Positions 1 through 64,000 of a DNA stretch of 64,000 nucleotides are shown piece by piece. Under the pieces are notes generated by a model, which was not told the origin of the DNA, searched no databases, and saw only the letters and a list, made by a program, of their open reading frames with translations. The stretch is from Kitasatospora sp. Root107 (GTDB lineage: Bacteria > Actinomycetota > Actinomycetes > Streptomycetales > Streptomycetaceae): NCBI RefSeq assembly GCF_001424875.1, contig NZ_LMCT01000001.1, forward strand, positions 116,022-180,021. The letters run 5' to 3'. The position numbers were made by a program, and so were the translations under genes. How positions within the stretch are numbered: position 1 is the first letter of the stretch; every line of letters starts with the position of its first letter.

Positions 1-1
1 G

Positions 2-2290
2 GCGAAGCAGGCGCCGCAGAGCGATCCGGCGCAGGACCGGGCCAAGGTCACCGAGCCGCAGCACGCGGCGGCCGGCCTCCCGGCCGTGGCCCACAGCCTG
101 CGGATGGCGAACGACCAGATGAGCCCCAAGCGGGCGCTGGCCACCCTGCTGAAGGTGAACCAGCCGGACGGATTCGACTGCCCCGGCTGCGCCTGGCCCG
201 AGCCGGGGAAGACGCACACCGCCGAATTCTGCGAGAACGGCGCCAAGGCCGTCGCCGAGGAGGCCACCGAGCGGCGGATCACCTCCGCGTTCTTCGCCGA
301 GCACCCGGTCGCCGAGCTCGCCGAGCGGTCCGGGTACTGGCTGGGCCAGCAGGGCCGCCTCACCGAGCCGATGCTGCTCGAAGCGGGCGCGACGCACTAC
401 ACCCCGGTCTCCTGGGAGCGTGCCTTCGCGATCGTCGCCGAGGAGCTGGCCGCGCTCCCCACCCCCGACGCCGCCGCCTTCTACACCTCGGGCCGGACCA
501 GCAACGAGGCCGCCTTCGCCTACCAGCTGTTCGCCCGTCAGCTCGGCACCAACAACCTGCCGGACTGCTCCAACATGTGCCACGAGTCCTCCGGCTCGGC
601 GCTGGTGGAGACCCTCGGGGTCGGCAAGGGCAGCGTCAGCCTGAAGGACCTGTACCAGGCCGACCTGATCATCGTGGCCGGACAGAACCCGGGCACCAAC
701 CACCCCCGGATGCTCTCCGCGCTGGAGCGGGCCAAGCGGGCGGGCGCGAAGATCGTCAGCGTCAACCCGCTGCCCGAGGCCGGTCTCGAGCGGTTCAAGA
801 ACCCGCAGAACGCCCGTGGCCTGGCCGGGGTCGGCACCAAGCTGACCGACCTGTTCCTGCAGATCAGGCTCGGTGGCGACCTCGCGCTGTTCCGGGCGCT
901 GAACCAGCTGATCCTGAACGCGAAGGACGGCGTCGACCACGAGTTCGTCGCCGAACACTGCCTGGGCTTCGAGGAGTTCGCCGCCGAGGCGGCCGCCACC
1001 AGCCGGGCGGAGGTGCTCGCCGCCACCGGCCTGCCGTGGGAGCAGATCGAGCAGCTGGCCGAACTCACCCTCTCCTCGCAGAAGGTGATCGTCTGTTGGG
1101 CGATGGGCCTGACCCAGCACAGGCACTCGGTGCCGACCATCCGCGAGGTGGTCAACTTCCTGCTGCTGCGCGGCAACGTCGGCCGCCCGGGCGCGGGTGT
1201 CTGCCCGGTGCGCGGGCACAGCAACGTGCAGGGCGACCGCACGATGGGCATCTTCGAGCGCCCCGCACCGGCCTTCCTGGAGGCACTGGGCAGGGAGTTC
1301 GGCTTCGAGCCGCCGCGTGACCACGGGCTGGACTCGGTCGACACCATCCGGGCGATGCGCGACGGCAAGGTGAAGGTCTTCTTCGCGATGGGCGGCAACT
1401 TCGTCGCGGCCACCCCGGACACCGAGGTGACCGAGGCCGCGATGCGCCGCTGCGCGCTGACCGTGCACGTCTCCACCAAGCTGAACCGCTCGCACGTGAT
1501 CACCGGCGCCCGGGCGCTGATCCTGCCCACCTTGGGCCGGACCGACCGGGACTGGACCGCAGCCGGCGCCCAGTTCGTCAGCGTCGAGGACTCGATGGGC
1601 ATCGTGCACTCCTCGCGCGGCGGCCTGCAGCCCCCGTCCGAGCAGCTGCTCTCCGAGGTGGCCATCGTCTGCCGGCTGGCCCGGGCCGCCCTCGGCGAGG
1701 CGAACGACGTGCCGTGGGAGCAGTTCGCCGAGTCGTACGACACCGTCCGCGACCGGATCTCCCGGGTGGTGCCGGGCTTCGAGGACTTCAACGCCAAGGT
1801 CCGCCGCCCCGGCGGCTTCGCCCTGCCGCACGGTCCGCGCGACAGCCGGACCTTCCCGACCAGCACCGGCAAGGCCAACTTCACGGTCAACCCGCTGACC
1901 GCCCCGGAGGTCCCCGCCGGGCGGCTGCTGCTCCAGACGCTGCGCTCGCACGACCAGTACAACACCACCATCTACGGCCTGGACGACCGCTACCGGGGCA
2001 TCACCGGCGGCCGCCGGGTGGTCATGGTCAACCCGGCCGACGCCGCCGAACTGGGCCTGACCGAGGGCGGCTACGTCGACCTGGTCAGCGAGTGGGTGGA
2101 CGGCAGCGAACGCCGGGCGCCGCACTTCCAGGTGGTGCACTACCCGGTGGCCCGGGGCGGGGCGGCCGCGTACTACCCGGAGACCAACGTGCTGGTGCCG
2201 CTGGACTCCACCGCCGAGATCAGCAACACCCCGACCTCCAAGGCGGTGCTGATCCGGTTCGAGCCCGACAGCACCGACAGCACCGACTGA
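2..2290 (+). CDS. FdhF/YdeP-type molybdopterin oxidoreductase, 5' end outside window
   Basis: The frame is open from base 2 with no stop upstream, so the gene starts before the window; an internal GTG at 86 is unlikely to be the true start because family-like sequence (QHAAAGLPAVAHSLRMA) already precedes it. The protein shows the family's N-terminal CPGCAWPEP block, the NMCHESSG segment of the molybdopterin-binding fold, the GQNPGTNHPRM block and a C-terminal dinucleotide-binding domain (QTLRSHDQYNTTIYG). The family resembles the catalytic subunit of formate dehydrogenases and is a cytoplasmic bis-MGD enzyme; the physiological substrate is not established for most members. No fdhD or other cofactor gene is visible next to it. 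Family assignment is confident, substrate is not. Confidence 0.88.
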   Translation, partial: AKQAPQSDPAQDRAKVTEPQHAAAGLPAVAHSLRMANDQMSPKRALATLLKVNQPDGFDCPGCAWPEPGKTHTAEFCENGAKAVAEEATERRITSAFFAEHPVAELAERSGYWLGQQGRLTEPMLLEAGATHYTPVSWERAFAIVAEELAALPTPDAAAFYTSGRTSNEAAFAYQLFARQLGTNNLPDCSNMCHESSGSALVETLGVGKGSVSLKDLYQADLIIVAGQNPGTNHPRMLSALERAKRAGAKIVSVNPLPEAGLERFKNPQNARGLAGVGTKLTDLFLQIRLGGDLALFRALNQLILNAKDGVDHEFVAEHCLGFEEFAAEAAATSRAEVLAATGLPWEQIEQLAELTLSSQKVIVCWAMGLTQHRHSVPTIREVVNFLLLRGNVGRPGAGVCPVRGHSNVQGDRTMGIFERPAPAFLEALGREFGFEPPRDHGLDSVDTIRAMRDGKVKVFFAMGGNFVAATPDTEVTEAAMRRCALTVHVSTKLNRSHVITGARALILPTLGRTDRDWTAAGAQFVSVEDSMGIVHSSRGGLQPPSEQLLSEVAIVCRLARAALGEANDVPWEQFAESYDTVRDRISRVVPGFEDFNAKVRRPGGFALPHGPRDSRTFPTSTGKANFTVNPLTAPEVPAGRLLLQTLRSHDQYNTTIYGLDDRYRGITGGRRVVMVNPADAAELGLTEGGYVDLVSEWVDGSERRAPHFQVVHYPVARGGAAAYYPETNVLVPLDSTAEISNTPTSKAVLIRFEPDSTDSTD

Positions 2291-2395
2291 CCGTCAGGTC
2301 CGTCGGCCGACACTCCGGCCCACGAGTGACTGATTTGTCTGATTCGCACCTAATCTGACATCAGCTCACCCCCACTGCCGGAGGTAACCCGCGCC

Positions 2396-3709
2396 ATGGC
2401 CGACACCGTCCCGCAGCCCGACAGTGCCGACCCGGGGGCCCCGGGCGACCTCACCAAGGGACCGCCCGCTCCGGCCGCCCGGCTGATTCCGCTGATCGCT
2501 CCGGCGATCCTCACCGGCTTCGGTGCCAGCCTCACGCTGATCGCGATCAGCTCGGTGGCCGGGCGACTGGAGAACCTGCTCTGGGAGATCATCCCGGACG
2601 GCCTGGACATCGACGGATTCAACCCCTGGTGGATCATCCTGGTCCTCACCGTCACCGGCGCCGCCGTCGGCCTCACGGTGTGGCAGGCGCCCGGCCACGC
2701 CGGGCCCGACCCGGCCACCACCGACCTGGTCGGCCCGCCGGTGTCGCCGTACGTGCTGCCCGGGCTGATCGTGGCCAGCATCCTCGCGCTGGCCGGGGGT
2801 GTCAGCCTGGGGCCGGAGAATCCGATCACGATGGTCAACATCGCACTGGCGTACTGGCTCGGACGGCGTTTCATGCCCTCGGCCGGCCCGGTGCTCTGGA
2901 TCGCACTGGCCGCCGCCGGCACCATCGGCGCGCTCTTCGGCACCCCGCTCGCGGCGGCGCTGATCCTCTCCGAGATGCCCGGGCCCGGTGCGCTCTGGGA
3001 CCGGCTGTTCGCCCCGCTGACCGCCGCCGTCACCGGCTCGATGACCACACTGCTGCTGGTCGGCAACGACTTCGTGGTCAAGGTGCCCGGCTTCCCGGGC
3101 GCCCGGGTGGTCGACGTGGTGTGGGCGCTGCTGGTCGGTGCCGTCGGAGCCCTGATCGGCCTGGCGGCGGTGTACGCCTTCCCCCTGGTGTACCGGACGT
3201 TCCAGCAGATCCCGCACCCGGTCGCGATGCTCACCGTCGGCGGGCTGGTGCTCGGCGCCCTGGGTGCCCTCGGTGGCGAGCTCACCCTGTTCAAGGGCCT
3301 GGACCAGGTCAAGGACCTGGCCCTGGACTACACGCGCTACGGGTTCTGGGAGCTGCTCGGGATGGCGGTGCTGAAGCTGGTCGCGGTGGTGATCGCGGCC
3401 GGCTCCGGCTTCCGGGGCGGCCGGATCTTCCCGTCCGTCTTCGCCGGGGCGGCGCTCGGCTTCGCGGTCAGCACGCTGATCCCCTCGGTGCCACCAGCGC
3501 TCGCGGTGGCCTGCGCCATCCTGGGCGTACTGCTCGCGGTCACCCGGCAGGGCTGGCTCAGCCTGTTCACCGCCGCGGTCATCGTGCCCGACCTGACACT
3601 GCTGCCGCTGCTCTGTGTCGCGGCCCTGCCGGCCTGGCTGATCGTCACCGGCCGCCCCGAGATGCTGATCAAGCCCACCGAGCCAGAGGCCGGGGCCGCA
3701 CCGGCGTGA
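2396..3709 (+). CDS. ClC-type ion channel/antiporter family membrane protein
   Basis: 437 residues with about ten hydrophobic segments. Family signatures are degenerate but present: GPENPITMVN (residues ~140-150) in place of the selectivity motif GxEGP, GALFGTPLAAAL in the GxFxxP position, and GSGFRGGRIFPSVFAGA near residue 340, matching the GGxFxP anion-binding loop. It resembles the YfeO-like branch of the chloride channel superfamily rather than classical ClC exchangers. The ATG is preceded by GGAGGTAA. It would sit in the cytoplasmic membrane; the transported ion is inferred only from the family. The gene stands alone between the oxidoreductase and the convergent cell-wall hydrolase. Confidence 0.8.
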   Translation: MADTVPQPDSADPGAPGDLTKGPPAPAARLIPLIAPAILTGFGASLTLIAISSVAGRLENLLWEIIPDGLDIDGFNPWWIILVLTVTGAAVGLTVWQAPGHAGPDPATTDLVGPPVSPYVLPGLIVASILALAGGVSLGPENPITMVNIALAYWLGRRFMPSAGPVLWIALAAAGTIGALFGTPLAAALILSEMPGPGALWDRLFAPLTAAVTGSMTTLLLVGNDFVVKVPGFPGARVVDVVWALLVGAVGALIGLAAVYAFPLVYRTFQQIPHPVAMLTVGGLVLGALGALGGELTLFKGLDQVKDLALDYTRYGFWELLGMAVLKLVAVVIAAGSGFRGGRIFPSVFAGAALGFAVSTLIPSVPPALAVACAILGVLLAVTRQGWLSLFTAAVIVPDLTLLPLLCVAALPAWLIVTGRPEMLIKPTEPEAGAAPA

Positions 3710-3736
3710 CCGCTGCGGCCCCGCCGGGCGCCCCGG

Positions 3737-5212
3737 TCATCCGGTCGTGCTCGGAGAGCCCTCGTTGTCCTTCGGGTTCGTCGACGCGGAGACGGAGGCG
3801 GACGCGGAGGCCGACTCCGTACCGCTCGGCGTCCCGGTCGGCGAGGTGGAGCCCGAGGGCGTCCCCGTCCCCGTGCTCGGGGAGGACGTACCGGACGGCG
3901 TGTCGGTGGGCGACGGGGTGACCGGCGGCGTGCCGGTGGGCGAGGTGGTGACCGGCGGCGCGGTCGGGGTGGTCGGCGGGGCGGTGACCGGCGGCGTCGG
4001 CAGGTTCTCCGGCTTGGCCGGCTGAATCGGCGTCGCCGCGTCCGCGCCCTTGGGCAGCTCGGGCACCGTCCAGCTGCCGCCCGGCTCGTCCGACACCGAC
4101 TGCGGGTCGGGCCGGACCGCGCCGAGGATCGGCATCGCGCCGATCGGCGAGACCTTGATCACCGCACCGGTACGCGGCGCCTGCACCACCAGGCCGCCGC
4201 CGATGTACATCGCGATGTGGGTCGCACCGGCGTAGTAGACCACCAGGTCGCCGGGGCGGAGCTGGTTCAGCGGCACCTTGGCCAGCTCGGACCACTGGTC
4301 CTGGCTGACCCGGGGGATGTTCACCCCGGCGGCCAGCCAGGCCTGCGAGGTGAGCCCGGAGCAGTCGAACTTGTCCGGCCCGGTGCCGCCCCAGAGGTAG
4401 TCCTTGCCGAGCTGGGCCAGCGCGAAGGCGACCGCCCTGCGCCCGGCCTGCGAGGGCGTGCGCTCCCCCTTGCCCAGCGCACCCGAGGCGAGGAAGGCCA
4501 GCTGCGCCTCGTTCGCCCGGGTCTTCTCCAGCTGCTCCAGCTCACTGCGCTGGGCCCCGGTGAGCGAGCTGACCATCTGCTCGACCTCGGTCAGCCGCCG
4601 CGCCACGTCGGCCTTGGCGGCCTCCTGCTGGACGGCCAGCGCCTGGGCCTGTACGAGGGTCGCCTCGGCCAGCTGCTGAAGCACCGTCAGGGTGGCCCGG
4701 TCGCCCTTCAGCCGGTCCAGGAACTCGCTCTGCGAGTGGCTCGCGGCGTTCAGCAGCTCAGCCACCACCACCGCTTCGTACGGAGAGTCGGTGAGCAGCA
4801 GCTCGGCGAGGTCGGACGTGTTGCCGTTCCGGTACTGGGCGGCGGCCAGCTGGGAGGCCAGGTCACTGCCGGCGTCCACGGCGGTCTGCTGACGCTCCAG
4901 CCGGGCCTTCAGGTCGGTGACGGTGGTCTGCTGGGTGGCGAGCTTGGCGACCGTCCCGTTGTACTGCTCGGTGGCCGCCTCGGCCTCCCGGTACAGCTCG
5001 TGCAGCCGGTCCAGCATCGGGCCGAGAGTGGCCTTGGCCTGGGCCAGCGGGTCCGCCGCGGGGGCGACCGTGACGGGCGGCGAGGGAGCGGCGAACGCCG
5101 TGCCCGCCGTGCCGAACGCGAGCGAGGCCAGCGCCAGCACCGCCCCGCAGCGCAGGGCGGCTCGCACCCAGGGCCGCACGCCGTTCTCCGTCGTCCGCAC
5201 CCCAGCGCGCAT
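3737..5212 (-). CDS. Secreted NlpC/P60 peptidoglycan hydrolase with coiled-coil and Thr/Pro/Ser-rich tail
   Basis: 491 residues from an ATG preceded by GGGGAGGGGC; the open frame extends 30 codons further but without a site. A Sec signal (ALRCGAVLALASLAFGTAGTAFA) is followed by a long coiled-coil domain (~45-240, heptads rich in A, L, Q, E) typical of RipA-type enzymes, then an NlpC/P60 domain (~255-370) with the catalytic Cys in DCSGLTSQAWL, a His in GATHIAMYIGGG and a third polar residue in VVQAPRTG. Such enzymes cut the D-Glu-meso-DAP/LL-DAP bond in stem peptides. Unlike most relatives the catalytic domain is not terminal: about 115 residues of PT/PS/SAS low-complexity sequence follow. Confidence 0.88.
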   Translation of the reverse strand: MRAGVRTTENGVRPWVRAALRCGAVLALASLAFGTAGTAFAAPSPPVTVAPAADPLAQAKATLGPMLDRLHELYREAEAATEQYNGTVAKLATQQTTVTDLKARLERQQTAVDAGSDLASQLAAAQYRNGNTSDLAELLLTDSPYEAVVVAELLNAASHSQSEFLDRLKGDRATLTVLQQLAEATLVQAQALAVQQEAAKADVARRLTEVEQMVSSLTGAQRSELEQLEKTRANEAQLAFLASGALGKGERTPSQAGRRAVAFALAQLGKDYLWGGTGPDKFDCSGLTSQAWLAAGVNIPRVSQDQWSELAKVPLNQLRPGDLVVYYAGATHIAMYIGGGLVVQAPRTGAVIKVSPIGAMPILGAVRPDPQSVSDEPGGSWTVPELPKGADAATPIQPAKPENLPTPPVTAPPTTPTAPPVTTSPTGTPPVTPSPTDTPSGTSSPSTGTGTPSGSTSPTGTPSGTESASASASVSASTNPKDNEGSPSTTG

Positions 5213-5573
5213 CAGCTCGCCCCTCCCCGTAGTCCCCGGCCCCTGCCAGGCCGTTCGGCCTGGCAATTCGTCCTCGATCCTGCCACGCGCCCCCCGGCTC
5301 AAGACAGAGGGTTACCGGGCACCCTGATGAATTCTCAGCTCCGGTTCAGGTTGGATGTGAGACAGCTCTCAACAAACCACCACCAAACCGGACCTTACCC
5401 ATCAAATCGCCTGGTCAGCGGCGCCCGCTCCATGATTCTGAAGCGTACCGGCAACCTTGGCGACACTCTCGGAACCACAGCTCCCGCTCCAGTTCACCTT
5501 CCGTTCACCAACCCTCCCTACCGTCGCCGATGACACCAGCGTCAGTCCGACAACTACGACGATTGTTTGGGTT
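5213..5573. promoter_or_regulatory. Divergent control region between wall hydrolase and phosphate transporter
   Basis: 361 bp without a gene. The hydrolase side has a hairpin in the untranslated leader (TGCCAGGCCG 5244-5253 pairing with CGGCCTGGCA 5256-5265), 31 nt before the start codon. The transporter side carries the PHO box annotated separately. I looked for the c-di-AMP (ydaO) riboswitch that often precedes cell-wall hydrolase genes in actinomycetes and did not see its conserved blocks. Confidence 0.5.
5492..5513 (+). promoter_or_regulatory. PHO box (PhoP direct repeats) upstream of pit transporter
   Basis: Two adjacent 11-bp direct repeat units, GTTCACCTTCC (5492-5502) and GTTCACCAACC (5503-5513), identical in the first seven bases. 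This is the known Streptomyces PhoP unit (GTTCACC plus four bases). It lies 60 bp before the ATG of the phosphate transporter, so PhoP control is inferred. The direction of control (activation or repression) cannot be read from the sequence. Confidence 0.82.
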
Positions 5574-6743
5574 ATGGAACACATCACGTTCCTGGTGGCC
5601 GTTGTGATCATCACGGCGCTCGCCTTCGACTTCACCAACGGCTTCCACGACACCGCCAACGCGATGGCCACCTCCATCGCCACGGGAGCCCTCCGCCCGA
5701 AGGTCGCGGTCACCATCGCTGCGGTCCTCAACTTCGCCGGTGCCTTCCTCTCCGTGAAGGTCGCCACCACGATCTCCGGCGGCATCGTCAACGAGAAGGT
5801 CGGCCTCCAGCCCTCGATCATCTTCGCCGCCCTGGTCGGCGCGATCCTGTGGAACCTGCTGACCTGGCTGAGGGGTCTGCCCTCCAGCTCCTCCCACGCG
5901 CTGTACGGCGGCCTGATCGGCGCCACCATCGTCGGCGTCGGCCTGAACGGCGTGAACTTCGGCGTCGTCGTCTCCAAGATCCTCATCCCGGCCGTCGCCT
6001 CCCCGATCGTGGCCGGCCTGGCCGCCTGGGGCGCCACCAAGCTGGCGTACCGGATCACCCGCGGCGGCCGCGAGACCACCACCAACAAGGGGTTCAAGAC
6101 CGGCCAGATCTTCTCGGCCTCCCTGATCTCGCTCGCCCACGGCACCAACGACGCCCAGAAGACGATGGGCATCATCACTCTGACCCTGGTCTCGGTCGGC
6201 GCCCTGCCCAAGGGCGCGCTGCCCCCCACCTGGGTCATCGTCAGCGCCGGTGCGGCGATCGCGATCGGCACCTACATGGGCGGCTGGCGGATCATCCGCT
6301 CGATGGGCAAGGGCCTCACCGACATCCAGCCCCCGCAGGGCTTCTCCTCCGAGGCCGCGGCCGCCACCGTGATCCTCACCTCCTCGCACATGGGCTACGG
6401 CCTGTCGACCACCCAGGTCTGCTCGGGCGGCATCATGGGCGCCGGCCTCGGCGGCCCGAAGGCCAAGGTGCACTGGAGCATGGCCCGCCGGATGCTCTAC
6501 ACCTGGGGCCTGACGCTGCCCGCCGCCGCCACCGTGGCCGGTCTGGCCGCCTTCGTCGCGGACCAGGGCACCTGGGGCGTGGTGCTGGTCGGCGCCGCGC
6601 TGGTGATCGGTTCCGGCGCGATGTGGATGCTGTCCCGCCGCCAGCCGGTGCACGCCGACAACGTCAACGACACCGACGTCACCCCGGTCGAGGTCCCGCA
6701 GGCCCCGATCCCCACCCCCGCCACGACCACGGTCGCGGCCTGA
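5574..6743 (+). CDS. pitH: Low-affinity inorganic phosphate transporter (Pit family)
   Basis: 389 residues. The start is taken as the ATG of MEHITFLVAVVIITALAFDF, which matches family N-termini; the open frame runs 39 codons further back through the PHO box and is not credible. Pit signatures are both present: FTNGFHDTANAMATSIATG near residue 15 and SLAHGTNDAQKTMG near residue 185, the two halves of the inverted repeat, with about ten membrane segments. It imports metal-phosphate with protons across the cytoplasmic membrane. It is followed after 19 bp by a small membrane protein gene, probably co-transcribed. The gene arrangement resembles pitH2 of S. coelicolor (recollection). Confidence 0.92.
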   Translation: MEHITFLVAVVIITALAFDFTNGFHDTANAMATSIATGALRPKVAVTIAAVLNFAGAFLSVKVATTISGGIVNEKVGLQPSIIFAALVGAILWNLLTWLRGLPSSSSHALYGGLIGATIVGVGLNGVNFGVVVSKILIPAVASPIVAGLAAWGATKLAYRITRGGRETTTNKGFKTGQIFSASLISLAHGTNDAQKTMGIITLTLVSVGALPKGALPPTWVIVSAGAAIAIGTYMGGWRIIRSMGKGLTDIQPPQGFSSEAAAATVILTSSHMGYGLSTTQVCSGGIMGAGLGGPKAKVHWSMARRMLYTWGLTLPAAATVAGLAAFVADQGTWGVVLVGAALVIGSGAMWMLSRRQPVHADNVNDTDVTPVEVPQAPIPTPATTTVAA

Positions 6744-6762
6744 TCCCGGAAGGCTTCCTCTC

Positions 6763-7011
6763 ATGAGCATGAGCATCAAGTGGGCCGCGCTGGCCGAGAC
6801 CGCCGGCGTCAGCTTCGTGGTCACCGTCGCCACCGTCGCCGTCTTCGCGCTCGGCATCCTGGCCCTGTCGCGCCGCGAGGCCGCCCAGGAGGCCGCCGCG
6901 ACCGGCACCACCGGATCGGGTACCGCCAACCTCGCGCTCGCCGGGGCCTCGGTCTGTTTCGCCGCCTGCGCCTCGGTGGTCGGCTACGGCCTCTTCCTGA
7001 TCGCCGGCTAG
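6763..7011 (+). CDS. Small two-helix membrane protein paired with the phosphate transporter
   Basis: 82 residues: a short N-terminus, one membrane helix (~9-36, SFVVTVATVAVFALGILAL), a cytoplasmic RREAAQEAA stretch, a Gly/Thr/Ser linker and a second helix (~54-81). There is no known catalytic motif. It starts 19 bp after the pit stop codon and ends just before a strong terminator, so it is the second gene of a two-gene PHO-controlled operon. A small gene in this position is conserved beside pit in Streptomyces; a role as accessory subunit is an inference from position alone. A second in-frame ATG lies two codons downstream. Confidence 0.75.
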   Translation: MSMSIKWAALAETAGVSFVVTVATVAVFALGILALSRREAAQEAAATGTTGSGTANLALAGASVCFAACASVVGYGLFLIAG

Positions 7012-7027
7012 CACCCACCCGGACATA

Positions 7028-7065
7028 CCGCTGCCCTCCCCGTCCGCCAACGGGGAGGGCAGCGG
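7028..7065. terminator. Bidirectional terminator hairpin (16-bp perfect stem)
   Basis: Bases 7028-7043 pair perfectly with 7050-7065 around a six-base loop CCGCCA. It sits between the converging ends of the pit operon and the MFS gene and can serve both. Confidence 0.9.
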
Positions 7066-7076
7066 CGTCTCTGCTC

Positions 7077-8630
7077 TCAGTCCAGCGCGAGTTCGCGCGG
7101 CTGCTCGGCCTGAGCGTCGTCCTGGGTGGTGCGCAACGGCACCTCGCGGATCAGCAGCACCACCAGGAAGGCCAGCAGCGCGAGCGGCGCGGCGATCAGG
7201 AAGACCGTGGCGACGCCGTGGCCGAAGGCGTCGGTGACCATCGGGACCACCTGGGCGGGCAGCGTCTTCAGGTCCGGGATGCCCCCACCAGCTGCGGCGG
7301 TCGGCAGGTGGGCGGCGGCCAGACTGTCCGTCAGGTGCCGGGTGACCTGGTGCGAGAGCAGCGCGCCGAGCGCGGAGACGCCCATCGCCCCGCCCATCGT
7401 GCGGAAGAAGGTCACCGTCGAGCTGGCGGTGCCGAGTTCGTGCCGGGGCACGGTGTTCTGCACGGCCAGCACCAGGTTCTGCATGGTCAGCCCGAGGCCG
7501 ACGCCGGTGACCGCCATGGCCACCGCCAGCAGCCCGTACGGGGTGTCGTCCCTGACCGTGCCGAGCAGGGTGAAGCCGACCGCGAGCAGGCCCGTACCGG
7601 CCACCAGGTACGCCTTCCAGCGGCCGTACCGGGTGATCAGCCGGCCCGCGACGGTGGAGGAGACCGCCAGGCCGATGATCATCGGCAGGGTGAGCAGCCC
7701 GGCCATGGTCGGCGACTCCCGCCGGGCCAGCTGGAAGTACTGGCTGAGGAAGGTGGTCGCGCCGTACATCCCGACGCCGACCAGCACGCTGGCGATCGCG
7801 GCCAGCGTCACGGTGCGGTGGCGGAACAGGTCGAGCGGGACGATCGGTTCGGCCGCCCGGCGCTCGGCGAGCACGAAGAGCACGGCCAGCGCGAGCCCGC
7901 CGCCGACCATCACCGCGGTCTGCCAGGAGAGCCACGGGTAGCTGTCGCCGGCCAGTGAGATCCAGATCATCAGCAGGCTGACCGAGGCGGTGATCAGCAC
8001 CGCGCCGAGGTAGTCGATCTCCACCTTGCGGCGCACCACTGGCAGCCGCAGGGTCCGCTGCAGCACCACGATGGCGACCAGCGAGAACGGGATGCCGAGG
8101 TAGAAACACCACCGCCAGCCGAGCCAACTGGTGTCCACCACCACCCCGCCGATCAGCGGCCCGCCGATGGTGGCCAGCGCGAAGACCGCCCCGAAGTAGC
8201 CGCTGTACCGGCCGCGTTCGCGTGGCGGCACCATCGCGGCCAGGCAGATCTGCGCGAGCGCGGTGACGCCGCCCGCCCCGATGCCCTGGAGCACCCGGCA
8301 GGCGATCAGCTGGCCGGTGTTCTGGGAGAGCCCGGCCAGCGCGGAGGAGACGATGTAGATCACCAGGGCGATCTGCACCAGCAGCTTCTTGCTGACCAGG
8401 TCCGAGAGCTTGCCCCAGATCGGGGTGGCCGCGGTGAGCGAGAGCAGCGCGGCGGTGACCACCCAGGTGTACGCGGTCTGGCCGCCGTGCAGGTCGGTCA
8501 GGATGTGCGGCAGCGCGTTGGCGACGACGGTCGAGGAGAGCACCGCCACGAAGAGGCCGAGCAGCAGCCCGGAGAGGGCTTCGAGGACCTGACGGTGGGT
8601 CATCGGGGCGGGGTCTGAAGTTGTGGTCAT
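7077..8630 (-). CDS. MFS drug exporter, DHA2 (14-helix) family
   Basis: 517 residues starting MTTTSDPAPMTHRQVLEAL; the start at 8630 has AAGGACC before it and the upstream 14 codons run through operator sequence. Family features: SSTVVANALPHI in helix 1 (motif D1/C-like), GKLSDLVSKK (motif A variant), GIGAGGVTALAQ, and GGPLIGGVVVD (motif C). About fourteen membrane helices are visible. Proton-driven efflux of drugs or metabolites is the known family role; the substrate is unknown. It follows the MarR gene on the same strand, but two operator-like sites lie in the 83-bp gap, so it probably has its own MarR-controlled promoter. Confidence 0.9.
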   Translation of the reverse strand: MTTTSDPAPMTHRQVLEALSGLLLGLFVAVLSSTVVANALPHILTDLHGGQTAYTWVVTAALLSLTAATPIWGKLSDLVSKKLLVQIALVIYIVSSALAGLSQNTGQLIACRVLQGIGAGGVTALAQICLAAMVPPRERGRYSGYFGAVFALATIGGPLIGGVVVDTSWLGWRWCFYLGIPFSLVAIVVLQRTLRLPVVRRKVEIDYLGAVLITASVSLLMIWISLAGDSYPWLSWQTAVMVGGGLALAVLFVLAERRAAEPIVPLDLFRHRTVTLAAIASVLVGVGMYGATTFLSQYFQLARRESPTMAGLLTLPMIIGLAVSSTVAGRLITRYGRWKAYLVAGTGLLAVGFTLLGTVRDDTPYGLLAVAMAVTGVGLGLTMQNLVLAVQNTVPRHELGTASSTVTFFRTMGGAMGVSALGALLSHQVTRHLTDSLAAAHLPTAAAGGGIPDLKTLPAQVVPMVTDAFGHGVATVFLIAAPLALLAFLVVLLIREVPLRTTQDDAQAEQPRELALD

Positions 8631-8654
8631 GCGGGTCCTTCGGCCTGGATTTTT

Positions 8655-8698
8655 GTTGCCTTCAGCAACCATAAGACGAGATGGTTGACATAGGCAAC
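8655..8698 (-). promoter_or_regulatory. Two MarR-type operator sites before the exporter gene
   Basis: Two 15-bp imperfect palindromes of the same form occur 29 bp apart: GTTGCCTTCAGCAAC (8655-8669) and GTTGACATAGGCAAC (8684-8698). Each has GTTG and CAAC arms. The two together also form a larger nested inverted repeat (AACCAT with ATGGTT, TTGTTGCC with GGCAACAA). They lie between the marR stop and the exporter start, so they most likely control the exporter. Confidence 0.75.
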
Positions 8699-8713
8699 AA
8701 TCAGGGCGAGGCC

Positions 8714-9187
8714 TCAGCTCGGCTTGGGCTCACCGATCGCGTCGTTGAACCGCTGGAGAAGATCGGCAAGTTGGGCCACATCGGCACTGTCCCAGCCGCC
8801 CAGCATGTCCCGAAACCGGCCCAGCCGGCCGCTCCGGGCGGCCAGGTAGCGGGCCTCGCCGTCCGGGGTGAGCGAGACCAGCGAGGAGCGCCGGTCCAGC
8901 GGATCGGTCTCCCGGGTGACCAGCTCCAGCTCCTCCAGCACCTTCACCTGCCGGCTGATGGTGGCCTTGCCCACCCCGAAGTGCAGGCCGATGTCGGTCA
9001 GCCGGACCTGCCCGCGCTCCTGGATGAAGCCCAGCATGCTGTAGGCCACACCCTCCAGCGCCGGGTGCACCTGCCGGGACATCTCGGCCGCCCGGGCCCG
9101 CCCGCGCCGGAACAGCACCGAGACCTCGCGCTCCACGGCGATCAACGCCTGCTCGGCGGTCCGGTGGTCAGCTGCCCGCTCAGTCAT
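8714..9187 (-). CDS. MarR family transcriptional regulator
   Basis: 157 residues. The winged helix is clear: IGLHFGVGKATISRQVKVLEELELV (~66-90) as helix-turn-helix and the wing TDPLDRRSSLVSLTPDGEARY with the conserved D-x-R-R-S. The N- and C-terminal helices match the dimerisation region. The gene lies immediately upstream of the MFS exporter and is transcribed away from a second membrane protein gene, the usual layout for a ligand-responsive repressor of efflux. Binding to the GTTG-N7-CAAC sites downstream is inferred. Confidence 0.9.
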   Translation of the reverse strand: MTERAADHRTAEQALIAVEREVSVLFRRGRARAAEMSRQVHPALEGVAYSMLGFIQERGQVRLTDIGLHFGVGKATISRQVKVLEELELVTRETDPLDRRSSLVSLTPDGEARYLAARSGRLGRFRDMLGGWDSADVAQLADLLQRFNDAIGEPKPS

Positions 9188-9285
9188 GGCGCCAGTATCC
9201 CGCAGCCGAGCCTTCGGTGATCGACAACTGTTTCATGATATGAAGTATCCGTTTTGCCCTTGTTTGTGTTCTAAGGAGAGCTTCG
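9188..9285. promoter_or_regulatory. Divergent promoter region with TTCAT-GAT-ATGAA dyad
   Basis: 98 bp between marR and the divergent membrane-protein gene. A small AT-rich palindrome TTCAT GAT ATGAA occupies 9232-9244. No copy of the GTTG-N7-CAAC site is present here, so if MarR controls this promoter it does so through a different sequence. AAGGAG at 9273-9278 is the ribosome site of the rightward gene. Confidence 0.45.
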
Positions 9286-10320
9286 ATGGCCGACCCGGGC
9301 CGCCAGGGATTCCTCGCGGAACTCAAGGACGCGGTCACCCCGCGCGCCGCCCTGTTGGTGATCGCGGTGCTGCTGCTGCAGCTCGGATTCATCACCTCGT
9401 ACGTGGGCGCCCTGCACCACCCGACCCCGCACGAGCTGTCGATCGCCGTGGTCGCCCCACCCCAGGTGAGCCCCAAGCTGGTCGGCGCCCTGGAGTCCGT
9501 ACCGGACGACGCGGTCCGCGCCACCACCGCGACCGACCGCGAGGACGCCGTCGCCAGGATCAAGGACCAGAAGATCTACGCCGCCTGGCTGTTCGACCCG
9601 ACGGGCACCCAGGACACCCTGCTGGTCGCCGACGCCCGTGGCCCGGCCGCCGCGACGGCCGCTGAGACCATCGTCACCGCCGTCGACCGGAGCCAGGGTC
9701 GGACGGTCGTGGTCGAGGACGTCGTACCGCTCGCCAAGGGCGACGCGGAGGGCCTGTCCTCCTTCTACCTGGTGGTCGGCTGGTGCGTCGGCGGCTACCT
9801 GGTCGCCTCCATCCTCGGCATCAGCGCCGGCTCCCGGCCCGCCAACCCGAGCCGCGCCGTGATCCGGCTCGGCGCGCTGGCGCTCTACTCCGTCGCGGCG
9901 GGGATCGGCGGCGCGATCATCATCGGTCCCGTCCTGGGCGCGCTGCCCGGTTCCAGCTGGGGGCTGATCGCACTCGGCAGTCTGGTGGTGTTCGCGGTCG
10001 GGGCGATCACCATGGCACTGCAGTGCCTCTTCGACGTGGTCGGGATCGGGCTGGCGGTGCTGATCTTCGTGGTGCTCGGCAATCCGAGTGCGGGTGGGGT
10101 GTTCCCGCCGCCGATGATGCCCGCGTTCTGGCGCGCGATCGGCTCCTGGATCCCGAACGGGGCCGGCACCGAAGTGGCCCGCTCCATCGCGTACTTCGGG
10201 GCAACAAACATCCTGGTCCCGCTGCTCGTACTGGCCGTCTGGGCGGTCATCGGCGTCGGCGTCACCATGGCAGCGGTGATCCGACGGCCCCGCTACGGGC
10301 GCGAGCACGTGAAGGCTTGA
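9286..10320 (+). CDS. Membrane protein resembling ABC-2 permease / DUF3533 (YhgE-Pip-like) family
   Basis: 344 residues. One membrane helix near the N-terminus (~18-40), an extracytoplasmic domain of ~120 residues (IAVVAPPQVSPKLVGALE...), then five closely spaced helices (~160-330). This one-plus-five plan is that of ABC-2 type permeases and their YhgE/Pip and DUF3533 relatives. No ATPase gene is adjacent. It is transcribed divergently from the MarR gene, so it may belong to the same efflux response. Function is unproven. The ATG follows AAGGAGAGCTTCG. Confidence 0.7.
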   Translation: MADPGRQGFLAELKDAVTPRAALLVIAVLLLQLGFITSYVGALHHPTPHELSIAVVAPPQVSPKLVGALESVPDDAVRATTATDREDAVARIKDQKIYAAWLFDPTGTQDTLLVADARGPAAATAAETIVTAVDRSQGRTVVVEDVVPLAKGDAEGLSSFYLVVGWCVGGYLVASILGISAGSRPANPSRAVIRLGALALYSVAAGIGGAIIIGPVLGALPGSSWGLIALGSLVVFAVGAITMALQCLFDVVGIGLAVLIFVVLGNPSAGGVFPPPMMPAFWRAIGSWIPNGAGTEVARSIAYFGATNILVPLLVLAVWAVIGVGVTMAAVIRRPRYGREHVKA

Positions 10321-10349
10321 CCTTTGGCAGGCGCTCAGCCGTCTACTAC

Positions 10350-10474
10350 CCAGGGGCTCGGGGAACTGCGAGGAGATCTGGCGCCGGGGTCACCTGCGAA
10401 AGTGCCTGGCCGCCTACGTACGGATCACCTTTTTCGAGGTCGGCGTCGCAGTTCCCCGAGCCCCTGGTGGTGCA
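10350..10474 (+). repeat. Dispersed palindromic element, copy A
   Basis: Perfect inverted ends: CAGGGGCTCGGGGAACTGCG plus A (10351-10371) and its complement (10446-10466), enclosing ~75 bp. It is homologous along its whole length to copies B (16782-16904) and C (45869-45991), which lie in the opposite orientation on this strand. The right flank GGTGGTGCA is also shared. It begins 29 bp after the stop of the rightward gene and ends 13 bp before the stop of the leftward ROK gene. No coding capacity is apparent. It could act as a terminator or structured 3' RNA, or be a non-autonomous mobile element. Confidence 0.88.
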
Positions 10475-10487
10475 ACCTTGCGTCGCG

Positions 10488-11687
10488 TCAAGAGCCCGCG
10501 TACGCACCCGGGTCGGCGATGATGCGGCGGACCACGCCGACTGCGGCACCGAGCAGCGGGCCCCGGCGGCCGAGTGGGGAGACGGAGAGCCAACTCTCGT
10601 TCCAGGGGCGGACGGTGACCCGGGCGGTGAGTTCGGCTCGCATGCTGGGGAGCAGCCAGTCGCCCAGCTCGGCGTAGCCCCCACCGAGCACCACGGCCTG
10701 CGGGTCGAGCAGGTTCACCGCCCCCGCCGCCGCGATGCCGAGCGCCGATCCGGCGCCCGCCAGGGCGGCCAGCACCTTCGGATCCCCGGCGGCCGCCCGT
10801 TCGGCGAGCAGGGCGACCCAGTCGCCCCGGATGCCCTCCAGACCGGCCGCCCGCAGGACAGCGGTCTCACCGGCGTACTGCTCCAGGCAGCCCCGGGAGC
10901 CGCAGGCGCAGGGCGGGCCGTCCGGCCAGACGGTCAGGTGGCCCAGTTCGCCCGCGAAGCCCCGGGCGCCGCGCAGCAGTTGACCGCCGATCACGATCGC
11001 CGAGCCGATCCCGGCCTCGGCCGAGAGGTGGCAGAAGTCGTCGGGACGGCCCGCCAGCCAGAGTTCGGCCAGGCCGCCCAGGTTGGCCTCGTTGTCGACC
11101 CCGATCGGCAGGGCCGCCAGCTCGGCGGCCCCGGCCGCCCGGAGTGCGGAGCGCAGTTCGGCAGCGGCGGACACATCGCTCCACCCCAGGTTGGCCGCGC
11201 CCGCGATCACCCCGCTCGCCGCACCGACCAGGCCGGGCACCGCCAGCGTGAGTCCGGCGGGCCGCAGTCCGGCCTCGGCGGCGGCCCGGCGGAGCAGTTC
11301 GGCCAGGTCGGCCAGCACGGCGGCCGGGGTACGGCCCCGGTTGCCGATCTCCAGCCGGTGCCAACTCCGCACCTCGCCACGGAGATCGACCACGCACGCG
11401 GCCAGGTGCTCGACTCCGATCTCGCCACCGATCCCGGCCGGCCCGTCCGGACTGAGCGTCAGCTCGCTGCCGGGCCGCCCGACCCGGCCGTTCGGCGCGG
11501 TCGGCCCGGCCTCGGCCAGCAGCCCGGCTGCCAACAGCTCCTCGACCAACGAGGAGACCGCCGCCCTGGTCAGCCCGGTGGCACCGGCCACCGCCGCACG
11601 GGAGCACGGCCCGGCCGCGATCTCCCCGAGCACCAGGGCCAGGTTGGCCCACCGCATCCCCTGCTGACTCGCCGGTCCGGCCCGCAC
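10488..11687 (-). CDS. ROK family regulator, probably of xylose genes
   Basis: 399 residues from a GTG at 11687 with AGGAGGTGAG five bases upstream; the open frame extends 34 codons more without a site. An N-terminal winged helix (AGATGLTRAAVSSLVEELLAAGLL, ~26-50) is followed by the ROK sugar-kinase-like domain with the zinc-binding CACGSRGCLEQYAG motif (~270) and GVDNEANLGGLAEL. It begins 61 bp after xylB on the same strand, so it is probably co-transcribed with xylB and represses the divergent xylAB promoters in response to xylose, by analogy with XylR. Sugar specificity is inferred from neighbours only. Confidence 0.88.
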   Translation of the reverse strand: MRAGPASQQGMRWANLALVLGEIAAGPCSRAAVAGATGLTRAAVSSLVEELLAAGLLAEAGPTAPNGRVGRPGSELTLSPDGPAGIGGEIGVEHLAACVVDLRGEVRSWHRLEIGNRGRTPAAVLADLAELLRRAAAEAGLRPAGLTLAVPGLVGAASGVIAGAANLGWSDVSAAAELRSALRAAGAAELAALPIGVDNEANLGGLAELWLAGRPDDFCHLSAEAGIGSAIVIGGQLLRGARGFAGELGHLTVWPDGPPCACGSRGCLEQYAGETAVLRAAGLEGIRGDWVALLAERAAAGDPKVLAALAGAGSALGIAAAGAVNLLDPQAVVLGGGYAELGDWLLPSMRAELTARVTVRPWNESWLSVSPLGRRGPLLGAAVGVVRRIIADPGAYAGS

Positions 11688-11748
11688 CGGCTCACCTCCT
11701 GTTCGTGCTGGCCCCGCGCCAGTCCCGGCAGCGTAACGGCCCGGGCGC

Positions 11749-13170
11749 TCACGCCCCGAGCAACCCCCCGGCGGCCGCCAGGGTCGCACCGATCCGGTCG
11801 AGCGTGGCCTGGTCCCGCGGGACGGGGTCGAGCACCGGGCCGGCCGAAGTCCGCCAGCGGCGGGCGACGGCGGCCGGCTCCTCGCCGGTCAGCAGGGCGG
11901 CGGCCTGGGCGGCGGCGCCGAGCGCCACCAGCTCGGTGGTGGCGGGGAGTTGGACCGGCCGGCCGGAGAGGCGGCGGACGGTCTGCTGCCAGGCCCGGCC
12001 CCGCGCGCCACCGCCGATCAGCAACAGGGGCGCGTCGGAGGGCGGTTCGGCCCCGGCCGCCAGGACCTGGTCGAGTGCGGCCAGCAGGGCGTACGCGGCG
12101 CCGTCGTACCCGGCCTGGAGCAGTTGGCCGGCGGTGGTGTCGTGGCGCAGACCGTGCAACAGGCCGGAGGCGTACGGGAGATCGGGCGTGCGCTCACCGT
12201 CCAGGAACGGCAGGACGACGGCGCTGCCGCCGGGTTCGACGGCCTCCCGGTCCCGGCCGAGCAGGGTGGCCAGGCGGTCCACGGCCAGGGTGCAGTTGAG
12301 CGTGCAGGCGAGCGGCAGCCAGTGGGTGCCGTCCGCCGCCGCGAACCCCGCGACCACGCCGGTCGGGTCGGCGGGGCGGCCCCGGGTGAGCGCATAGGCG
12401 GTCCCGGAGGTCCCGAGCGAGACCACCGGCTGACCGGGCATCAGCCCGAGCCCGAGCGCAGCGGCGGCATTGTCCCCGGCCCCCACCGCTACCAACGTGC
12501 CCGGCCGCACCCCCGCCAGGGACTTCGAGATCTCCGCGCCCTTCCCCGCCTCCCTGAACAGTGCGGCCGGCGGCAGGAACTCAACCGGCAGCCCGACAAG
12601 TTCGAGGATCTCGGCGTCGTACCCTGACGGCCCCCACCACCCCGTCCCCGAGGCGTCCGAAGGCTCCGACACAGCCTGCCCCGTGAGCCGTTCCGTGAGG
12701 TACTCGTGCGGCAGCCGCACCGCCGCGACCCGGGAGGCCAGCCCCCGCCCGTGCAGCCAGGCCCACTTCGCAACGGTGAAGGAGGCACCGGGCACACTGC
12801 CGACCCGCCGGGCCCACTCCTCCCGCCCCAACTCCCGGACCAGTGCGGCCACTTCGGGCGCCGACCGGGTGTCGTTCCAGAGCAGCGCGGGATGCACGGC
12901 GGAGCCCGCACCGTCGAGAGCGACCAGCCCGTGCTGCTGCCCCGCCACCGAGACGGCGTCGGCCCGGTCCGCCTGGCCGGTTGCGGCCACCGCCGCGCAC
13001 AGGGCCTGCCACCACTGCTCCGGATCGCTCTCCCGGGCGCCGCCGGTGCCCCGGACGGTGTGCGGGGCCCGGCCCTCGCCCAGCACCTCACCGGTCCCGA
13101 CATCCACGGCCAGCGCCTTGGTCGCCTGGGTGGAGCTGTCGATTCCGATCACGATCTGCCGTGCCGCCAT
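11749..13170 (-). CDS. xylB: Xylulokinase
   Basis: 473 residues, FGGY family. N-terminal ATPase fold begins [18 protein letters not shown] (the phosphate-1 loop GxDxxT), with [19 protein letters not shown], the conserved [24 protein letters not shown] and the C-terminal [11 protein letters not shown] motif. It phosphorylates D-xylulose to xylulose 5-phosphate, feeding the pentose phosphate pathway. It is divergent from xylA (95-bp gap) and precedes the ROK regulator. Length and motifs are normal for the family. Confidence 0.94.
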
Positions 13171-13265
13171 GCCGCCCGCCCTTCTTCGTCCTCCGCCACC
13201 TCTTCCCGGCGGCGCGCCCGGATACTAGTTTGTTTTCTGCCATGACGAATAGAGGAGAGGCCGCC
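13171..13265. promoter_or_regulatory. Divergent xylB/xylA promoter region with operator-like half-site
   Basis: 95 bp. TAGTTTGTTT at 13226-13235 is the same as half of the xyl operator known from Bacillus (TTAGTTTGTTT with its inverted partner), but the second half is not present here. AGAGGAGAGG (13251-13260) is the xylA ribosome site. The short gap means the two divergent promoters must overlap or nearly so, allowing one regulator to control both. Confidence 0.5.
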
Positions 13266-14432
13266 TTGAGCACTCTGACCCCCACCCCCTCGGACAAGTT
13301 CACCTTCGGACTGTGGACCGTCGGCTGGCAGGGCCGCGACCCGTTCGGCGACGCCACCCGCCCGGCCCTGGACCCGGTGGAGACCGTCCACCGCCTGGCC
13401 GAACTGGGCGCGTACGGCGTGACCTTCCACGACGACGACCTGATCCCGTTCGGCGCGGCCGAGGGCGAGCGGGACACGGCGGTGAAGCGGTTCCGGCAGG
13501 CGCTGGACGCCACCGGGCTGAAGGTCCCGATGGCCACCACCAACCTGTTCTCGCACCCGGTCTTCAAGGACGGCGCCTTCACCGCCAACGACCGCGACGT
13601 GCGCCGGTACGCGCTGCGCAAGACCCTCCGCAACATCGACCTCGCGGCCGAGCTCGGCGCCACCACCTATGTCGCCTGGGGCGGCCGCGAGGGCTCCGAG
13701 CACGGCGCCGCCAAGGACGTCCGGGTCGCGCTGGACCGACTGAAGGAGGCGTTCGACCTGCTCGGCGAGTACGTCACCGAGCAGGGGTACGACATTCGGT
13801 TCGCGATCGAGCCCAAGCCGAACGAGCCGCGCGGCGACATCCTGCTGCCCACCATCGGCCATGCGCTGGCCTTCATCAACGAACTGCAGTACGCGGACCT
13901 CGTCGGCCTCAACCCCGAGGTCGGCCACGAGCAGATGGCCGGGCTCAACTTCCCCCACGGCATCGCCCAGGCGCTGTGGCACGGCAAGCTCTTCCACATC
14001 GACCTGAACGGCCAGTCCGGCATCAAGTACGACCAGGACCTCCGCTTCGGCGCGGGCGACCTGCGCCAGGCGTTCTGGCTGGTGGACCTGCTGGAGAGCG
14101 CGGGCTACGACGGCCCCCGGCACTTCGACTTCAAGCCGCCGCGCACCGAGGACTTCGACGGCGTCTGGGTCTCGGCCGCCGCCTGCATGCGCAACTACCT
14201 CGCGCTCAAGCAGAAGGCCCTGGCCTTCCGGGCCGACCCCGCCGTCCGGGCCGCCCTGACCGCATCCCGGCTGGACCAGCTGGCCCGGCCGACCGCCGAG
14301 GACGGCCTGGCCGGACTGCTCGCCGACCGGGCCGCCTTCGAGGACTTCGACCCGGCGGCGGCGGGCCGCCGGGGCATGGGCTTCGAGCTGCTCGACCAGC
14401 TCGCGCTGGACCACCTGATGGGGTCTGTCTGA
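13266..14432 (+). CDS. xylA: Xylose isomerase
   Basis: 388 residues from a TTG start at 13266 that has AGGAGAGG five bases before it; this gives the usual Streptomyces length. An in-frame ATG at 13242 would add eight residues but has no site. Characteristic sequence: [32 protein letters not shown] (catalytic His), [24 protein letters not shown] (metal-binding Glu and Lys), [14 protein letters not shown] (Glu/His ligands) and [14 protein letters not shown] (Asp). It interconverts D-xylose and D-xylulose (and glucose/fructose) in the cytoplasm as a metal-dependent tetramer. It is divergent from xylB. Confidence 0.96.
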
Positions 14433-14485
14433 CCATTCGCGTCGGATCAGGCCGGGTCGTTCGGTGCGTGCGATCGGCGTGCGGC

Positions 14486-14520
14486 CGGGGCGCCCTCGTA
14501 GCGGAGCTACTTGGGCCCCG
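14486..14520. terminator. Hairpin between converging xylA and gtrA-like genes
   Basis: A two-part stem: CGGGGC (14486-14491) with GCCCCG (14515-14520), and within it GTAGC GGA GCTAC (14498-14510). It lacks a U-run, as is usual in this group. Confidence 0.5.
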
Positions 14521-14537
14521 CGGCGGAGCCGCTGGTG

Positions 14538-15050
14538 TCACGGCGGCCGTGCGGCGAGCGTGCGTGCCGGGTCGGCCCGGTGGGTGAAGACCCACCGGTT
14601 CATCGCCCAGTACCGGAAGAGCATCGCCAGGAACGTCCCGACGATCATCCCGCTGAAGAAGTCGGCGGCCTCCTCGGCGAACGCGGTGACATGCGGCTCC
14701 CGCAGGTCCAGCAGGTAGCGGGAGACCACCAGCGGCGCATCGTTCACCAGCACGGCCAGCCCGCTGACCACCAGGTACAGCACCGCCTCACGCTGCCGCC
14801 CGTGCGCCCGGAACGACCACTGCCGGTTCAGCACGTACGAGACCGCCGTCGCCAGCACGGTCGCGACGGTCAGCGCGACCACCGGCTTCGCCGCGAAGAC
14901 GGTGTGCCGCAACCCGAAGTTGAGGACCGTCGTGAGCAGGAAACACGTCCCGCCCACCAGCAGGAACTTCACCGGCCTGCGGTGCCGGACCAGGAACGGC
15001 CGAAGCCGATGCGGGACTCGGGACAGCACCCGTTGAGTAGGTGACGGCAT
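14538..15050 (-). CDS. GtrA family membrane protein
   Basis: 170 residues with four membrane helices. The first carries the family start VKFLLVGGTCFLLTTVLNFGLRH, the second ends in SYVLNRQWSFR (family NrxxTF-like motif) and the fourth in FRYWAMNRWVF. GtrA-type proteins are thought to flip undecaprenyl-phosphate-linked sugars for cell-surface glycosylation. It begins 46 bp after the exported propeller-like gene on the same strand, suggesting an operon that starts at the leader peptide near 16.7 kb. No glycosyltransferase partner is adjacent. Confidence 0.85.
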   Translation of the reverse strand: MPSPTQRVLSRVPHRLRPFLVRHRRPVKFLLVGGTCFLLTTVLNFGLRHTVFAAKPVVALTVATVLATAVSYVLNRQWSFRAHGRQREAVLYLVVSGLAVLVNDAPLVVSRYLLDLREPHVTAFAEEAADFFSGMIVGTFLAMLFRYWAMNRWVFTHRADPARTLAARPP

Positions 15051-15096
15051 TTCGGCAGTTTCGCACGGGTATTTCTGATTCGACGCCCGACAGACC

Positions 15097-16530
15097 CTAG
15101 CCCGCCGTGATCCGCAGCACGCCCGTCGTGGTGCCCTGCAGCACCACCCGGCCGGACGCGATGCTGCCCACCATCTGCAGCGTGTCGAAGATGAAGCCGG
15201 CCCCGAGATAGGCCGTCCGCACCGTCCGTCCGGTGGCCGGGTCGATCTCGGCGTACGAGTACGGGTCCACCGCCGAGGTGCTGTCGGTGCCCGGGATCAC
15301 CGGGTTGCGCAGCACCGTCCGGAGCAACCCGTCCGCGGTGGACAGCCTCGGCACCGCGGCCGACCTGGTCCGGTTGTCCCACTTCAGGTCGCAGCCCGAC
15401 CCGTCCGCCCTGACGTCCACCCGACTCAGCCCGCCCCGGTAGCTGTCCGAGGAGGGCACGCTCGGCCCCGCGTCCTCCGGCAGCTTCGGGTACGGGTAGC
15501 CGTAGGTACTGGCCACGAAGACCGCGTTGCCGACCGCCACCGGCGAGTTCTCGCTGCCGCTGCCGCCCGCCCTGAGCACCGGCACCGAGCAGACCCGCTC
15601 CCCGCTGCCGGTCCGGTAGACCAGCAGGTTCACCGTGGGCGCGGCGTTGTCCACCACCGTCAGGTAGTCGGTGCCGGTGCCGGGCCCGAAGAAGGTGGGG
15701 GTCGAGCCGGTCCCCCAGCTCAGCTGCCCCGGCTTCCGGCCCGGGCCCCGGTCGTACGGCTGACGCCAGCTCACCTGCGGTGTGCCGTCCGCTCCGGCGG
15801 TCAGCAGGTAGGTGGCGTGCGTGGTGGCGACGGCCGTCCCCGCCGGGGCGGTGGAGATCGAGTTGGCCACCCGCTCACCGGCCGGCAGCGCGAGCGTCCG
15901 GACCACGCCGGTCCGGTCGTCGGCGGTGCCGACCACCCCGGCACCGGTGGCGAACCAGACCCGGCCCTGCCAGTCGGGCGACAGCCCCGTGACGGCGTCC
16001 CCGTCCGGGACCGCCCCCGCGAGCGGCAGCCGGGAGTCGACGTACAGCTCCCAGCCGCCGGCGGCGGTACGCCGGTGCCCGATCCGCAGCAGCTCCCGGT
16101 TGCCGTCCACCGCGACCAGCCGGTCCCGGTGGTCCAGGTAGGCGTACACCCCGCCGAGCAACGAGCCCTTGGCCAGGGTCAGTTCGGCCACCGATTCACC
16201 GGTCGCCGGATCGAGCAGATGCACGGTCGGGGCCAGCCCGAAGATCTCCGTGCAGAGCGCGACCGGATAGCCGTCGGCCCCGACCAGCACGGTCGGGCAG
16301 GCGGAGGCCAACGCCGTCCGGTGCGAACGGATGCTGCCCACACCCGGCCCCGGCAGCGGGGTCGCGTCGGACGAACCGGTGTCCCCGTGCATGGTGGCCG
16401 TACCGACCGGGCCCGCGAACGGGTTGGCGGGCGGCAGCGGGGCGTACGAGTCGGCGGCATGCGCCGGGGTCAGGGCGGTCAGCAGGAGGGCAGCCGTGGA
16501 GAGCACGGCAGCGCGAGTGCGCAGGCGCAT
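15097..16530 (-). CDS. Exported protein with repeated beta-strand (PQQ/propeller-like) pattern, function unknown
   Basis: 477 residues. The start at 16530 gives a Sec signal (MRLRTRAAVLSTAALLLTAL, cleavage near AHA-A). The mature part contains repeated ~45-residue units with patterns such as LLDPATGESVAELTL, VGTADDRTGVVRTLALP and IDPATGRTVRTAYLG, as in PQQ-type or SMP-30-like beta propellers. No membrane anchor or lipobox is visible, so it is probably secreted. I do not recognise a catalytic motif and assign no function. It lies between a cysteine-rich leader peptide upstream and a GtrA gene downstream, all on one strand. Confidence 0.72.
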   Translation of the reverse strand: MRLRTRAAVLSTAALLLTALTPAHAADSYAPLPPANPFAGPVGTATMHGDTGSSDATPLPGPGVGSIRSHRTALASACPTVLVGADGYPVALCTEIFGLAPTVHLLDPATGESVAELTLAKGSLLGGVYAYLDHRDRLVAVDGNRELLRIGHRRTAAGGWELYVDSRLPLAGAVPDGDAVTGLSPDWQGRVWFATGAGVVGTADDRTGVVRTLALPAGERVANSISTAPAGTAVATTHATYLLTAGADGTPQVSWRQPYDRGPGRKPGQLSWGTGSTPTFFGPGTGTDYLTVVDNAAPTVNLLVYRTGSGERVCSVPVLRAGGSGSENSPVAVGNAVFVASTYGYPYPKLPEDAGPSVPSSDSYRGGLSRVDVRADGSGCDLKWDNRTRSAAVPRLSTADGLLRTVLRNPVIPGTDSTSAVDPYSYAEIDPATGRTVRTAYLGAGFIFDTLQMVGSIASGRVVLQGTTTGVLRITAG

Positions 16531-16591
16531 GGGAGTCCCGTCGGAGGAGTGTGGACACAGAGGTGCACTCCGCCCGGCAGGACGAGAAACA

Positions 16592-16637
16592 GCCCGGCAA
16601 ACACCCGGGCAGGAGGCACCGCGCTCAACAGGCGCGG
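16592..16637 (-). promoter_or_regulatory. Candidate attenuator hairpins after the leader peptide
   Basis: Reading on the minus strand, the last codons of the leader peptide sit in a hairpin (CCGCGC and GCGCGG arms, 16619-16637; the stop codon is in the loop). A second hairpin follows at 16592-16610 (six-base arms GCCCGG/CCGGGC). The arm at 16605-16610 could instead pair with GCCCGG at 16572-16577, so alternative folds exist. This is what ribosome-controlled attenuation would need; it is inferred, not shown. Confidence 0.5.
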
Positions 16638-16708
16638 CAACAGATCGCCGAACACGCACGGGCCAGGTCGACATCAAGTCGACGGCTCAGGTGTGCGTGA
16701 CGGGTCAT
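16625..16708 (-). CDS. Short cysteine-rich leader peptide (27 aa)
   Basis: The sequence starts MTRHAHLSRRLDVDLARACS and ends AICCRAC, followed by TGA. It matches the actinobacterial class of 'putative leader peptides' that carry an R-x-x-V-D-L-x-R core and end in Cys-rich codons. Four of its last nine codons are Cys (TGT, TGT, TGC, TGT). The stop is 94 bp before the exported-protein start. The ATG lies in a palindrome GGGTCATGACCC (16702-16713). Known family members regulate sulfur or cysteine-linked genes by stalling; here the downstream gene has no evident link to sulfur. It is too short for standard gene callers. Confidence 0.65.
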   Translation of the reverse strand: MTRHAHLSRRLDVDLARACSAICCRAC

Positions 16709-16781
16709 GACCCCATGCTCCCGCCCTGACAGCCCGTCACACAACCACCGTCTCACGGTACGGAAGGCAGCTGCCCCAGGC

Positions 16782-16904
16782 TGCACCACCAGGGGCTCGG
16801 GGAACTGCGACGCCGACCTCGTACAAGGTCTCACCCACGTGCATGGTCAGGCACTTTCGCAGTGACCCGCACGCCAGATCTCGTCGCCGTTCCCCGAGCC
16901 CCTA
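16782..16904 (-). repeat. Dispersed palindromic element, copy B
   Basis: Left end CAGGGGCTCGGGGAACTGCG plus A at 16790-16810; the right end at 16884-16903 matches its complement with one change (CGCCGTT for CGCAGTT). The interior shares long stretches with copy C, including GGTCAGGCACTTTCGCAGTG. Its right end is 10 bp from the lon stop codon. Read in the direction of lon transcription it has the same orientation as copy A relative to the DUF3533-like gene and copy C relative to the SIS gene. Confidence 0.88.
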
Positions 16905-16913
16905 TGGGTGCGC

Positions 16914-19307
16914 CTACGCAGCCACCAGCACCTCCGCCGGCTCCAACGCCAGCCGCAGCACCTCCCGGACATCCGCCACCGGGTGCACCGTGAGCCGCGC
17001 CAGCACCTCCGCCGGCACATCGTCCAGGTCGGGTTCGTTGCGCTTGGGGATGATCACCGTGGTGACCCCGGCCCGGTCGGCCGCGAGCAGCTTCTGCTTC
17101 ACGCCACCGATCGGCAGCACCCGCCCGGTCAGCGACACCTCACCCGTCATCGCGACATCCGTCCGCACCTTCCGGCCGGAGAGCAGCGAGGCCAGTGCGG
17201 TGGTCATGGTGATGCCCGCGCTCGGCCCGTCCTTGGGCACGGCCCCGGCCGGGACGTGCAGGTGGATGCCGCGCTCCCGCAGCCCGGTCACCGGCAGCTC
17301 CAACTCCGCGCCGCGCGACCGCAGGTAGGAGAGCGCGATGTGCGCCGACTCCTTCATCACGTCACCCAGCTGCCCGGTCAGCGTCAGCCCGGTGGAACCG
17401 GTCTCCGCGTCCGCCAGCGAGGCCTCGATGTAGAGCACGTCCCCGCCGGCACCGGTCACGGCCAGCCCCGTCGCCACGCCGGGCACCGCGGTGCGGCGCT
17501 CGCCGGGCTCCTGGGCCGACTCGGGGGTGTGGTGCGGGCGCCCGATCAGCGCGCGCAGCTCGTCCGGACCGATCGCGGCGGGCAGCTCGCGCTCCCCGAG
17601 TTCGCTCTGCGCCGCTACCTTCCGCAGCACCCGGGCGATCGACCGCTCCAGGTTCCGGACGCCGGCCTCCCGGGTGTACTCCCCCGCGAGCAGCCGCAGC
17701 GCGCTCTCCTCGACCGACACCTCACCCACCGTCAGCCCGGCCCGCTCCAGCTGACGCGGCAGCAGGTGGTCCCGGGCGATGACGACCTTCTCGTCCTCGG
17801 TGTAACCGTCCAGCCGGACCAGCTCCATCCGGTCGAGCAACGGCTCGGGGATGGACTCCAGCACGTTCGCCGTGGCGAGGAAGACCACGTCGGAGAGGTC
17901 GAGTTCGACCTCCAGGTAGTGGTCCCGGAAGGTGTGGTTCTGCGCCGGGTCGAGCACCTCGAGCAGGGCGGCCGCCGGGTCGCCCCGGTAGTCGGAGCCG
18001 ACCTTGTCGATCTCGTCCAGCAGCACCACCGGGTTCATCGAACCGGCTTCCTTGATCGCCCGGACGATCCGCCCCGGGAGCGCCCCGACGTACGTGCGCC
18101 GGTGCCCACGGATCTCGGCCTCGTCCCGCACGCCGCCGAGCGCCACCCGGACGAACTCGCGCCCCATCGCCCGCGCCACCGACTCGCCGAGCGAGGTCTT
18201 GCCCACCCCGGGCGGGCCGACCAGCGCCAGCACCGCACCGCCACGACGGCCGCCCACCGACCCCAAGCCCTGGTCGGCCCGCCGCTTCCGGACCGCCAGG
18301 TACTCGACGATCCGGTCCTTCACGTCGCTCAGACCGGCATGGTCGGCGTCCAGCACCGCCCGCGCGCCCGCGATGTCGTACGCGTCCTCGGTCCGCTCGT
18401 TCCACGGCAGTTCGAGCACGGTGTCCAGCCAGGTGCGGATCCAGGAACCCTCGGGCGACTGGTCGGAGGACCGCTCCAGCTTGTCGACCTCCTTGAGCGC
18501 CGCCTCGCGGACCTTCTCGGGCAGCTCGGCCGCCTCGACCCGGGCCCGGTAGTCGCCCTCCTCGTCGGCCGGGTCGCCGTTCAGCTCGGCCAGCTCCTTG
18601 CGGACGGCGTCCAGCTGACGGCGCAGCAGGAACTCCTTCTGCTGCTTGGCCACGCCCTCCTCGACGTCCTTGCGGATGGTGTCGTTGACCTCCTCCTCGG
18701 CCAGGTGGTCGCGGAGCAGGGTGAGCGCGTACTCGAGCCGGGCCAGCTGGTCGGCCTCCAGCAGCACCTTGAGCTTCTGCTCGGCAGTGGCGAACGGGGC
18801 GTAGCCGATGTTGTCGGCGAGCTCGCCGACGCCCTCGATCTGGGCCACCCGGTCGACGATCTGCCAGGCGCCGCGCTTGCGCAGCCACTGGGTGGAGAGC
18901 GCCTTGTACTCCTTCACCAGCTCGGCGGCCCGCCCGGCCACCGGCAGCCCGGGGTCGGACTCCCGGAACGGGCTGGTCTCCACCCAGAGCGCCGCGCCGG
19001 GGCCGGTCGTCCCGGCGCCGATCCGCACCCGGCGGACCGCCCGGACCAGCGCGGCCGGGTCGCCGTCGGCCAGCCGGCCGACCTGTTCGACGGTGGCCAG
19101 CGTGCCGACGGCGGCGTACGAGCCGTCCAGCCTCGGCACCAGCAGGACCTGGGGCTTGGCCCCGCCGCCGACACCGGACCTGGCCGCCTCGACGGCGGCT
19201 CGCACCTCGGTGTCCGACAGGTCCAGCGGGACCACCATGCCGGGCAGGACCACCTCGTCGTCGAGCGGCAGCACGGGCAGAGTGAGCGGTGTGGACGTCG
19301 ATGCCAT
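16914..19307 (-). CDS. lon: ATP-dependent protease Lon
   Basis: 797 residues: LonN substrate-binding domain (~10-200), coiled-coil linker, AAA+ module with Walker A LVGPPGVGKTSLGES (~365) and Walker B NPVVLLDEIDKVG, and the C-terminal Ser/Lys protease with the catalytic Ser in KDGPSAGITMTTAL (~697) and Lys in GGVKQKLLAADRAG (~738). It degrades misfolded and selected regulatory proteins in the cytoplasm as a hexamer. The ATG at 19307 gives the usual N-terminus (LPVLPLDDEVVLPGMVVPL). Upstream there is a HAIR-like operator, in keeping with the known place of lon in the Streptomyces HspR regulon. Confidence 0.97.
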   Translation of the reverse strand: MASTSTPLTLPVLPLDDEVVLPGMVVPLDLSDTEVRAAVEAARSGVGGGAKPQVLLVPRLDGSYAAVGTLATVEQVGRLADGDPAALVRAVRRVRIGAGTTGPGAALWVETSPFRESDPGLPVAGRAAELVKEYKALSTQWLRKRGAWQIVDRVAQIEGVGELADNIGYAPFATAEQKLKVLLEADQLARLEYALTLLRDHLAEEEVNDTIRKDVEEGVAKQQKEFLLRRQLDAVRKELAELNGDPADEEGDYRARVEAAELPEKVREAALKEVDKLERSSDQSPEGSWIRTWLDTVLELPWNERTEDAYDIAGARAVLDADHAGLSDVKDRIVEYLAVRKRRADQGLGSVGGRRGGAVLALVGPPGVGKTSLGESVARAMGREFVRVALGGVRDEAEIRGHRRTYVGALPGRIVRAIKEAGSMNPVVLLDEIDKVGSDYRGDPAAALLEVLDPAQNHTFRDHYLEVELDLSDVVFLATANVLESIPEPLLDRMELVRLDGYTEDEKVVIARDHLLPRQLERAGLTVGEVSVEESALRLLAGEYTREAGVRNLERSIARVLRKVAAQSELGERELPAAIGPDELRALIGRPHHTPESAQEPGERRTAVPGVATGLAVTGAGGDVLYIEASLADAETGSTGLTLTGQLGDVMKESAHIALSYLRSRGAELELPVTGLRERGIHLHVPAGAVPKDGPSAGITMTTALASLLSGRKVRTDVAMTGEVSLTGRVLPIGGVKQKLLAADRAGVTTVIIPKRNEPDLDDVPAEVLARLTVHPVADVREVLRLALEPAEVLVAA

Positions 19308-19328
19308 GATCTCTCCCCAGTCAGTGAA

Positions 19329-19349
19329 GTTGAGTCGACCTGACTAAGG
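19329..19349. promoter_or_regulatory. HAIR-like HspR operator upstream of lon
   Basis: GTTGAGT-N7-ACTAAGG matches the HAIR consensus CTTGAGT-N7-ACTCAAG at 11 of 14 defined positions with the exact seven-base spacing. It ends 22 bp before the lon start codon. HspR control of lon is known in Streptomyces; assignment of this exact site is by inspection. Confidence 0.65.
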
Positions 19350-19435
19350 ATTGGCGGAGGCCGATTGTTCCCCGGGCCCTGTTCGCTCTGAGCGATCGCC
19401 GCCGAGGCCACCCCAGCCAGGGCCCTGACCTGCGA

Positions 19436-20107
19436 TCAGACCCGCGACGGGACCAGCCGCTCGGCCAGGCGCCGCACCGGCAGACCCCCGCCGGAGCCCC
19501 CGCGCAGCCAGTGGCCGACGGCCACCCCGACCAGCAGCGCGGACGGGTGGCCGACCCGGCTGACGAGCTCGGACTCGGAGAGGAACTGATAGCCCGTCAT
19601 CGCGACCGCACCGGCCAGCAACACCGGGCGCCCACGCCCGGGGAGCACCGCCGCCAGCGCGCCCAAACTGGCCAGCACTCCGTAGCTGACACCGATGTCG
19701 ACGCTGTCCAGCGCCTCGGGGGCGAGCCGGCCGGTGGAGACCTCGAGGCCGACCGCCGCCTGCGAGAGCAGGGTGGCCAGCACGTGCCCGGCGGCCAGTA
19801 CGCCGATCGTGCGCCGGGCGCCGATCCGGCGCTCCAACGGCGCGACGGTGAGGGCGAAGGCCCAGAAGTACGGCATCCAGATCGGCCCGGCCACCCAGAG
19901 CCCGCTCAGCACCAGCGCCTGGACGGGATGGTCCAGCAGGTTGTGACCGTCCGAGCTGGAGAACGCCTGCAGGCGGTCGACCAAGTCGGCATCCCCGAAG
20001 CGCGCGAACAGCGTGGTGGCCAGCAGCACGGCGAGGTAGCCGAGTGCGAGGGGGTTGCGGCGGGGCGTGGGCACGAATCTCCGCAACCGCGAACGGAGAT
20101 CTGCCAT
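19436..20107 (-). CDS. Rhomboid-like membrane protein
   Basis: 223 residues if started at the ATG at 20107 (GGTGGGTGG precedes it); an ATG at 20128 would add seven residues. Six or so membrane helices. The pattern DIGVSYGVLASLGALAAVLPG resembles the GxSx helix 4 of rhomboid proteases, and GHPSALLVGVAVGHWL the His-containing helix 6, so the Ser/His pair may be kept. The helix 2 His/Asn region is not clear. It matches the actinobacterial 'rhomboid-like' family, whose activity is not established. It lies between lon and the two-component genes, transcribed away from the latter. Confidence 0.72.
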   Translation of the reverse strand: MADLRSRLRRFVPTPRRNPLALGYLAVLLATTLFARFGDADLVDRLQAFSSSDGHNLLDHPVQALVLSGLWVAGPIWMPYFWAFALTVAPLERRIGARRTIGVLAAGHVLATLLSQAAVGLEVSTGRLAPEALDSVDIGVSYGVLASLGALAAVLPGRGRPVLLAGAVAMTGYQFLSESELVSRVGHPSALLVGVAVGHWLRGGSGGGLPVRRLAERLVPSRV

Positions 20108-20608
20108 TCCACCCACCACCTGATCCATGCCACCATGTGACTTGTCGTGCTCACGGTACTTCGCAGTCCTGGGAGCCCGCTGTGAATCCTCTGTGAACTT
20201 GGTTCGAACCAGCACACCCGTTGGTCCGGACCATCCCTTTGTTTACGGACAAGTAGCCGTTGTGCTGAGGAGTCTGCCATCCCTTCGACGGCATACGCAC
20301 CGTTACGGGCGATATTTTCGCCGGGTAAGGTATCGCCCCGTGCCTCACCCCGGCAGGGTCGGCACCGGCCCACCGGCCGGTTGTGACCGGTTCACCTGCC
20401 GGGTTGCTCGCGGTGTCCGTACGCTGCGAACAGAGCCGAGCGGTACACGGACCACACCCGTGTGCCCCTTCGGAACCCGAGACCTCGGCGGACGGTCCGG
20501 GTGACCTCGACGGGCCTGACACAGGTCCGTCACGACGGAAACAAGACGACTACGAGCGGACCCCGCTGTCCCCACAGGCAGCCGGGCCGCAGCCCTGGGG
20601 GCGGTGGC
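20108..20608. promoter_or_regulatory. Intergenic control region between rhomboid-like and response regulator genes
   Basis: 501 bp with no convincing gene. Near the left end are three 11-bp PHO-like units (annotated separately) and a perfect palindrome GGTTCGAACC (20201-20210). The right half is GC-rich leader for the response regulator with no clear structure that I can name. Small open frames here have no ribosome site or family-like sequence. Confidence 0.4.
20177..20209 (-). promoter_or_regulatory. PHO-box-like direct repeats upstream of rhomboid-like gene
   Basis: On the minus strand three contiguous 11-bp units occur: GTTCGAACCAA, GTTCACAGAGG and ATTCACAGCGG. The middle unit fits the PhoP repeat at most positions, the outer two less well. 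They lie about 70-100 bp before the rhomboid-like start. Weaker than the pit PHO box; PhoP binding is a hypothesis. Confidence 0.4.
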
Positions 20609-21352
20609 GTGACCGTGACTGACATTCAGCAAGAGACCATCAACAGCAGCACTGCGGTGAGCACTCAGCGACGAGTGCTCGTCGTCGAGGACGAACCCAC
20701 CATCGCGGAGTCCATCGCGGCCCGGCTCGGTGCCGAGGGATTCAAGGTGGCGGTGGCGCACGACGGCCCCGGCGCGGTCGACGGCTTCCACACCTGGCAG
20801 CCCGACCTGGTGGTGCTGGACGTGATGCTGCCCGGCTTCGACGGCCTGGAGGTCTGCCGTCGGATCCAGGCCCAGCGCCCGGTGCCGGTACTGATGCTGA
20901 CGGCCCGGGACGACGAGACCGACCTGCTGGTCGGCCTCGGGGTCGGTGCCGACGACTACATGACCAAGCCGTTCTCGATGCGCGAGCTCGCGGCGAGAGT
21001 GAACGTGCTGCTGCGCCGGGTCGAGCGGGCCCAACAGGCCGCCCGTACGCCGGCTCTGGGCAGCCTGCGGTTCGGCGAGCTGGAGATCGACCACGTCCAG
21101 CGCCGGGTCCGGATCGGCAGTGGTGACGTCCACCTGACGCCGACCGAGTTCGACCTGCTGGCCTGCCTGGCCGCCCAGCCGCGTGCGGTGCTCACCCGCG
21201 AGCAGCTGCTCGCCGAGGTCTGGGACTGGACCGACGCGTCCGGCACCCGCACGGTGGACAGCCACGTGAAGGCGCTGCGCCGGAAGATCGGCGCCAGCTG
21301 GATCCGCACCGTCCACGGCGTCGGGTACGCCCTGGAAGCACCGCTCTCCTAG
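20609..21352 (+). CDS. OmpR/PhoB-type response regulator
   Basis: 247 residues from GTG at 20609 (a second GTG at 20615 is possible). Receiver domain ~22-135 with the acidic pair VVEDEP, phosphorylated Asp in DLVVLDVMLPGFDG, Thr in LMLTARDDE and Lys in DDYMTKPFSMREL. The C-terminal winged helix (~150-245) shows LTPTEFDLLACLAAQPRAVL and TVDSHVKALRRKIG. It is followed after 84 bp by its sensor kinase. From memory this pair corresponds to SCO5283/SCO5282, located between lon and the 2-oxoglutarate decarboxylase gene. The signal is unknown. Confidence 0.92.
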   Translation: MTVTDIQQETINSSTAVSTQRRVLVVEDEPTIAESIAARLGAEGFKVAVAHDGPGAVDGFHTWQPDLVVLDVMLPGFDGLEVCRRIQAQRPVPVLMLTARDDETDLLVGLGVGADDYMTKPFSMRELAARVNVLLRRVERAQQAARTPALGSLRFGELEIDHVQRRVRIGSGDVHLTPTEFDLLACLAAQPRAVLTREQLLAEVWDWTDASGTRTVDSHVKALRRKIGASWIRTVHGVGYALEAPLS

Positions 21353-21358
21353 TCGAGT

Positions 21359-21392
21359 ACGAAGCCGGGCCTCCGGGGGGCCCACGCTTCGT
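21359..21392 (+). terminator. Hairpin between response regulator and kinase genes
   Basis: ACGAAGC (21359-21365) pairs with GCTTCGT (21386-21392), and inside it GGGCC (21367-21371) pairs with GGCCC (21379-21383). It sits seven bases after the regulator stop codon within an expected operon, so it may reduce read-through into the kinase gene or stabilise the upstream RNA. Confidence 0.6.
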
Positions 21393-21436
21393 CAGCTCGG
21401 CCGGCGAGTCTCGCGGGGGGACGACGCAGAGGCGAC

Positions 21437-22651
21437 ATGACCTTTCCACAGCAACGCAACGGCGCACCGCGCGGTACCGGCGATCCGGCCCGCCGCGGCC
21501 TTCTGAGCCGGGCCGGCAGTCGGCTCTGGGCCGACATCAGACCGCTGGACCCGGTCCGGTCGATCAAGGGCAAGCTGACCCTGCTGGTGATCGTCTCGGT
21601 CTTCCTGGCCAGCCTGATGGTGGTGGTCGCGATCCGGTCCGAGACCCAGATCCGGATCATCATGATCTTCTCGATGATCGCCTCCCTGCTCTTCATGCAG
21701 TTCCTCGCCCACGGCCTGACCGCGCCACTGCGCGACATGACCGCCGCGGCCAGGGCGATGGCCGAGGGCGACTACAGCAGCCGGGTCGACGTCAACTCCC
21801 GCGACGAGATCGGCGAGCTGGCCGCCACCTTCAACAAGATGGCCGGCGACCTGGAGGCCGCCGACCGCCACCGCAGAGAGCTGATCGCCAACGTCTCGCA
21901 CGAACTGCGGACGCCGATCGCCGCCCTGCGCGCCGTCCTGGAGAACGTCGTGGACGGCGTGGTCCAGCCCGACCCGAGAACCCTCGGCGCCGCGCTGGAG
22001 CAGACCGAGCGGCTCGGCCGCCTGGTCAGCCACCTGCTCGACCTGTCCAAGCTGGACGACGGCGTGGTGCCGCTGGACGCCCGCCTCTTCGAGGTCAGGC
22101 CGTTCCTGGACGGCGTGCTGCGCGGTCTCACCGTGGACGGCGCGACGGCCGGCGGCGCGTACGGGCGCCGGGAGGACGTACGACTGGCCCTGGAGGTCCG
22201 CCCGCCCGCACTGGCCGCCGTGGCCGACCCGGAGCGGCTGCACCAGGTGGTGGCCAACCTGGTCGACAACGCCTGCAAGCACTCCCCCACCGGTGGCACG
22301 GTGACCGTCCGGGCGACGGCCGGCGAGGGGCCGGGCGCCCTGCTGCTGGAGGTGGAGGACGAGGGCCCCGGCATCCCCGAGCAGGACCGCGGGCGGGTCT
22401 TCGAGCGGTTCGGCCGCAGCGGCACCGCCACCGCGCTGGGCCCGGGCAGCGACGGCGGCACCGGTCTCGGCCTGGCCATCGCCCGCTGGGCGGTCGATCT
22501 GCACGGCGGCCGGATCGGGGTGGCCGAGACCGCCAGGGGCTGCCGGATCGTGGTCGCGCTGCCCGGCGGGGTACCGTCCGAGCAGGAGTTGTCACCGAAC
22601 TGGGACATTCCCGCGGCGGGGACTCCAGCAGATCCGGCGCGCCTGCACTGA
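21437..22651 (+). CDS. Sensor histidine kinase partner of the response regulator
   Basis: 404 residues. Two membrane helices (~48-70 and ~75-95) are separated by a very short periplasmic stretch (RSETQIR), so the kinase probably senses within or at the membrane. HAMP ~97-150, dimerisation helix with phosphorylated His in NVSHELRTPIAALRAVLENV, and ATPase domain with N box VVANLVDNACKHS, G1 VEDEGPGIPEQDR and G2 GTGLGLAIARW. Co-transcribed with the upstream regulator, subject to the intervening hairpin. Confidence 0.92.
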   Translation: MTFPQQRNGAPRGTGDPARRGLLSRAGSRLWADIRPLDPVRSIKGKLTLLVIVSVFLASLMVVVAIRSETQIRIIMIFSMIASLLFMQFLAHGLTAPLRDMTAAARAMAEGDYSSRVDVNSRDEIGELAATFNKMAGDLEAADRHRRELIANVSHELRTPIAALRAVLENVVDGVVQPDPRTLGAALEQTERLGRLVSHLLDLSKLDDGVVPLDARLFEVRPFLDGVLRGLTVDGATAGGAYGRREDVRLALEVRPPALAAVADPERLHQVVANLVDNACKHSPTGGTVTVRATAGEGPGALLLEVEDEGPGIPEQDRGRVFERFGRSGTATALGPGSDGGTGLGLAIARWAVDLHGGRIGVAETARGCRIVVALPGGVPSEQELSPNWDIPAAGTPADPARLH

Positions 22652-22874
22652 CCTGCGGTAATGTCCTTACTTGAGGGGATTTTCACCGTTCTGGGAGGCG
22701 ATCGCTTCCCCGCCGTTGGAACTTTCTAACGCACAGTTTCGGCCAAATTACGGGTCTGCATGTGATCTGGGCGACGCCTGGCCCAGGGGGACTGCGCGAT
22801 CAGTGATCGTAGGCGTAGCCTTAATCCCCGCTGTCCACCATCCAAAAAGGAAGCGGAAGAGGGCGGTTTGCCCC
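22652..22874 (+). promoter_or_regulatory. Promoter region of the 2-oxoglutarate decarboxylase gene
   Basis: 223 bp. A 13-bp palindrome CGATCA G TGATCG occupies 22797-22809, and CTGGGC (22768-22773) can pair with GCCCAG (22781-22786) nearby. GAGGGCGG at 22858-22865 is the likely ribosome site. The regulator of the palindrome is unknown. Confidence 0.4.
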
Positions 22875-25800
22875 GTGTCGCCACACCCTGAAACCCCCGT
22901 CAGCTCGGCAAGCTCCACTGGCTTCGGCCCCAACGAGTGGCTCGTCGACGAGATCTACCAGCAGTACCTCCAGGACCCGAACTCGGTTGACCGAGCCTGG
23001 TGGGACTTTTTCGCCGACTACAAGCCCGGTACCGAGGTGACTCCAGTGACCCAGGCCGCGACCCAGGTCGGCCCCACGCCGACCGCCGTTGCCGCCCCTG
23101 CCCCTGCTGCTGTTCAGGCGGCGCCCGCCCCCGCTGCACCGGCTGCTGCCCCCGTGGCCGCGCCGGTCGCCGCGCCGGCGCCCGCGCCACTGGCCGCAGC
23201 TCCGGCCGCGCCGCCCGCGCCGAAGGCGGCCCCGGCCGCTGCCGCGCCGGCCGCAGGGTCGGGCCCTGAGCTGATCCCGCTGCGCGGCCCCTCCAAGGCC
23301 GTGGCCACCAACATGGACGCCTCCCTGGAGGTCCCGACGGCGACGTCGGTGCGTGCCGTGCCGGCCAAGCTGTTGATCGACAACCGCATCGTCATCAACA
23401 ACCACCTGCAGCGCGCCCGTGGCGGCAAGGTCTCCTTCACCCACCTGATCGGTTACGCCCTGGTCCAGGCCATCAAGGCCAGCCCGGGCATGAACTACAG
23501 CTACAAGGTGGAGGACGGCAAGTCCTACCTGGTCAAGCCCGCGCACGTGAACCTCGGCCTGGCCATCGACCTGGTGAAGCCGAACGGCGACCGCCAGCTG
23601 GTCGTCGCGGCCATCAAGAAGGCCGAGACGCTCGACTTCCTCGGCTTCTGGATGGCCTACGAGGACATCGTCCGCCGGGCCCGTGCCAACAAGCTGACGA
23701 TGGACGACTTCACCGGCGTCACCGTCTCGCTGACCAACCCGGGCGGCATCGGCACCGTGCACTCCGTGCCGCGCCTGATGCAGAACCAGGGCACCATCGT
23801 CGGCGTCGGCGCGATGGAGTACCCGGCCGAGTTCCAGGGCTCGTCCCCGGACACCCTGGCCAAGCTGGGCATCTCCAAGATCATGACCCTGACCTCGACC
23901 TATGACCACCGGGTCATCCAGGGCGCGGCCTCGGGCGAGTTCCTGCGCACCATCCACCAGCTGCTGCTCGGTGAGCACAACTTCTACGACGACGTCTTCG
24001 AGTCGCTCCGGATCCCGTACGAGCCGGTCCGCTGGGCCACCGACGTCGCCACCACCCACGACGACGAGGTCAACAAGACCGCGCGCGTCATGGAGCTGAT
24101 CCACTCCTACCGGGTCCGCGGTCACCTGATGGCCGACACCGACCCGCTGGAGTACAAGCAGCGCAAGCACCCCGACCTGGACGTGGTCCAGCACGGGCTG
24201 ACGCTGTGGGACCTGGAGCGCGAGTTCGCGGTCGGCGGCTTCGGCGGCCAGAAGATGATGAAGCTCCGCGACATCCTCGGCCTGCTGCGCAACTCGTACT
24301 GCCGCACCGTCGGCATCGAGTACATGCACATCCAGGACCCGAAGCAGCGCAAGTGGATCCAGGAGCGCCTGGAGAAGCCGTACGCGAAGCCGGAGCGCGA
24401 GGAGCAGCTGCGCATCCTGCGCCGGCTGAACTCGGCCGAGGCCTTCGAGACCTTCCTGCAGACCAAGTACGTCGGCCAGAAGCGCTTCTCGCTGGAGGGC
24501 GGCGAGTCGCTCATCCCGCTGCTGGACGCGACCATCGACGCGGCGGCCGAGCACCGTCTCGACGAGGCCGTGATCGGCATGGCCCACCGCGGCCGGCTGA
24601 ACGTGCTGGCGAACATCGTCGGCAAGCCGTACGGCAAGATCTTCGGCGAGTTCGAGGGCAACCTCGACCCGAAGTCGATGCACGGCTCCGGCGACGTGAA
24701 GTACCACCTGGGCTCCGAGGGGACCTTCACCGGTCTGGACGGGGAGACCATCAAGGTCTCGCTGGCCGCCAACCCCTCGCACCTGGAGGCCGTCGACCCG
24801 GTGGTCGAGGGCATCGTCCGCGCCAAGCAGGACGTGCTGGACCAGGGCGGCACCACCTTCCCGGTGCTGCCGATCCAGATCCACGGTGACGCGGCCTTCG
24901 CCGGCCAGGGCGTCGTCGCGGAGACCCTGAACATGTCGCAGCTGCGCGGCTACCGCACCGGTGGCACCATCCACCTGGTGGTCAACAACCAGGTCGGCTT
25001 CACCGCCGCCCCGGCCAGCAGCCGCTCGTCGATGTACTGCACCGACGTGGCGCGGATGATCGAGGCGCCGATCTTCCACGTGAACGGCGACGACCCGGAG
25101 GCCGTGGTCCGCGTCGCGCGGCTGGCCTTCGAGTTCCGTCAGGAGTTCCACAAGGACGTCGTGATCGACCTCATCTGCTACCGCCGTCGCGGTCACAACG
25201 AGGCCGACAACCCGTCGTTCACCCAGCCGCTGATGTACGACCTGATCGACAAGAAGCGCTCGGTGCGCAAGCTCTACACCGAGGGTCTGATCGGTCGCGG
25301 CGACATCACCATGGAAGAGGCGGAGCAGGCGCTCCAGGACTTCCAGGGTCAGCTGGAGAAGGTGTTCTCCGAGGTCAGGGACGCCGCCTCGGCGCAGGCC
25401 CCGACCTCGGGCGGCAAGCCGCAGGCGGACTTCCCGGTCAACATCCAGACCGGCATCTCCGCCGAGATGGTCAAGCGGATCGCCGCCTCGCAGAGCAACC
25501 TGCCGGAGTGGCTGACGGTGCACCCGCGCCTGCTGCCGCAGCTGCAGCGCCGCACTGCCTCGGTCGAGGACAACACCATCGACTGGGCGATGGGCGAGAC
25601 GCTCGCCATCGGCTCGCTGCTGATGGAGGGTCACCCCGTCCGCCTGGCCGGCCAGGACAGCCGTCGTGGCACCTTCGGCCAGCGCCACGCGGTGCTGATC
25701 GACCGGGTCACCGGCGAGGACTACACCCCGCTGCTGTACCTGACCGAGGACCAGGCCCGTTACACCGTCTACGACTCGCTGCTCAGCGAGTACGCGGCGA

Positions 25801-26624
25801 TGGGCTTCGAGTATGGCTACTCGCTGACCCGCCCGAACGCGCTGGTCATGTGGGAGGCGCAGTTCGGCGACTTCGTCAACGGCGCGCAGACCATGGTGGA
25901 CGAGTACATCGCCTCCGCCGAGCAGAAGTGGGGCCAGCACTCCGGCGTCACCCTGCTGCTGCCGCACGGCTACGAGGGCCAGGGCCCGGACCACTCGTCC
26001 GCGCGTCCGGAGCGTTTCCTGCAGATGTGCGCGCAGGACAACATGACGGTCGCGATGCCGACCCTGCCGTCGAACTACTTCCACCTGCTGCGCTGGCAGG
26101 CGCACAACCCGCACCACAAGCCGCTGATCGTCTTCACCCCGAAGTCGATGCTGCGTCTGAAGGCGGCGGCGAGTGCGGCGGCGGAGTTCACCTCCGGCTC
26201 GTTCCGCCCGGTCATCGGTGACACCACCGTCGACCCGGCGAACGTCCGCAAGGTGGTCATCACCGCGGGCAAGTTCTACTACGACGTCGAGGCGGCCCGT
26301 ACCGAGCGCGGGGTCACCGACACCGCGATCGTCCGGGTCGAGCGGCTCTACCCGCTGCCGGTGGCCGAGCTCCAGGAGGAGCTGGCCAAGTACGGCGAGG
26401 ACGTCCAGTTCGTCTGGGCGCAGGAGGAGCCGGCCAACCAGGGTGCCTGGCCGTTCATCGCGATGAACCTGGTGGACCACCTCCAGGTCGTCGTGGGCCG
26501 CAGCGCCAACGCCGCCCGACTGCGTCGGGTCGCCCGGAACGCCTCGTCCGCCCCGGCGGTCGGTTCGGCCAAGCGGCACGCTGCCGAGCAGCAGGGCCTG
26601 CTGGACGAGATCTTCACCATCTGA
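22875..26624 (+). CDS. kgd: Multifunctional 2-oxoglutarate decarboxylase/dehydrogenase (E2-like domain fused to E1)
   Basis: 1249 residues from a GTG at 22875; the open frame runs 68 codons further back through promoter sequence. Order of domains: E1 N-terminal motif ([20 protein letters not shown], ~17-36), Ala/Pro linker (~60-130), acyltransferase (E2-like) catalytic domain ~145-380 with [10 protein letters not shown], then thiamine-diphosphate E1 domains to the end, with [26 protein letters not shown] and [14 protein letters not shown]. This actinobacterial fusion decarboxylates 2-oxoglutarate in the TCA cycle and assembles with a shared E2/E3; its known regulator is the FHA protein GarA/OdhI. 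It lacks a lipoyl domain of its own. Confidence 0.96.
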
Positions 26625-26638
26625 CGCTCCGTCGGTGG

Positions 26639-26682
26639 CCATGGGCCCCGTTCTCCGCTTCGGCGGCGGGCGGGGCCCATGG
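26639..26682 (+). terminator. Terminator hairpin after kgd (12-bp stem)
   Basis: CCATGGGCCCCG (26639-26650) pairs perfectly with CGGGGCCCATGG (26671-26682) around a 20-base loop. It starts 14 bp after the kgd stop codon. Confidence 0.88.
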
Positions 26683-26691
26683 TCGTTTCCG

Positions 26692-26851
26692 GGGCCTCTC
26701 TTCCGGGTCACGTCGGATAGTGGGCGCCGTTGGAGTGCGTGCCTCGGCGGCGCCGAGGAGGGAGTCCATGCGGAGCATCGGCGACCGACGAGAAGCCGTC
26801 GAGGTGCGTGCCCCGGCGGCGACCGCCCGGCGTGATCCGGAAGAGAGGCCC
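26692..26851. repeat. 160-bp inverted-repeat element, unrelated to copies A-C
   Basis: The ends, 26692-26712 and 26831-26851, are 21-bp inverted repeats with one mismatch (GGGCCTCTCTTCCGG then G/A then TCACG). Inside, two partial direct repeats begin GTGCGTGCC and continue T/CCGGCGGCG, at about 26736 and 26804. It lies between the kgd terminator and the kinase gene. No open frame of note is present. A second copy is not seen in this window, so mobility cannot be judged. Confidence 0.7.
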
Positions 26852-26915
26852 TAAGTCGCCTGCCGCTGCCGTATGTTCGTGACACTGCTGAGCGATTCTT
26901 CGGGGGAGCCTTCGC

Positions 26916-28469
26916 ATGACCACGGATTCGGTGTTCCAGCCGCTCTCCGCGGACGACCCGCGCGAGGTCGGCGGGTACCGGCTGGCGGCCCGGCTCGGCG
27001 CCGGCGGGATGGGGCGGGTCTACCTGTCGTACACGCCGGGCGGGCGGCCGGTGGCGGTGAAGGTGGTCCGGCGGAAGTTCGCCGCCGACCCGGAGTTCCG
27101 CCGCCGGTTCCGGCACGAGGTGGCCAACGCCCGGCGGATCCACGGCCTGTACACCGCGCTGGTGATCGACGCCGGGCCGGACGACCCGACCCCCTGGCTG
27201 GCCACCGCGTACGTGCCGGGGCCCTCGCTCCAGCAGGTGGTGCGGGAGCACGGACCGCTGCCGCTGCGCACCGTGCTGCTGCTGATCGGCGGGATCGCCG
27301 AGGCGCTGCAGGCGATCCACGGCGTCGAGGTGGTGCACCGGGACCTCAAGCCGGCCAATGTGCTGATGGCCTCGGACGGGCCCCGGGTGATCGACTTCGG
27401 GATCGCCAGGGCCGCCGACTCCACCGTGCTGACCGACTCCGGGTCGATGATCGGCTCGCCGCCGTTCATGGCCCCGGAACAGGTCCGCGGCCTGCCGGTG
27501 ACCCCCGCCACCGACGTCTTCGCGCTGGGCGCACTGGCGGCGTACGTGCTGAGCGGCGCACTGCCGTTCGGCGAGGGGCCTGACACCGCGGTGCTCTACC
27601 GGGTGGTGCACGAGGAGCCCGAGCTCGGCCAACTGCCGGAGAGCCTGCGGCCGTTGCTGGCCGCCTGCCTGGCCAAGCGGCCGGAGAACCGGCCGCTCCC
27701 GGCCGAGCTGATCCGGGCCGCTCGCGAACACCCGCTGGTGGGCGGCGAGTTGAGGTTCACCGAGCACTGGCTGCCGGATCCGGTGACGCTGGAGATCGCC
27801 CGCCGGTCCGCGCTGCTGAAGCCCCCGCCGCCGACCACCCCACCCCGGCCGCAGGCCCCGCCGGCCGCACCCGCCCCAACGCCGACCGCTCCGGCCACGG
27901 CGCCCGCCGCCGCCCCGCCCCGGCCCGTCGCACCACCGCCGCCCGGGTACGGGCCGCCACCGTCGCCGCCGGCCACCCCGCCGGCTGCCCGGCGGTGGAG
28001 CCGCCCGCTGCTGGCAGGCGGGCTGGCACTGGCCGCCGTCGTCACCGCCGGCGTGGCACTCTGGCCGGAGTCGGAGGACGACGGCCCGTACGCCGCGGTC
28101 TACCTCGACCGGGAGCTGACCATCCCGGCCGCCGCCGAGTACGACTTCGATCTGGACGACGGCAAGGTGGTGCCGAGCGGCGAGTCGTCCTGGAACGTCA
28201 CCACCCTGGGCCCCGAGTTCCGGGTGCGCGGCGACTCGGACGTCTTCGTGGGCAAGGACGGGGGCCGGCTGAGCCCGCTTGCCTGCGCCCTCGGGGTGGA
28301 GAGCGAACCCGCCTCCGGCTCGGTCAAGTTCGACCAGGTGCCGCCCGGGCGGTCGTTCTGCGTACGGTCCCGGGGCACCGGTTCGGTGGCGGTGCTGCGG
28401 GTGGTGAAGCTGGGCGACAGCGACGGCCGGGCGACCTGCTCGCTGAGCTACTACCGCTACCAGGGCTGA
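26916..28469 (+). CDS. Membrane Ser/Thr protein kinase (PknB/AfsK-like Hanks type)
   Basis: 517 residues. Kinase domain ~18-275: glycine loop RLGAGGMGRVYLSY, Lys in PVAVKVV, catalytic HRDLKPANVLM, DFGIARAADS and APEQVRG in the activation segment. A Pro/Ala-rich segment (~305-360) leads to one membrane helix (RPLLAGGLALAAVVTAGVAL, ~367-386) and a ~130-residue extracytoplasmic domain with two Cys (ACALGVE, SFCVRS) that could form a disulfide. No PASTA repeats. It may sense an extracellular signal; the closeness to kgd could be relevant because kinases of this class phosphorylate the OGDH inhibitor, but this is speculation. Confidence 0.9.
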   Translation: MTTDSVFQPLSADDPREVGGYRLAARLGAGGMGRVYLSYTPGGRPVAVKVVRRKFAADPEFRRRFRHEVANARRIHGLYTALVIDAGPDDPTPWLATAYVPGPSLQQVVREHGPLPLRTVLLLIGGIAEALQAIHGVEVVHRDLKPANVLMASDGPRVIDFGIARAADSTVLTDSGSMIGSPPFMAPEQVRGLPVTPATDVFALGALAAYVLSGALPFGEGPDTAVLYRVVHEEPELGQLPESLRPLLAACLAKRPENRPLPAELIRAAREHPLVGGELRFTEHWLPDPVTLEIARRSALLKPPPPTTPPRPQAPPAAPAPTPTAPATAPAAAPPRPVAPPPPGYGPPPSPPATPPAARRWSRPLLAGGLALAAVVTAGVALWPESEDDGPYAAVYLDRELTIPAAAEYDFDLDDGKVVPSGESSWNVTTLGPEFRVRGDSDVFVGKDGGRLSPLACALGVESEPASGSVKFDQVPPGRSFCVRSRGTGSVAVLRVVKLGDSDGRATCSLSYYRYQG

Positions 28470-28522
28470 CCGCCGCCCCGACTATCCTGGGCCGGTCACA
28501 CCCCAACCGACCGGAGCACACC

Positions 28523-28702
28523 GTGTACTTCACCGACCGCGGCATCGAGGAGCTGGCGAGCCGGCGCGGCGACGAGGAGGTCACCTTCGAGTGGCTGGCC
28601 GAGCGCCTGCGCGAGTTCGTCGACCTGAACCCGGACTTCGAGATCCCGGTCGAGCGGCTGGCCACCTGGCTGGCCCGGCTCGACGACGAGGACGAGGACT
28701 GA
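28523..28702 (+). CDS. Small conserved acidic protein (DUF6104-like)
   Basis: 59 residues from a GTG (GGAG eight bases upstream): begins VYFTDRGIEELASRRGDEEV and ends in the acidic LARLDDEDED. It matches a short protein family conserved across Streptomyces, assigned from memory. No membrane segment or known motif. It lies 53 bp after the kinase gene and may be co-transcribed. A loose hairpin follows the stop (CCCTCGG 28709-28715 with CCGAGGG 28744-28750). Confidence 0.75.
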   Translation: MYFTDRGIEELASRRGDEEVTFEWLAERLREFVDLNPDFEIPVERLATWLARLDDEDED

Positions 28703-28769
28703 GCTCAGCCCTCGGCTTTCCCTGAGACGACCCTGAGGTTCCCCCGAGGGCACCTTGACTTCGCCGTCA

Positions 28770-28810
28770 CGCGATATATCGTGTTGTTCAGGGGGACGCG
28801 ATACATCGCG
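28770..28810 (+). promoter_or_regulatory. Paired operator sites for the downstream PadR regulator
   Basis: Two 14-bp sites of the same form, CGCGATATATCGTG (28770-28783) and CGCGATACATCGCG (28797-28810), have centres 27 bp apart. The second is a near-perfect palindrome. They lie 29-69 bp before the first gene of the DUF4097-PadR operon. Autorepression by PadR is the simplest reading. Confidence 0.7.
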
Positions 28811-28838
28811 ATCCGACGAACGGGAGGCGGGACAGATC

Positions 28839-29747
28839 ATGGGCAAGTGGACGGTCAGCGAGCCTGACAGCATCACCTTCGACGAGCCGGTCGGCACCCT
28901 GAACGTGCGGGTGATCGCGGGTGCGGTCAACGTCGTCACCGCCGAGGGGCCGGCCCGGCTGGAGATCAGCGAGCTCAAGGGCGACCCGCTCCAGGTCACC
29001 CTGGAGAACGGCGTCCTGACCGTGACCTACCCGGACCTCGCCTGGAGCGAACTCACCGACTCCATCAAGTCCTTGGAGACCGTGAAGAGCTTCTTCAGCG
29101 GGCTGCGCCGCAAGCGCGAGGCGGTGGCCGAGGTCTCGCTGACCGTGCCGGCCGGCTCCGAGGTCAAGATCGGCTCGGCCTCCGCCGACACCACCGTCTC
29201 CGGCGTCACCGGCCAGGTCACGGTGTACGGCGCGAGCGGCGAGACCACCCTGGTCGGCCTGACCGGCCGCACCGAGGTGAAGACCGTGTCCGGCGACGTG
29301 AACGCCCAGTCGGTGGCCGGGGAGCTCCGGGTCAACACGGTCTCCGGCCACCTCACCGTGGTCGCCGGTACGGGCGACAAGCTGGTCGCCAAGTCGGTCA
29401 GCGGCTCGGTCACCCTCGATGTGGACACCGCCACGCCCACCGACCTGCACGTGAACACGGTCAGCGGCCCGGTCGCCGTCCGGCTGCCCTCGCAGGCCGA
29501 CGCCAAGGTCGAGCTGGGCAGCACCGGCGGCGAGCTCTCCAGCACCTTCGAGGAGTTGACGGTCAGCGGCGGCTGGGGCACCAGGAAGCTCTCCGGCCAG
29601 CTGGGCTCCGGCACCGGCCGGCTCCAGGTCTCCACCGTCTCCGGTGCGGTGACCGTGCAGCGCCGCCCGGAGGCCGAGGCCGAGCGGATCGACCTGGTCA
29701 AGGAGCTTCCGGCCGCCCCCACCGACACCACCACCCAGGAGAGCTGA
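28839..29747 (+). CDS. DUF4097 family beta-repeat protein
   Basis: 302 residues from ATG at 28839 (GGGAGGCGG upstream); the frame extends 28 codons back through the operators. The C-terminal two thirds is a ladder of short repeats, VKTVSGDVNAQSV, VNTVSGHLTVVAG, VKSVSGSV..., VNTVSGPVAV, VSTVSGAVTV, the DUF4097 signature, expected to form a right-handed beta helix. No signal peptide or membrane helix is seen, so it appears cytoplasmic. It overlaps functionally with the PadR regulator one base downstream, an arrangement known for DUF4097 genes. Its role is unknown. Confidence 0.85.
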   Translation: MGKWTVSEPDSITFDEPVGTLNVRVIAGAVNVVTAEGPARLEISELKGDPLQVTLENGVLTVTYPDLAWSELTDSIKSLETVKSFFSGLRRKREAVAEVSLTVPAGSEVKIGSASADTTVSGVTGQVTVYGASGETTLVGLTGRTEVKTVSGDVNAQSVAGELRVNTVSGHLTVVAGTGDKLVAKSVSGSVTLDVDTATPTDLHVNTVSGPVAVRLPSQADAKVELGSTGGELSSTFEELTVSGGWGTRKLSGQLGSGTGRLQVSTVSGAVTVQRRPEAEAERIDLVKELPAAPTDTTTQES

Positions 29748-29748
29748 C

Positions 29749-30783
29749 ATGACCCCCGTCTTCGGCCACGGCCGACTCCGCCTGTACCTGCTCAAGCTGC
29801 TGGACGAGTCCCCCCGGCACGGCTACGAGGTGATCCGCCTGCTGGAGGAGCGCTTCCAGGGCCTGTACGCCCCCTCGGCCGGCACCGTGTACCCGCGGCT
29901 GGCCAAGCTGGAGCAGGAGGGCCTGGTCGCACACAGCACCGAGGGCGGGCGCAAGGTCTACCGGCTCACCGACGCCGGCCGTACGGAACTCGCGTCCCGA
30001 CAGAGCGAGTTGGCCGAGCTGGAGGTGGAGATCCGGGAGTCGCTGGCGCAGCTCGCCGGCGCGATCCGGGAGGACGTCCGGGACAGCGCCAAGGACCTGC
30101 GGGCCGAGCTCTGGGGCGCCGCCAAGGAGGCGCCGCGCCCCGCGGGCGGCAGCGGCGGCGACCCGTGGGCCGGGCCGTGGGGCGACAAGGAGTCCTGGCA
30201 GCGCGCCAAGGACGAGTTCACCCAGTTCAAGGCGCAGGCCAAGGAGCAGGCCAAGCGGGCCAAGGAGCAGGAGCGGGCGGCCAAGCAGAAGGCCAAGACC
30301 GCCGAGGACGAGGCCCGCCGGCTGCGGGCGGAGGCCAAGGCCTCCCGGACGGCCGCCCAGCAGGAGGCCCTGCGGATCAAGCGCCGGATCGAGCAGCAGG
30401 TCAAGGACGCCGCGGCCGGCGGCGACTGGTCCGCCGGACTCGCCGAGGGCATCTCCGAGCTCACCCGCTCGCTGGCGGGCCTGGCCGACGCCGCGAAGTG
30501 GGGCCATGCGCCCGACGCCCCGGCCGAGGAGATCACCCTCGACCGGATCGACATCGACCTCGAGAAGATCGACCTGGACCAGCCCCCGGCCGACCTCCCG
30601 GCCTGGGCCGCCGTCGACCCCGACGCCGACCCGGCCCGCGAGCTGGAGCGTCTGCTCGACCGCCTCCGCGACCAGGTCCGCGACACCGCCCGGGACACCG
30701 GCGTGACGCCCGCTCAACTCGGCTCCGCCCAGCAGGTGCTGGCCGCGGCGGCCGAGCAGCTCCGCCGCGCGCTGAGCCGCTAG
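29749..30783 (+). CDS. PadR family regulator with long helical C-terminal extension
   Basis: 344 residues, about twice the usual PadR length. The N-terminal PadR winged helix is complete (FGHGRLRLYLLKLLDESPRH, SAGTVYPRLAKLEQEGLV, GGRKVYRLTDAGR, residues 4-80). It is followed by a helical region, a Gly-rich hinge (~130) and a strongly charged coiled coil (~150-215, KAQAKEQAKRAKEQERAAKQ and onward), then an acidic segment. It begins one base after the DUF4097 stop codon. It probably represses its own operon through the CGCGATAYATCGYG sites; the extension may be the sensing or oligomerising part. Confidence 0.85.
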   Translation: MTPVFGHGRLRLYLLKLLDESPRHGYEVIRLLEERFQGLYAPSAGTVYPRLAKLEQEGLVAHSTEGGRKVYRLTDAGRTELASRQSELAELEVEIRESLAQLAGAIREDVRDSAKDLRAELWGAAKEAPRPAGGSGGDPWAGPWGDKESWQRAKDEFTQFKAQAKEQAKRAKEQERAAKQKAKTAEDEARRLRAEAKASRTAAQQEALRIKRRIEQQVKDAAAGGDWSAGLAEGISELTRSLAGLADAAKWGHAPDAPAEEITLDRIDIDLEKIDLDQPPADLPAWAAVDPDADPARELERLLDRLRDQVRDTARDTGVTPAQLGSAQQVLAAAAEQLRRALSR

Positions 30784-30788
30784 CCGGA

Positions 30789-30827
30789 CGGAGGGGTCGG
30801 TACCCGAACCGGGTACCGACCCCTCCG
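30789..30827. terminator. Bidirectional terminator (18-bp perfect stem, 3-base loop)
   Basis: Bases 30789-30806 pair perfectly with 30810-30827. It lies between the padR stop and the converging dehydrogenase gene. Confidence 0.92.
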
Positions 30828-30832
30828 ACGTG

Positions 30833-31795
30833 TCAGGGCGTCAGGACCAGCTTGCCGAAGACGTCCCCCTTGGCGAGCCGGGCGAACGCGTCCCTGGCCT
30901 CGGTGAGCGGCAGCACGGTGTCGACCACCGGGCGGACGCCGGAGTTGGCGCAGAGGGCCAACAGCGCGGCCAGTTCGTCCTTGGTCCCCATCGTGGAGCC
31001 CTGGACGTTGAGTTCGAGGAAGAAGATCCGGTTCAGCTCGGCGGCCTTCGGGCTCGGGCCCGAGGTGGCCCCGGAGATCACGATGGTGCCGCCGGGCCGC
31101 AGTGCCTTGACCGAGTGGGACCAGGTGGCGGCGCCGACCGTCTCCATCACCGCGTCGACCCGCTCGGGCAGCCTGGCGCCGCTCTCGAAGGCGGCGTCGG
31201 CGCCGAGTTCGAGAGCCCGGGCCCGCTTGGCCTCGTCCCGGCCGGTGACCCAGACCCGCAGACCGGCCGCCTTGCCGAGGACGATCAGCGCGGTGGCCAC
31301 CCCACCGCCGGCCCCCTGGATCAGTACGGTCTGGCCGGGCCGGGCGGCCGCCTTGGTGAACAGCATCCGATAGGCCGTCAGCCACGCGGTGGGCAGGCAG
31401 GCTGCCTCGGCGAACGAGAGCTCGGCGGGCTTGGGCAGCAGGTTCCAGGTCGGGACGGCGACCCGCTCGGCGAACGTCCCCTGGTAGCGCTCGGTCAGGA
31501 TCGACCGCGGCTCGTCCGGGCCGACCCCGTGCCCGCTCTGGCCGATCACCGAGTGGATGACCACCTCGTTGCCGTGCTCGTCGACCCCGGCCGCGTCGCA
31601 ACCGAGGATCATCGGCAGCCGCTCGGCGGGCAGCCCCACCCCGCGCAGCGACCACAGGTCATGGTGGTTGAGCGTGGCGGCCTTCACCGTCACCACACTC
31701 CACCCCGGCCTGTCCTCCGGCTCGGGCAGCTCGCCCAACTCCAGTGCACTGAGCGGATCATCGGCGTCGATACGGGCTGCGTAGGCGGCGAACAT
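30833..31795 (-). CDS. Zinc-binding-type alcohol dehydrogenase / quinone oxidoreductase (MDR superfamily)
   Basis: 320 residues starting MFAAYAARIDADDPLSALEL. The MDR fold is clear: ATLNHHDLWSLRG in the GroES-like part, then a Rossmann nucleotide site VLIQGAGGGVATALIVLGKAAGLRV (~150-175). The first catalytic Zn-binding Cys of classical ADH is replaced by an N-H-H-D segment, and the four-Cys structural zinc loop is absent, so despite the family name it is closer to quinone oxidoreductases. Cofactor probably NADP(H). Substrate unknown. It is separated from malic enzyme by a terminator hairpin. Confidence 0.85.
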   Translation of the reverse strand: MFAAYAARIDADDPLSALELGELPEPEDRPGWSVVTVKAATLNHHDLWSLRGVGLPAERLPMILGCDAAGVDEHGNEVVIHSVIGQSGHGVGPDEPRSILTERYQGTFAERVAVPTWNLLPKPAELSFAEAACLPTAWLTAYRMLFTKAAARPGQTVLIQGAGGGVATALIVLGKAAGLRVWVTGRDEAKRARALELGADAAFESGARLPERVDAVMETVGAATWSHSVKALRPGGTIVISGATSGPSPKAAELNRIFFLELNVQGSTMGTKDELAALLALCANSGVRPVVDTVLPLTEARDAFARLAKGDVFGKLVLTP

Positions 31796-31837
31796 GCCCC
31801 GGACGATAGCGGTGAACGCCCACCGACCGGAACGGGA

Positions 31838-31879
31838 CACGGGTGTGACGGCGGTAACCAACCCACCGTCACACCCGTG
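31838..31879 (-). terminator. Terminator hairpin after malic enzyme (14-bp stem)
   Basis: Bases 31838-31851 (CACGGGTGTGACGG) pair with 31866-31879 around a 14-base loop. On the minus strand it follows the malic enzyme stop by about 20 bp and also precedes the dehydrogenase start. Confidence 0.85.
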
Positions 31880-31900
31880 GCCCGAACGGTCCTCGAAGCG

Positions 31901-33097
31901 CTACAGCCGGGCAACGCCCTCACGGCGGGCAGCCTCCGCGACCGCCTTGGTGACCGCCGGCGCGACCCGCTCGTCGAACGGCGAGGGGATCACCTTCTGC
32001 GGCGTCAGCTCGTCGGCGACCACCGCGGCCAGCGCCTTCGCGGCAGCCAGCTTCATGCCCTCGGTGATCCGGGTGGCCCGGACCTGAAGGGCACCGGCGA
32101 AGATCCCCGGGAAGGCCAGCACGTTGTTGATCTGGTTCGGGAAGTCGGAGCGCCCGGTGGCGACGACCGCGGCGTAGCGGTGCGCGACCTCGGGGTGGAT
32201 CTCCGGGGTGGGGTTGGCCATCGCGAAGATGAAGCAGCCCTCCGCCATGGTGGCGACGACGTCCTCGGGGACGGTACCGCCGGAGACGCCGATGAAGACG
32301 TCCGCCCCGGCCAGAGCGTCGGCCAGCGAGCCCTTCTGCCCGGTCCTGTTGGTGACGGCGGCGATCTCCGCCTTGACGTCGGTCAGGTCGCCCCGGCCCT
32401 CGTACACCACGCCGCGACGGTCGCAGACGGCCACGTCGCCGATGCCGGCCGCGACCAGCATCTTGGCGATCGCGATGCCGGCCGCACCGGCGCCGGAGAT
32501 GACCGCGCGGAACTCGCCGATCTCCCGGCCGGTCACCTTGGCGGCATTCCACAGCGCGGCCGTGGAGACGATCGCGGTGCCGTGCTGGTCGTCGTGGAAG
32601 ATCGGGATGTCCAGGGCCTCCTGGAGCCGGCGCTCGATCTCGAAGCAGCGCGGGGCGGAGATGTCCTCCAGGTTGACGCCACCGAAGGAGGGCGCCATCC
32701 GGACCACGGTCTCGACGATCTCGTCCACCCCGGTGCAGGCCAGCGCGATCGGCACCGCGTCCACGCCGCCGAACTGCTTGAACAGGATCGCCTTGCCCTC
32801 CATGACGGGCAGCGAGGCCTCCGGGCCGATGTCGCCGAGTCCGAGCACCGCGGTGCCGTCGGTGACGACCGCGACCACGTTGGACTTCCAGGTGTAGTCG
32901 TTCACCAGCTCGGGCTGCTCGGCGATGGCCGTACAGACCTTGGCGACACCGGGGGTGTAGGCGAGGGACAGGTCGTCCGCATCGCGCACCGGCACGGTCG
33001 CCCGGATCTCCATCTTGCCGCCGCGGTGGAGCGCGAAAACGGCGTCGACCGGGTCGTCTGTGTCTTGTGTGCTGGTGTGGATGATCTCCGCTGCCAC
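31901..33097 (-). CDS. maeB: Malic enzyme (NAD(P)-dependent malate oxidoreductase, decarboxylating)
   Basis: 398 residues from a GTG at 33097 (AGAGG seven bases before); the open frame extends 42 codons further without support. Family motifs: LSLAYTPGVAKVC (catalytic Tyr), WKSNVVAVVTDGTAVLGLG, MEGKAILFKQFGGVDA (catalytic Lys), FGGVNLEDISAP and FHDDQHGTAIV (metal ligands), then the Rossmann motif GAGAAGIAIAKML (~190) and ANPTPEIHPE. It converts malate to pyruvate, CO2 and reduced cofactor. This is the short bacterial form without a C-terminal phosphotransacetylase domain. NADP preference is likely from the close resemblance to the S. coelicolor enzyme. Confidence 0.93.
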   Translation of the reverse strand: MAAEIIHTSTQDTDDPVDAVFALHRGGKMEIRATVPVRDADDLSLAYTPGVAKVCTAIAEQPELVNDYTWKSNVVAVVTDGTAVLGLGDIGPEASLPVMEGKAILFKQFGGVDAVPIALACTGVDEIVETVVRMAPSFGGVNLEDISAPRCFEIERRLQEALDIPIFHDDQHGTAIVSTAALWNAAKVTGREIGEFRAVISGAGAAGIAIAKMLVAAGIGDVAVCDRRGVVYEGRGDLTDVKAEIAAVTNRTGQKGSLADALAGADVFIGVSGGTVPEDVVATMAEGCFIFAMANPTPEIHPEVAHRYAAVVATGRSDFPNQINNVLAFPGIFAGALQVRATRITEGMKLAAAKALAAVVADELTPQKVIPSPFDERVAPAVTKAVAEAARREGVARL

Positions 33098-33757
33098 GAT
33101 GACCTCTTCGTCATGATCAGCGAGGGCGGGACCGACGGACATCCGACCCGCTCGGGGATACCGAAAATCCCGGGACCGCCGAAGGCGGACCCGGAACGGG
33201 GTCGGGGCACTGCCGTCGGGCAACGCCCTCGTATGAGGGTTTTTGGGTGTCTCTGCGCTGTGCTTCCGGTCTGCCGAGGCTCGTCCGGTCGGTACCGGAT
33301 CTTGAGCCTAGGTCGGACTCAGGCATCGCACCTATGCCTTCTTGTCCTTTTAACGCGCATGTCACTCGCCGGTAGGGGCAGTTGACGACCCCTGAATTTC
33401 GGAAGTTCCGGGGGTCCTGCACCGACAACGGCAGACATGCACGCACACCCGCAGGAGTGAACACCAGACACGGAGGGGAGTTGGCGCCTCGAATCCGGAG
33501 TCGGCGTCTTGACTTCCGGTTCTGCGCGCCCCAGGCCTGTCGCGACCTGGCGGTCTGAGTTCTGATCGGGGGTCACCCGATACCCGATTCTGACATACCC
33601 GAGACCCGATTCGGCAGGGCGGATGGCAGGATCCCAGTTCCGGCCACCGACCAGGACCGTCCGCGCACCACGTGAGCGCGACCCCTCCGGTCCGTCGCAG
33701 ACCCGCGCTCGGCTCGGTGGCCCGGGCACCACCCTCTCCCACAGGAGGAGCTCCACC
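33098..33757. promoter_or_regulatory. Divergent region between malic enzyme and amino acid binding protein genes
   Basis: 660 bp with no credible gene. The left part is the malic enzyme leader. On the right, repeats of CCGAT (33569-33612: CCGATACCCGATTC then CCCGATTC) are followed by GATGGCAGGAT (33622-33632), which probably contains a -10 element, and by a ~110-base leader ending CTCTCCCACAGGAGGAG (33734-33750). The same two blocks recur before the second binding-protein gene. Confidence 0.45.
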
Positions 33758-34678
33758 ATGCAGCGAACCACCCTCATACCTCGTCAGATCGGCCGCTGCG
33801 GAGCGGCCGTGGCGGCGGGGGCCCTGCTGCTCACCGCGTGCGGCGGCAAGCCGGAGCAGAAGCACTCCACCGATGACCTGAGCACGCTGGTCCCGGCCGG
33901 GGTGAAGGCCGCCGGTGTGCTCCGAATCGGCTCCGACCTGAACTACGCACCGGTCGAGTTCAAGGGACCCGACCAGCAGGCGGTCGGCCTCGACCCGGAG
34001 ATCGCCGAGGCGGTCGGCCGGGAGCTCGGTCTGCGGGTCGAGTTCATCGACACCGCCTTCGACAAGCTGATCCCCGGCCTGCACGCGAAGCAGTACGACG
34101 TGGTGATGTCCGCGATGAGCGACAACCGTCAGCGCCGCGAGGGCACCGACGACGCGGACGGCCCGGCCGGGCCCGGCCTGGACTTCGCCGACTACTTCAT
34201 CGCCGGGACCTCGATCCTGGTGCGCAAGGGCAACCCGAAGGCGATCGCCGGCCTGGACGACCTGTGCGGGCACACCGTCGCCCTGCAGCGCGGCACCACC
34301 CAGGCGACCGTGATCGACCGGCAGACCGTCGCCTGCACCAAGGCCGGCAAGCCGCTCAAGGTGAAGCTCTTCGAGAACGACGACCTGGCCCTCGCCGAGC
34401 TGGCCGCCGGCCGGGCGGACGCCGACCTGAACGACTACCCGGTGGCCGCCTACGTGGCGCAGCAGCGGGACGGCGGCAAGACCTTCCAGATCGCCGGCGC
34501 CCAACTGCAGCCCGGCCCGTACGGGATCGCGCTGACCAAGGAGAGCACCGCCCTGCGGGACGTCCTGCTGAAGGCGCTCAACCGGATCATCCGCAGCGGC
34601 GAGTACGACAAGATCCTGGCGAAGTGGAACGTCACGGACGGCGCCGTGCAGAACGCGGTCGCCAACGGCGGGTTCTGA
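33758..34678 (+). CDS. Polar amino acid ABC transporter, substrate-binding lipoprotein 1
   Basis: 306 residues from ATG at 33758 (AGGAGGAG upstream). A lipoprotein signal ends in the lipobox LLTAC-GG. The mature protein is a type II periplasmic-fold amino acid binder: LRIGSDLNYAPVEFKG, VGLDPEIAEAVGREL, FDKLIPGLHAKQYDVVMSAM, LQRGTTQATVIDRQ and ADADLNDYPVAAYVA. About 13 residues (RREGTDDADGPAGPG) are inserted after the MSAMSD strand relative to the second copy, near the hinge. The ligand is probably glutamate or a similar polar amino acid. Confidence 0.9.
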   Translation: MQRTTLIPRQIGRCGAAVAAGALLLTACGGKPEQKHSTDDLSTLVPAGVKAAGVLRIGSDLNYAPVEFKGPDQQAVGLDPEIAEAVGRELGLRVEFIDTAFDKLIPGLHAKQYDVVMSAMSDNRQRREGTDDADGPAGPGLDFADYFIAGTSILVRKGNPKAIAGLDDLCGHTVALQRGTTQATVIDRQTVACTKAGKPLKVKLFENDDLALAELAAGRADADLNDYPVAAYVAQQRDGGKTFQIAGAQLQPGPYGIALTKESTALRDVLLKALNRIIRSGEYDKILAKWNVTDGAVQNAVANGGF

Positions 34679-34939
34679 CCGCCTACGGCCCTCTGGTCTG
34701 CATACTTATACGCGGAGTGACAGGGGAACGGAATTAGTCCGGATAGCGGACACTCCGGCCCCTCGTTATCCGATTTTGATCTGAATAGTGACCCGATCCC
34801 TGACCCCTGATGGCAGGATTCCCACCAACTCGGATCGCTTCAGCCCACCTCGGCGGAGGGTGGCGACAAGCCCCGGCACCCGTACGCCGCCCCCGCGGCG
34901 CGCTCCGCCCAGCCTCTCCCACAGGAGGAGACTCCCCCC
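34679..34939 (+). promoter_or_regulatory. Promoter and leader of the second binding-protein gene
   Basis: 261 bp. It repeats the layout of the region before the first binding protein: CCGATT and ACCCGATCC (34769-34799), GATGGCAGGAT (34809-34819) and CTCTCCCACAGGAGGAG (34914-34930). It also contains the dyad TCCGGATAGCGGA (34738-34750), of the form seen for IclR-type regulators; the 13-mer CCGGATAGCGGAC recurs at 54851-54863 on the other strand. Confidence 0.5.
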
Positions 34940-35869
34940 ATGACCGTCCGTAACCCGCGTACCCGCCTCTTCGCCGCCGGTGCCGTCCTCGCGACCGGTT
35001 CGCTGCTGCTCACCGCCTGCGGCAGCAGCACCAGCTCCTCGCCGAGCGGCGCCGCGACCCCGAGTGCATCCGTCAAGGCCGTCACCGCCGACGCCTCGCT
35101 GGCCGCGCTCGTCCCGGCCGACGTGAAGTCCTCCGGCAAGCTGGTGGTCGGGGCCGACGCCTCCTACGCGCCGAACGAGTTCAAGGACGACAAGGGCAAC
35201 ATCGTCGGCATGGACGTCGACCTGGCCAACGCCATCGCGCAGAAGCTCGGCCTGACCGCCGACGTCCAGAACTCCCCGTTCACCGCGATCATCCCGGGCA
35301 TCACCGCGAAGAAGTTCCAGCTCGGCATGAGCTCCTTCACGGACACCAAGGAGCGCGAGCAGACCGTCGACATGGTCACCTACTTCACCGCGGGCACCTC
35401 GTCCGCCGTGAAGAAGGGCAACCCGGAGAAGGTCAGCGCCGACGACCTGTGCGGCAAGAAGATCGCCGTGCAGACCGGCACCACCCAGGCCGACGCGATC
35501 AAGGACGTCATCAACCCGGCCTGCGCCAAGGCCGGCAAGCCCGCCGTCCCGAACGACGGCGACAAGTTCGACCTGCAGACCGACGTGACCACCGCGCTGG
35601 TCTCCGGCCGCGACCAGGTCATGATGGCCGACTCGCCGGTCATCGACTACGCGATCAAGCAGACCAACGGCCAGCTGGAGAAGCTCGGCGGCACCACCGA
35701 CAGCGCGCCGTACGGCGTCGTGGTGGCAAAGGGTTCCGAGCTGACCAAGGCCGTGCAGGGCGCGATCCAGGCGCTGATCGCGGACGGTACCTACAAGGCG
35801 ATCCTGACGAAGTGGGGCGTCGAGGCCGGTGCGATCGACAAGGCCGTGACCAACGGCGCCACCAGCTGA
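34940..35869 (+). CDS. Polar amino acid ABC transporter, substrate-binding lipoprotein 2
   Basis: 309 residues, lipobox LLTAC-GS, then a Ser/Thr linker and the binding fold: LVVGADASYAPNEFKDD, VGMDVDLANAIAQKLGL, FQLGMSSFTDTKEREQ, IAVQTGTTQADAIKDV and VMMADSPVIDYAI. It is a diverged tandem copy of the preceding gene, with its own promoter-like leader, and lies 34 bp before the permease gene. The TKERE segment is the typical ligand-binding Arg region in glutamate/glutamine binders. Likely the main receptor for the downstream permease and ATPase. Confidence 0.9.
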   Translation: MTVRNPRTRLFAAGAVLATGSLLLTACGSSTSSSPSGAATPSASVKAVTADASLAALVPADVKSSGKLVVGADASYAPNEFKDDKGNIVGMDVDLANAIAQKLGLTADVQNSPFTAIIPGITAKKFQLGMSSFTDTKEREQTVDMVTYFTAGTSSAVKKGNPEKVSADDLCGKKIAVQTGTTQADAIKDVINPACAKAGKPAVPNDGDKFDLQTDVTTALVSGRDQVMMADSPVIDYAIKQTNGQLEKLGGTTDSAPYGVVVAKGSELTKAVQGAIQALIADGTYKAILTKWGVEAGAIDKAVTNGATS

Positions 35870-35903
35870 CCTGTCGTCTGACCTCACCCACCGAAGGTCC
35901 CCT

Positions 35904-36884
35904 GTGAATTCTCCCGACCAAGGGGTGGTGGAGCAGCCGGCCCGGCCCGAGAACATCAAGGCCGTGCCGGTCCGCCACCCCGGACGCTGGGCCGGAGCAG
36001 TCGTCATCGCGGTACTGCTGGCGATGCTGCTCCACGCCCTGTTCTACAACAAGGCATTCCAATGGGATGTCGTCGGCAAGTACCTCTTCGACTCCAGCAT
36101 CACGCACGGCCTGGTCGTGACGCTGGAGCTGACCGCGCTCTCGATGGTGATGGGCCTGGTCGGCGGGGTGCTGCTGGCCGTCATGCGGCTCTCGCCCAAC
36201 CCGCTGCTCTCCGGCACCGCATGGCTCTACATCTGGATCTTCCGGGGCACCCCGGTCCTGGTCCAGCTGGTGTTCTGGAACTTCCTCGGCGCGCTCTGGC
36301 CGACGCTGTCGATCGGCATCCCGTTCGGCCCGGAGTTCTGGTCCGAGTCGACCAACACGCTGATCCCGGTCTTCACCGCGGCCCTGCTCGGGCTCGGCCT
36401 GAACGAGGCCGCCTACATGGCGGAGATCGTCCGCGGCGGCATCCAGTCGGTGGACGAGGGCCAGTCCGAGGCCTCGCACGCGCTGGGTATGAGCCGGTTC
36501 ACCACCATGCGCCGGATCGTGCTGCCGCAGGCGATGCGGGTGATCATCCCGCCGACCGGCAACGAGACCATCTCGATGCTCAAGACCACCTCGCTGGTCT
36601 CGGTGATCGCGCTGGAGGAGCTCTTCCGGGCCGGCCAGAACATCTACTCGCGGACCTTCGAGACCATCCCGCTGCTGATCACCGTCAGCCTCTGGTACCT
36701 CTTCCTGACCTCGGTGCTGACCATCGGTCAGTACTACGTCGAGCGGTACTACGCGCGGGGCAGCAACCGGGCCCTGCCGCCGACCCCGATCCAGCGGATC
36801 AGGGCACTGTTCCAGGGTCGGCACACCCCGCCGGCCCCGCCGGTGGTCAACCCCGGGGTGCACGGCGGAGGTAACTTCTCATGA
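35904..36884 (+). CDS. Polar amino acid ABC transporter permease (HisM/GlnP family)
   Basis: 326 residues from a GTG at 35904. Five to six membrane helices; the first follows a 30-residue cytoplasmic start. Family sequence: [68 protein letters not shown] (EAA loop that docks to the ATPase) and [18 protein letters not shown]. It has a ~45-residue proline-rich C-terminal tail that is longer than usual. Only one permease gene is present, so it is expected to act as a homodimer. Its last four bases overlap the ATPase start. Confidence 0.92.
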
Positions 36885-37672
36885 CCGAGCTGACCAAGCA
36901 GGACCGGCCCGGCCACCCGATGGTCAAGGCCGAGGGCGTCCGGAAGTCGTACGGGCAGGTCGAGGTGCTCAAGGGCATCGACCTGGAGGTCAGGCAGGGC
37001 GAGGTGTTCTGCCTGATCGGTCCGTCCGGCTCGGGCAAGTCCACCTTCCTGCGCTGCATCAACCACCTGGAGAAGATCAACGGTGGCTTCCTGTCGGTGG
37101 ACGGCGAACTCGTCGGCTACCGCCAGAAGGGCGACCGGCTCTACGAGCTGAAGGACCGTGAGGTCGCGGTCAAGCGCCAGGACATCGGCATGGTGTTCCA
37201 GCGCTTCAACCTCTTCCCGCACATGACCGCGCTGCAGAACATCGTCGAGGCGCCGGTCCAGGTCAAGGGCGAGAGCCGGGCCGAGGCCAAGCAGCGCGGT
37301 ATGGCCCTGCTGGAGCGGGTGGGGCTGGCCGACAAGGCCGACAGCTACCCCTCGCAGCTCTCCGGCGGCCAGCAGCAGCGGGTGGCGATCGCCCGGGCGC
37401 TCGCCATGAAGCCCAAGCTGATGCTCTTCGACGAGCCCACCTCGGCACTCGACCCGGAGCTGGTCGGTGACGTCCTCGACGTCATGCGCGACCTGGCCCG
37501 GGAGGGCATGACGATGATCGTGGTCACCCACGAGATGGGCTTCGCCCGCGAGGTCGGTGACGCGCTGGTCTTCATGGACGGCGGCGTGGTGGTCGAGTCC
37601 GGCCACCCGCGCGAGGTGCTCACCAACCCGCAGCACGAGCGGACCAGGGCCTTCCTCTCCAAGGTGCTCTGA
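36881..37672 (+). CDS. Polar amino acid ABC transporter ATPase (GlnQ/HisP family)
   Basis: 263 residues. Walker [20 protein letters not shown] (~43-60), Q loop [13 protein letters not shown], signature [15 protein letters not shown], Walker [18 protein letters not shown] and switch His in [13 protein letters not shown]. Near residue 85 is a small insertion ([20 protein letters not shown]) between Walker A and the Q loop, found in several actinobacterial members. The start overlaps the permease stop (ATGA). A strong hairpin ends the operon. Confidence 0.95.
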
Positions 37673-37689
37673 CCCCCGCGCTTCACCGC

Positions 37690-37729
37690 GCAGGCGCCCG
37701 TACGATCCCCGGATCGCACGGGCGCCTGC
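37690..37729 (+). terminator. Terminator hairpin after the ABC operon
   Basis: GCAGGCGCCCGT (37690-37701) pairs with ACGGGCGCCTGC (37718-37729); inside, CGATCC (37703-37708) pairs with GGATCG (37711-37716), giving an almost continuous 18-bp stem. Confidence 0.9.
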
Positions 37730-37793
37730 CGCGTTTCCGCCGAAGGTAATACCCTGGGGGCAGCTCACCCGTTACGCCCCTGGAAGGACCCCC

Positions 37794-38378
37794 GTGGAGC
37801 TCGCCGCATACGCCAACTTCGCCGTTCGGCTGGTGAACAGCGAGGAGCCCGAGCGAGGCACCGACTCGCTCACCTCGGTCGAGGCGGTGCGGGCGCTGTT
37901 CGGGCCCTCGGGCCGGGCCGCCGGGCTGGCCGACGAGGCCGACCTGCCCCGACTGCGGGCGGTCAGGACCAGGCTGCGCGGCGTGTTCGAGGCCGCCGCC
38001 GAGGGCGACGAGGTCCGTGGCGTCGACCTGCTGAACAGCCTGATGATCGAGTACCCGGTCAGCCCGCTGGTCTCCGGGCACGACTACCTGGACGACGCCG
38101 GCCGGCCGCGCTGGCACCTGCACCTGGCCGACAACGCCCCCACCGCCGCCGCCAACTTCACCGCGGTCGCCTGCATGGGCCTGGCCATCCACCTCACCGA
38201 GCTGGGCGCCGACCGGCTCGGCATCTGCCAGGCCGCCCCCTGCCGGAACGCCTACCTGGACACCTCCACCAACCGCTCCCGCCGCTACTGCTCCGACCGC
38301 TGTGCCACCCGCGCCAACGTCGCGGCCTACCGCGCCCGCAAGCGCGAGGAGGCCCGCCGGGCGGCTGCCGCGGCCTGA
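37794..38378 (+). CDS. CGNR zinc finger protein (ABATE domain)
   Basis: 194 residues from a GTG at 37794 (GGAAGGACC upstream). The N-terminal part is the ABATE-type stress domain (VELAAYANFAVRLVNSEEPE...) and the C-terminal 45 residues form the CGNR finger: GICQAAPCRNAYLDTSTNRS then RRYCSDRCATRANVAAYRAR, with four Cys ligands. The conserved C-G-N-R motif reads C-R-N-A here. Such proteins are thought to be DNA-binding regulators; the target is not known. The stop codon lies inside a 9-bp tandem repeat. Confidence 0.9.
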   Translation: MELAAYANFAVRLVNSEEPERGTDSLTSVEAVRALFGPSGRAAGLADEADLPRLRAVRTRLRGVFEAAAEGDEVRGVDLLNSLMIEYPVSPLVSGHDYLDDAGRPRWHLHLADNAPTAAANFTAVACMGLAIHLTELGADRLGICQAAPCRNAYLDTSTNRSRRYCSDRCATRANVAAYRARKREEARRAAAAA

Positions 38379-38417
38379 CCCGGCTGACCCGGCTGACCCG
38401 GCTGACCCGGCTGACCG
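38375..38417. repeat. Tandem repeat of CTGACCCGG (4 copies plus part)
   Basis: Four exact 9-bp units from 38375 to 38410 and a partial fifth. It covers the stop codon of the CGNR gene and reaches almost to the converging sodX stop. Each unit carries TGA in the same frame as the CGNR gene, so the repeat supplies several successive stops. Confidence 0.9.
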
Positions 38418-38421
38418 ACCG

Positions 38422-38784
38422 TCACAGCTCCAGGTCGATCGGGCGGTACGGGCCGAGCCGCCCCTGCCGGGGCCACAGTCTGCACACGACCTGACCGAGC
38501 ACCAACTCCTCGGCCACCGGCCCGTACTCGCGGCTGTCGCTGCGCACACCCTGGTTGTCGGAGAGCATCCACCACCCGGCCGGACGCCGCTCGGCCGCCC
38601 GCTTGAGCACCAGCAGCTCCGGCCGGCGGGGATGCCGGAACAGCGCCACCGCCTCCGGCCGCAGCCGCCCCCCGTACCGGACCAGCACCCGATCGCCGTC
38701 GCGCAGCCTCGGCCGCATCGAGGGCCCGGCCACCGTGACCACCCCGAACGGCAGCAGCCCACCGCCCTGCTGTCGCCCCGTCAC
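38422..38784 (-). CDS. sodX: Nickel superoxide dismutase maturation protease (S26 signal-peptidase-like)
   Basis: 120 residues from a GTG at 38784 (GGAGGGGGGAG upstream). Motifs of the S26 family: nucleophile Ser in VAGPSMRPRLRDGDRVLVRY, catalytic Lys in LLVLKRAAERRP, and the box SDNQGVRSDSREYGPV. There is no membrane anchor, in contrast to ordinary signal peptidases. It removes the short N-terminal prosequence of the Ni-SOD encoded by the divergent neighbour, exposing the His-1/Cys nickel hook. The pairing with sodN makes the assignment secure. Confidence 0.92.
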   Translation of the reverse strand: MTGRQQGGGLLPFGVVTVAGPSMRPRLRDGDRVLVRYGGRLRPEAVALFRHPRRPELLVLKRAAERRPAGWWMLSDNQGVRSDSREYGPVAEELVLGQVVCRLWPRQGRLGPYRPIDLEL

Positions 38785-38867
38785 CCCGACTCCCCCCTCC
38801 GCACACCCAAACCAACTCTCTGAGGGTAATCTCAGGCGCGGGAAGACGATCTAAGGAAGGACTCCCA

Positions 38868-39263
38868 ATGCGTCTGTTTGCTTCGCGCGTCACCGCGCAC
38901 GCTCACTGCGACCTGCCCTGCGGCGTGTACGACCCGGCCCAGGCCCGCATCGAGGCCGAGTCGGTGAAGGCCACTCAGGAGAAGTACCAGGCCAACGAGG
39001 ACCCGGTCTTCCGGGCCCGGGCCATCGTCATCAAGGAGGAGCGGGCCGAGCTGGTCAAGCACCACCTCTCGGTGCTGCACACCGACTACTTCAAGGCCCC
39101 GCACTTCGAGAAGTACCCGCAGCTGCACGTGCTGTTCAACAACGCGGGCAAGGCCGCCTCGGCCGCCAAGGCGTCCACCGACCCGGCTTCCGGCCAGGCG
39201 CTGCTCGACCTGATCGCCGAGATCGACAGCATCTTCTGGGAGACCAAGAAGGCCGCTGCCTGA
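38868..39263 (+). CDS. sodN: Nickel-containing superoxide dismutase
   Basis: 131 residues: a 12-residue prosequence MRLFASRVTAHA and then the mature start HCDLPCGVYDPAQARIEAES, which contains the complete nickel hook (His-1, Cys-2, Cys-6). The rest is the four-helix bundle (EKYQANEDPVFRARAIVIKE, HHLSVLHTDYFKAPHFEKYP). It converts superoxide to peroxide and oxygen in the cytoplasm as a hexamer. Ribosome site AAGGAAGG. A small dyad CTGAG-N6-CTCAG (38820-38835) lies in the 83-bp gap to sodX and may be part of nickel-responsive control, which is known for this gene in Streptomyces. Confidence 0.96.
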   Translation: MRLFASRVTAHAHCDLPCGVYDPAQARIEAESVKATQEKYQANEDPVFRARAIVIKEERAELVKHHLSVLHTDYFKAPHFEKYPQLHVLFNNAGKAASAAKASTDPASGQALLDLIAEIDSIFWETKKAAA

Positions 39264-39282
39264 TCCCGGAGCCCACGCTCCT

Positions 39283-39313
39283 GTGCCCGGCCGCTCCCCG
39301 AGCGGCCGGGCAC
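39283..39313 (+). terminator. Terminator after sodN (13-bp stem)
   Basis: GTGCCCGGCCGCT (39283-39295) pairs with 39301-39313 around CCCCG. Confidence 0.92.
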
Positions 39314-39360
39314 GCGTGCTTCCCCGCCGGTTCGACGGGGCGCCCGAGTAGGCTCGCCGT

Positions 39361-39837
39361 ATGATCCGCACCGCCGAAGCCAGCGACGTCCCCCTGATCC
39401 TCGACCTGATCCGCGAGCTCGCGGACTACGAGAAGGCCCCGCAGGAGGCCGTGGCCACTCTGGAACAGCTGAACGAGGTGCTGTTCGGGGCTAACCCGGC
39501 CGTCTTCGGTCTGATCGCCGAGGACGACGAGAGCGGCGAGGCGGTCGGCTTCGCGCTCTGGTTCCGGAACTTCTCCACCTGGCGCGGCACCCACGGGGTC
39601 TACCTGGAGGACCTGTACGTCCGCCCGAGCGCGCGCGGCGGCGGCCACGGCAAGGCGCTGCTGACCGAGCTGGCCAGGGTCTGCGTGCGCAACGGCTACT
39701 CCAGACTGGAGTGGTCGGTGCTGGACTGGAACGAGCCTTCGATCGGTTTCTACCGCTCGCTCGGCGCCGTCCCGATGGACGGCTGGTCGGTCTACCGGCT
39801 GACCGACGCGGCCCTGACCGCGCTCGGCTCCGAGTAG
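39361..39837 (+). CDS. GNAT N-acetyltransferase (SSAT/thialysine acetyltransferase-like)
   Basis: 158 residues. The order of blocks is that of spermidine/thialysine acetyltransferases: RTAEASDVPLILDLIRELAD, ALWFRNFSTWRGTHGVYLED, LYVRPSARGGGHGKALLTEL (acetyl-CoA loop, R-x-x-G-x-G/A variant RGGGHG) and RLEWSVLDWNEPSIGFYRSL. TAGGCT at 39349-39354 is a good -10 element and ends six bases before the ATG, with no ribosome site, so the mRNA is probably leaderless. Substrate may be a polyamine or lysine analogue by family. Confidence 0.88.
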   Translation: MIRTAEASDVPLILDLIRELADYEKAPQEAVATLEQLNEVLFGANPAVFGLIAEDDESGEAVGFALWFRNFSTWRGTHGVYLEDLYVRPSARGGGHGKALLTELARVCVRNGYSRLEWSVLDWNEPSIGFYRSLGAVPMDGWSVYRLTDAALTALGSE

Positions 39838-39944
39838 CGCACCGCCCACCGGAGTTCGAACAGGTTAGCTCGTTCCCGTGACGACGGTCCTGGATCGCGA
39901 CAAGCGTCGGTCGATAGCGGTAACGTCACGGGCGGATGCGCGGC

Positions 39945-39969
39945 GTTCCGACCTCTCCGGTATGGGTAT
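39945..39969 (+). promoter_or_regulatory. Candidate SigB/SigH-type promoter before the anti-sigma gene
   Basis: GTTC (39945-39948), a 15-base spacer and GGGTAT (39964-39969) match the pattern of stress sigma factors of the SigB/SigF/SigH group. It lies about 115 bp upstream of the anti-sigma/sigma pair and would allow positive autoregulation. The 39838-40085 gap holds nothing else that I can identify. Confidence 0.55.
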
Positions 39970-40085
39970 GACCGGTACGTACCGCACCACCCCTCTGGAC
40001 AGTTGGGGCGAAGCAGTTGAACCGAGCAACAGGAAGTGCCGCGGCTTTCGAGCCGCAAGCACCTTGCGTCACCCAGGAGGTGAGG

Positions 40086-40499
40086 GTGTCCCAGATCGAC
40101 GGCGATCCCGGCGTGAAGGACTTCGTCGAAGTCCGGCTGCCCGCGGCAGGGGCGTACCTCTCGGTACTGCGAACGGCGACCGCCGGTCTCGCGGCCCGGT
40201 TGGACTTCACCCTGGACGAGATCGAGGACCTTCGGATCGCGGTGGACGAGGCCTGCGCCATCCTGCTCCAGCAGGCGGTCCCGGGCTCCGTACTGACCTG
40301 CGAGTTCCGGCTGGTGGGCGACTCGCTGCGGGTCACCGTCGCGGCCCCCACCACGGACGGCCGGGCACCCGAGCGGGACACCTTCGCCTGGACGGTGCTC
40401 TCCGCACTGGCCGGCGAGGTGGAGTCCTCGGTGGGTGCCGACAACACGGTGACCATCAGTCTGCACAAGAAGCGCGGCGGAGCACCGGCACCGGTGTGA
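40086..40499 (+). CDS. Anti-sigma factor / RsbW-type ATP-binding protein (UshX/PrsH-like)
   Basis: 137 residues from a GTG at 40086 with AGGAGG five bases upstream; a TTG at 40017 would add 23 residues but has no site. It has the GHKL fold of RsbW/SpoIIAB: FTLDEIEDLRIAVDEACAIL contains the N-box (usual E-x-x-x-N replaced by E-A-C). The G1 box is not typical, so ATP binding may be weak. Position directly before a SigB-family sigma gene identifies it as the probable antagonist, as UshX is for SigH in S. coelicolor. It would act in the cytoplasm by binding the sigma factor under non-stress conditions. Confidence 0.85.
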   Translation: MSQIDGDPGVKDFVEVRLPAAGAYLSVLRTATAGLAARLDFTLDEIEDLRIAVDEACAILLQQAVPGSVLTCEFRLVGDSLRVTVAAPTTDGRAPERDTFAWTVLSALAGEVESSVGADNTVTISLHKKRGGAPAPV

Positions 40500-40620
40500 C
40501 AGCCGTCGGTGTGAGACCCACCCGCGCAGCCGTACGCCCGGCACCTCACGTGCCGCGCGTACGGCTCCCCCGTACCGCACCGCGGTACACCCCATGTGAA
40601 GTGCTCCCGGAACGGAACGG

Positions 40621-41643
40621 GTGACCGCCGTGAGTGATCTCGACCGCACAGGCGTTGCCGGAAGCCCGGCCGCCACCGCCGACGTGACGCTGCCGCCCCA
40701 GGCGGGCGTCACCTCCCCGCACCTTGCCCGAACCGACACCGCCGACGTGCACCCGAAGGACACCCATCGGATGAGCCAGCCGACCGATCCGCCGACCGAT
40801 CCGTCGCCGACTCCGGAGCAGCAGCCGGCTGCGGCCGGTGCCGAGGAGGTGCGCCCCGCGGTCCCCGTCCAGGTGCACCGCTCAGGCGCGCCGGACCGGG
40901 AGGCCGCGCGGGCGCTGTTCGTCAAGCTGGCCGGGCTGCCGGAGGGTTCGCCCGAGCGGGTCGAGCTGCGCAACCAGCTGGTCCGGATGCACATCCCGCT
41001 GGTCGAGCACCTGGCCCGGCGGTTCCGCAACCGTGGTGAGCCGCTGGACGACCTGACCCAGGTCGCCACCATCGGCCTGATCAAGTCGGTGGACCGCTTC
41101 GACCACGAGCGCGGGGTCGAGTTCTCCACCTACGCGACCCCGACCATCGTCGGTGAGATCAAGCGGCACTTCCGGGACAAGGGCTGGGCGGTCCGGGTGC
41201 CCCGCCGCCTCCAGGAACTGCGGCTCTCGCTCACCACGGCGACCAGCGAGCTCTCCCAGCGGCACGGCCGCTCCCCCACCGTGCACGAGCTGGCCGAGCA
41301 TCTCGGCATCTCCGAGGAGGACGTGCTGGAGGGCCTGGAGTCGGCCAACGCCTACTCCACCCTCTCCCTGGACGTCCCGGACAGCGACGACGAGTCGCCC
41401 GCCGTCGCGGACACCCTTGGCTCCACCGACCTGGCGCTGGAGGGCGTCGAGTACCGGGAGTCGCTGAAGCCGCTGCTGGCCCAACTCCCGCCCCGGGAGC
41501 AGAAGATCCTGGTGCTCCGGTTCTTCCGGAACATGACCCAGTCGCAGATCGCGGCCGAGGTGGGCATCTCCCAGATGCACGTCTCCCGGCTGCTGGCCCG
41601 GACGCTGGCCCAGCTCCGGGAGAAGCTGCTGGTCGAGGAGTAG
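40621..41643 (+). CDS. sigH: SigB/SigF-family stress sigma factor (SigH-like)
   Basis: 340 residues from the GTG at 40621. Sigma domains: region 2 (HIPLVEHLARRFRNRGEPLD, DLTQVATIGLIKSVDRFDHE, GVEFSTYATPTIVGEIKRHF), region 3 (VRVPRRLQELRLSL...SELSQRHGRSPTVHELAEHL) and region 4 (LPPREQKILVLRFFRNMTQS then QIAAEVGISQMHVSRLL). The first ~95 residues are a Pro/Thr-rich extension. Other starts are possible at GTG 40630 and ATG 40770 (preceded by AAGGAC), which would make shorter forms; multiple SigH forms are known in S. coelicolor. It directs stress and development genes and follows its antagonist. Confidence 0.93.
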   Translation: MTAVSDLDRTGVAGSPAATADVTLPPQAGVTSPHLARTDTADVHPKDTHRMSQPTDPPTDPSPTPEQQPAAAGAEEVRPAVPVQVHRSGAPDREAARALFVKLAGLPEGSPERVELRNQLVRMHIPLVEHLARRFRNRGEPLDDLTQVATIGLIKSVDRFDHERGVEFSTYATPTIVGEIKRHFRDKGWAVRVPRRLQELRLSLTTATSELSQRHGRSPTVHELAEHLGISEEDVLEGLESANAYSTLSLDVPDSDDESPAVADTLGSTDLALEGVEYRESLKPLLAQLPPREQKILVLRFFRNMTQSQIAAEVGISQMHVSRLLARTLAQLREKLLVEE

Positions 41644-41650
41644 GAACGAC

Positions 41651-41702
41651 CACGGCCCGGTCCGGGCGCCCCGCTTCGACGGGGTATCCGGACCGGGCCG
41701 TG
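41651..41702. terminator. Terminator between sigH and converging gene (15-bp stem)
   Basis: CACGGCCCGGTCCGG (41651-41665) pairs with 41688-41702; an inner CCCCG/CGGGG stem closes the loop. Confidence 0.92.
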
Positions 41703-41715
41703 CTGTCTCCGCCAG

Positions 41716-42132
41716 CTAGTCGGCGGTGGTCCCGTAGAGCGCCTCGGTCACCTTCGGGGTCAGCAGCGAGCCGATCCCGACCAGGCCGAGCAGCCCGACG
41801 GCCACCCCGGCGGCCTGCATCGCGCCGCCGTTCTGCCACATGTAGTAGGCCACCGGCAGGCAGATCGAGTTGGTCAGCACCGCCGGGCTGCGCCCCCACC
41901 GGCGCGCCTTGAGCAGCGCGCGCCCCGCAAGGATCGGAAGCGCCCCCATCAGCAACAGGATCACGCCGCCGAGCTCGCTGCGGCCCTGCGCCGGGGCGTC
42001 CCAGAGGAAGCCGGCCACGATGTCGTAGAGGCCCCAGCCGGCCAGCGCAGTGCCCTGCAGCGCGGTGATGGCGGCACCGACGAGCAGCGCGGTGGGCCGG
42101 GCAGGGCTTGGGGTGATGGATTCTGCGGTCAC
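41716..42132 (-). CDS. Four-helix membrane protein of unknown function
   Basis: 138 residues from a GTG at 42132. Four hydrophobic helices (~16-40, 55-75, 85-100, 105-125), short loops, and an RRWGRSP cytoplasmic stretch. No signature motif is recognised. A gene of this type sits between sigH and the lipid kinase in related genomes (recollection). It is divergent from the kinase gene with only 51 bp between them. Confidence 0.7.
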   Translation of the reverse strand: MTAESITPSPARPTALLVGAAITALQGTALAGWGLYDIVAGFLWDAPAQGRSELGGVILLLMGALPILAGRALLKARRWGRSPAVLTNSICLPVAYYMWQNGGAMQAAGVAVGLLGLVGIGSLLTPKVTEALYGTTAD

Positions 42133-42183
42133 TCCAGCAGGGTAGCCGCCGTGCTTGGATCACCGACCCGTAGGCTGAGCGCC

Positions 42184-43152
42184 ATGCGCGCTCTCCTGGT
42201 CGTGAACCCGAAGGCGACCACCACGAGTGGACGCACCCGCGACGTGCTGACCCACGCCCTGCGCAGTGACCTGGCCCTGGAAGTCGCGCACACCGAGTAC
42301 CGCGGCCACGCCCGTGACCTGGCCCGTGACGCGGCCGAGCGGGGTCTCGACCTGGTGGTCTCGCTCGGCGGCGACGGCACGGTGAACGAGATCGTCAACG
42401 GGCTGCTCACGCACGGCCCGTCCGACCGGGTGCCCCGGCTGGCCGTCGTCCCCGGCGGCTCGACCAACGTGTTCGCCCGCACCCTCGGCCTGCCGAACGA
42501 CCCGGTGGAGGCGACCGGCGCACTTCTGGACGCCTTGGAGCACCGGCGCGAGCGGGCGGTCAGCCTGGGCAAGGCGATGACCGAGGGCCTGCCGGACCGC
42601 TGGTTCACCTTCACGGCCGGCCTGGGCTTCGACGCGGGGGTGGTCGGCCGGGTGGAGGCCCAGCGCCGGGCCGGGCGGAAGTCCACCCACGGGCTCTACG
42701 TGAGCCAGGCCCTCCGGCACTACGTGACAGAGCGTGAGCACCGCAGAAACGGCCCCATCACCCTGGAGCTGAACGGCCAGGAATCCGTGCCGGGACTGGT
42801 GCTGGCGATAATCTCCAACACCTCGCCGTGGACCTTTCTGGGCAACCGGCCGGTCTTCCCGTCCCCCTCCGCGTCCTTCGACAGCGACCTCGACATCTTC
42901 GGCATCACTCGAATGACCGCGTTCGGCACGGCTCGAACGGTGCGTCAGATTCTGCGTTCGCACATGCCTGCGGACAGTGCCACAGGGCCGGTCGGCCCTA
43001 CCGGGAAGCACCTCGTCTCCTATCACGACGTCCGGCACTTCACCTTGGTTTCCCAGGAACCGGCCCCGTTTCAGGTCGATGGGGACCACCTTGGAGACAG
43101 GAGTCGCGTCAGTTTCACAGGCGTTCGGCGGGCACTGCGTGTGATTGTGTGA
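42184..43152 (+). CDS. Diacylglycerol/lipid kinase (DAGK catalytic domain)
   Basis: 322 residues. Catalytic domain signatures: LLVVNPKATTTSGRT at the start, LVVSLGGDGTVNEIVNGLL (nucleotide-binding GGDGT) and VVPGGSTNVFARTLGLP. The C-terminal beta domain shows FTAGLGFDAGVV and the late EPAPFQVDGDHLGDR motif. It phosphorylates diacylglycerol or a related lipid at the membrane. TAGGCT (42172-42177) ends six bases before the ATG and there is no ribosome site, so the message is probably leaderless, like the GNAT gene at 39.4 kb. Confidence 0.92.
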   Translation: MRALLVVNPKATTTSGRTRDVLTHALRSDLALEVAHTEYRGHARDLARDAAERGLDLVVSLGGDGTVNEIVNGLLTHGPSDRVPRLAVVPGGSTNVFARTLGLPNDPVEATGALLDALEHRRERAVSLGKAMTEGLPDRWFTFTAGLGFDAGVVGRVEAQRRAGRKSTHGLYVSQALRHYVTEREHRRNGPITLELNGQESVPGLVLAIISNTSPWTFLGNRPVFPSPSASFDSDLDIFGITRMTAFGTARTVRQILRSHMPADSATGPVGPTGKHLVSYHDVRHFTLVSQEPAPFQVDGDHLGDRSRVSFTGVRRALRVIV

Positions 43153-43154
43153 CC

Positions 43155-43175
43155 AGAAGGGCCCCTTACCCTTCT
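43155..43175 (+). terminator. Short hairpin after lipid kinase gene
   Basis: AGAAGGG (43155-43161) pairs with CCCTTCT (43169-43175); it starts two bases after the stop codon. Confidence 0.65.
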
Positions 43176-43502
43176 TCTCGAACGCACAAGCCCCCTTCAC
43201 CCCATAGAAGTACGGGCTGTGAGCTAGGCGACACCGAAGAATCAAAAATTCCTAGCCGAAGGGGGTTGTATCCGAGCCCGAGGTTTGCGAACCTCTACAT
43301 GGCGATCGGGACACGTCGCAGCGGGACATACCGCGACAGTTCCCTTGATCCGCCCGAACCCCACTTCTGCACAGACCACCCGGGCCTCATGGGCCTTTGG
43401 TCCCTTTTGCTGTTGCGGGATTCGTGAAAGCGTTCACATTCACAAGCCACCACGATTGCGTCGGCCGGACCACAGTCCGCCGACCGGAGGAGTTGGACGA
43501 AC
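43176..43502 (+). promoter_or_regulatory. Long structured upstream region of wblE
   Basis: 327 bp that are less GC-rich than their surroundings. Three inverted repeats can be seen: GCTAGG (43223-43228) with CCTAGC (43251-43256), GAGGTT TGCG AACCTC (43279-43294) and GTGAA AGCG TTCAC (43424-43437). The first two could fold in an RNA leader, the last looks like an operator close to the promoter. No open frame here has a ribosome site. Confidence 0.45.
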
Positions 43503-43754
43503 ATGGACTGGCGCCACCGCGCTGTCTGTCGCGAAGAGGACCCGGAGCTGTTCTTCCCGATCGGGAACACCGGTCCTGCTCTGCTGCAGATCGAGGAAGC
43601 CAAGGCCGTGTGCCGCCGCTGCCCCGTCATGGAGCAGTGCCTGCAGTGGGCACTGGAGACCGGCCAGGACGCCGGCGTCTGGGGCGGCATGAGCGAGGAC
43701 GAGCGTCGTGCGATGAAGCGCCGCGCCGCCCGCAACCGGGCCCGCACCGCCTGA
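43503..43754 (+). CDS. wblE: WhiB-family iron-sulfur regulator WblE
   Basis: 83 residues. Four Cys of the WhiB cluster site are at positions 9, 37, 40 and 46 (WRHRAVCREEDPELFFP, AKAVCRRCPVMEQCLQWALE), followed by the GVWGGMSEDERRAMKRR turn and basic tail. Upstream GGAGG. WhiB proteins bind a [4Fe-4S] cluster and region 4 of the principal sigma factor; WblE (WhiB1-like) is one of the most conserved and appears essential in several actinomycetes. Confidence 0.95.
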   Translation: MDWRHRAVCREEDPELFFPIGNTGPALLQIEEAKAVCRRCPVMEQCLQWALETGQDAGVWGGMSEDERRAMKRRAARNRARTA

Positions 43755-43834
43755 CATTCCGTCAGCACCGCCTGATCAACACATGATCAAGGGCTTGGCC
43801 GCACTTTCGGCCGAGCCTTCCACGGCACGGACAC

Positions 43835-43863
43835 TTGATAGTGTTCACTGAGAGCAATACCGT
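43835..43863 (+). promoter_or_regulatory. Strong vegetative promoter with no protein gene behind it
   Basis: TTGATA (43835-43840), 17-base spacer, TACCGT (43858-43863). This is one of the best HrdB-type promoters in the window and reads into a region that encodes no protein but contains three hairpins. Confidence 0.7.
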
Positions 43864-43869
43864 GGAGCT

Positions 43870-44010
43870 GTGACGCTCACCGTGTGCAACACGTGAGGCG
43901 AGCGTCGAGCAACACCACAGAGCCCCCGTTCCGGCCGACTCCCCCCGACGGCCGGAACGGGTTGAGAGGCCCTGTCGACCCACCCCCCCGGTCGACAGGG
44001 CCTCGTTGCT
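43870..44010 (+). ncRNA. Probable small RNA gene (scr5239-like by position)
   Basis: The inferred transcript starts about 43870, seven bases after the -10. It folds into a 5' hairpin (GACGCTC 43872-43878 with GAGCGTC 43900-43906, plus inner CGTGT GCA ACACG 43881-43893), then two terminator-grade hairpins: 13-bp stem 43925-43937/43949-43961 and 15-bp stem 43966-43980/43990-44004. The only reading frame is an eight-codon GTG one. Length would be ~95 or ~140 nt depending on the terminator used. In S. coelicolor the known sRNA scr5239 lies, from memory, next to the gene corresponding to the adjacent kinase; homology is inferred from position only. The second hairpin also terminates the converging kinase gene. 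Confidence 0.62.
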
Positions 44011-44022
44011 TTCCTCCCGCGC

Positions 44023-45543
44023 CTACGGGACGGGGATCTCCAGGACCACCTTGGTGCCGCCCTCGGGGTTGGCCACCATGTCGAAGCTACCGCCGAGTTC
44101 GTTGGTGGCCAGGGTCCGGACGATCTGCAGACCCAGGTTGCCCGCCGTCTGCGGGTCGAAGCCCTCCGGCATGCCCTTGCCGTTGTCCTGCACCGTGATC
44201 AGCAGGTACTCCTCCGGCTTGGCACCGCCGTTCCAGCTCTCCGACCAGCCCGTACCGGTGGCGGGCGCGCGCCCGCGCAGGGCGCTGACCTCGACGTTTC
44301 CGCCGTCCTTCGGGCCGAAGGCGTGCTCCAGCGCGTTCTGCAGCACCTCGGTCAGCACCATCGCCAGCGGGGTGGCCACCTCGGCCGACAGGATGCCGAA
44401 GCTGCCGGTCCGCCGAGTGGCGACCTTGCCGTCCTGGGACAGCTCCATCACCATCGCCAGCACCCGGTCGGCGATCTCGTCGAAGGCGACCCGCTCGTCC
44501 AGGGTCTGCGAGAGCGTCTCGTGCACGATCGCGATCGAGCCGACCCGGCGGACCGCCTCGTCCAGCGCGGCCCGGCCGGTCTCCGAGTCCATCCGGCGGG
44601 CCTGCAGCCGGAGCAGCGCCGCTACCGTCTGCAGGTTGTTCTTCACCCGGTGGTGGATCTCCCGGATGGTCGCGTCCTTGGTCATCAACTCACGGTCACG
44701 ACGGCGCAGTTCGGTGACGTCCCGGGCCAGCACCAGCGAACCGGTCAGGACCCCCTTGGGCTTCAGCGGGATCGCCCGCAGGGTCACCACCCCGCCCTGC
44801 GCCTCCACCTCGGTCTGCCGGGGCGCCCAGCCGCTGGCCAGCTTGACCAGCGCCTCGTGCACCGCGGCCCGCGCCGGGGGCGCCAACTCGGCGGTGGTGC
44901 GGCCGAGGTGACTGCCCACCAGATCGGTACTGAGCCCGATCCGGTGGTACGCCGAGAGCGCGTTCGGGCTGGCGTAGGTGACGACGCCGTCCGCGTCGAG
45001 CCTGATCAGCCCGTCGCCGACCCGGGGTGCCGCATCCATGTCGGTCTGCTCGACCCCGTGGTACGGGAACGTTCCTGCGGCGATCATCTGGGCCAGGTCG
45101 GAGGCGCTCTGCAGGTACGTGAGCTCCAGCCGGCTCGGGGTCCGGACGGTGAGCAGGTTGGTGTTCCTGGCGATCACCCCGAGCACCTTGCCCTCGCGCC
45201 GGACCGGGATCGACTCGACCCGGACCGGCACCTCCTCCCGCCACTCCGGATCACCCTCCCGGACGATCCGCCCCTCGTCGTAAGCGGCGTCCAGCAGCGG
45301 GCGGCGGCCGCGCGGCACCAGGTGGCCGACCATGTCGTCCTGGTACGACGTAGGGCCCGTGTTGGGCCGCATCTGGGCCACCGAGACGTACCGGATGCCG
45401 TCCCAGGTGGGGATCCACAGCACCAGGTCGGCGAAGGACAGGTCGGAGAGCAGCTGCCACTCCGAGACCAGCATGTGCAGCCAATCCACATCGGCACCGG
45501 TCAGGGTGGTGTGGCGGCGGACGAGTTCGTTCAGCGAGGGCAC
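44023..45543 (-). CDS. Cytoplasmic sensor histidine kinase (PdtaS-like, HisKA_2)
   Basis: 506 residues from a GTG at 45543; the longer frame to 45657 runs over an operator-like site. An N-terminal GAF-type domain (~1-140, LHMLVSEWQLLSDLSFADLV) and a PAS domain (~175-290, GLIRLDADGVVTYASPNALS) precede the HisKA_2 helix with the phosphorylated His in IREIHHRVKNNLQTVAALLR and an ATPase domain (VLTEVLQNALEHAFG, VQDNGKGMPEGFD, NLGLQIVRTL). No membrane helix. It is the actinobacterial partner of ANTAR-type regulators (PdtaR), which bind RNA; no regulator gene is adjacent. A DasR-like site lies 84-99 bp upstream. Confidence 0.9.
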   Translation of the reverse strand: MPSLNELVRRHTTLTGADVDWLHMLVSEWQLLSDLSFADLVLWIPTWDGIRYVSVAQMRPNTGPTSYQDDMVGHLVPRGRRPLLDAAYDEGRIVREGDPEWREEVPVRVESIPVRREGKVLGVIARNTNLLTVRTPSRLELTYLQSASDLAQMIAAGTFPYHGVEQTDMDAAPRVGDGLIRLDADGVVTYASPNALSAYHRIGLSTDLVGSHLGRTTAELAPPARAAVHEALVKLASGWAPRQTEVEAQGGVVTLRAIPLKPKGVLTGSLVLARDVTELRRRDRELMTKDATIREIHHRVKNNLQTVAALLRLQARRMDSETGRAALDEAVRRVGSIAIVHETLSQTLDERVAFDEIADRVLAMVMELSQDGKVATRRTGSFGILSAEVATPLAMVLTEVLQNALEHAFGPKDGGNVEVSALRGRAPATGTGWSESWNGGAKPEEYLLITVQDNGKGMPEGFDPQTAGNLGLQIVRTLATNELGGSFDMVANPEGGTKVVLEIPVP

Positions 45544-45626
45544 AGGGCGAGGGTATCCGCAGCAGGCCCCGGACTGCTTCTCCACTGTGGCCCGGACCAA
45601 TCTCGGAAGCTCTCTGGACAAGCCGG

Positions 45627-45642
45627 ATTGGTCTAGTCCACA
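45627..45642. promoter_or_regulatory. DasR-like operator (dre) upstream of the histidine kinase
   Basis: ATTGGTCTAGTCCACA matches the dre consensus ACTGGTCTAGACCACT at 13 of 16 positions, including the TGGTCTAG core. It lies 84 bp before the GTG start of the kinase, in promoter position. The rest of the 45544-45868 region holds no gene or repeat that I can name. Confidence 0.6.
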
Positions 45643-45868
45643 ATGAAAGAGCACCAAGGAGCCGCCCCCCGCGCAACTGCCCTGACCGCGCGAGGCAGCT
45701 CCTCGGTCGGACGCCCCACACCCCGTCGGCCCCGCACAGCCGACGGCCGGTAGAGGCGCCCGACGACAGCTCCGGGCTGCGGTGCCGCACAGGCTGAGGG
45801 TCCTGTGTCGGCGCCGTGGCCCGTAGTGCTTTCCCCGCTGCGCTCAGCCTCTTGCAGGCGCTCAGCCA

Positions 45869-45991
45869 TGCACCACCAGGGGCTCGGGGAACTGCGACGC
45901 CGACCTGTGGAGCGTTGCACCTGCGTAGATGGTCAGGCACTTTCGCAGTGACCCCGGCGCCAGATCTCCTCGCAGTTCCCCGAGCCCCTGG
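45869..45991 (-). repeat. Dispersed palindromic element, copy C
   Basis: Inverted ends 45877-45897 and 45970-45990 are perfect (21 bp). The left flank TGCACCACCAGGGG is shared with copy B and, inverted, with copy A. The interior contains GGTCAGGCACTTTCGCAGTG as in copy B. Just outside, GCAGGCGCTCAGCC (45855-45868) also occurs beside copy A (10329-10341 region). The right end lies 27 bp after the stop codon of the SIS-domain gene, in the direction of its transcription. Confidence 0.88.
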
Positions 45992-46018
45992 CGTGTGCCA
46001 TCTTGCCCGACCGCGAAA

Positions 46019-47077
46019 TCAGTGCGTCTCGGTGATCTTGGCGAGGGCGCGAGGTGCGTCCGGGTCCTGGCCGCGGGCGATGGCGACCTCGTAGGCGAGT
46101 TGCTGGAGCGGCAGGATCTCCAGGACGGGCTGGATCTCCTCGGGAACCCCGGGCGGCAGCGCGAAGCCCGCGGAGGCGGCGTCCACCTGCTCCTGCTGCC
46201 CGATCACCACCAGGTCCGCACCGCGCCCCCGCAGCCGGTCCAGCACCGGCTGGAGGGCCTCCCCGCCCTTGCCGTCCGGCACCACCGCGATCACCGGCGA
46301 GACGTTGTCGACCATCGCCAGCGGCCCGTGCAGCAGATCCGCCCCGGAGAACGGCGAGGCCGGGATGTAGGTGGTCTCCATCAGCTTGAGCGCGGCCTCC
46401 CGCGCGGTCGGGTAGCCGTAGCCGCGCGAGGTGAGCACCAGCCGCTGGGCGAACCGGTACCGCTCGGCCAGCGCCTTGACCTCGGCCTGCCGTCCGAGCA
46501 CCTCCTCGGCCAGCTCGGGCAGCACCTCGGCGGCCGAGCCGTCCCCGCCGCGCAGGCCCTCGACCAGCAGGTAGAGGGCGAGCAGCTCGGCGGTGTAGGT
46601 CTTGGTGGCGGGCAGTGCCTTCTCCGGACCGGCCAGCAGGTCGATGTGGAACTCGGAGACCTCGGCCAGCGGCGAGTCGGCGTTGTTGGTGACCGACAGG
46701 GTGGTCGCGCCGGCCTCCCGGGCGGCCTTGGTCGAGGCCACCAGGTCGGGTGAGCCGCCGGACTGGCTGACCGTGACCACCAGCACGTCGGTCAGGTCGG
46801 GCCTGGCCCCGTACGCGGTGGTGGTGGACATCGAGGTGAGACCGGCCGGCTTGCCGAGCAGGATCTCGATCAGGTACTTGGCGTAGAGCGCCGCGTTGTC
46901 CGAGGTGCCGCGTGCGGTCAGCAGCACGAAGCGCGGCTTGCGGGCGGCGATCCCGGCGGCGACCTCACGGATCTTCGGGCCGCCCTGGTCGAGGATGCGC
47001 CGCAGGACGGCGGGCTGCTCGGCCATCTCCGCCGCCATGATCCGGCCGGGGGCGGGCGGGTTCTGCGGGTCGGTCAT
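46019..47077 (-). CDS. SIS-domain protein, candidate glucosamine-6-phosphate deaminase (NagB-II/AgaS type)
   Basis: 352 residues from ATG at 47077 (GGAGG nine bases upstream); a start at 47113 has no site. Two SIS domains: first ~50-180 (FVLLTARGTSDNAALYAKYL, VVTVSQSGGSPDLVASTKAA, SVTNNADSPLAE), second ~200-330 (RLVLTSRGYGYPTAREAALK, GADLLHGPLAMV). This is the isomerase half of GlmS without the glutaminase domain. Such proteins can be deaminating isomerases of GlcN6P (NagB-II) or of related sugar phosphates. The location inside the DasR-controlled GlcNAc region favours GlcN6P deaminase, releasing ammonia and fructose 6-phosphate. Confidence 0.75.
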   Translation of the reverse strand: MTDPQNPPAPGRIMAAEMAEQPAVLRRILDQGGPKIREVAAGIAARKPRFVLLTARGTSDNAALYAKYLIEILLGKPAGLTSMSTTTAYGARPDLTDVLVVTVSQSGGSPDLVASTKAAREAGATTLSVTNNADSPLAEVSEFHIDLLAGPEKALPATKTYTAELLALYLLVEGLRGGDGSAAEVLPELAEEVLGRQAEVKALAERYRFAQRLVLTSRGYGYPTAREAALKLMETTYIPASPFSGADLLHGPLAMVDNVSPVIAVVPDGKGGEALQPVLDRLRGRGADLVVIGQQEQVDAASAGFALPPGVPEEIQPVLEILPLQQLAYEVAIARGQDPDAPRALAKITETH

Positions 47078-47148
47078 CTGACGGTGCCTCCGCTCGGGAC
47101 GGTCGCTCTCCATCCGTGATGCTACGAGCGCGGCCGCCCCCGGGCACC

Positions 47149-47185
47149 CCGCGGTGCGCCGTCCGAGCGGGACGGCGCACCGCGG
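47149..47185 (-). terminator. Terminator after the second sugar-binding gene (16-bp stem)
   Basis: CCGCGGTGCGCCGTCC (47149-47164) pairs perfectly with 47170-47185. It separates the binding-protein gene from the SIS gene, which therefore needs its own promoter or read-through. Confidence 0.9.
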
Positions 47186-47206
47186 CGCCGGGGAGTGGAC
47201 GGAGCG

Positions 47207-48520
47207 TCAGGACGGATTGTTGATCAACTCGTCGATCTTCGCGTCGGCCTCCTGGGTGGCCTGGTCGACCGACTTCCCCTTGAGGATCTCGTTCAGCAGG
47301 TTCACCAGGACGTTCTGCTTCTCGATCGCGCCCCAGCCGGGGGCGATCGGGGTGAACCAGGCGTCGGGTACCGCGTTCGCCGCGGCGGCGGTGGCGGGCT
47401 TGGACTTCAGCGGGCTGAGCTGGGTCAGGTTGTTCGGCAGGGTGTCCTTGTCGACCAGCACCTGCTGCGACTTTGCGCTGGTGAACATCCGGATCCAGTC
47501 CTTGGCCGCCTCCTGGGACTGCGACTTGGCGGTCACCGCGAGGTCGGAGCCGCCGATGAAGGAGGGCAGCGGCTTGCCGTTCGGGCCCGGCATACCGGCC
47601 ACTTTGAGGACGTCCTTGAGCTTGGGGTCGCCGCCGACCGGCGCGGTGGCGACGGAGGTCTCCCAGCCGTTGCCGTAGAGCATCGCGGTCTTCGAACGGC
47701 CCAGCACGGTGGCCTGGTTGAGCTCGTTCACAGCCAGGTCACCCTTGTTGTACGTCTTCACCAGGTCGACGAAGTGCTGGATGCCCTGCTGGGACTTGGC
47801 GTCGTGCAGCGTGCCGTGCCACTTGCCGGCGCTGTCGAACCGGGCGATGCTGCCGCCGTACGCGGTCACGTAGGACATCGCGGCGTACCAGTACGGGCCC
47901 GGGAGGTAGAGCGCGGAGTAGCTCTTGTCGCCCTTGTGCTTGGCTGCCACCTTGTCGAGCGCGGCGCGCAGCTCGTCCTCGTTCTTCGGGAACTCGGCGC
48001 TGCCGGTGGCCTCCTGGAAGGCCGCGGCGTTGTAGAGGCCGACCCGGGCGCCCGCGTAGTACGGCACGCAGTAGAGCTTGTCCTGGTACTTGCAGGTGTT
48101 GACCAGGCCCTGGATCCAGCTGTCCGAATTCTCGAAGCCGGCCTTGTCGACCGGTGCCAGCGAACCGTTCAGGATGTACTTCATGGTCTCGGTGTTGCCG
48201 AGTTCGACCACGTCGGGCGCCGAGCCGCCGGCCAGTGCCGCGTCCAGCTTGGCGATCTTGTCGGCCCAGGTCTGGTAGCTGAGTTTGAGGTCGACCTTCG
48301 GGTACTTCGCCGCGAATTCGTCATTGACCTGCTGGACCAGTTCGGGCCAGTTCGCCTGGGCCTCGTTCATCAGCCAGATGGTGACCGAGCCGGTGAGCGT
48401 CTTCGGGTCGGTGGTGCTCGGACCGCTGCCCGCGCTGCCGGGGCCGGCGCTGCCCCCGCAGGCCGCTGTGCTGGCGAGCAGTGCCGCGACGCCGAACGTC
48501 GCTATGAGCCGACGGTTCAC
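47207..48520 (-). CDS. Extracellular sugar-binding lipoprotein, DasA paralogue
   Basis: 437 residues from GTG at 48520 with GGGAGGATGGC upstream, the same leader as dasA. A lipoprotein signal ends STAAC-GG. The fold is that of family 1 sugar binders: VTIWLMNEAQANWPELVQQV, YPKVDLKLSYQTWADKIAKL, APDVVELGNTETMKYILNGS and [20 protein letters not shown]-like blocks, all closely parallel to DasA ([35 protein letters not shown]). It has its own pair of DasR-like sites and terminator. It probably delivers a GlcNAc oligomer to DasBC, or an alternative ligand. Confidence 0.9.
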   Translation of the reverse strand: MNRRLIATFGVAALLASTAACGGSAGPGSAGSGPSTTDPKTLTGSVTIWLMNEAQANWPELVQQVNDEFAAKYPKVDLKLSYQTWADKIAKLDAALAGGSAPDVVELGNTETMKYILNGSLAPVDKAGFENSDSWIQGLVNTCKYQDKLYCVPYYAGARVGLYNAAAFQEATGSAEFPKNEDELRAALDKVAAKHKGDKSYSALYLPGPYWYAAMSYVTAYGGSIARFDSAGKWHGTLHDAKSQQGIQHFVDLVKTYNKGDLAVNELNQATVLGRSKTAMLYGNGWETSVATAPVGGDPKLKDVLKVAGMPGPNGKPLPSFIGGSDLAVTAKSQSQEAAKDWIRMFTSAKSQQVLVDKDTLPNNLTQLSPLKSKPATAAAANAVPDAWFTPIAPGWGAIEKQNVLVNLLNEILKGKSVDQATQEADAKIDELINNPS

Positions 48521-48552
48521 GCCATCCTCCCGGTTGCTTGGTCCGGTCCAAC

Positions 48553-48593
48553 TGTGGTTTAGACCGGATTGCTGGAGACTGGCCTAGACCAAA
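48553..48593 (-). promoter_or_regulatory. Pair of DasR-like operators before the second sugar-binding gene
   Basis: Two 16-bp dre-like sites: TGTGGTTTAGACCGGA (48553-48568) and ACTGGCCTAGACCAAA (48578-48593), 25 bp apart. The second fits the consensus at 13 of 16 positions. The spacing and the sequence around them (CTGGAGAC/TT-GGCCTAGACCAA, then GTGTCAACG) match the dasA promoter, so the whole promoter was duplicated with the gene. Confidence 0.78.
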
Positions 48594-48825
48594 GCTGGTG
48601 TCAACGATTCGCGTGCATCAAGTGCCGGACGTTGCAGACCCGTTGTGAGTTGTGTGCGCCCTGTGGCCGTTCCGGCACTAAGGGTTCTGTTAAGGCTCTC
48701 TTAAGCTCTGCTTGAGAGAGCATCGTCATTTCCGGTCCGGAATTGTTCGAGTCCGGAAAATGCCGGGACATGACATGACTGGCGCACCGTCATTCAGCTG
48801 CAGCGGGACGGAATTGACCCCGGAA
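48594..48825. other. Intergenic stretch without identified function
   Basis: Between the second sugar-binding gene's promoter and the das operon terminator. I see no open frame with a ribosome site and no repeat. Local base composition is somewhat less GC-rich (CACTAAGGGTTCTGTTAAGG near 48676) than the coding DNA. Confidence 0.4.
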
Positions 48826-48867
48826 AACCCGGAAGCCCACCTGCCGGCGCAGGTGGGCTTCCGGGTT
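48826..48867 (-). terminator. Terminator of the das operon (18-bp perfect stem)
   Basis: Bases 48826-48843 pair with 48850-48867 around CCGGCG. It begins 19 bp after the GH3 stop codon. Confidence 0.93.
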
Positions 48868-48885
48868 GCTCGGAGCGTGCTCGGC

Positions 48886-50409
48886 CTACTGGCCGGTGAG
48901 CACCTCGACGGCGGCGAGCCCGAGGACCCGTGCGGCCCCGTGGGTGGCGATGTACAGGGCTCCGGCGGGCGCGGCCTGCGGGACCCCCATCTCGACCACG
49001 GCGCCGTCCGGACGGGCCGTCAGGACCCGCTCCAGGACTGCCGTCATCCACTCGTAGCGGTGCGCGTCACGGACCACCAGGACCAGGCTGCGGCCCTCGG
49101 CCTCGGCCAGCAGCCGGGCCACCGTGGCGTCCAGCGTCCCGGGGGCGGCCTCCGCCGAGTCGACCTTGGCCGTCCGGGTGCCCGGGAACCGGGCCGCCAG
49201 CAGGCCGGAGAGGCCCCAGGGGGTGTCGTCGCCGACCGCGAAGTTGGGCTGGTCGGAGAGCGAGACCACGTACGGGCGCTCGGTCACCGGTGGGAAGGCC
49301 CGGCCCGGGGCGCGGACCACGCGCAGCGCGCGGCGGGCGGCCCGCAGGCCGATCGCCAGGTCCGGCTCGCCCAGCTGGGCCTGCGACTCGATCCGGGCCC
49401 AGCTGCCGAGGGTGCGGACCCGCTGGGCCGCGTCGGCCAGCCGCTCCGCCGGGAGCGCGCCGGAGCGGACGCCCTCGACGATGGCGTCCCGGAGCTCCAG
49501 GACGGTCTCCTCCTCGGTGGAGCCGCCGCCGACACAGATCGCGTCGGCACCGGCGGCCAGCGCCATCACGGTGCCCGGGCCCATGCCGTAGGTGTCCGCG
49601 ATGGCGCCCATCTCGATGCCGTCGGTGACGATCAGGCCCTGGTAGCCCAGCTGATCCCGGAGCAGGTCGGTGAGCACCGCGCGGCTGAGCGTCGCGGGCA
49701 GCTTCGGGTCCAGCACCGGGACCATGATGTGAGCGGTCATCACGGCCTTGGCGCCGGCCTCGATCGCCGCCAGGAACGGCACCAGGTCGCGCGAGCGGAG
49801 CAGGTCGACGTCCACGTCCACCATCGGCAGGCCGAGGTGCGAGTCGACCGCGGTGTCGCCGTGGCCGGGGAAGTGCTTGGCGCAGGCGGCGACGCCGACC
49901 TGCTGCAGGCCCTCCACCCAGGCGGCGGTGTGCCGGGCGCACAGCTCGGGGTCGGCGCCGAACGAGCGGACGCCGATCACCGGGTTGCGCGGGTTGGAGT
50001 TGACGTCCGCCGCGGGCGCCCAGTTGTAGTTGATGCCGCAGGTGGCCAGCGCCCGGCCGAGCTCGCGGGCCACGTCCCGGGTGAGCGTGGTGTCGTCCAC
50101 CGCGCCGAGCGCGAGGTTGCCCGGCCAGGAGGAGCCGGAGCCGACCTCCAGGCGGGTGACGTCGCCGCCCTCCTCGTCGATCGCGATCAGCAGGTCGGGG
50201 TTCTCCGAACGCAGCTCGGCGGTGAGCGCCGCCAGCTGCTCCGGGTTCACCACGTTGCGGGCGAACAGCGCGACCGACCCGAGCCCGGCGGCCAGGTGAC
50301 GGCGGACCCACTCCGGCATGGTGGTGCCGACGAACCCGGGCTGAAGGACCGTCAGCGCATCGCGGTGCAGCTGGTCGCTGTCGGTCACGGCGGGGGTGAG
50401 GATGCTCAT
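48886..50409 (-). CDS. GH3 beta-N-acetylhexosaminidase (NagZ-like)
   Basis: 507 residues without a signal peptide, so cytoplasmic. GH3 signatures: LLIAIDEEGGDVTRLEVG, the NagZ-type catalytic loop CAKHFPGHGDTAVDSHLGLP (His/Asp acid-base pair), and nucleophile Asp in GLIVTDGIEMGAI. The C-terminal ~150 residues form an extra alpha/beta domain. It would split imported N,N'-diacetylchitobiose to GlcNAc, or act on cell-wall GlcNAc sugars. It starts seven bases after dasC and is the last gene of dasABC, as in S. coelicolor. Confidence 0.92.
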   Translation of the reverse strand: MSILTPAVTDSDQLHRDALTVLQPGFVGTTMPEWVRRHLAAGLGSVALFARNVVNPEQLAALTAELRSENPDLLIAIDEEGGDVTRLEVGSGSSWPGNLALGAVDDTTLTRDVARELGRALATCGINYNWAPAADVNSNPRNPVIGVRSFGADPELCARHTAAWVEGLQQVGVAACAKHFPGHGDTAVDSHLGLPMVDVDVDLLRSRDLVPFLAAIEAGAKAVMTAHIMVPVLDPKLPATLSRAVLTDLLRDQLGYQGLIVTDGIEMGAIADTYGMGPGTVMALAAGADAICVGGGSTEEETVLELRDAIVEGVRSGALPAERLADAAQRVRTLGSWARIESQAQLGEPDLAIGLRAARRALRVVRAPGRAFPPVTERPYVVSLSDQPNFAVGDDTPWGLSGLLAARFPGTRTAKVDSAEAAPGTLDATVARLLAEAEGRSLVLVVRDAHRYEWMTAVLERVLTARPDGAVVEMGVPQAAPAGALYIATHGAARVLGLAAVEVLTGQ

Positions 50410-50416
50410 GATCGGG

Positions 50417-51325
50417 TCATCCCTTCACGGCACCGGCGGTGAGACCGGAGGCGATACGGCGCTGGACGAGCAGGAAGAAGATCACCACGGGGATGGCCAT
50501 CATCGTGGAGCCGGCCATCATCGGCGCGTACTCGGTGCCACGCGTCGTGGTGAAGTTGCCGAGCCACACGGTCGCGGTGGTGTTGGTCTGGCTGAGCAGC
50601 TGCAGGGCGTACAGGTACTCGTTCCAGGCCTGGATGAAGCCGTAGATCGCGGTGGCCACCATGCCGGGCGCGAGCAGCGGGAAGACCACCCGGACGAACG
50701 CCCCGGTCCTGGTGCAGCCGTCGACCATGGCCGACTCCTCGAGCTCCTTCGGGATGTTCACGATGAAGCCGCGCAGGGTCCACACCGTGAACGGCAGCAC
50801 GAAGGTGAGGTAGGTCAGGATGATGCCGGAGAGCTTGTTGTACTGGCCCAGGTCGTTCAGCAGCAGGAAGACCGGGATGATCATCGCGACCAGCGGGACC
50901 ATCTGCACCGTCAGGATGCCGACGATGACCACCTTGCGGCCGCGGAACGCGAACCGGGAGATCGCCAGCGCGGCCAGCAGGCCGACCACCAGGCCGATCG
51001 CCACCGTGGTGCCCGCGATGATCAGGCTGCGGAACACCGGACCCCAGAAGTCGGAGACCTCGAGCGCGCGCTTGAAGTTGTCCAGCGTGATCGGGAACGG
51101 CAGGAACTTCGGGTCGTTCGAGATCGCGTACTTGTCGGGCTTCAGCGCGGTGTTGACCATCCAGTACACCGGGAAGCCGAGGATCGCGGCGACCGCGACA
51201 CCGATCAGGTTGTAGAGGCTGCGGCCCTTCGGGCGCGGTGCCTTGGCCTTGATCTTCGGAGCGGGAGCGGCCTTCGCCGGCAGCTCGGTCACGGCGGTCT
51301 CGCGAGGTGCGGCCGAGTCGGTCAT
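50417..51325 (-). CDS. dasC: Chitobiose ABC transporter permease DasC
   Basis: 302 residues from ATG at 51325, two bases after the dasB stop. A ~40-residue cytoplasmic start is followed by six membrane helices. MalG-type EAA loop: IPKELEESAMVDGCTRTGAF. It also has the C-terminal VQRRIASGLTAGAVKG found in this family. Together with DasB it forms the membrane channel for N,N'-diacetylchitobiose. No ATPase gene is present in the operon; the shared ATPase MsiK, encoded elsewhere, energises Das in Streptomyces. An apparent 592-residue frame to 52195 is only an unrelated extension over dasB. Confidence 0.94.
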   Translation of the reverse strand: MTDSAAPRETAVTELPAKAAPAPKIKAKAPRPKGRSLYNLIGVAVAAILGFPVYWMVNTALKPDKYAISNDPKFLPFPITLDNFKRALEVSDFWGPVFRSLIIAGTTVAIGLVVGLLAALAISRFAFRGRKVVIVGILTVQMVPLVAMIIPVFLLLNDLGQYNKLSGIILTYLTFVLPFTVWTLRGFIVNIPKELEESAMVDGCTRTGAFVRVVFPLLAPGMVATAIYGFIQAWNEYLYALQLLSQTNTTATVWLGNFTTTRGTEYAPMMAGSTMMAIPVVIFFLLVQRRIASGLTAGAVKG

Positions 51326-51327
51326 CG

Positions 51328-52320
51328 TCACTCCACCTCTCCAATCTTCAGCATCTGGCGCATGTAGACGGCGATCACGCCGAGCAGCAGCAGAACGGTC
51401 AGCAGGGCGATGGCCGAACCCATGGAGTAGTCGTTCACCACGAACGCCTTGTCGTACGAGTACGTGGTGAGCAACTGGTACTCGGGCTCGGGGTGGCCGC
51501 CGCGCATCAGGAAGACCTGGGCGAAGACACCCATGTCCCAGATCACCGAGAGGGTGGCCAGCATGACGATGATCGGCTTCAGCACCGGGATGGTGACGTA
51601 GCGGAAGACCTTGAAGGCGCCGGCCCCGTCCATCCGGGCCGCCTCCTCCAGCTCCTTGGGGACCTGGGTCAGACCGGCGTGCAGGGTGATCGCCACGAAC
51701 GGGACCGCACCCCAGACCACCAGCACCATGATGATGGCGAAGCCCTGGGTGGAGTCGATGAACCAGTTGTGCCGGTCGAAGTCCAGACCGACCTTGGTCA
51801 GCAGCCAGTTGATGACGCCGTAGTCGGTGTCGAACATCCACTTGAAGACGGTGACGGCGACCACGATCGGCATCGCCCAGCTCGCCACCAGGGCGATGTT
51901 CATCAGCGTCTTCACCCAGCTGGAGACCCGGATCAGCAGCATCGCGATCAACAGGCCCAGCACCATGGTGAAGGCCACGGCACCGAGGGTGAAGATGATG
52001 GTGCGGACGACCACGTCCCAGAAGACGCTGTCGCTCAGCACCGCGGAGAAGTTGTCGAAGCCGAGCCACTCGGTGGGCTGGAAGCCCCACAGCTGGGACT
52101 GGCCGAAGTTCTGGAACGACAGCGTGGCCAGGCGGACCAGCGGGTAGCCGAGCACCACGGCCAGCACGACCATGGTCGGCGCCAGCAGCAGCCACGGGGT
52201 GGCTGTGCCGGACAGCCGGTTGCCCAGCGAACGGCGGGGCGCTCTGCCTGGAGCGGGGGCTGCCGCAGATGATGAGGGCCGCTGCGGCGGCACCTTCGCG
52301 GTGGATGTGTCGGCACTCAT
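51328..52320 (-). CDS. dasB: Chitobiose ABC transporter permease DasB
   Basis: 330 residues from ATG at 52320 (GAGGAGC upstream); 11 further codons of open frame lack a site. Six helices and the MalF-type EAA loop VPKELEEAARMDGAGAFKVF. N-terminal ~35 residues are cytoplasmic and Ser/Pro/Ala-rich. It pairs with DasC. It follows dasA after a 105-bp gap that contains a GC-rich hairpin. Confidence 0.94.
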   Translation of the reverse strand: MSADTSTAKVPPQRPSSSAAAPAPGRAPRRSLGNRLSGTATPWLLLAPTMVVLAVVLGYPLVRLATLSFQNFGQSQLWGFQPTEWLGFDNFSAVLSDSVFWDVVVRTIIFTLGAVAFTMVLGLLIAMLLIRVSSWVKTLMNIALVASWAMPIVVAVTVFKWMFDTDYGVINWLLTKVGLDFDRHNWFIDSTQGFAIIMVLVVWGAVPFVAITLHAGLTQVPKELEEAARMDGAGAFKVFRYVTIPVLKPIIVMLATLSVIWDMGVFAQVFLMRGGHPEPEYQLLTTYSYDKAFVVNDYSMGSAIALLTVLLLLGVIAVYMRQMLKIGEVE

Positions 52321-52382
52321 CACGTGCTCCTCAGCTACGCCTGGCGCTTGCATACTTCAGGGGCCTCACGACCGGGGCCCGC

Positions 52383-52409
52383 CGGCCCCCTCTCACAGCG
52401 AGGGGGCCG
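52383..52409 (-). terminator. Intra-operon hairpin between dasA and dasB
   Basis: CGGCCCCCTC (52383-52392) pairs with GAGGGGGCCG (52400-52409) around TCACAGC. Its position right after the dasA stop suggests partial termination or protection of the dasA message, giving more binding protein than permease. Confidence 0.75.
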
Positions 52410-52425
52410 ACGGGCTGACGGTTGA

Positions 52426-53712
52426 TCAGGCCTTGTTGATCACGGCGTCGATGGCGGTGTCGGCGGCCTTGGCGGCCTCCTCGACCGTCTTCTTGCCCTG
52501 GGCGATGTCCTGCAGGGCGTTCTGCAGGATGTTCGCCTTCTCGACCTGCAGCCAGCCCGGCGCGGTCGGGACGAACCAGCTGATCTCGGCCGCGGTCGCG
52601 GTGGGCGCGGTCTTCGGGTCCGCCTTGAGCGGGGCCAGCTGGGTCTTGTTGTTCGGCAGGTTGCCCGCCTTGATCAGGACTTCCTGGGCCTTGGTGTTGG
52701 TGAAGGCGTTGATCCACTCGGAAGCGGCGGTCTTGGCCTTCGACTTCACCGGCACGGCGAGGTCCGAACCACCGAGGAAGGTGGAGAGGTTCTTGCCGGA
52801 CGGGCCGGGCATCACGAAGGACACGAGGTTGTCCTTGAGCGTGCCACCGGTCTTGTCGAACTTCGGGTCGGCGGCGGAGCCACCCTCCCAGCCCGAGCCG
52901 TAGATCATGTTGGAGCTGCCCAGGCCGTAGACGATGTAGCGGTCCGCGTCGTCCTTGGTCAGGTCACCCTTCATGTACTTGCCGAGGGCGTCCTTCCAGG
53001 CGGTCAGGCCCTTGATGGACTCCGGGGTGGAGAGCGAGGCCTTCCACTTGTCGCCGTCCTGCTTGGCGATCGAGCCGCCCGCGTCGGTGACGAAGGACAT
53101 CGCGGTGTACCAGTCACGCGACGGCTGGTACCAGGCCGAGAACTTGTCGCCCTGCTTGGCCTGGATCTTGTCCAGGGCAGCGGTCAGGTCGGCGTAGGTG
53201 GTCGGCACGGCGGTGACGCCGGCGCCCGCGGCGATGTCCTTGCGCCAGGTGGCCACGCGGGCACCGGCGTAGTAGGGGACACCGTAGGTCTTGCCGTTGT
53301 AGGTGGCGGAGGCCTTGAGGCCGTCCAGCCACGCACTGCTGTTCTCGAACTTCGCGGTGTCCAGCGGGGCCAGCGCACCCTTGATCATGTAGGGCAGCAT
53401 CTCCGTGTTGCCCATCTCGACCACGTCCGGCACGGCGTCGGTGGCAAGAACGGAGTCGAGCTTGGTGTTCTTGTCCTTCCAGCCGTAGTACTCGTGGTTG
53501 ATCTTGATGCCCGGGTACTTGGCGGTGATGGCGTCGTCCGCCGACTTCACCAGGTCCGGCCAGTTCTGCTGGGCGTCGACGGTCAGCCACACGGTGAGGG
53601 CGGTGGGGGCGGCCTCCTTCGCGTCACCGCCGCTCTTCGCGTCCGAACCACAAGCGGCAAGACCGACGACCATTGCTGCGACGCCGACCGCCGCGATGAG
53701 CTGACGCTTCAC
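52426..53712 (-). CDS. dasA: Chitobiose-binding lipoprotein DasA
   Basis: 428 residues from a GTG at 53712 directly behind AGGAGGATGGC. The lipoprotein signal ends VGLAAC-GS. The mature fold is a family 1 sugar binder: [88 protein letters not shown]-like segments and [20 protein letters not shown]. It captures N,N'-diacetylchitobiose outside the cell for DasBC. Two DasR-like operators lie upstream, and dasR is the divergent neighbour. Confidence 0.94.
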
Positions 53713-53832
53713 GCCATCCTCCTGAGGGATGCCCGGGTTGCCCCCACCTGGGCAGCGACGTACCGACATATATCGGTGGAAAGCCTGTCGCGAACCCTTG
53801 GAACGGGGTTGGGAAATTCATGTTTGGTCTGC

Positions 53833-53873
53833 AGTGGTGTAGACCAGATGCCTGGAGCTTGGCCTAGACCAAT
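53833..53873. promoter_or_regulatory. Pair of DasR operators (dre) upstream of dasA
   Basis: AGTGGTGTAGACCAGA (53833-53848) and CTTGGCCTAGACCAAT (53858-53873), 25 bp apart. The first fits the degenerate dre pattern (A, C/G, TGGTCTAGACCA, C/G, T) at 14 of 16 positions, the second at 12. They lie 120-160 bp before the dasA start. DasR binding to dasA is established in Streptomyces. The remaining part of 53713-54045 is the dasR promoter side, with an 8-bp inverted pair GGGCCCCG (53953-53960) / CGGGGCCC (54004-54011). Confidence 0.82.
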
Positions 53874-54045
53874 GGGTGTGTCAACGGCTCCAGAACCAAT
53901 CAGGACCACCCGTTATCAAGCCGACACCGCTCATCGTTCATCGCGTGATGAGGGCCCCGTTCACGGCTCATACGTGCAACGATGTGTGCCGTTAACGATG
54001 AAGCGGGGCCCCGGAAGGCTTCGCGAGCACCGGGAGATGCGGCGG

Positions 54046-54840
54046 ATGAGCAGCGACGGGGGCACCACTGCCCAGGTGAACCACCCCCAGGCCAAGAACC
54101 TGCCGACACAGAGCGCGGCCGACCCGACCGCCCGTGTGCCTAAGTACTACGGACTGAAGCGCCACCTGCTCCAGCTCACCGAGACCCAGCCGGCCGGCAC
54201 TCCGGTGCCGCCGGAGCGGGCGCTGGCCGCCCAGTTCGACACCTCCCGGACCACCGTCCGGCAGGCGTTGCAGGAGCTGGTGGTCGAGGGCCGGCTGGAG
54301 CGGATCCAGGGCAAGGGCACCTTCGTGGCCAAGCCCAAGGTCGCCCAGGCGCTCCAACTCACCTCCTACACCGAGGACATGAGGGCGCAGGGCCTGGAGC
54401 CCACCTCCCGGCTGATCGAGGTCGGCTACATCACCGCCGACGACCGGCTGGCCCCGCTGCTGGACATCAAGCCCGGCGGCCGGGTGCTCCGGATCGAGCG
54501 GCTGCGGCTCGCCAACGGCGACCCGATGGCGATCGAGGTCGCGCACCTCTCCGCCAAGCGCTTCCCCGCGCTGCGCCGCAACCTGGTCAAGCACAACTCC
54601 CTCTACACCGCGCTGCGCGAGGTGTACGGGGTGACCGTGGCGGAGGCCGAGGAGACCATCGAGACCACGCTGGCCAACCCGCGCGAGGCCGGGCTGCTCG
54701 GCTCCGACCTCGGGCTGCCGATGCTCCAGCTCTCCCGGCACTCCTTCGACGCCGACGACACACCGGTCGAGTGGGTCCGCTCGATCTACCGGGGCGACCG
54801 CTACAAGTTCATCACCCGCCTGCAGCGGCCCGCCTCCTGA
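54046..54840 (+). CDS. dasR: GntR/HutC-family regulator DasR
   Basis: 264 residues from ATG at 54046 (GGGAG nine bases upstream); ATG at 54037 is an alternative. The winged helix spans ~35-100 ([60 protein letters not shown]) and the UTRA effector domain ~115-255 ([53 protein letters not shown]). DasR represses GlcNAc, chitin and antibiotic genes and is released by GlcN-6-P. Sequence and the divergent dasABC make the identity secure. Confidence 0.95.
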
Positions 54841-54850
54841 CGAGGCGATA

Positions 54851-54905
54851 GTCCGCTATCCGGGAAGTTCTGCACGGAGTAGTGACACAGGTCACCAGGT
54901 GACCT
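54851..54905 (+). promoter_or_regulatory. Operator candidates upstream of DUF3311-symporter operon
   Basis: Two palindromes: a perfect 17-bp AGGTCACC A GGTGACCT (54889-54905), and GATAG TCCG CTATC (54847-54860) overlapping the 13-mer GTCCGCTATCCGG (54851-54863). The complement of the 13-mer is found in front of the second amino acid binding protein (34739-34751). The regulators are unknown; no regulator gene for the symporter is adjacent other than dasR. Confidence 0.5.
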
Positions 54906-55016
54906 AGATTTCGCTGCCGTAGTGACAAGTCGATCACCACGGGTGCTGCTCGGCGGACGCACGATCCTGTGCGTTGCGGCGCGTTGAGGTGAGCCCTCAC
55001 CAGCGGAGCCGTTCAC

Positions 55017-55286
55017 ATGTCGTCAGAAACCCCGGCCGGAGCGCAGCTCCCGGTGGTCACCCCCGCGCGGGTGCTCGCCGGGCTGAGTCTGCTGCTCCCG
55101 GTCGTCGCGATGCTCTGGGTGTCCTCGTACACCAAGGCCACCCCCGAACTGGGCGGACTGCCCTTCTTCTACTGGTACCAGCTGGCCTGGGTGCCGGCCT
55201 CGGCGATCTTCACGGTGGCGGCGTACCTGCTGCTGCGCCGGGACGAGCAGGCCCGCAAGGCCGCGGCGGGCGGTGCGTCCGCATGA
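55017..55286 (+). CDS. DUF3311 small membrane protein
   Basis: 89 residues with two membrane helices (~19-38 and ~58-78) separated by KATPELGGLPFFYWYQLAWV, where the G-x-P-F-F-Y-W-Y-Q pattern is the DUF3311 signature. Genes of this type regularly precede SSS-family symporters and are assumed to be accessory subunits, as in YhdT/PanF-like pairs. The last four bases overlap the symporter start. Confidence 0.88.
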   Translation: MSSETPAGAQLPVVTPARVLAGLSLLLPVVAMLWVSSYTKATPELGGLPFFYWYQLAWVPASAIFTVAAYLLLRRDEQARKAAAGGASA

Positions 55287-56914
55287 GCCACTCCGGCGTC
55301 AACTGGACCGCGCTGACGGTCTTCCTGGTGTTCTTCGTCCTGGTCACCGTGATGGGCTTCCTGGCCTCGCGCTGGCGCCGGGCGGACAACGCCCAGCACC
55401 TGGACGAGTGGGGCCTCGGCGGCCGCAGCTTCGGCACCTGGGTCACCTGGTTCCTGCTCGGCGGCGACCTCTACACCGCGTACACCTTCGTCGCCGTCCC
55501 GGCCCTGGTCTACGGGGCGGGCGCGGCGGGCTTCTTCGCGGTGCCGTACACGATCATCGCGTACCCGCTGGTCTTCCTCTTCCTGCCGCGCCTGTGGTCG
55601 GTCTCCCGGGTGCACGGCTACGTCACCCCGGCCGACTTCGTCCGCGGGCGGTACGGCTCCAGGCCGCTCGCGCTGGTGGTCGCGCTCACCGGCATCCTGG
55701 CCACCATGCCGTACATCGCGCTCCAACTGGTCGGCATCCAGGCCGTGCTGGACGTGCTCGGGGTCGGCGGCAGCGCGGACAGCAACTGGTTCGTCAAGGA
55801 CCTGCCGCTGTTCCTGGCCTTCGCGGTGCTGGCCGCCTACACCTACTCCTCCGGCCTGCGGGCCCCGGCGCTGATCGCCTTCGTCAAGGACACCCTGGTG
55901 TACCTGGTGATCATCGTCGCGGTGATCTACATCCCGATGCGGCTCGGCGGCTACGGCGCGATCTTCGACTCGGCCGCGCAGAAGTTCAGCGCCCCGGGCT
56001 CCAAGGGGTCGCTGATCACCGGTCCGAAGGCGCAGTGGGGGTACGCCACGCTGGCGTTCGGCTCGGCGCTGGCGCTCTTCATGTACCCGCACTCGGTGAC
56101 CGGCGTACTGGCCTCCAGGTCCCGCAACACGGTGCGCCGGAACATGGCCATCATGCCCGCGTACTCGCTGATGCTCGGTCTGCTCGCGCTGCTCGGCTTC
56201 ATGGCCATCGCGGCCGGTGTCGGCACCGGCGTGAAGGGCTTCAACCCGCAGCTCTCGGTGCCCCAGCTGTTCGAGAACATGTTCCCGGACTGGTTCACCG
56301 GGGTGGCCTTCGCCGCGATCGGGATCGGCGCGCTGGTGCCCGCCGCGATCATGTCGATCGCCGCGGCCAACCTGTTCACCCGCAACATCTACAAGGAGTT
56401 CCTGAAGCCGGCCGCCACCCCGGCGGACGAGACCAAGGTCGCCAAGCTGGCCTCGCTGCTGGTCAAGGTCGGCGCGCTGGCCTTCGTGCTGCTGATGGAC
56501 AAGCAGTTCGCAATCAACCTCCAGCTGCTCGGCGGGATCTGGATCCTGCAGACCTTCGTGTCGATCGTCGGCGGCCTGTTCACCCGGTGGTTCCACCGCT
56601 GGGCACTGCTGGCCGGCTGGGCGGTCGGCATGACCTACGGCACCTGGAAGGCGTACGGGGTCTCCTCGGCCGCCACCAAGCACTTCGGCGGCAGCTCGGC
56701 CGAGATCCCCGGCATCGGCGAGATCGGCTACATCGGCCTGACCGCCTTCGTGCTCAACGTGCTGGTCACCGTGGTGCTCACGCTGGTCCTGCGGGCCGCC
56801 AAGGTGGCCGACAGCGTCGACGAGACCAGCCGGTCCGACTACACGGCCGAGGCCCCGCCCCGGCCGAAGGCGGCCGACGCCCCGGAGGCTCCGGAGCCTG
56901 TCGCGGCGCACTGA
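55283..56914 (+). CDS. Sodium:solute symporter (SSS family), monocarboxylate/acetate-type
   Basis: 543 residues, about thirteen membrane helices. SSS features: DEWGLGGRSFGTWVTWFLLG near the N-terminus, GYVTPADFVRGRYGSRPLAL, MPYIALQLVGIQAVLDVLG and AAIMSIAAANLFTRNIYKEF, the last resembling the family Na+ motif region. It ends in a ~40-residue charged tail. The start overlaps DUF3311 (ATGA). Related actinobacterial pairs import monocarboxylates; the substrate here is not proven. Confidence 0.88.
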   Translation: MSHSGVNWTALTVFLVFFVLVTVMGFLASRWRRADNAQHLDEWGLGGRSFGTWVTWFLLGGDLYTAYTFVAVPALVYGAGAAGFFAVPYTIIAYPLVFLFLPRLWSVSRVHGYVTPADFVRGRYGSRPLALVVALTGILATMPYIALQLVGIQAVLDVLGVGGSADSNWFVKDLPLFLAFAVLAAYTYSSGLRAPALIAFVKDTLVYLVIIVAVIYIPMRLGGYGAIFDSAAQKFSAPGSKGSLITGPKAQWGYATLAFGSALALFMYPHSVTGVLASRSRNTVRRNMAIMPAYSLMLGLLALLGFMAIAAGVGTGVKGFNPQLSVPQLFENMFPDWFTGVAFAAIGIGALVPAAIMSIAAANLFTRNIYKEFLKPAATPADETKVAKLASLLVKVGALAFVLLMDKQFAINLQLLGGIWILQTFVSIVGGLFTRWFHRWALLAGWAVGMTYGTWKAYGVSSAATKHFGGSSAEIPGIGEIGYIGLTAFVLNVLVTVVLTLVLRAAKVADSVDETSRSDYTAEAPPRPKAADAPEAPEPVAAH

Positions 56915-56952
56915 TTCACCCGGGCGCATCGGCCCGTACCGCGCGCGCCCTG

Positions 56953-56998
56953 TGATCGCGCCGTCCTCCCGGTCAACACTGGAAGGACGGCGCGATCA
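56953..56998 (+). terminator. Terminator after symporter gene (14-bp stem)
   Basis: TGATCGCGCCGTCC (56953-56966) pairs with 56985-56998 across an 18-base loop. Confidence 0.85.
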
Positions 56999-57028
56999 TT
57001 CGTATGACCGGACCACGGGGAGAAGAAC

Positions 57029-57775
57029 ATGGCGGAACCCAGCAGTAACGTCCTGAACGGCCACCGCAGCACCGTCGGCACCCCGGCGGCCCAGCCCTCG
57101 GTGCTGATCGCCACCAGACACGGCGAGAGCATCGCCAACGTCGAGTTCCAGCTCGCCACCGAGACCGGCGCGCTGACCGTCCCGATCACCTGCCGGGACG
57201 CCGACATCCCGCTCTCGCTGCACGGCCAGGCCCAGGCCCAGGCCCTCGGCCGCTGGTGGGCCGCGCTCCCCCCGGCCGACCGGCCGCGCTCGGTCTGGTG
57301 CTCGCCCTACGTGCGGACCACCGAGACGGCCCGGATCGCGCTCGCCCAGGCGAGCGGGCTCGGGGCGGTGCCGGTCGGTCTGACCGTCCGCTACGACGAC
57401 CGGCTGCGGGACCGGGAGTTGGGCGTGCTGGAGATGCTCACCAAGGCCGCGATCGAGAAGGAGCACCCGGGTGAGGCGGCCCGCCGGCGCAAGATGGGCG
57501 AGCTCTACTACCGCCCGCCGGGCGGCGAATCGTTTCTGGACGTCGCGCTGCGGGTGCGGAGCCTGCTCCGGGACCTCCGCGAGGAGGAGGAAGGCCGGCC
57601 GGTGCTGGTGGTCGCGCACGACTGCCCGGTGCTGATGATCCGTTACGTCCTCGACCGGTTGAGCGAATCCCAGCTGCTCGATCTCCCCCCGGTCGCCAAC
57701 TGCTCCACCAGCCTCTGGCGCAACCGGGCCGGCTCGCTCCGCCCGGATTCGTGGAACCGCACCGACCACCTCTAG
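57029..57775 (+). CDS. Histidine phosphatase / phosphoglycerate mutase-like protein
   Basis: 248 residues. The catalytic His motif is VLIATRHGESIANVE (~25-40), with SPYVRTTETARIAL carrying the second Arg, RDRELGVLEML with the acid Glu, and the C-terminal His in VVAHDCPVLMIRYVL (HD instead of the usual HG). It lacks the length and motifs of true glycolytic mutases, so a broad phosphatase role is more likely. GGGGAGAAGA precedes the ATG. Its 3' end overlaps the converging regulator gene by four bases. Confidence 0.85.
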   Translation: MAEPSSNVLNGHRSTVGTPAAQPSVLIATRHGESIANVEFQLATETGALTVPITCRDADIPLSLHGQAQAQALGRWWAALPPADRPRSVWCSPYVRTTETARIALAQASGLGAVPVGLTVRYDDRLRDRELGVLEMLTKAAIEKEHPGEAARRRKMGELYYRPPGGESFLDVALRVRSLLRDLREEEEGRPVLVVAHDCPVLMIRYVLDRLSESQLLDLPPVANCSTSLWRNRAGSLRPDSWNRTDHL

Positions 57776-58713
57776 CCGAAGGTGCGGCGGTAGGCCTGCG
57801 GGGTGGTGCCGAGCCAGCGGGTGAAGTGGTGGCGGAGGGTCGCCGCGTTGCCGAAGCCGCAGGAGGCCGCGACCATCTCGACCGGCTCGTTGGTGCCCTC
57901 CAGCAGGCGCTGGGCCTGGAGCAGGCGCTGGTTGGTGAGCCAGCGGTGCGGGGTGGTGCCGGTCTCCTGCTGGAACCGGCGGGCGAAGGTGCGCGGCGAC
58001 ATGTGGGCCCGGGCGGCGAGCTGCTCCACCGTCAGCTCCTGGTGCAGGTGCCGGCGGAGCCAGTCGAGCAGGCCGCCGAGCGAGTCCTCGTCGTTCTCCG
58101 GCAGCGGCCGGGCGACGAACTGGGCCTGCCCGCCGTCCCGGTGCGGCGCGACCACCATCCGCCGGGCGATCCCACGGGCCACCTCGGCGCCCTGGAGCTT
58201 GCGGACCAGGTGCAGGCAGGCGTCGATCCCGGCGGCGGTGCCGGCCGAGGTGATCACCGGGTCCTCGTCCACGTAGAGCACGTCCGGCTCCACCCGGGTG
58301 AGCGGGAAGCGGGCGGCCAGCCGGTCGGTGTGCCGCCAGTGGGTGGTGGAGCGGCGGCCGTCCAGCAGCCCGGCGGCGCCGAGCAGGAAGGCGCCGCTGC
58401 AGATGGAGAGAACGCGCGCGCCGCGCTCGGCCGCCGCCCGCAGCGCCTCGATCAGCGGCGCCGGGTACTCGTCCCGGATCGTCGTGGCGGCGGCGATCAC
58501 CAGGTCGGCCCGGGCCAGCCGCTCGGCGCCGTGCTCGACGTCGATGCTGTACCCGGCGTGGGTGCGCAGCTTCCCCGGCCGGTCGGAGGCCACCGCGAAG
58601 TCGTAGACCGGCAGGCCGTTGTCGCTCCGGTCGAGGCCGAAGACCTCGCAGGCCAGGCCGAGTTCGAAGGGGTGGACCTCTTCCAGCACCACGGTGACGA
58701 CGTTCTGCAGCAT
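57772..58713 (-). CDS. GlxA-family AraC regulator with DJ-1/PfpI-like domain
   Basis: 313 residues from ATG at 58713; further upstream frame is unsupported. The N-terminal ~185 residues form a class I glutamine amidotransferase-like (DJ-1/PfpI) domain (VVLEEVHPFELGLACEVFGL, ICSGAFLLGAAGLLDG with the nucleophile-elbow Cys, THWRHTDRLAARFP). The C-terminal AraC domain has two helix-turn-helix motifs (TVEQLAARAHMSPRTFARRF, VEMVAASCGFGNAATLRHHF). Such proteins act as transcriptional activators; the best-studied relatives (AdpA, GlxA) have broad roles, but this one is not AdpA by length and sequence. Target genes are unknown. Confidence 0.88.
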   Translation of the reverse strand: MLQNVVTVVLEEVHPFELGLACEVFGLDRSDNGLPVYDFAVASDRPGKLRTHAGYSIDVEHGAERLARADLVIAAATTIRDEYPAPLIEALRAAAERGARVLSICSGAFLLGAAGLLDGRRSTTHWRHTDRLAARFPLTRVEPDVLYVDEDPVITSAGTAAGIDACLHLVRKLQGAEVARGIARRMVVAPHRDGGQAQFVARPLPENDEDSLGGLLDWLRRHLHQELTVEQLAARAHMSPRTFARRFQQETGTTPHRWLTNQRLLQAQRLLEGTNEPVEMVAASCGFGNAATLRHHFTRWLGTTPQAYRRTFG

Positions 58714-58801
58714 GCTGCCAGGATGCCCGATGGCAGGATATCGACGCAACAGGTCATTTCTGCCACTCGTCCCGCCGCGCCGACGGCGGGAGAGTGGAGC
58801 C

Positions 58802-59224
58802 ATGAACTCCTCCACCCTCGCAAGTGCCCTGGCCCTGCTTGCCGTTGTCGGCTCGTTCGCCCTGCTGGGCGTGCTCGTCGGCCGGGACGTCGAACGCAAC
58901 TCCCGGCACGGCCGCGACAACTGGCACCACCCCGGCGGCTATCCCTACGAACCCGCTCCCGGCGACCGGCTGCTCGGCGCCCTGCCCGCCGCCTCGGACT
59001 CGCGTTCGGGCAGACTGGCAGCATGGACCTCGTCATCCGCCGCGCCGTCGAAGCCGATCTCGAAGCAGTCGGAGCCGTCACCCACGAAGCCTTCGTCGGC
59101 GACGGCCACAGCCCGGCCGATGGCCCTTACGCCGCTCAACTCCTTGACGCCCGCCCTCGGTTCGAGCAGGCGGAACTCCTCGTCGCGGTCGATCCGGCCG
59201 ACGGACGAGTGCTCGGCTGCGTGA
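58802..59224 (+). CDS. Uncertain small membrane protein gene overlapping the GNAT gene
   Basis: A reading frame of 140 codons starting MNSSTLASALALLAVVGSFA, with one clear membrane helix (residues 5-27, ending VLVGRD) followed by a His/Gly-rich hydrophilic stretch (HGRDNWHHPGGYPYEPAPGD). After about residue 73 it enters the GNAT gene in another frame and becomes Ser/Pro/Thr-rich, as expected of a shadow frame. The first half looks like a real protein, the second does not. Either the gene truly overlaps the next for ~200 bp, or a stop has been lost by mutation or sequencing error. No function proposed. Confidence 0.35.
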   Translation: MNSSTLASALALLAVVGSFALLGVLVGRDVERNSRHGRDNWHHPGGYPYEPAPGDRLLGALPAASDSRSGRLAAWTSSSAAPSKPISKQSEPSPTKPSSATATARPMALTPLNSLTPALGSSRRNSSSRSIRPTDECSAA

Positions 59225-59517
59225 CCTTCGCGGTCGGCGGCACCGGCTTCGCCGACATCGCCGAGCCGTCCGAGGGTGAGATCCGGATGCTCGCGGTCGG
59301 CGGTGCGGCGCGCGGCCGGGGAGCGGGCGAGGCCCTGGTCCGCGCCTCGATCGCCCGCAGCCGGGAGCTCGGCCTGACCGGGATGGCCTTCTCCACCCGC
59401 CCGTCGATGACCTCGGCCCACCGGCTCTACGAGCGGCTGGGCTTCCGGCGGGCCCCCGAGCGGGACTGGGACGTCCGCCCCGGGGTGCGCCTGCTGGTCT
59501 ACACGATGGTGTTCTGA
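59023..59517 (+). CDS. GNAT family N-acetyltransferase
   Basis: 164 residues. GNAT core: MDLVIRRAVEADLEAVGAVT, GCVTFAVGGTGFADIAEPSE, IRMLAVGGAARGRGAGEALV (acetyl-CoA loop R-G-R-G-A-G) and FSTRPSMTSAHRLYERLGFR. No ribosome site is visible; CAGACT at 59011-59016 could be a -10 for a leaderless message. Substrate unknown. Confidence 0.88.
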   Translation: MDLVIRRAVEADLEAVGAVTHEAFVGDGHSPADGPYAAQLLDARPRFEQAELLVAVDPADGRVLGCVTFAVGGTGFADIAEPSEGEIRMLAVGGAARGRGAGEALVRASIARSRELGLTGMAFSTRPSMTSAHRLYERLGFRRAPERDWDVRPGVRLLVYTMVF

Positions 59518-59539
59518 CGAGCCGTCCGGCCCGCGGGCG

Positions 59540-60451
59540 TCAGCCGGCCGGGCTCTCCGAGGCCTTCTTGATGACCCGGTCCGTCAGGGTCTTCTTGGTG
59601 AAGTCCGCGAAGGACTTGGCCGCGGCCGTCGAGATCGGGTCGTCCTTCACGTCGGGCTTGAGCGAGCCGGCCACCGTGTAGTACACGTACCGGCCGAGCG
59701 AGGCGTGGGTCTCCGGGCAGCCGCCCGAGGTGCAGAAGTTGGCGCCCTTCTCGACCAGCCCCTGGATCGCCCCGACATGCTTGGCCAGCACCGCGTCGGC
59801 GCTCTCCTTCTTCTCGAACACCGCGATTCCGACCGTCACCACGCTGCCCTCGGAGACGTAACTGGCGCGCACCAGGCCCCGGCAGGAAGCGCCGACCAGG
59901 ACCTTGCCCAGACCGCCCGTCGTCGTGCCGCAGGCGGCGTCGCTGTCCATGACCAGTCGGGTCCAGGTCCGGCCGTCGATCGTCCTGGTCTGAACCGGGA
60001 AGAGGGCCGCGGCATCGGTCGGCCCCTTGTCGGTGGCCGTACTCGCCAACAGGTCGGCGGCCTTCGGCGATGGGGTGGGCTTCGCGGGGGAGGCCGCCGG
60101 CGAGGAGACGGCTGTGGTCGGGCCGGGCTTGGGATCTTCCCCGCGCTTACCCGCGATCACCACGCCGGTGGCGGTCAGGGCGCCGACCACCAGGACGGCG
60201 ACGACGACGCCACCGATCAGGCGCCGACGGCGCTTGCGGGACTCCTGCTCGTGACGGTCCGCCAGATCGGCCCAGTCCGGCTCGACCGGCCCGCCGAACT
60301 GCTGCTGTTGCTGCCACGGAGCCTGCTGCGGCAGATACGTGCCGCCCGGCTGCCCCGGCCCCGGCTGGGGGTACAGAGGCTGCGGGACCGGCTGGCCCGG
60401 TATCGGCTGTTCGGGCTGCTGACCGGTCGGCGTACCCGTTCCCTCGCTCAT
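59540..60451 (-). CDS. Single-pass membrane protein with Pro/Gln-rich cytoplasmic head and extracytoplasmic domain
   Basis: 303 residues. N-terminal ~75 are Pro/Gln/Gly-rich (GQPVPQPLYPQPGPGQPGG) and charged (RHEQESRKRRRR), then one membrane helix (~80-101, LIGGVVVAVLVVGALTATGV), a Pro/Ser linker and a ~180-residue globular domain with four Cys in the pairs ACGTTTGG / SCRGLV and FCTSGGC. The pattern is common in Streptomyces surface proteins of unknown function. It faces away from the ribonucleotide reductase operon. Confidence 0.75.
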   Translation of the reverse strand: MSEGTGTPTGQQPEQPIPGQPVPQPLYPQPGPGQPGGTYLPQQAPWQQQQQFGGPVEPDWADLADRHEQESRKRRRRLIGGVVVAVLVVGALTATGVVIAGKRGEDPKPGPTTAVSSPAASPAKPTPSPKAADLLASTATDKGPTDAAALFPVQTRTIDGRTWTRLVMDSDAACGTTTGGLGKVLVGASCRGLVRASYVSEGSVVTVGIAVFEKKESADAVLAKHVGAIQGLVEKGANFCTSGGCPETHASLGRYVYYTVAGSLKPDVKDDPISTAAAKSFADFTKKTLTDRVIKKASESPAG

Positions 60452-60612
60452 GAGGCGAGATAGTAATCCAAAGCGCCGACGCAGGGCCGATCGGTGACAG
60501 TTTTGTGCCCGGGCAGTGTGCGCCGACCGTGTGCCGACCGATCCCCCGGCATCGTCCCCGAACCCGACGAGGAGTCAGCCCGACACACTGCGCGCACAAG
60601 ATGTGGGGTCAC
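60452..60612. other. Promoter area between membrane protein gene and riboswitch
   Basis: 161 bp that should contain both divergent promoters. I see no distinctive repeat or operator. Confidence 0.35.
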
Positions 60613-60744
60613 GTCGGCAGGGTGCCACTACATGTATGCTCGCTCTCGCTGTCGAAGCAGGGGAACCCGGTGTGATTCCGGGACTGCCCCGCAGCGGTGA
60701 GCGCGCGGCCCAAGGGCCGCCCGTGAGTCCGAGGACCTGCCGAC
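60613..60744 (+). promoter_or_regulatory. Cobalamin (adenosylcobalamin) riboswitch aptamer
   Basis: The closing stem GTCGGCAGG (60613-60621) pairs with CCTGCCGAC (60736-60744). Between are the conserved blocks of the B12 riboswitch: GAAGCAGGGGAA, CCCGGTGTGATTCCGGGACT, GCCCCGCAGCGGTGA, and the B12 box GAGTCCGAGGACCTGCC (60725-60741). A variable arm GCGGCCCAAGGGCCGC lies at 60705-60720. It precedes nrdAB, as known in S. coelicolor, where B12 represses this operon so that the B12-dependent class II enzyme is used instead. Confidence 0.95.
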
Positions 60745-60833
60745 GGCGTGCGACACGGCTTCCCCGCAGACGCCATGCAGCACCGCAGTGACATCCGGGC
60801 CTCGCGGGCGGGCCGGGGGGGTATTCGCGCGCG

Positions 60834-60872
60834 CCGTCAGGTGTTCCGCGCTGCTCCCCTGTGCCCTGACGG
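60834..60872 (+). promoter_or_regulatory. Hairpin in the riboswitch expression platform
   Basis: CCGTCAGG (60834-60841) pairs with CCTGACGG (60865-60872), between the aptamer and the nrdA ribosome site (AGGAGAG at 60903-60909). It could be a B12-dependent terminator or part of a longer fold that hides the ribosome site. There is no ORF in the 60745-60916 leader with a good start. Confidence 0.5.
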
Positions 60873-60916
60873 TCCGGTAGCCCCTCGCCGACCGCCGCCG
60901 CCAGGAGAGAAGCGCC

Positions 60917-63349
60917 TTGACCATCGCTGCCTCAGTTGCCCTGCCCTCCCAGGGTTCTGCCGACTCCGCTCACACCGACCCTGGTGCTGCGCTGCTTCGG
61001 CTGCTCACCGACCGCAGCATCGACCTGCCCCAGGTGGACCCCGGCCACGTCGCGGCCGCTGCGCTGCGCGGCCGGAACGCCAACTCGGACTTCGCCGAGC
61101 TGCGCGGACTGGCCGTGGAAGCTGCCGCCTCGATGATCGCCGAGGACCCGCAGTACTCGAAGCTCGCCGCCCGCCTGCTCGCCCTGGAGATCCAGGACGA
61201 GGCGATCGGCCAGGGCGCCGTCTCCTTCTCCGCCTCGATCGTGGTCGGCCACACCGAGGGCCTGATCGGCGACGTCACCGCCGCGTTCGTGGCCAAGCAC
61301 GCCGACGCGTTCGACGCCCTGATCGACCAGCAGGGCGACGACCGCTTCGAGTACTTCGGCCTGCGCACCGTGCAGTCCCGGTACCTGCTGCGCCACCCGA
61401 TCACCCGCAAGGTGATCGAGACCCCGCAGCACTTCCTGCTCCGGGTCGCGGCCGGTCTCGCGGTCGGCGACACCGAGCAGTCGGTGGCCGAGGTGGCCGA
61501 GCTCTACACCCTGATGAGCCGCCTGGAGTACCTGACCTCCTCGCCGACGCTCTTCAACTCCGGCACCAAGCACCCGCAGATGTCCTCCTGCTACCTGCTG
61601 GACTCGCCGCTGGACAACCTGGACTCGATCTACAGCCGCTACGCGCAGATCGCCCGGCTCTCCAAGCACGCCGGCGGTATCGGCCTCTCCTACAGCCGGA
61701 TCCGTTCGCGCGGCAGCCTGATCCGCGGCACCAACGGCAAGTCCAACGGCATCGTCCCGTTCCTGCGCACCCTGGACTCCTCGGTCGCCGCGGTGAACCA
61801 GGGCGGCCGCCGCAAGGGCGCCGCCTGCGTGTACCTGGAGACCTGGCACGCCGACATCGAGGAGTTCCTGGAGCTCCGCGACAACACCGGCGAGGAGGCG
61901 CGGCGTACGCACAACCTGAACCTCGCGCACTGGATCCCGGACGAGTTCATGCGCCGGGTGAACGCCAACGCCGACTGGTCGCTGTTCTCCCCCGCCGACG
62001 TGCCCGAGCTGGTCGACCTCTGGGGCGCCGACTTCGACGCCGCGTACGTCAAGGCCGAGGCCGAGGGCAAGGCCGTCCGCACCATCCCGGCGCAGACCCT
62101 GTACGCCCGGATGATGCGCACCCTGGCCACCACCGGCAACGGCTGGATGACCTTCAAGGACGCCTCCAACCGCGCCGCCAACCAGACCGCCGTGCCCGGC
62201 CGCACCGTGCACTCCTCGAACCTCTGCACCGAGATCATCGAGGTCACCGACGACTCCGAGACCGCGGTCTGCAACCTCGGCTCGGTCAACCTCGGTGCCC
62301 ACGTGGCGATCGGCGCCACCGCCGCCGATCTGCTCAACGCGATGGACTGGGACCGGCTGGACGCCACCGTGCGCACCGCCGTGACCTTCCTGGACCGGGT
62401 CATCGACATCAACTTCTACCCGACCACCGAGGCCGGCACCTCCAACTCCCGCTGGCGCCCGGTCGGCCTCGGCGTGATGGGCCTTCAGGACGTCTTCTTC
62501 CAGCTCCGGCTGGACTTCGACTCCGCCGAGGCCAAGCAGCTCTCCACCCTGATCGCCGAGCGGATCATGCTGGTCGCCTACGAGCGCTCCAGCGAGCTGG
62601 CCGTCCAGCTCGGCCGGCACGAGGCGTACGCGGAGACCCGCGCCGCCCGTGGCCAGCTGCACATCGACCACTTCGAGACGGCCCCGCAGTGGGCCGACCG
62701 CTGGGACGCGCTGCGCGCCACCATCGCCGAGACCGGCCTGCGCAACTCGCTGCTGCTGGCCATCGCGCCGACCGCGACCATCGCCTCGATCGCCGGCGTG
62801 TACGAGTGCATCGAGCCGCAGGTGTCCAACCTGTTCAAGCGCGAGACCCTCTCCGGCGAGTTCCTCCAGGTCAACCCGTACCTGATCCGCGACCTCAAGG
62901 AGCTGGGCGTCTGGGACGCGCAGACCCGGGACGCGCTGCGCGAGTCGAACGGTTCGGTGCAGGACCTCAACTGGCTGCCCGCCGAGGTCCGTTCGCTCTA
63001 CCGCACCGCCTGGGAGCTGCCGCAGCGGGCGCTGATCGACCTGGCCGCCGCCCGGCAGCCGTACATCGACCAGAGCCAGTCGCTGAACCTCTTCATGGCC
63101 GCACCGACCATCGGCAAGCTGAGCTCGATGTACGCGTACGCCTGGAAGGTCGGTCTGAAGACCACCTACTACCTGCGCTCGCGCCCGGCCACCCGGATCG
63201 CCCAGGCCGCCTCCGGTGCCGCCCGCGCCACCGTCCCGGCGCCGTCCGCCCCCGTCGCGGTGGCCGCTCCGACCACCCTCACTCCGGAGGAGGAGGCAGC
63301 GCTCGCCTGCTCCCTGGAGAACCCCGAGTCCTGCGAGGCCTGCCAGTGA
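60917..63349 (+). CDS. nrdA: Ribonucleotide reductase class Ia large subunit
   Basis: 810 residues from a TTG start (AGGAGAG eight bases before). The reductase barrel shows HPQMSSCYLLDSPLDN (redox Cys), HSSNLCTEIIEV (active-site Asn-x-Cys-x-Glu), AVCNLGSVNLGAHV (partner Cys), FYPTTEAGTSNSRWRPVGLG and LLLAIAPTATIASIAGVYEC. The C-terminus carries the regenerating thiols in ESCEACQ. The N-terminal ~100 residues do not show the ATP-cone consensus (V-x-K-R-x-G), so classical dATP inhibition may be absent or altered. It reduces ribonucleotides to deoxyribonucleotides, with radical supplied by NrdB. Controlled by the B12 riboswitch upstream. Confidence 0.95.
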   Translation: MTIAASVALPSQGSADSAHTDPGAALLRLLTDRSIDLPQVDPGHVAAAALRGRNANSDFAELRGLAVEAAASMIAEDPQYSKLAARLLALEIQDEAIGQGAVSFSASIVVGHTEGLIGDVTAAFVAKHADAFDALIDQQGDDRFEYFGLRTVQSRYLLRHPITRKVIETPQHFLLRVAAGLAVGDTEQSVAEVAELYTLMSRLEYLTSSPTLFNSGTKHPQMSSCYLLDSPLDNLDSIYSRYAQIARLSKHAGGIGLSYSRIRSRGSLIRGTNGKSNGIVPFLRTLDSSVAAVNQGGRRKGAACVYLETWHADIEEFLELRDNTGEEARRTHNLNLAHWIPDEFMRRVNANADWSLFSPADVPELVDLWGADFDAAYVKAEAEGKAVRTIPAQTLYARMMRTLATTGNGWMTFKDASNRAANQTAVPGRTVHSSNLCTEIIEVTDDSETAVCNLGSVNLGAHVAIGATAADLLNAMDWDRLDATVRTAVTFLDRVIDINFYPTTEAGTSNSRWRPVGLGVMGLQDVFFQLRLDFDSAEAKQLSTLIAERIMLVAYERSSELAVQLGRHEAYAETRAARGQLHIDHFETAPQWADRWDALRATIAETGLRNSLLLAIAPTATIASIAGVYECIEPQVSNLFKRETLSGEFLQVNPYLIRDLKELGVWDAQTRDALRESNGSVQDLNWLPAEVRSLYRTAWELPQRALIDLAAARQPYIDQSQSLNLFMAAPTIGKLSSMYAYAWKVGLKTTYYLRSRPATRIAQAASGAARATVPAPSAPVAVAAPTTLTPEEEAALACSLENPESCEACQ

Positions 63350-64000
63350 GCACCACCCCCGAGACGCCCGCGCGCGAGAAGATGCTGCTCGACCCGGGCT
63401 TCGAGCTGACGCTCCGTCCGATGCGCTACCCGTCGTTCTACGACAAGTACCGCGACGCGATCAAGAACACCTGGACCGTCGAGGAGGTGGACCTGCACTC
63501 CGACGTCGCCGACCTCGCCAAGCTCAGCGACGGCGAGCGGCACATGATCGGCCGCCTGGTCGCCTTCTTCGCCACCGGTGACTCGATCGTCTCCAACAAC
63601 GTGGTGCTGAGCCTCTACAAGCACATCAACTCCCCCGAGGCGCGGCTCTACCTGTCCCGGCAGCTGTTCGAGGAGGCCGTGCACGTCCAGTTCTACCTGA
63701 CGCTGCTCGACACCTACCTGCCCGATCCCGAGGACCGGTCGGCGGCCTTCGACGCGGTGGAGAACATCCCCTCCATCCACCAGAAGGCGCAGTTCTGCTT
63801 CAAGTACATGAACGCGGTCGACCACCTCGACTCGCTGCAGAGCAAGGACGACCGCCGGGCCTTCCTGCTCAACCTGATCTGCTTCGCGGCCTGCGTCGAG
63901 GGGCTGTTCTTCTACGGCGCCTTCGCGTACGTGTACTGGTTCCGGTCCCGGGGCCTGCTGCACGGTCTGGCCACCGGCACCAACTGGGTGTTCCGGGACG
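63346..64000 (+). CDS. nrdB: Ribonucleotide reductase class Ia small subunit, 3' end outside window
   Basis: The first 218 codons are visible. It starts at a GTG at 63346 that overlaps the nrdA stop (GTGA). Features: WTVEEVDLHSDVADLAKLSD (first acidic iron ligand), FEEAVHVQFYLTLLDTYL with the Glu and His ligands and the radical Tyr at His+4, and LLNLICFAACVEGLFFYGAF with a further Glu ligand. It assembles a di-iron-tyrosyl radical. The remaining ligands and the C-terminal NrdA-binding tail lie beyond base 64000. The overlap implies translational coupling with nrdA. Confidence 0.93.
   Translation, partial: MSTTPETPAREKMLLDPGFELTLRPMRYPSFYDKYRDAIKNTWTVEEVDLHSDVADLAKLSDGERHMIGRLVAFFATGDSIVSNNVVLSLYKHINSPEARLYLSRQLFEEAVHVQFYLTLLDTYLPDPEDRSAAFDAVENIPSIHQKAQFCFKYMNAVDHLDSLQSKDDRRAFLLNLICFAACVEGLFFYGAFAYVYWFRSRGLLHGLATGTNWVFRD

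Follow-up and report, generated by a model that had tools for sequence, protein, structure and literature searches.

A probable small RNA gene next to wblE

Whether the gap between wblE and a convergent sensor kinase gene of Kitasatospora sp. Root107 hosts a small RNA gene, and of which kind, is the question raised by this locus. An earlier inspection of the letters alone (the sequence-only reading) had described here a small RNA gene endowed with its own promoter, and suggested that it could be the homologue of scr5239. The comparative evidence supports the former notion, and very probably a genuine small RNA gene, shared by Kitasatospora and close relatives, is located here. The latter notion is contradicted by both position and sequence. 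The relevant features are given below, in coordinates of the window, which is the whole stretch of 64,000 nt analysed.

43503..43754, plus strand: wblE (WhiB family, SCO5240-like), upstream neighbour; PF02467 Whib, E 3.8e-29
43792..43817, plus strand: hairpin GGCTTGGCCG-loop-CGGCCGAGCC, a likely terminator of wblE, placed between this gene and the sRNA promoter; read from sequence
43835..43863, plus strand: promoter, -35 TTGATA at 43835-43840, spacer of 17 nt, -10 TACCGT at 43858-43863; read in sequence
43869..44014, plus strand: predicted sRNA transcript of ~140-145 nt, start at ~43869-43871 and end at ~44008-44014, as deduced from the promoter and the last hairpin
43872..43906, plus strand: 5' hairpin, 7-bp outer stem 43872-43878/43900-43906; computed fold
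43925..43961, plus strand: core hairpin 1, 13 bp, 11-nt loop ACTCCCCCCGA at 43938-43948; sequence and fold
43966..44004, plus strand: core hairpin 2, 15 bp, 9-nt loop CACCCCCCC at 43981-43989; sequence and fold
44023..45657, minus strand: PdtaS-type sensor kinase (SCO5239-like), convergent neighbour; PF12282 GAF_PdtaS, E 1.7e-56

A passage of PMC6344877 equates wblE with SCO5240. wblE and PdtaS-type kinase genes are convergent at many actinobacterial loci; the kinase frame given here is the longest one, and the true start is probably located further in. The promoter letters singled out by the sequence-only reading are in place, and the two adjacent hairpins of 13 and 15 bp were found in both the sequence and the computed fold. 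The fold of the interval 43866-44014 has an energy of -85.6 kcal/mol (z -7.6), and none of 200 shuffled sequences was equally stable. The runs of C carried by the window copy are C6 in loop 1 and C7 in loop 2. Scanning both strands of the 64-kb window for two adjacent C-loop hairpins, each with a stem of at least 9, gave one match, which is the pair described here. The 5' side of the 5' hairpin (CGCTCACCGT) is nearly invariant within Kitasatospora. The outer stem of this hairpin was recovered as described, but the inner part folds as 2 + 4 pairs, and not as a single 5-bp stem.

Both core hairpins had been viewed as terminators, and transcripts of either ~95 or ~140 nt had been envisaged. A T-containing tail is found after hairpin 2 only (GTTGCTTTCC, 44005-44014), whereas hairpin 1 is followed by GTTGAGAGG. 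Hairpin 2 is a probable terminator, the 95-nt product is thus unsupported, and a single transcript of ~140-145 nt is likelier. A generic scan of the interval 43000-45000 found no promoters, and flagged neither the TTGATA-TACCGT pair, nor the core hairpins, nor the hairpin at 43792-43817; the sole terminator reported maps at 43391-43403. Promoter and core hairpins escaped the scan because TACCGT is TANNNT-like and not TATAAT-like, and a strong T run is absent. The statement that no protein frame lies behind the promoter holds in part. Mechanical ORFs do overlap the stretch, as those at 43884-44198 (plus strand) and 43762-43983 (minus strand), but any reading frame common to relatives would be broken in the core by differences in the length of the C runs.

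Conservation of promoter, core and loops

The mean identity to the window, calculated over 53 distinct gaps, is 97% for the core, 87% for the promoter, and 80% for both the 5' domain and the flank between wblE and the promoter. Third codon positions of wblE are 90% identical (55 loci), a value below that of the core. Of 55 distinct Kitasatospora gaps, that of the window among them, 54 fit the promoter pattern TTG(A/C)(T/C)A-17-TA(T/C/G)(C/T)GT, always with a spacer of 17 nt, though 16 to 18 nt were allowed. In the remaining gap (L074), TTACCGT is found in place of the CACCGT required by the pattern.

In an alignment of 31 cores, 99.2% of 868 cells are paired, and 6 of 28 pairs are changed on both sides. 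None of 500 shuffles scored as high, and slid structures gave 0-1 such pairs; the count of further pair types, another measure of covariation, showed no excess over its own shuffles in the same cores. The loops, which the sequence-only reading had indicated as worth comparing, are conserved in these cores. The sole changes in loop 1 concern one C; in loop 2 one position is either A or T, and the count of C residues differs. The 5' hairpin is weaker evidence than the core. Only 1 of the 11 pairs of its helix is changed on both sides (32 of 42 short-form sequences), the 5' domain is conserved as much as the flank, and is different in Streptacidiphilus. A sub-group of Kitasatospora loci (L065-L068, L070, L071, L073, L074, L076) carries ~30-45 extra nt between 5' hairpin and core, which can fold as an additional hairpin.

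Distribution among relatives

A DNA search gave a match in all 70 Kitasatospora genomes, that of strain Root107 included. R1, a covariance model describing the two-hairpin core and built from 31 of 68 aligned loci, matched 82 of 200 genomes of the family at E 0.01. Matches are strong (at least 98 bits) in 81 genomes, namely 63 of 64 Kitasatospora, 14 Streptacidiphilus, 3 Peterkaempfera, and one member of a further genus. The 64th Kitasatospora genome (G046) has a DNA match truncated at the end of a contig. The weak match (36.6 bits) is found in one genome of group g7. Strain Root107 itself has a single strong match, that of the window locus (117 bits); the second best (27.9 bits) comes from the minus strand of this locus. 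In a set of 15 named genomes, strong matches were found in five (three Kitasatospora, P. griseoplana and Streptacidiphilus anmyonensis), weak matches in two (Streptomyces sp. YIM 98790, 31.7 bits, and S. albus subsp. chlorinus, 31.0 bits), and none in eight. The family search was carried out with strict filters and 20 candidates scored per genome, and absences elsewhere in the genomes are provisional; the absence of the RNA from the wblE gap itself is firmer.

At 100 wblE loci, which include some wblE paralogues (as L195 and L198) and leave out L162-L166 and L243-L246, R1 matches are strong at L167-L170, i.e. three Kitasatospora and one Peterkaempfera, and no other score exceeds 23.3 bits. Comparison with the corresponding region of Streptomyces, also put forward by the sequence-only reading, turned out to be negative. 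None of the 26 Streptomyces-labelled loci, where wblE is at least 94% identical, has a strong R1 match, nor any above 21.5 bits. Counted by a simple pattern, the core is present in 77 loci and lacking in 106, one of the latter being a Kitasatospora locus cut by a contig end; L039-L057 were dropped from this count as duplicates, and some genomes occur twice under different handles. The wblE gap measures 268-649 nt where the RNA is present, mostly <290 nt where it is missing. Single C-loop hairpins reside in the wblE-kinase gap of some lineages lacking the RNA (L138, L141, L142, L149, L174, L211), and represent a possible starting point for the origin of the RNA.

Association with wblE outlasts adjacency to the kinase gene. 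The C-terminus of the kinase was not found near wblE at 14 Streptacidiphilus loci, a search with the whole kinase over ~1 kb downstream of wblE retrieved nothing in 5 of the 14, and at one Streptacidiphilus locus for which frames were listed another gene resides at the place of the kinase. The sRNA core still adjoins wblE in this genus, which speaks against its being a mere terminator of the kinase gene.

The position of scr5239

scr5239 is defined in a passage of PMC4365011 as the sRNA upstream of SCO5239. The candidate RNA has the same kinase gene as neighbour, and this is what speaks for the homology. It lies, however, at the 3' end of the kinase gene, and differs from scr5239 in both sequence and structure. 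Among the matches listed up to E = 10, the scr5239 model RF02605 has none in the interval 43400-44200, and the GCTGCGG core is missing from 43866-44014. The chance that the stretch is the scr5239 homologue is therefore practically nil. The actual homologue is found 1.7 kb away, beyond the kinase gene.

45629..45640, plus strand: DasR element TGGTCTAGTCCA, exact match to the published dre core of scr5239
45690..45814, plus strand: scr5239 homologue, RF02605 match at 45720-45814, 5' end set approximately by the 49-nt distance to the dre given in the literature

The RF02605 match scores 41.5 bits (E 1.9e-5), below the gathering cut-off of 64. According to the portions of the two papers at hand, the core of scr5239 is GCUGCGG, about half of the homologues carry a tandem GCUCCGG-GCUGCGG (PMC4365011), and the DasR element TGGTCTAGTCCA lies 49 nt ahead of the start of the RNA (PMC4398421). 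The tandem GCTCCGG-GCTGCGG is present at 45769-45782. In S. tendae RF02605 scores 171 bits, beyond the 5' end of the kinase gene. At 10 named loci the cut-off is reached in six Streptomyces, always beyond the 5' end of the kinase gene, and in none of the other four (three Kitasatospora and one Peterkaempfera); in all these four a dre is followed 141-146 nt on, on the same strand, by the GCTGCGG core. A likely mis-annotation is thus corrected, as scr5239 resides across the kinase gene from the candidate RNA.

The DasR site that the sequence-only reading had associated with the RNA does exist, but belongs to the scr5239 homologue, ~1.8 kb from the promoter of the candidate RNA. The nearest match to TGGTCTAGNCCA within one mismatch being that at 45629, DasR control of the RNA was discarded. 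Other matches with 0-1 mismatch map at 48580-48591, 53835-53846, 53860-53871, 23461-23472 and 46729-46740, the first of which is upstream of a solute-binding protein gene (47207-48520, minus strand). The dre-scr5239 unit is divergent from the kinase gene in the window, as well as in three named Kitasatospora, in Peterkaempfera, and in both S. rimosus and S. nigrescens, but runs in the same direction as the kinase gene in S. tendae and another three Streptomyces; the opposite orientations look like the outcome of an inversion of the regulator plus its DasR site. A long inverted repeat at 45868-46001, between the scr5239 homologue and a SIS-domain gene (46019-47113, minus strand), gave microRNA-like matches and is perhaps a bidirectional terminator. 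A cobalamin riboswitch is found farther away, at 60598-60758 on the plus strand (58.8 bits).

A repressor of translation?

The explanation that we favour, with fair but by no means full confidence, is that the locus encodes an independently transcribed RNA of ~140-145 nt, of the 6C/B11 type, whose C loops block translation at G-rich ribosome-binding sites. Transcription would start near 43870, and end past the second C-loop hairpin. The two rigid hairpins would display the C-rich loops ACUCCCCCCG and CCCACCCCCCC, and these would most likely pair with G-rich ribosome-binding sites, and hence block translation, as reported for B11/6C. From anatomy, conservation of promoter and loops, covariation, distribution, and the presence of a separate canonical 6C in the same genome we infer transcription, the ends of the RNA, pairing to mRNAs and repression. 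In the sections consulted of PMC10470900, either C loop of B11, the mycobacterial 6C, can repress eccB4 via its G-rich ribosome-binding site; in M. abscessus, mutating both C loops of B11 abolishes repression, and compensating changes restore it.

The hairpins could also be viewed as transcription terminators only, acting on read-through from wblE and, on the other strand, on the convergent kinase gene, next to an incidental promoter-like sequence. The convergent arrangement, with hairpin 2 ending 18 nt from the end of the kinase frame, fits this explanation, as does the occurrence of single long C-loop hairpins in 6 of the 106 loci lacking the RNA (e.g., L138, L141). Yet, a terminator-like hairpin of wblE already lies ahead of the promoter, and a terminator needs neither an almost invariant loop 1, nor a core more conserved than third codon positions of wblE. 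Maintenance of the promoter spacing in 54 of 55 gaps, and of the core in Streptacidiphilus even with no kinase gene alongside, point in the same direction, and we regard a role confined to termination as rather unlikely. The same convergent layout would allow the RNA to act mainly in cis, as a 3' antisense or kissing partner of the kinase mRNA, since a read-through 3' end of the kinase mRNA would carry exact complementary G loops; the weak R1 match of 27.9 bits on the minus strand goes along with this. Streptacidiphilus keeps the core with no kinase there, and a predominantly cis-acting RNA seems improbable. The vicinity of a PdtaS-type kinase, along with the two hairpins separated by a short linker, may also recall ANTAR-target RNAs, dual hairpins that would here serve the adjoining PdtaS/PdtaR pair. 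The loops of ANTAR RNAs are hexanucleotides in which A1 and G4 are fixed (as stated in a passage of PMC8164766), whereas the loops at issue measure 11 and 9 nt and are C-rich. On loop size and letters the assignment was ruled out, and retains a negligible likelihood.

The favoured explanation, a C-loop repressor, implies targets, and by analogy with 6C the RNA probably represses mRNAs with G-rich ribosome-binding sites. Sites of the type GGGGGAGT-N3-9-ATG number 26, 27, 18 and 20 in the own genome (G000), G062, G037 and G065, respectively, and 6, 7, 5 and 2 when the pattern is reversed; an excess of this sort would be seen with any Shine-Dalgarno-like string. With the longer pattern CGGGGGGAGT-N2-10-RTG, 2 sites were retrieved in the own genome, none in the control. 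Two GGGGGAGT sites with near-identical spacers were seen by eye to recur in all four genomes. One was dropped, as by translation it seems antisense to a coding gene. The other marks the start of a BPD_transp_2 permease, chosen for its recurrence in the four genomes. GGGGGAGT is found at the permease gene in four of four further RNA-bearing genomes (G066, two named Kitasatospora and Peterkaempfera), and in one of six lacking the RNA (S. nigrescens). Against the permease as target, RNA-bearing and RNA-lacking groups correspond to clades, and the upstream gene terminates within the same GGGGGAGT letters. At the S. nigrescens permease site the predicted binding of loop 1 is at least as good, and the loops of the own 6C are predicted to bind more strongly than loop 1 or loop 2 at every site, the 6C pieces being longer and inclusive of stem letters. 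The permease gene was not matched at E 1e-60 in Streptacidiphilus (G214). The permease is only a lead, as a candidate target of predicted pairing. The loop-2 pattern GGGGGGTG-N2-10-ATG gave 16, 35, 26 and 26 sites (controls 6, 11, 12 and 11), and by eye no site recurs in the four genomes. A search for 7-nt complements in the 64-kb window gave many unspecific matches.

Relation to known RNAs

In Rfam, the stretch comes closest to 6C (RF01066; 45.8 bits, E 1e-4) and Scr3202 (RF02833; 44.4 bits, E 7e-5), both scores being short of the gathering cut-offs of 47 and 52 bits. No family cut-off was reached by any of 20 relatives, chosen for diversity among the wblE-linked loci at hand. C-rich or CU-rich loops are similarly laid out in the proteobacterial RNAs ar14 (RF02344) and sX13 (RF02232), but these belong to another phylum, and the scores of 32.0 and 20.3 bits are far under their cut-offs of 58.8 and 50. 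Among the matches listed from the open-access literature searched, none describes an sRNA between wblE and the kinase gene, which is no proof of absence; wblE is not mentioned in the parts seen of studies on S. ambofaciens, S. lividans and S. clavuligerus sRNAs (PMC8388888, PMC8079986, PMC11678152). For K. setae, 65 predicted sRNA genes are reported, unnamed in the relevant passages (PMC11117518). The locus adds a well-conserved C-loop sRNA to a genus with little sRNA work.

Scr3202 has the same two C-loop hairpins, and its S. tendae copy shares ACTCCCCCCG with loop 1. This copy adjoins a sigma factor gene, which we take to be hrdD. Scr3202 was found above cut-off in 2 of 16 genomes searched, the own genome not being among them (140 of ~14,000 candidates scored per genome). 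In searches of the own genome, 150 of 5124 candidates were scored for 6C and 140 of 13813 for Scr3202, and the locus of the window was not listed; silence elsewhere in the genome is weak evidence because only part of the candidates was scored. 6C and Scr3202 have separate annotations in S. lividans, and the passages seen of PMC8079986 mention RNA-seq support for 6C, none for Scr3202.

RNAs of the 6C type, known as B11 in mycobacteria, consist of two stem-loops, typically with at least 6 C each (passages of PMC8388888 and PMC4046766). The RNA described here features two adjacent hairpins with C-rich loops, in line with this definition. In the 31 relatives loop 1 has C5-C6 (C5 in 2 of 31) and loop 2 C6-C9. 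The stretch aligns over the full length of the 75-position 6C model, and a small stand-alone transcript is expected, as for 6C. It differs from 6C in the locus, the letters of the loops and the added 5' hairpin. The own genome hosts a canonical 6C (54.2 bits, at G000:C12:655079-655156), which is flanked by what we take, from the translations, to be an ssd-like ATPase gene on one side and a HAD-hydrolase-like one on the other, presumably at the place corresponding to the mycobacterial 6C site. Identity is 59% to both the own 6C and S. tendae scr3202, within the range of a control made from scr3202 alone (mononucleotide shuffles, mean 53%, highest 60%), and common descent with 6C is thus not demonstrated by sequence. 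The best reading of these data is that the RNA is built like 6C/B11 RNAs, and would be a second, clade-specific C-loop RNA of that build beside the canonical 6C.

C-loop RNAs of Streptomycetaceae would accordingly be distributed over separate loci. Besides the canonical 6C, these are Scr3202, which some Streptomyces carry next to an hrdD-like gene, and the wblE-linked RNA of Kitasatospora, Streptacidiphilus, Peterkaempfera and a further genus. It is conceivable, though we put it forward tentatively, that they are independent inventions of one design, parallel repressors of translation in place of one 6C. Were it so, the loop letters of each RNA would set its own targets among G-rich ribosome-binding sites. 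The loops of the wblE-linked RNA differ from those of the 6C in the same genome, and a rule relating loop letters to targets of 6C-type repressors is therefore testable in one cell.
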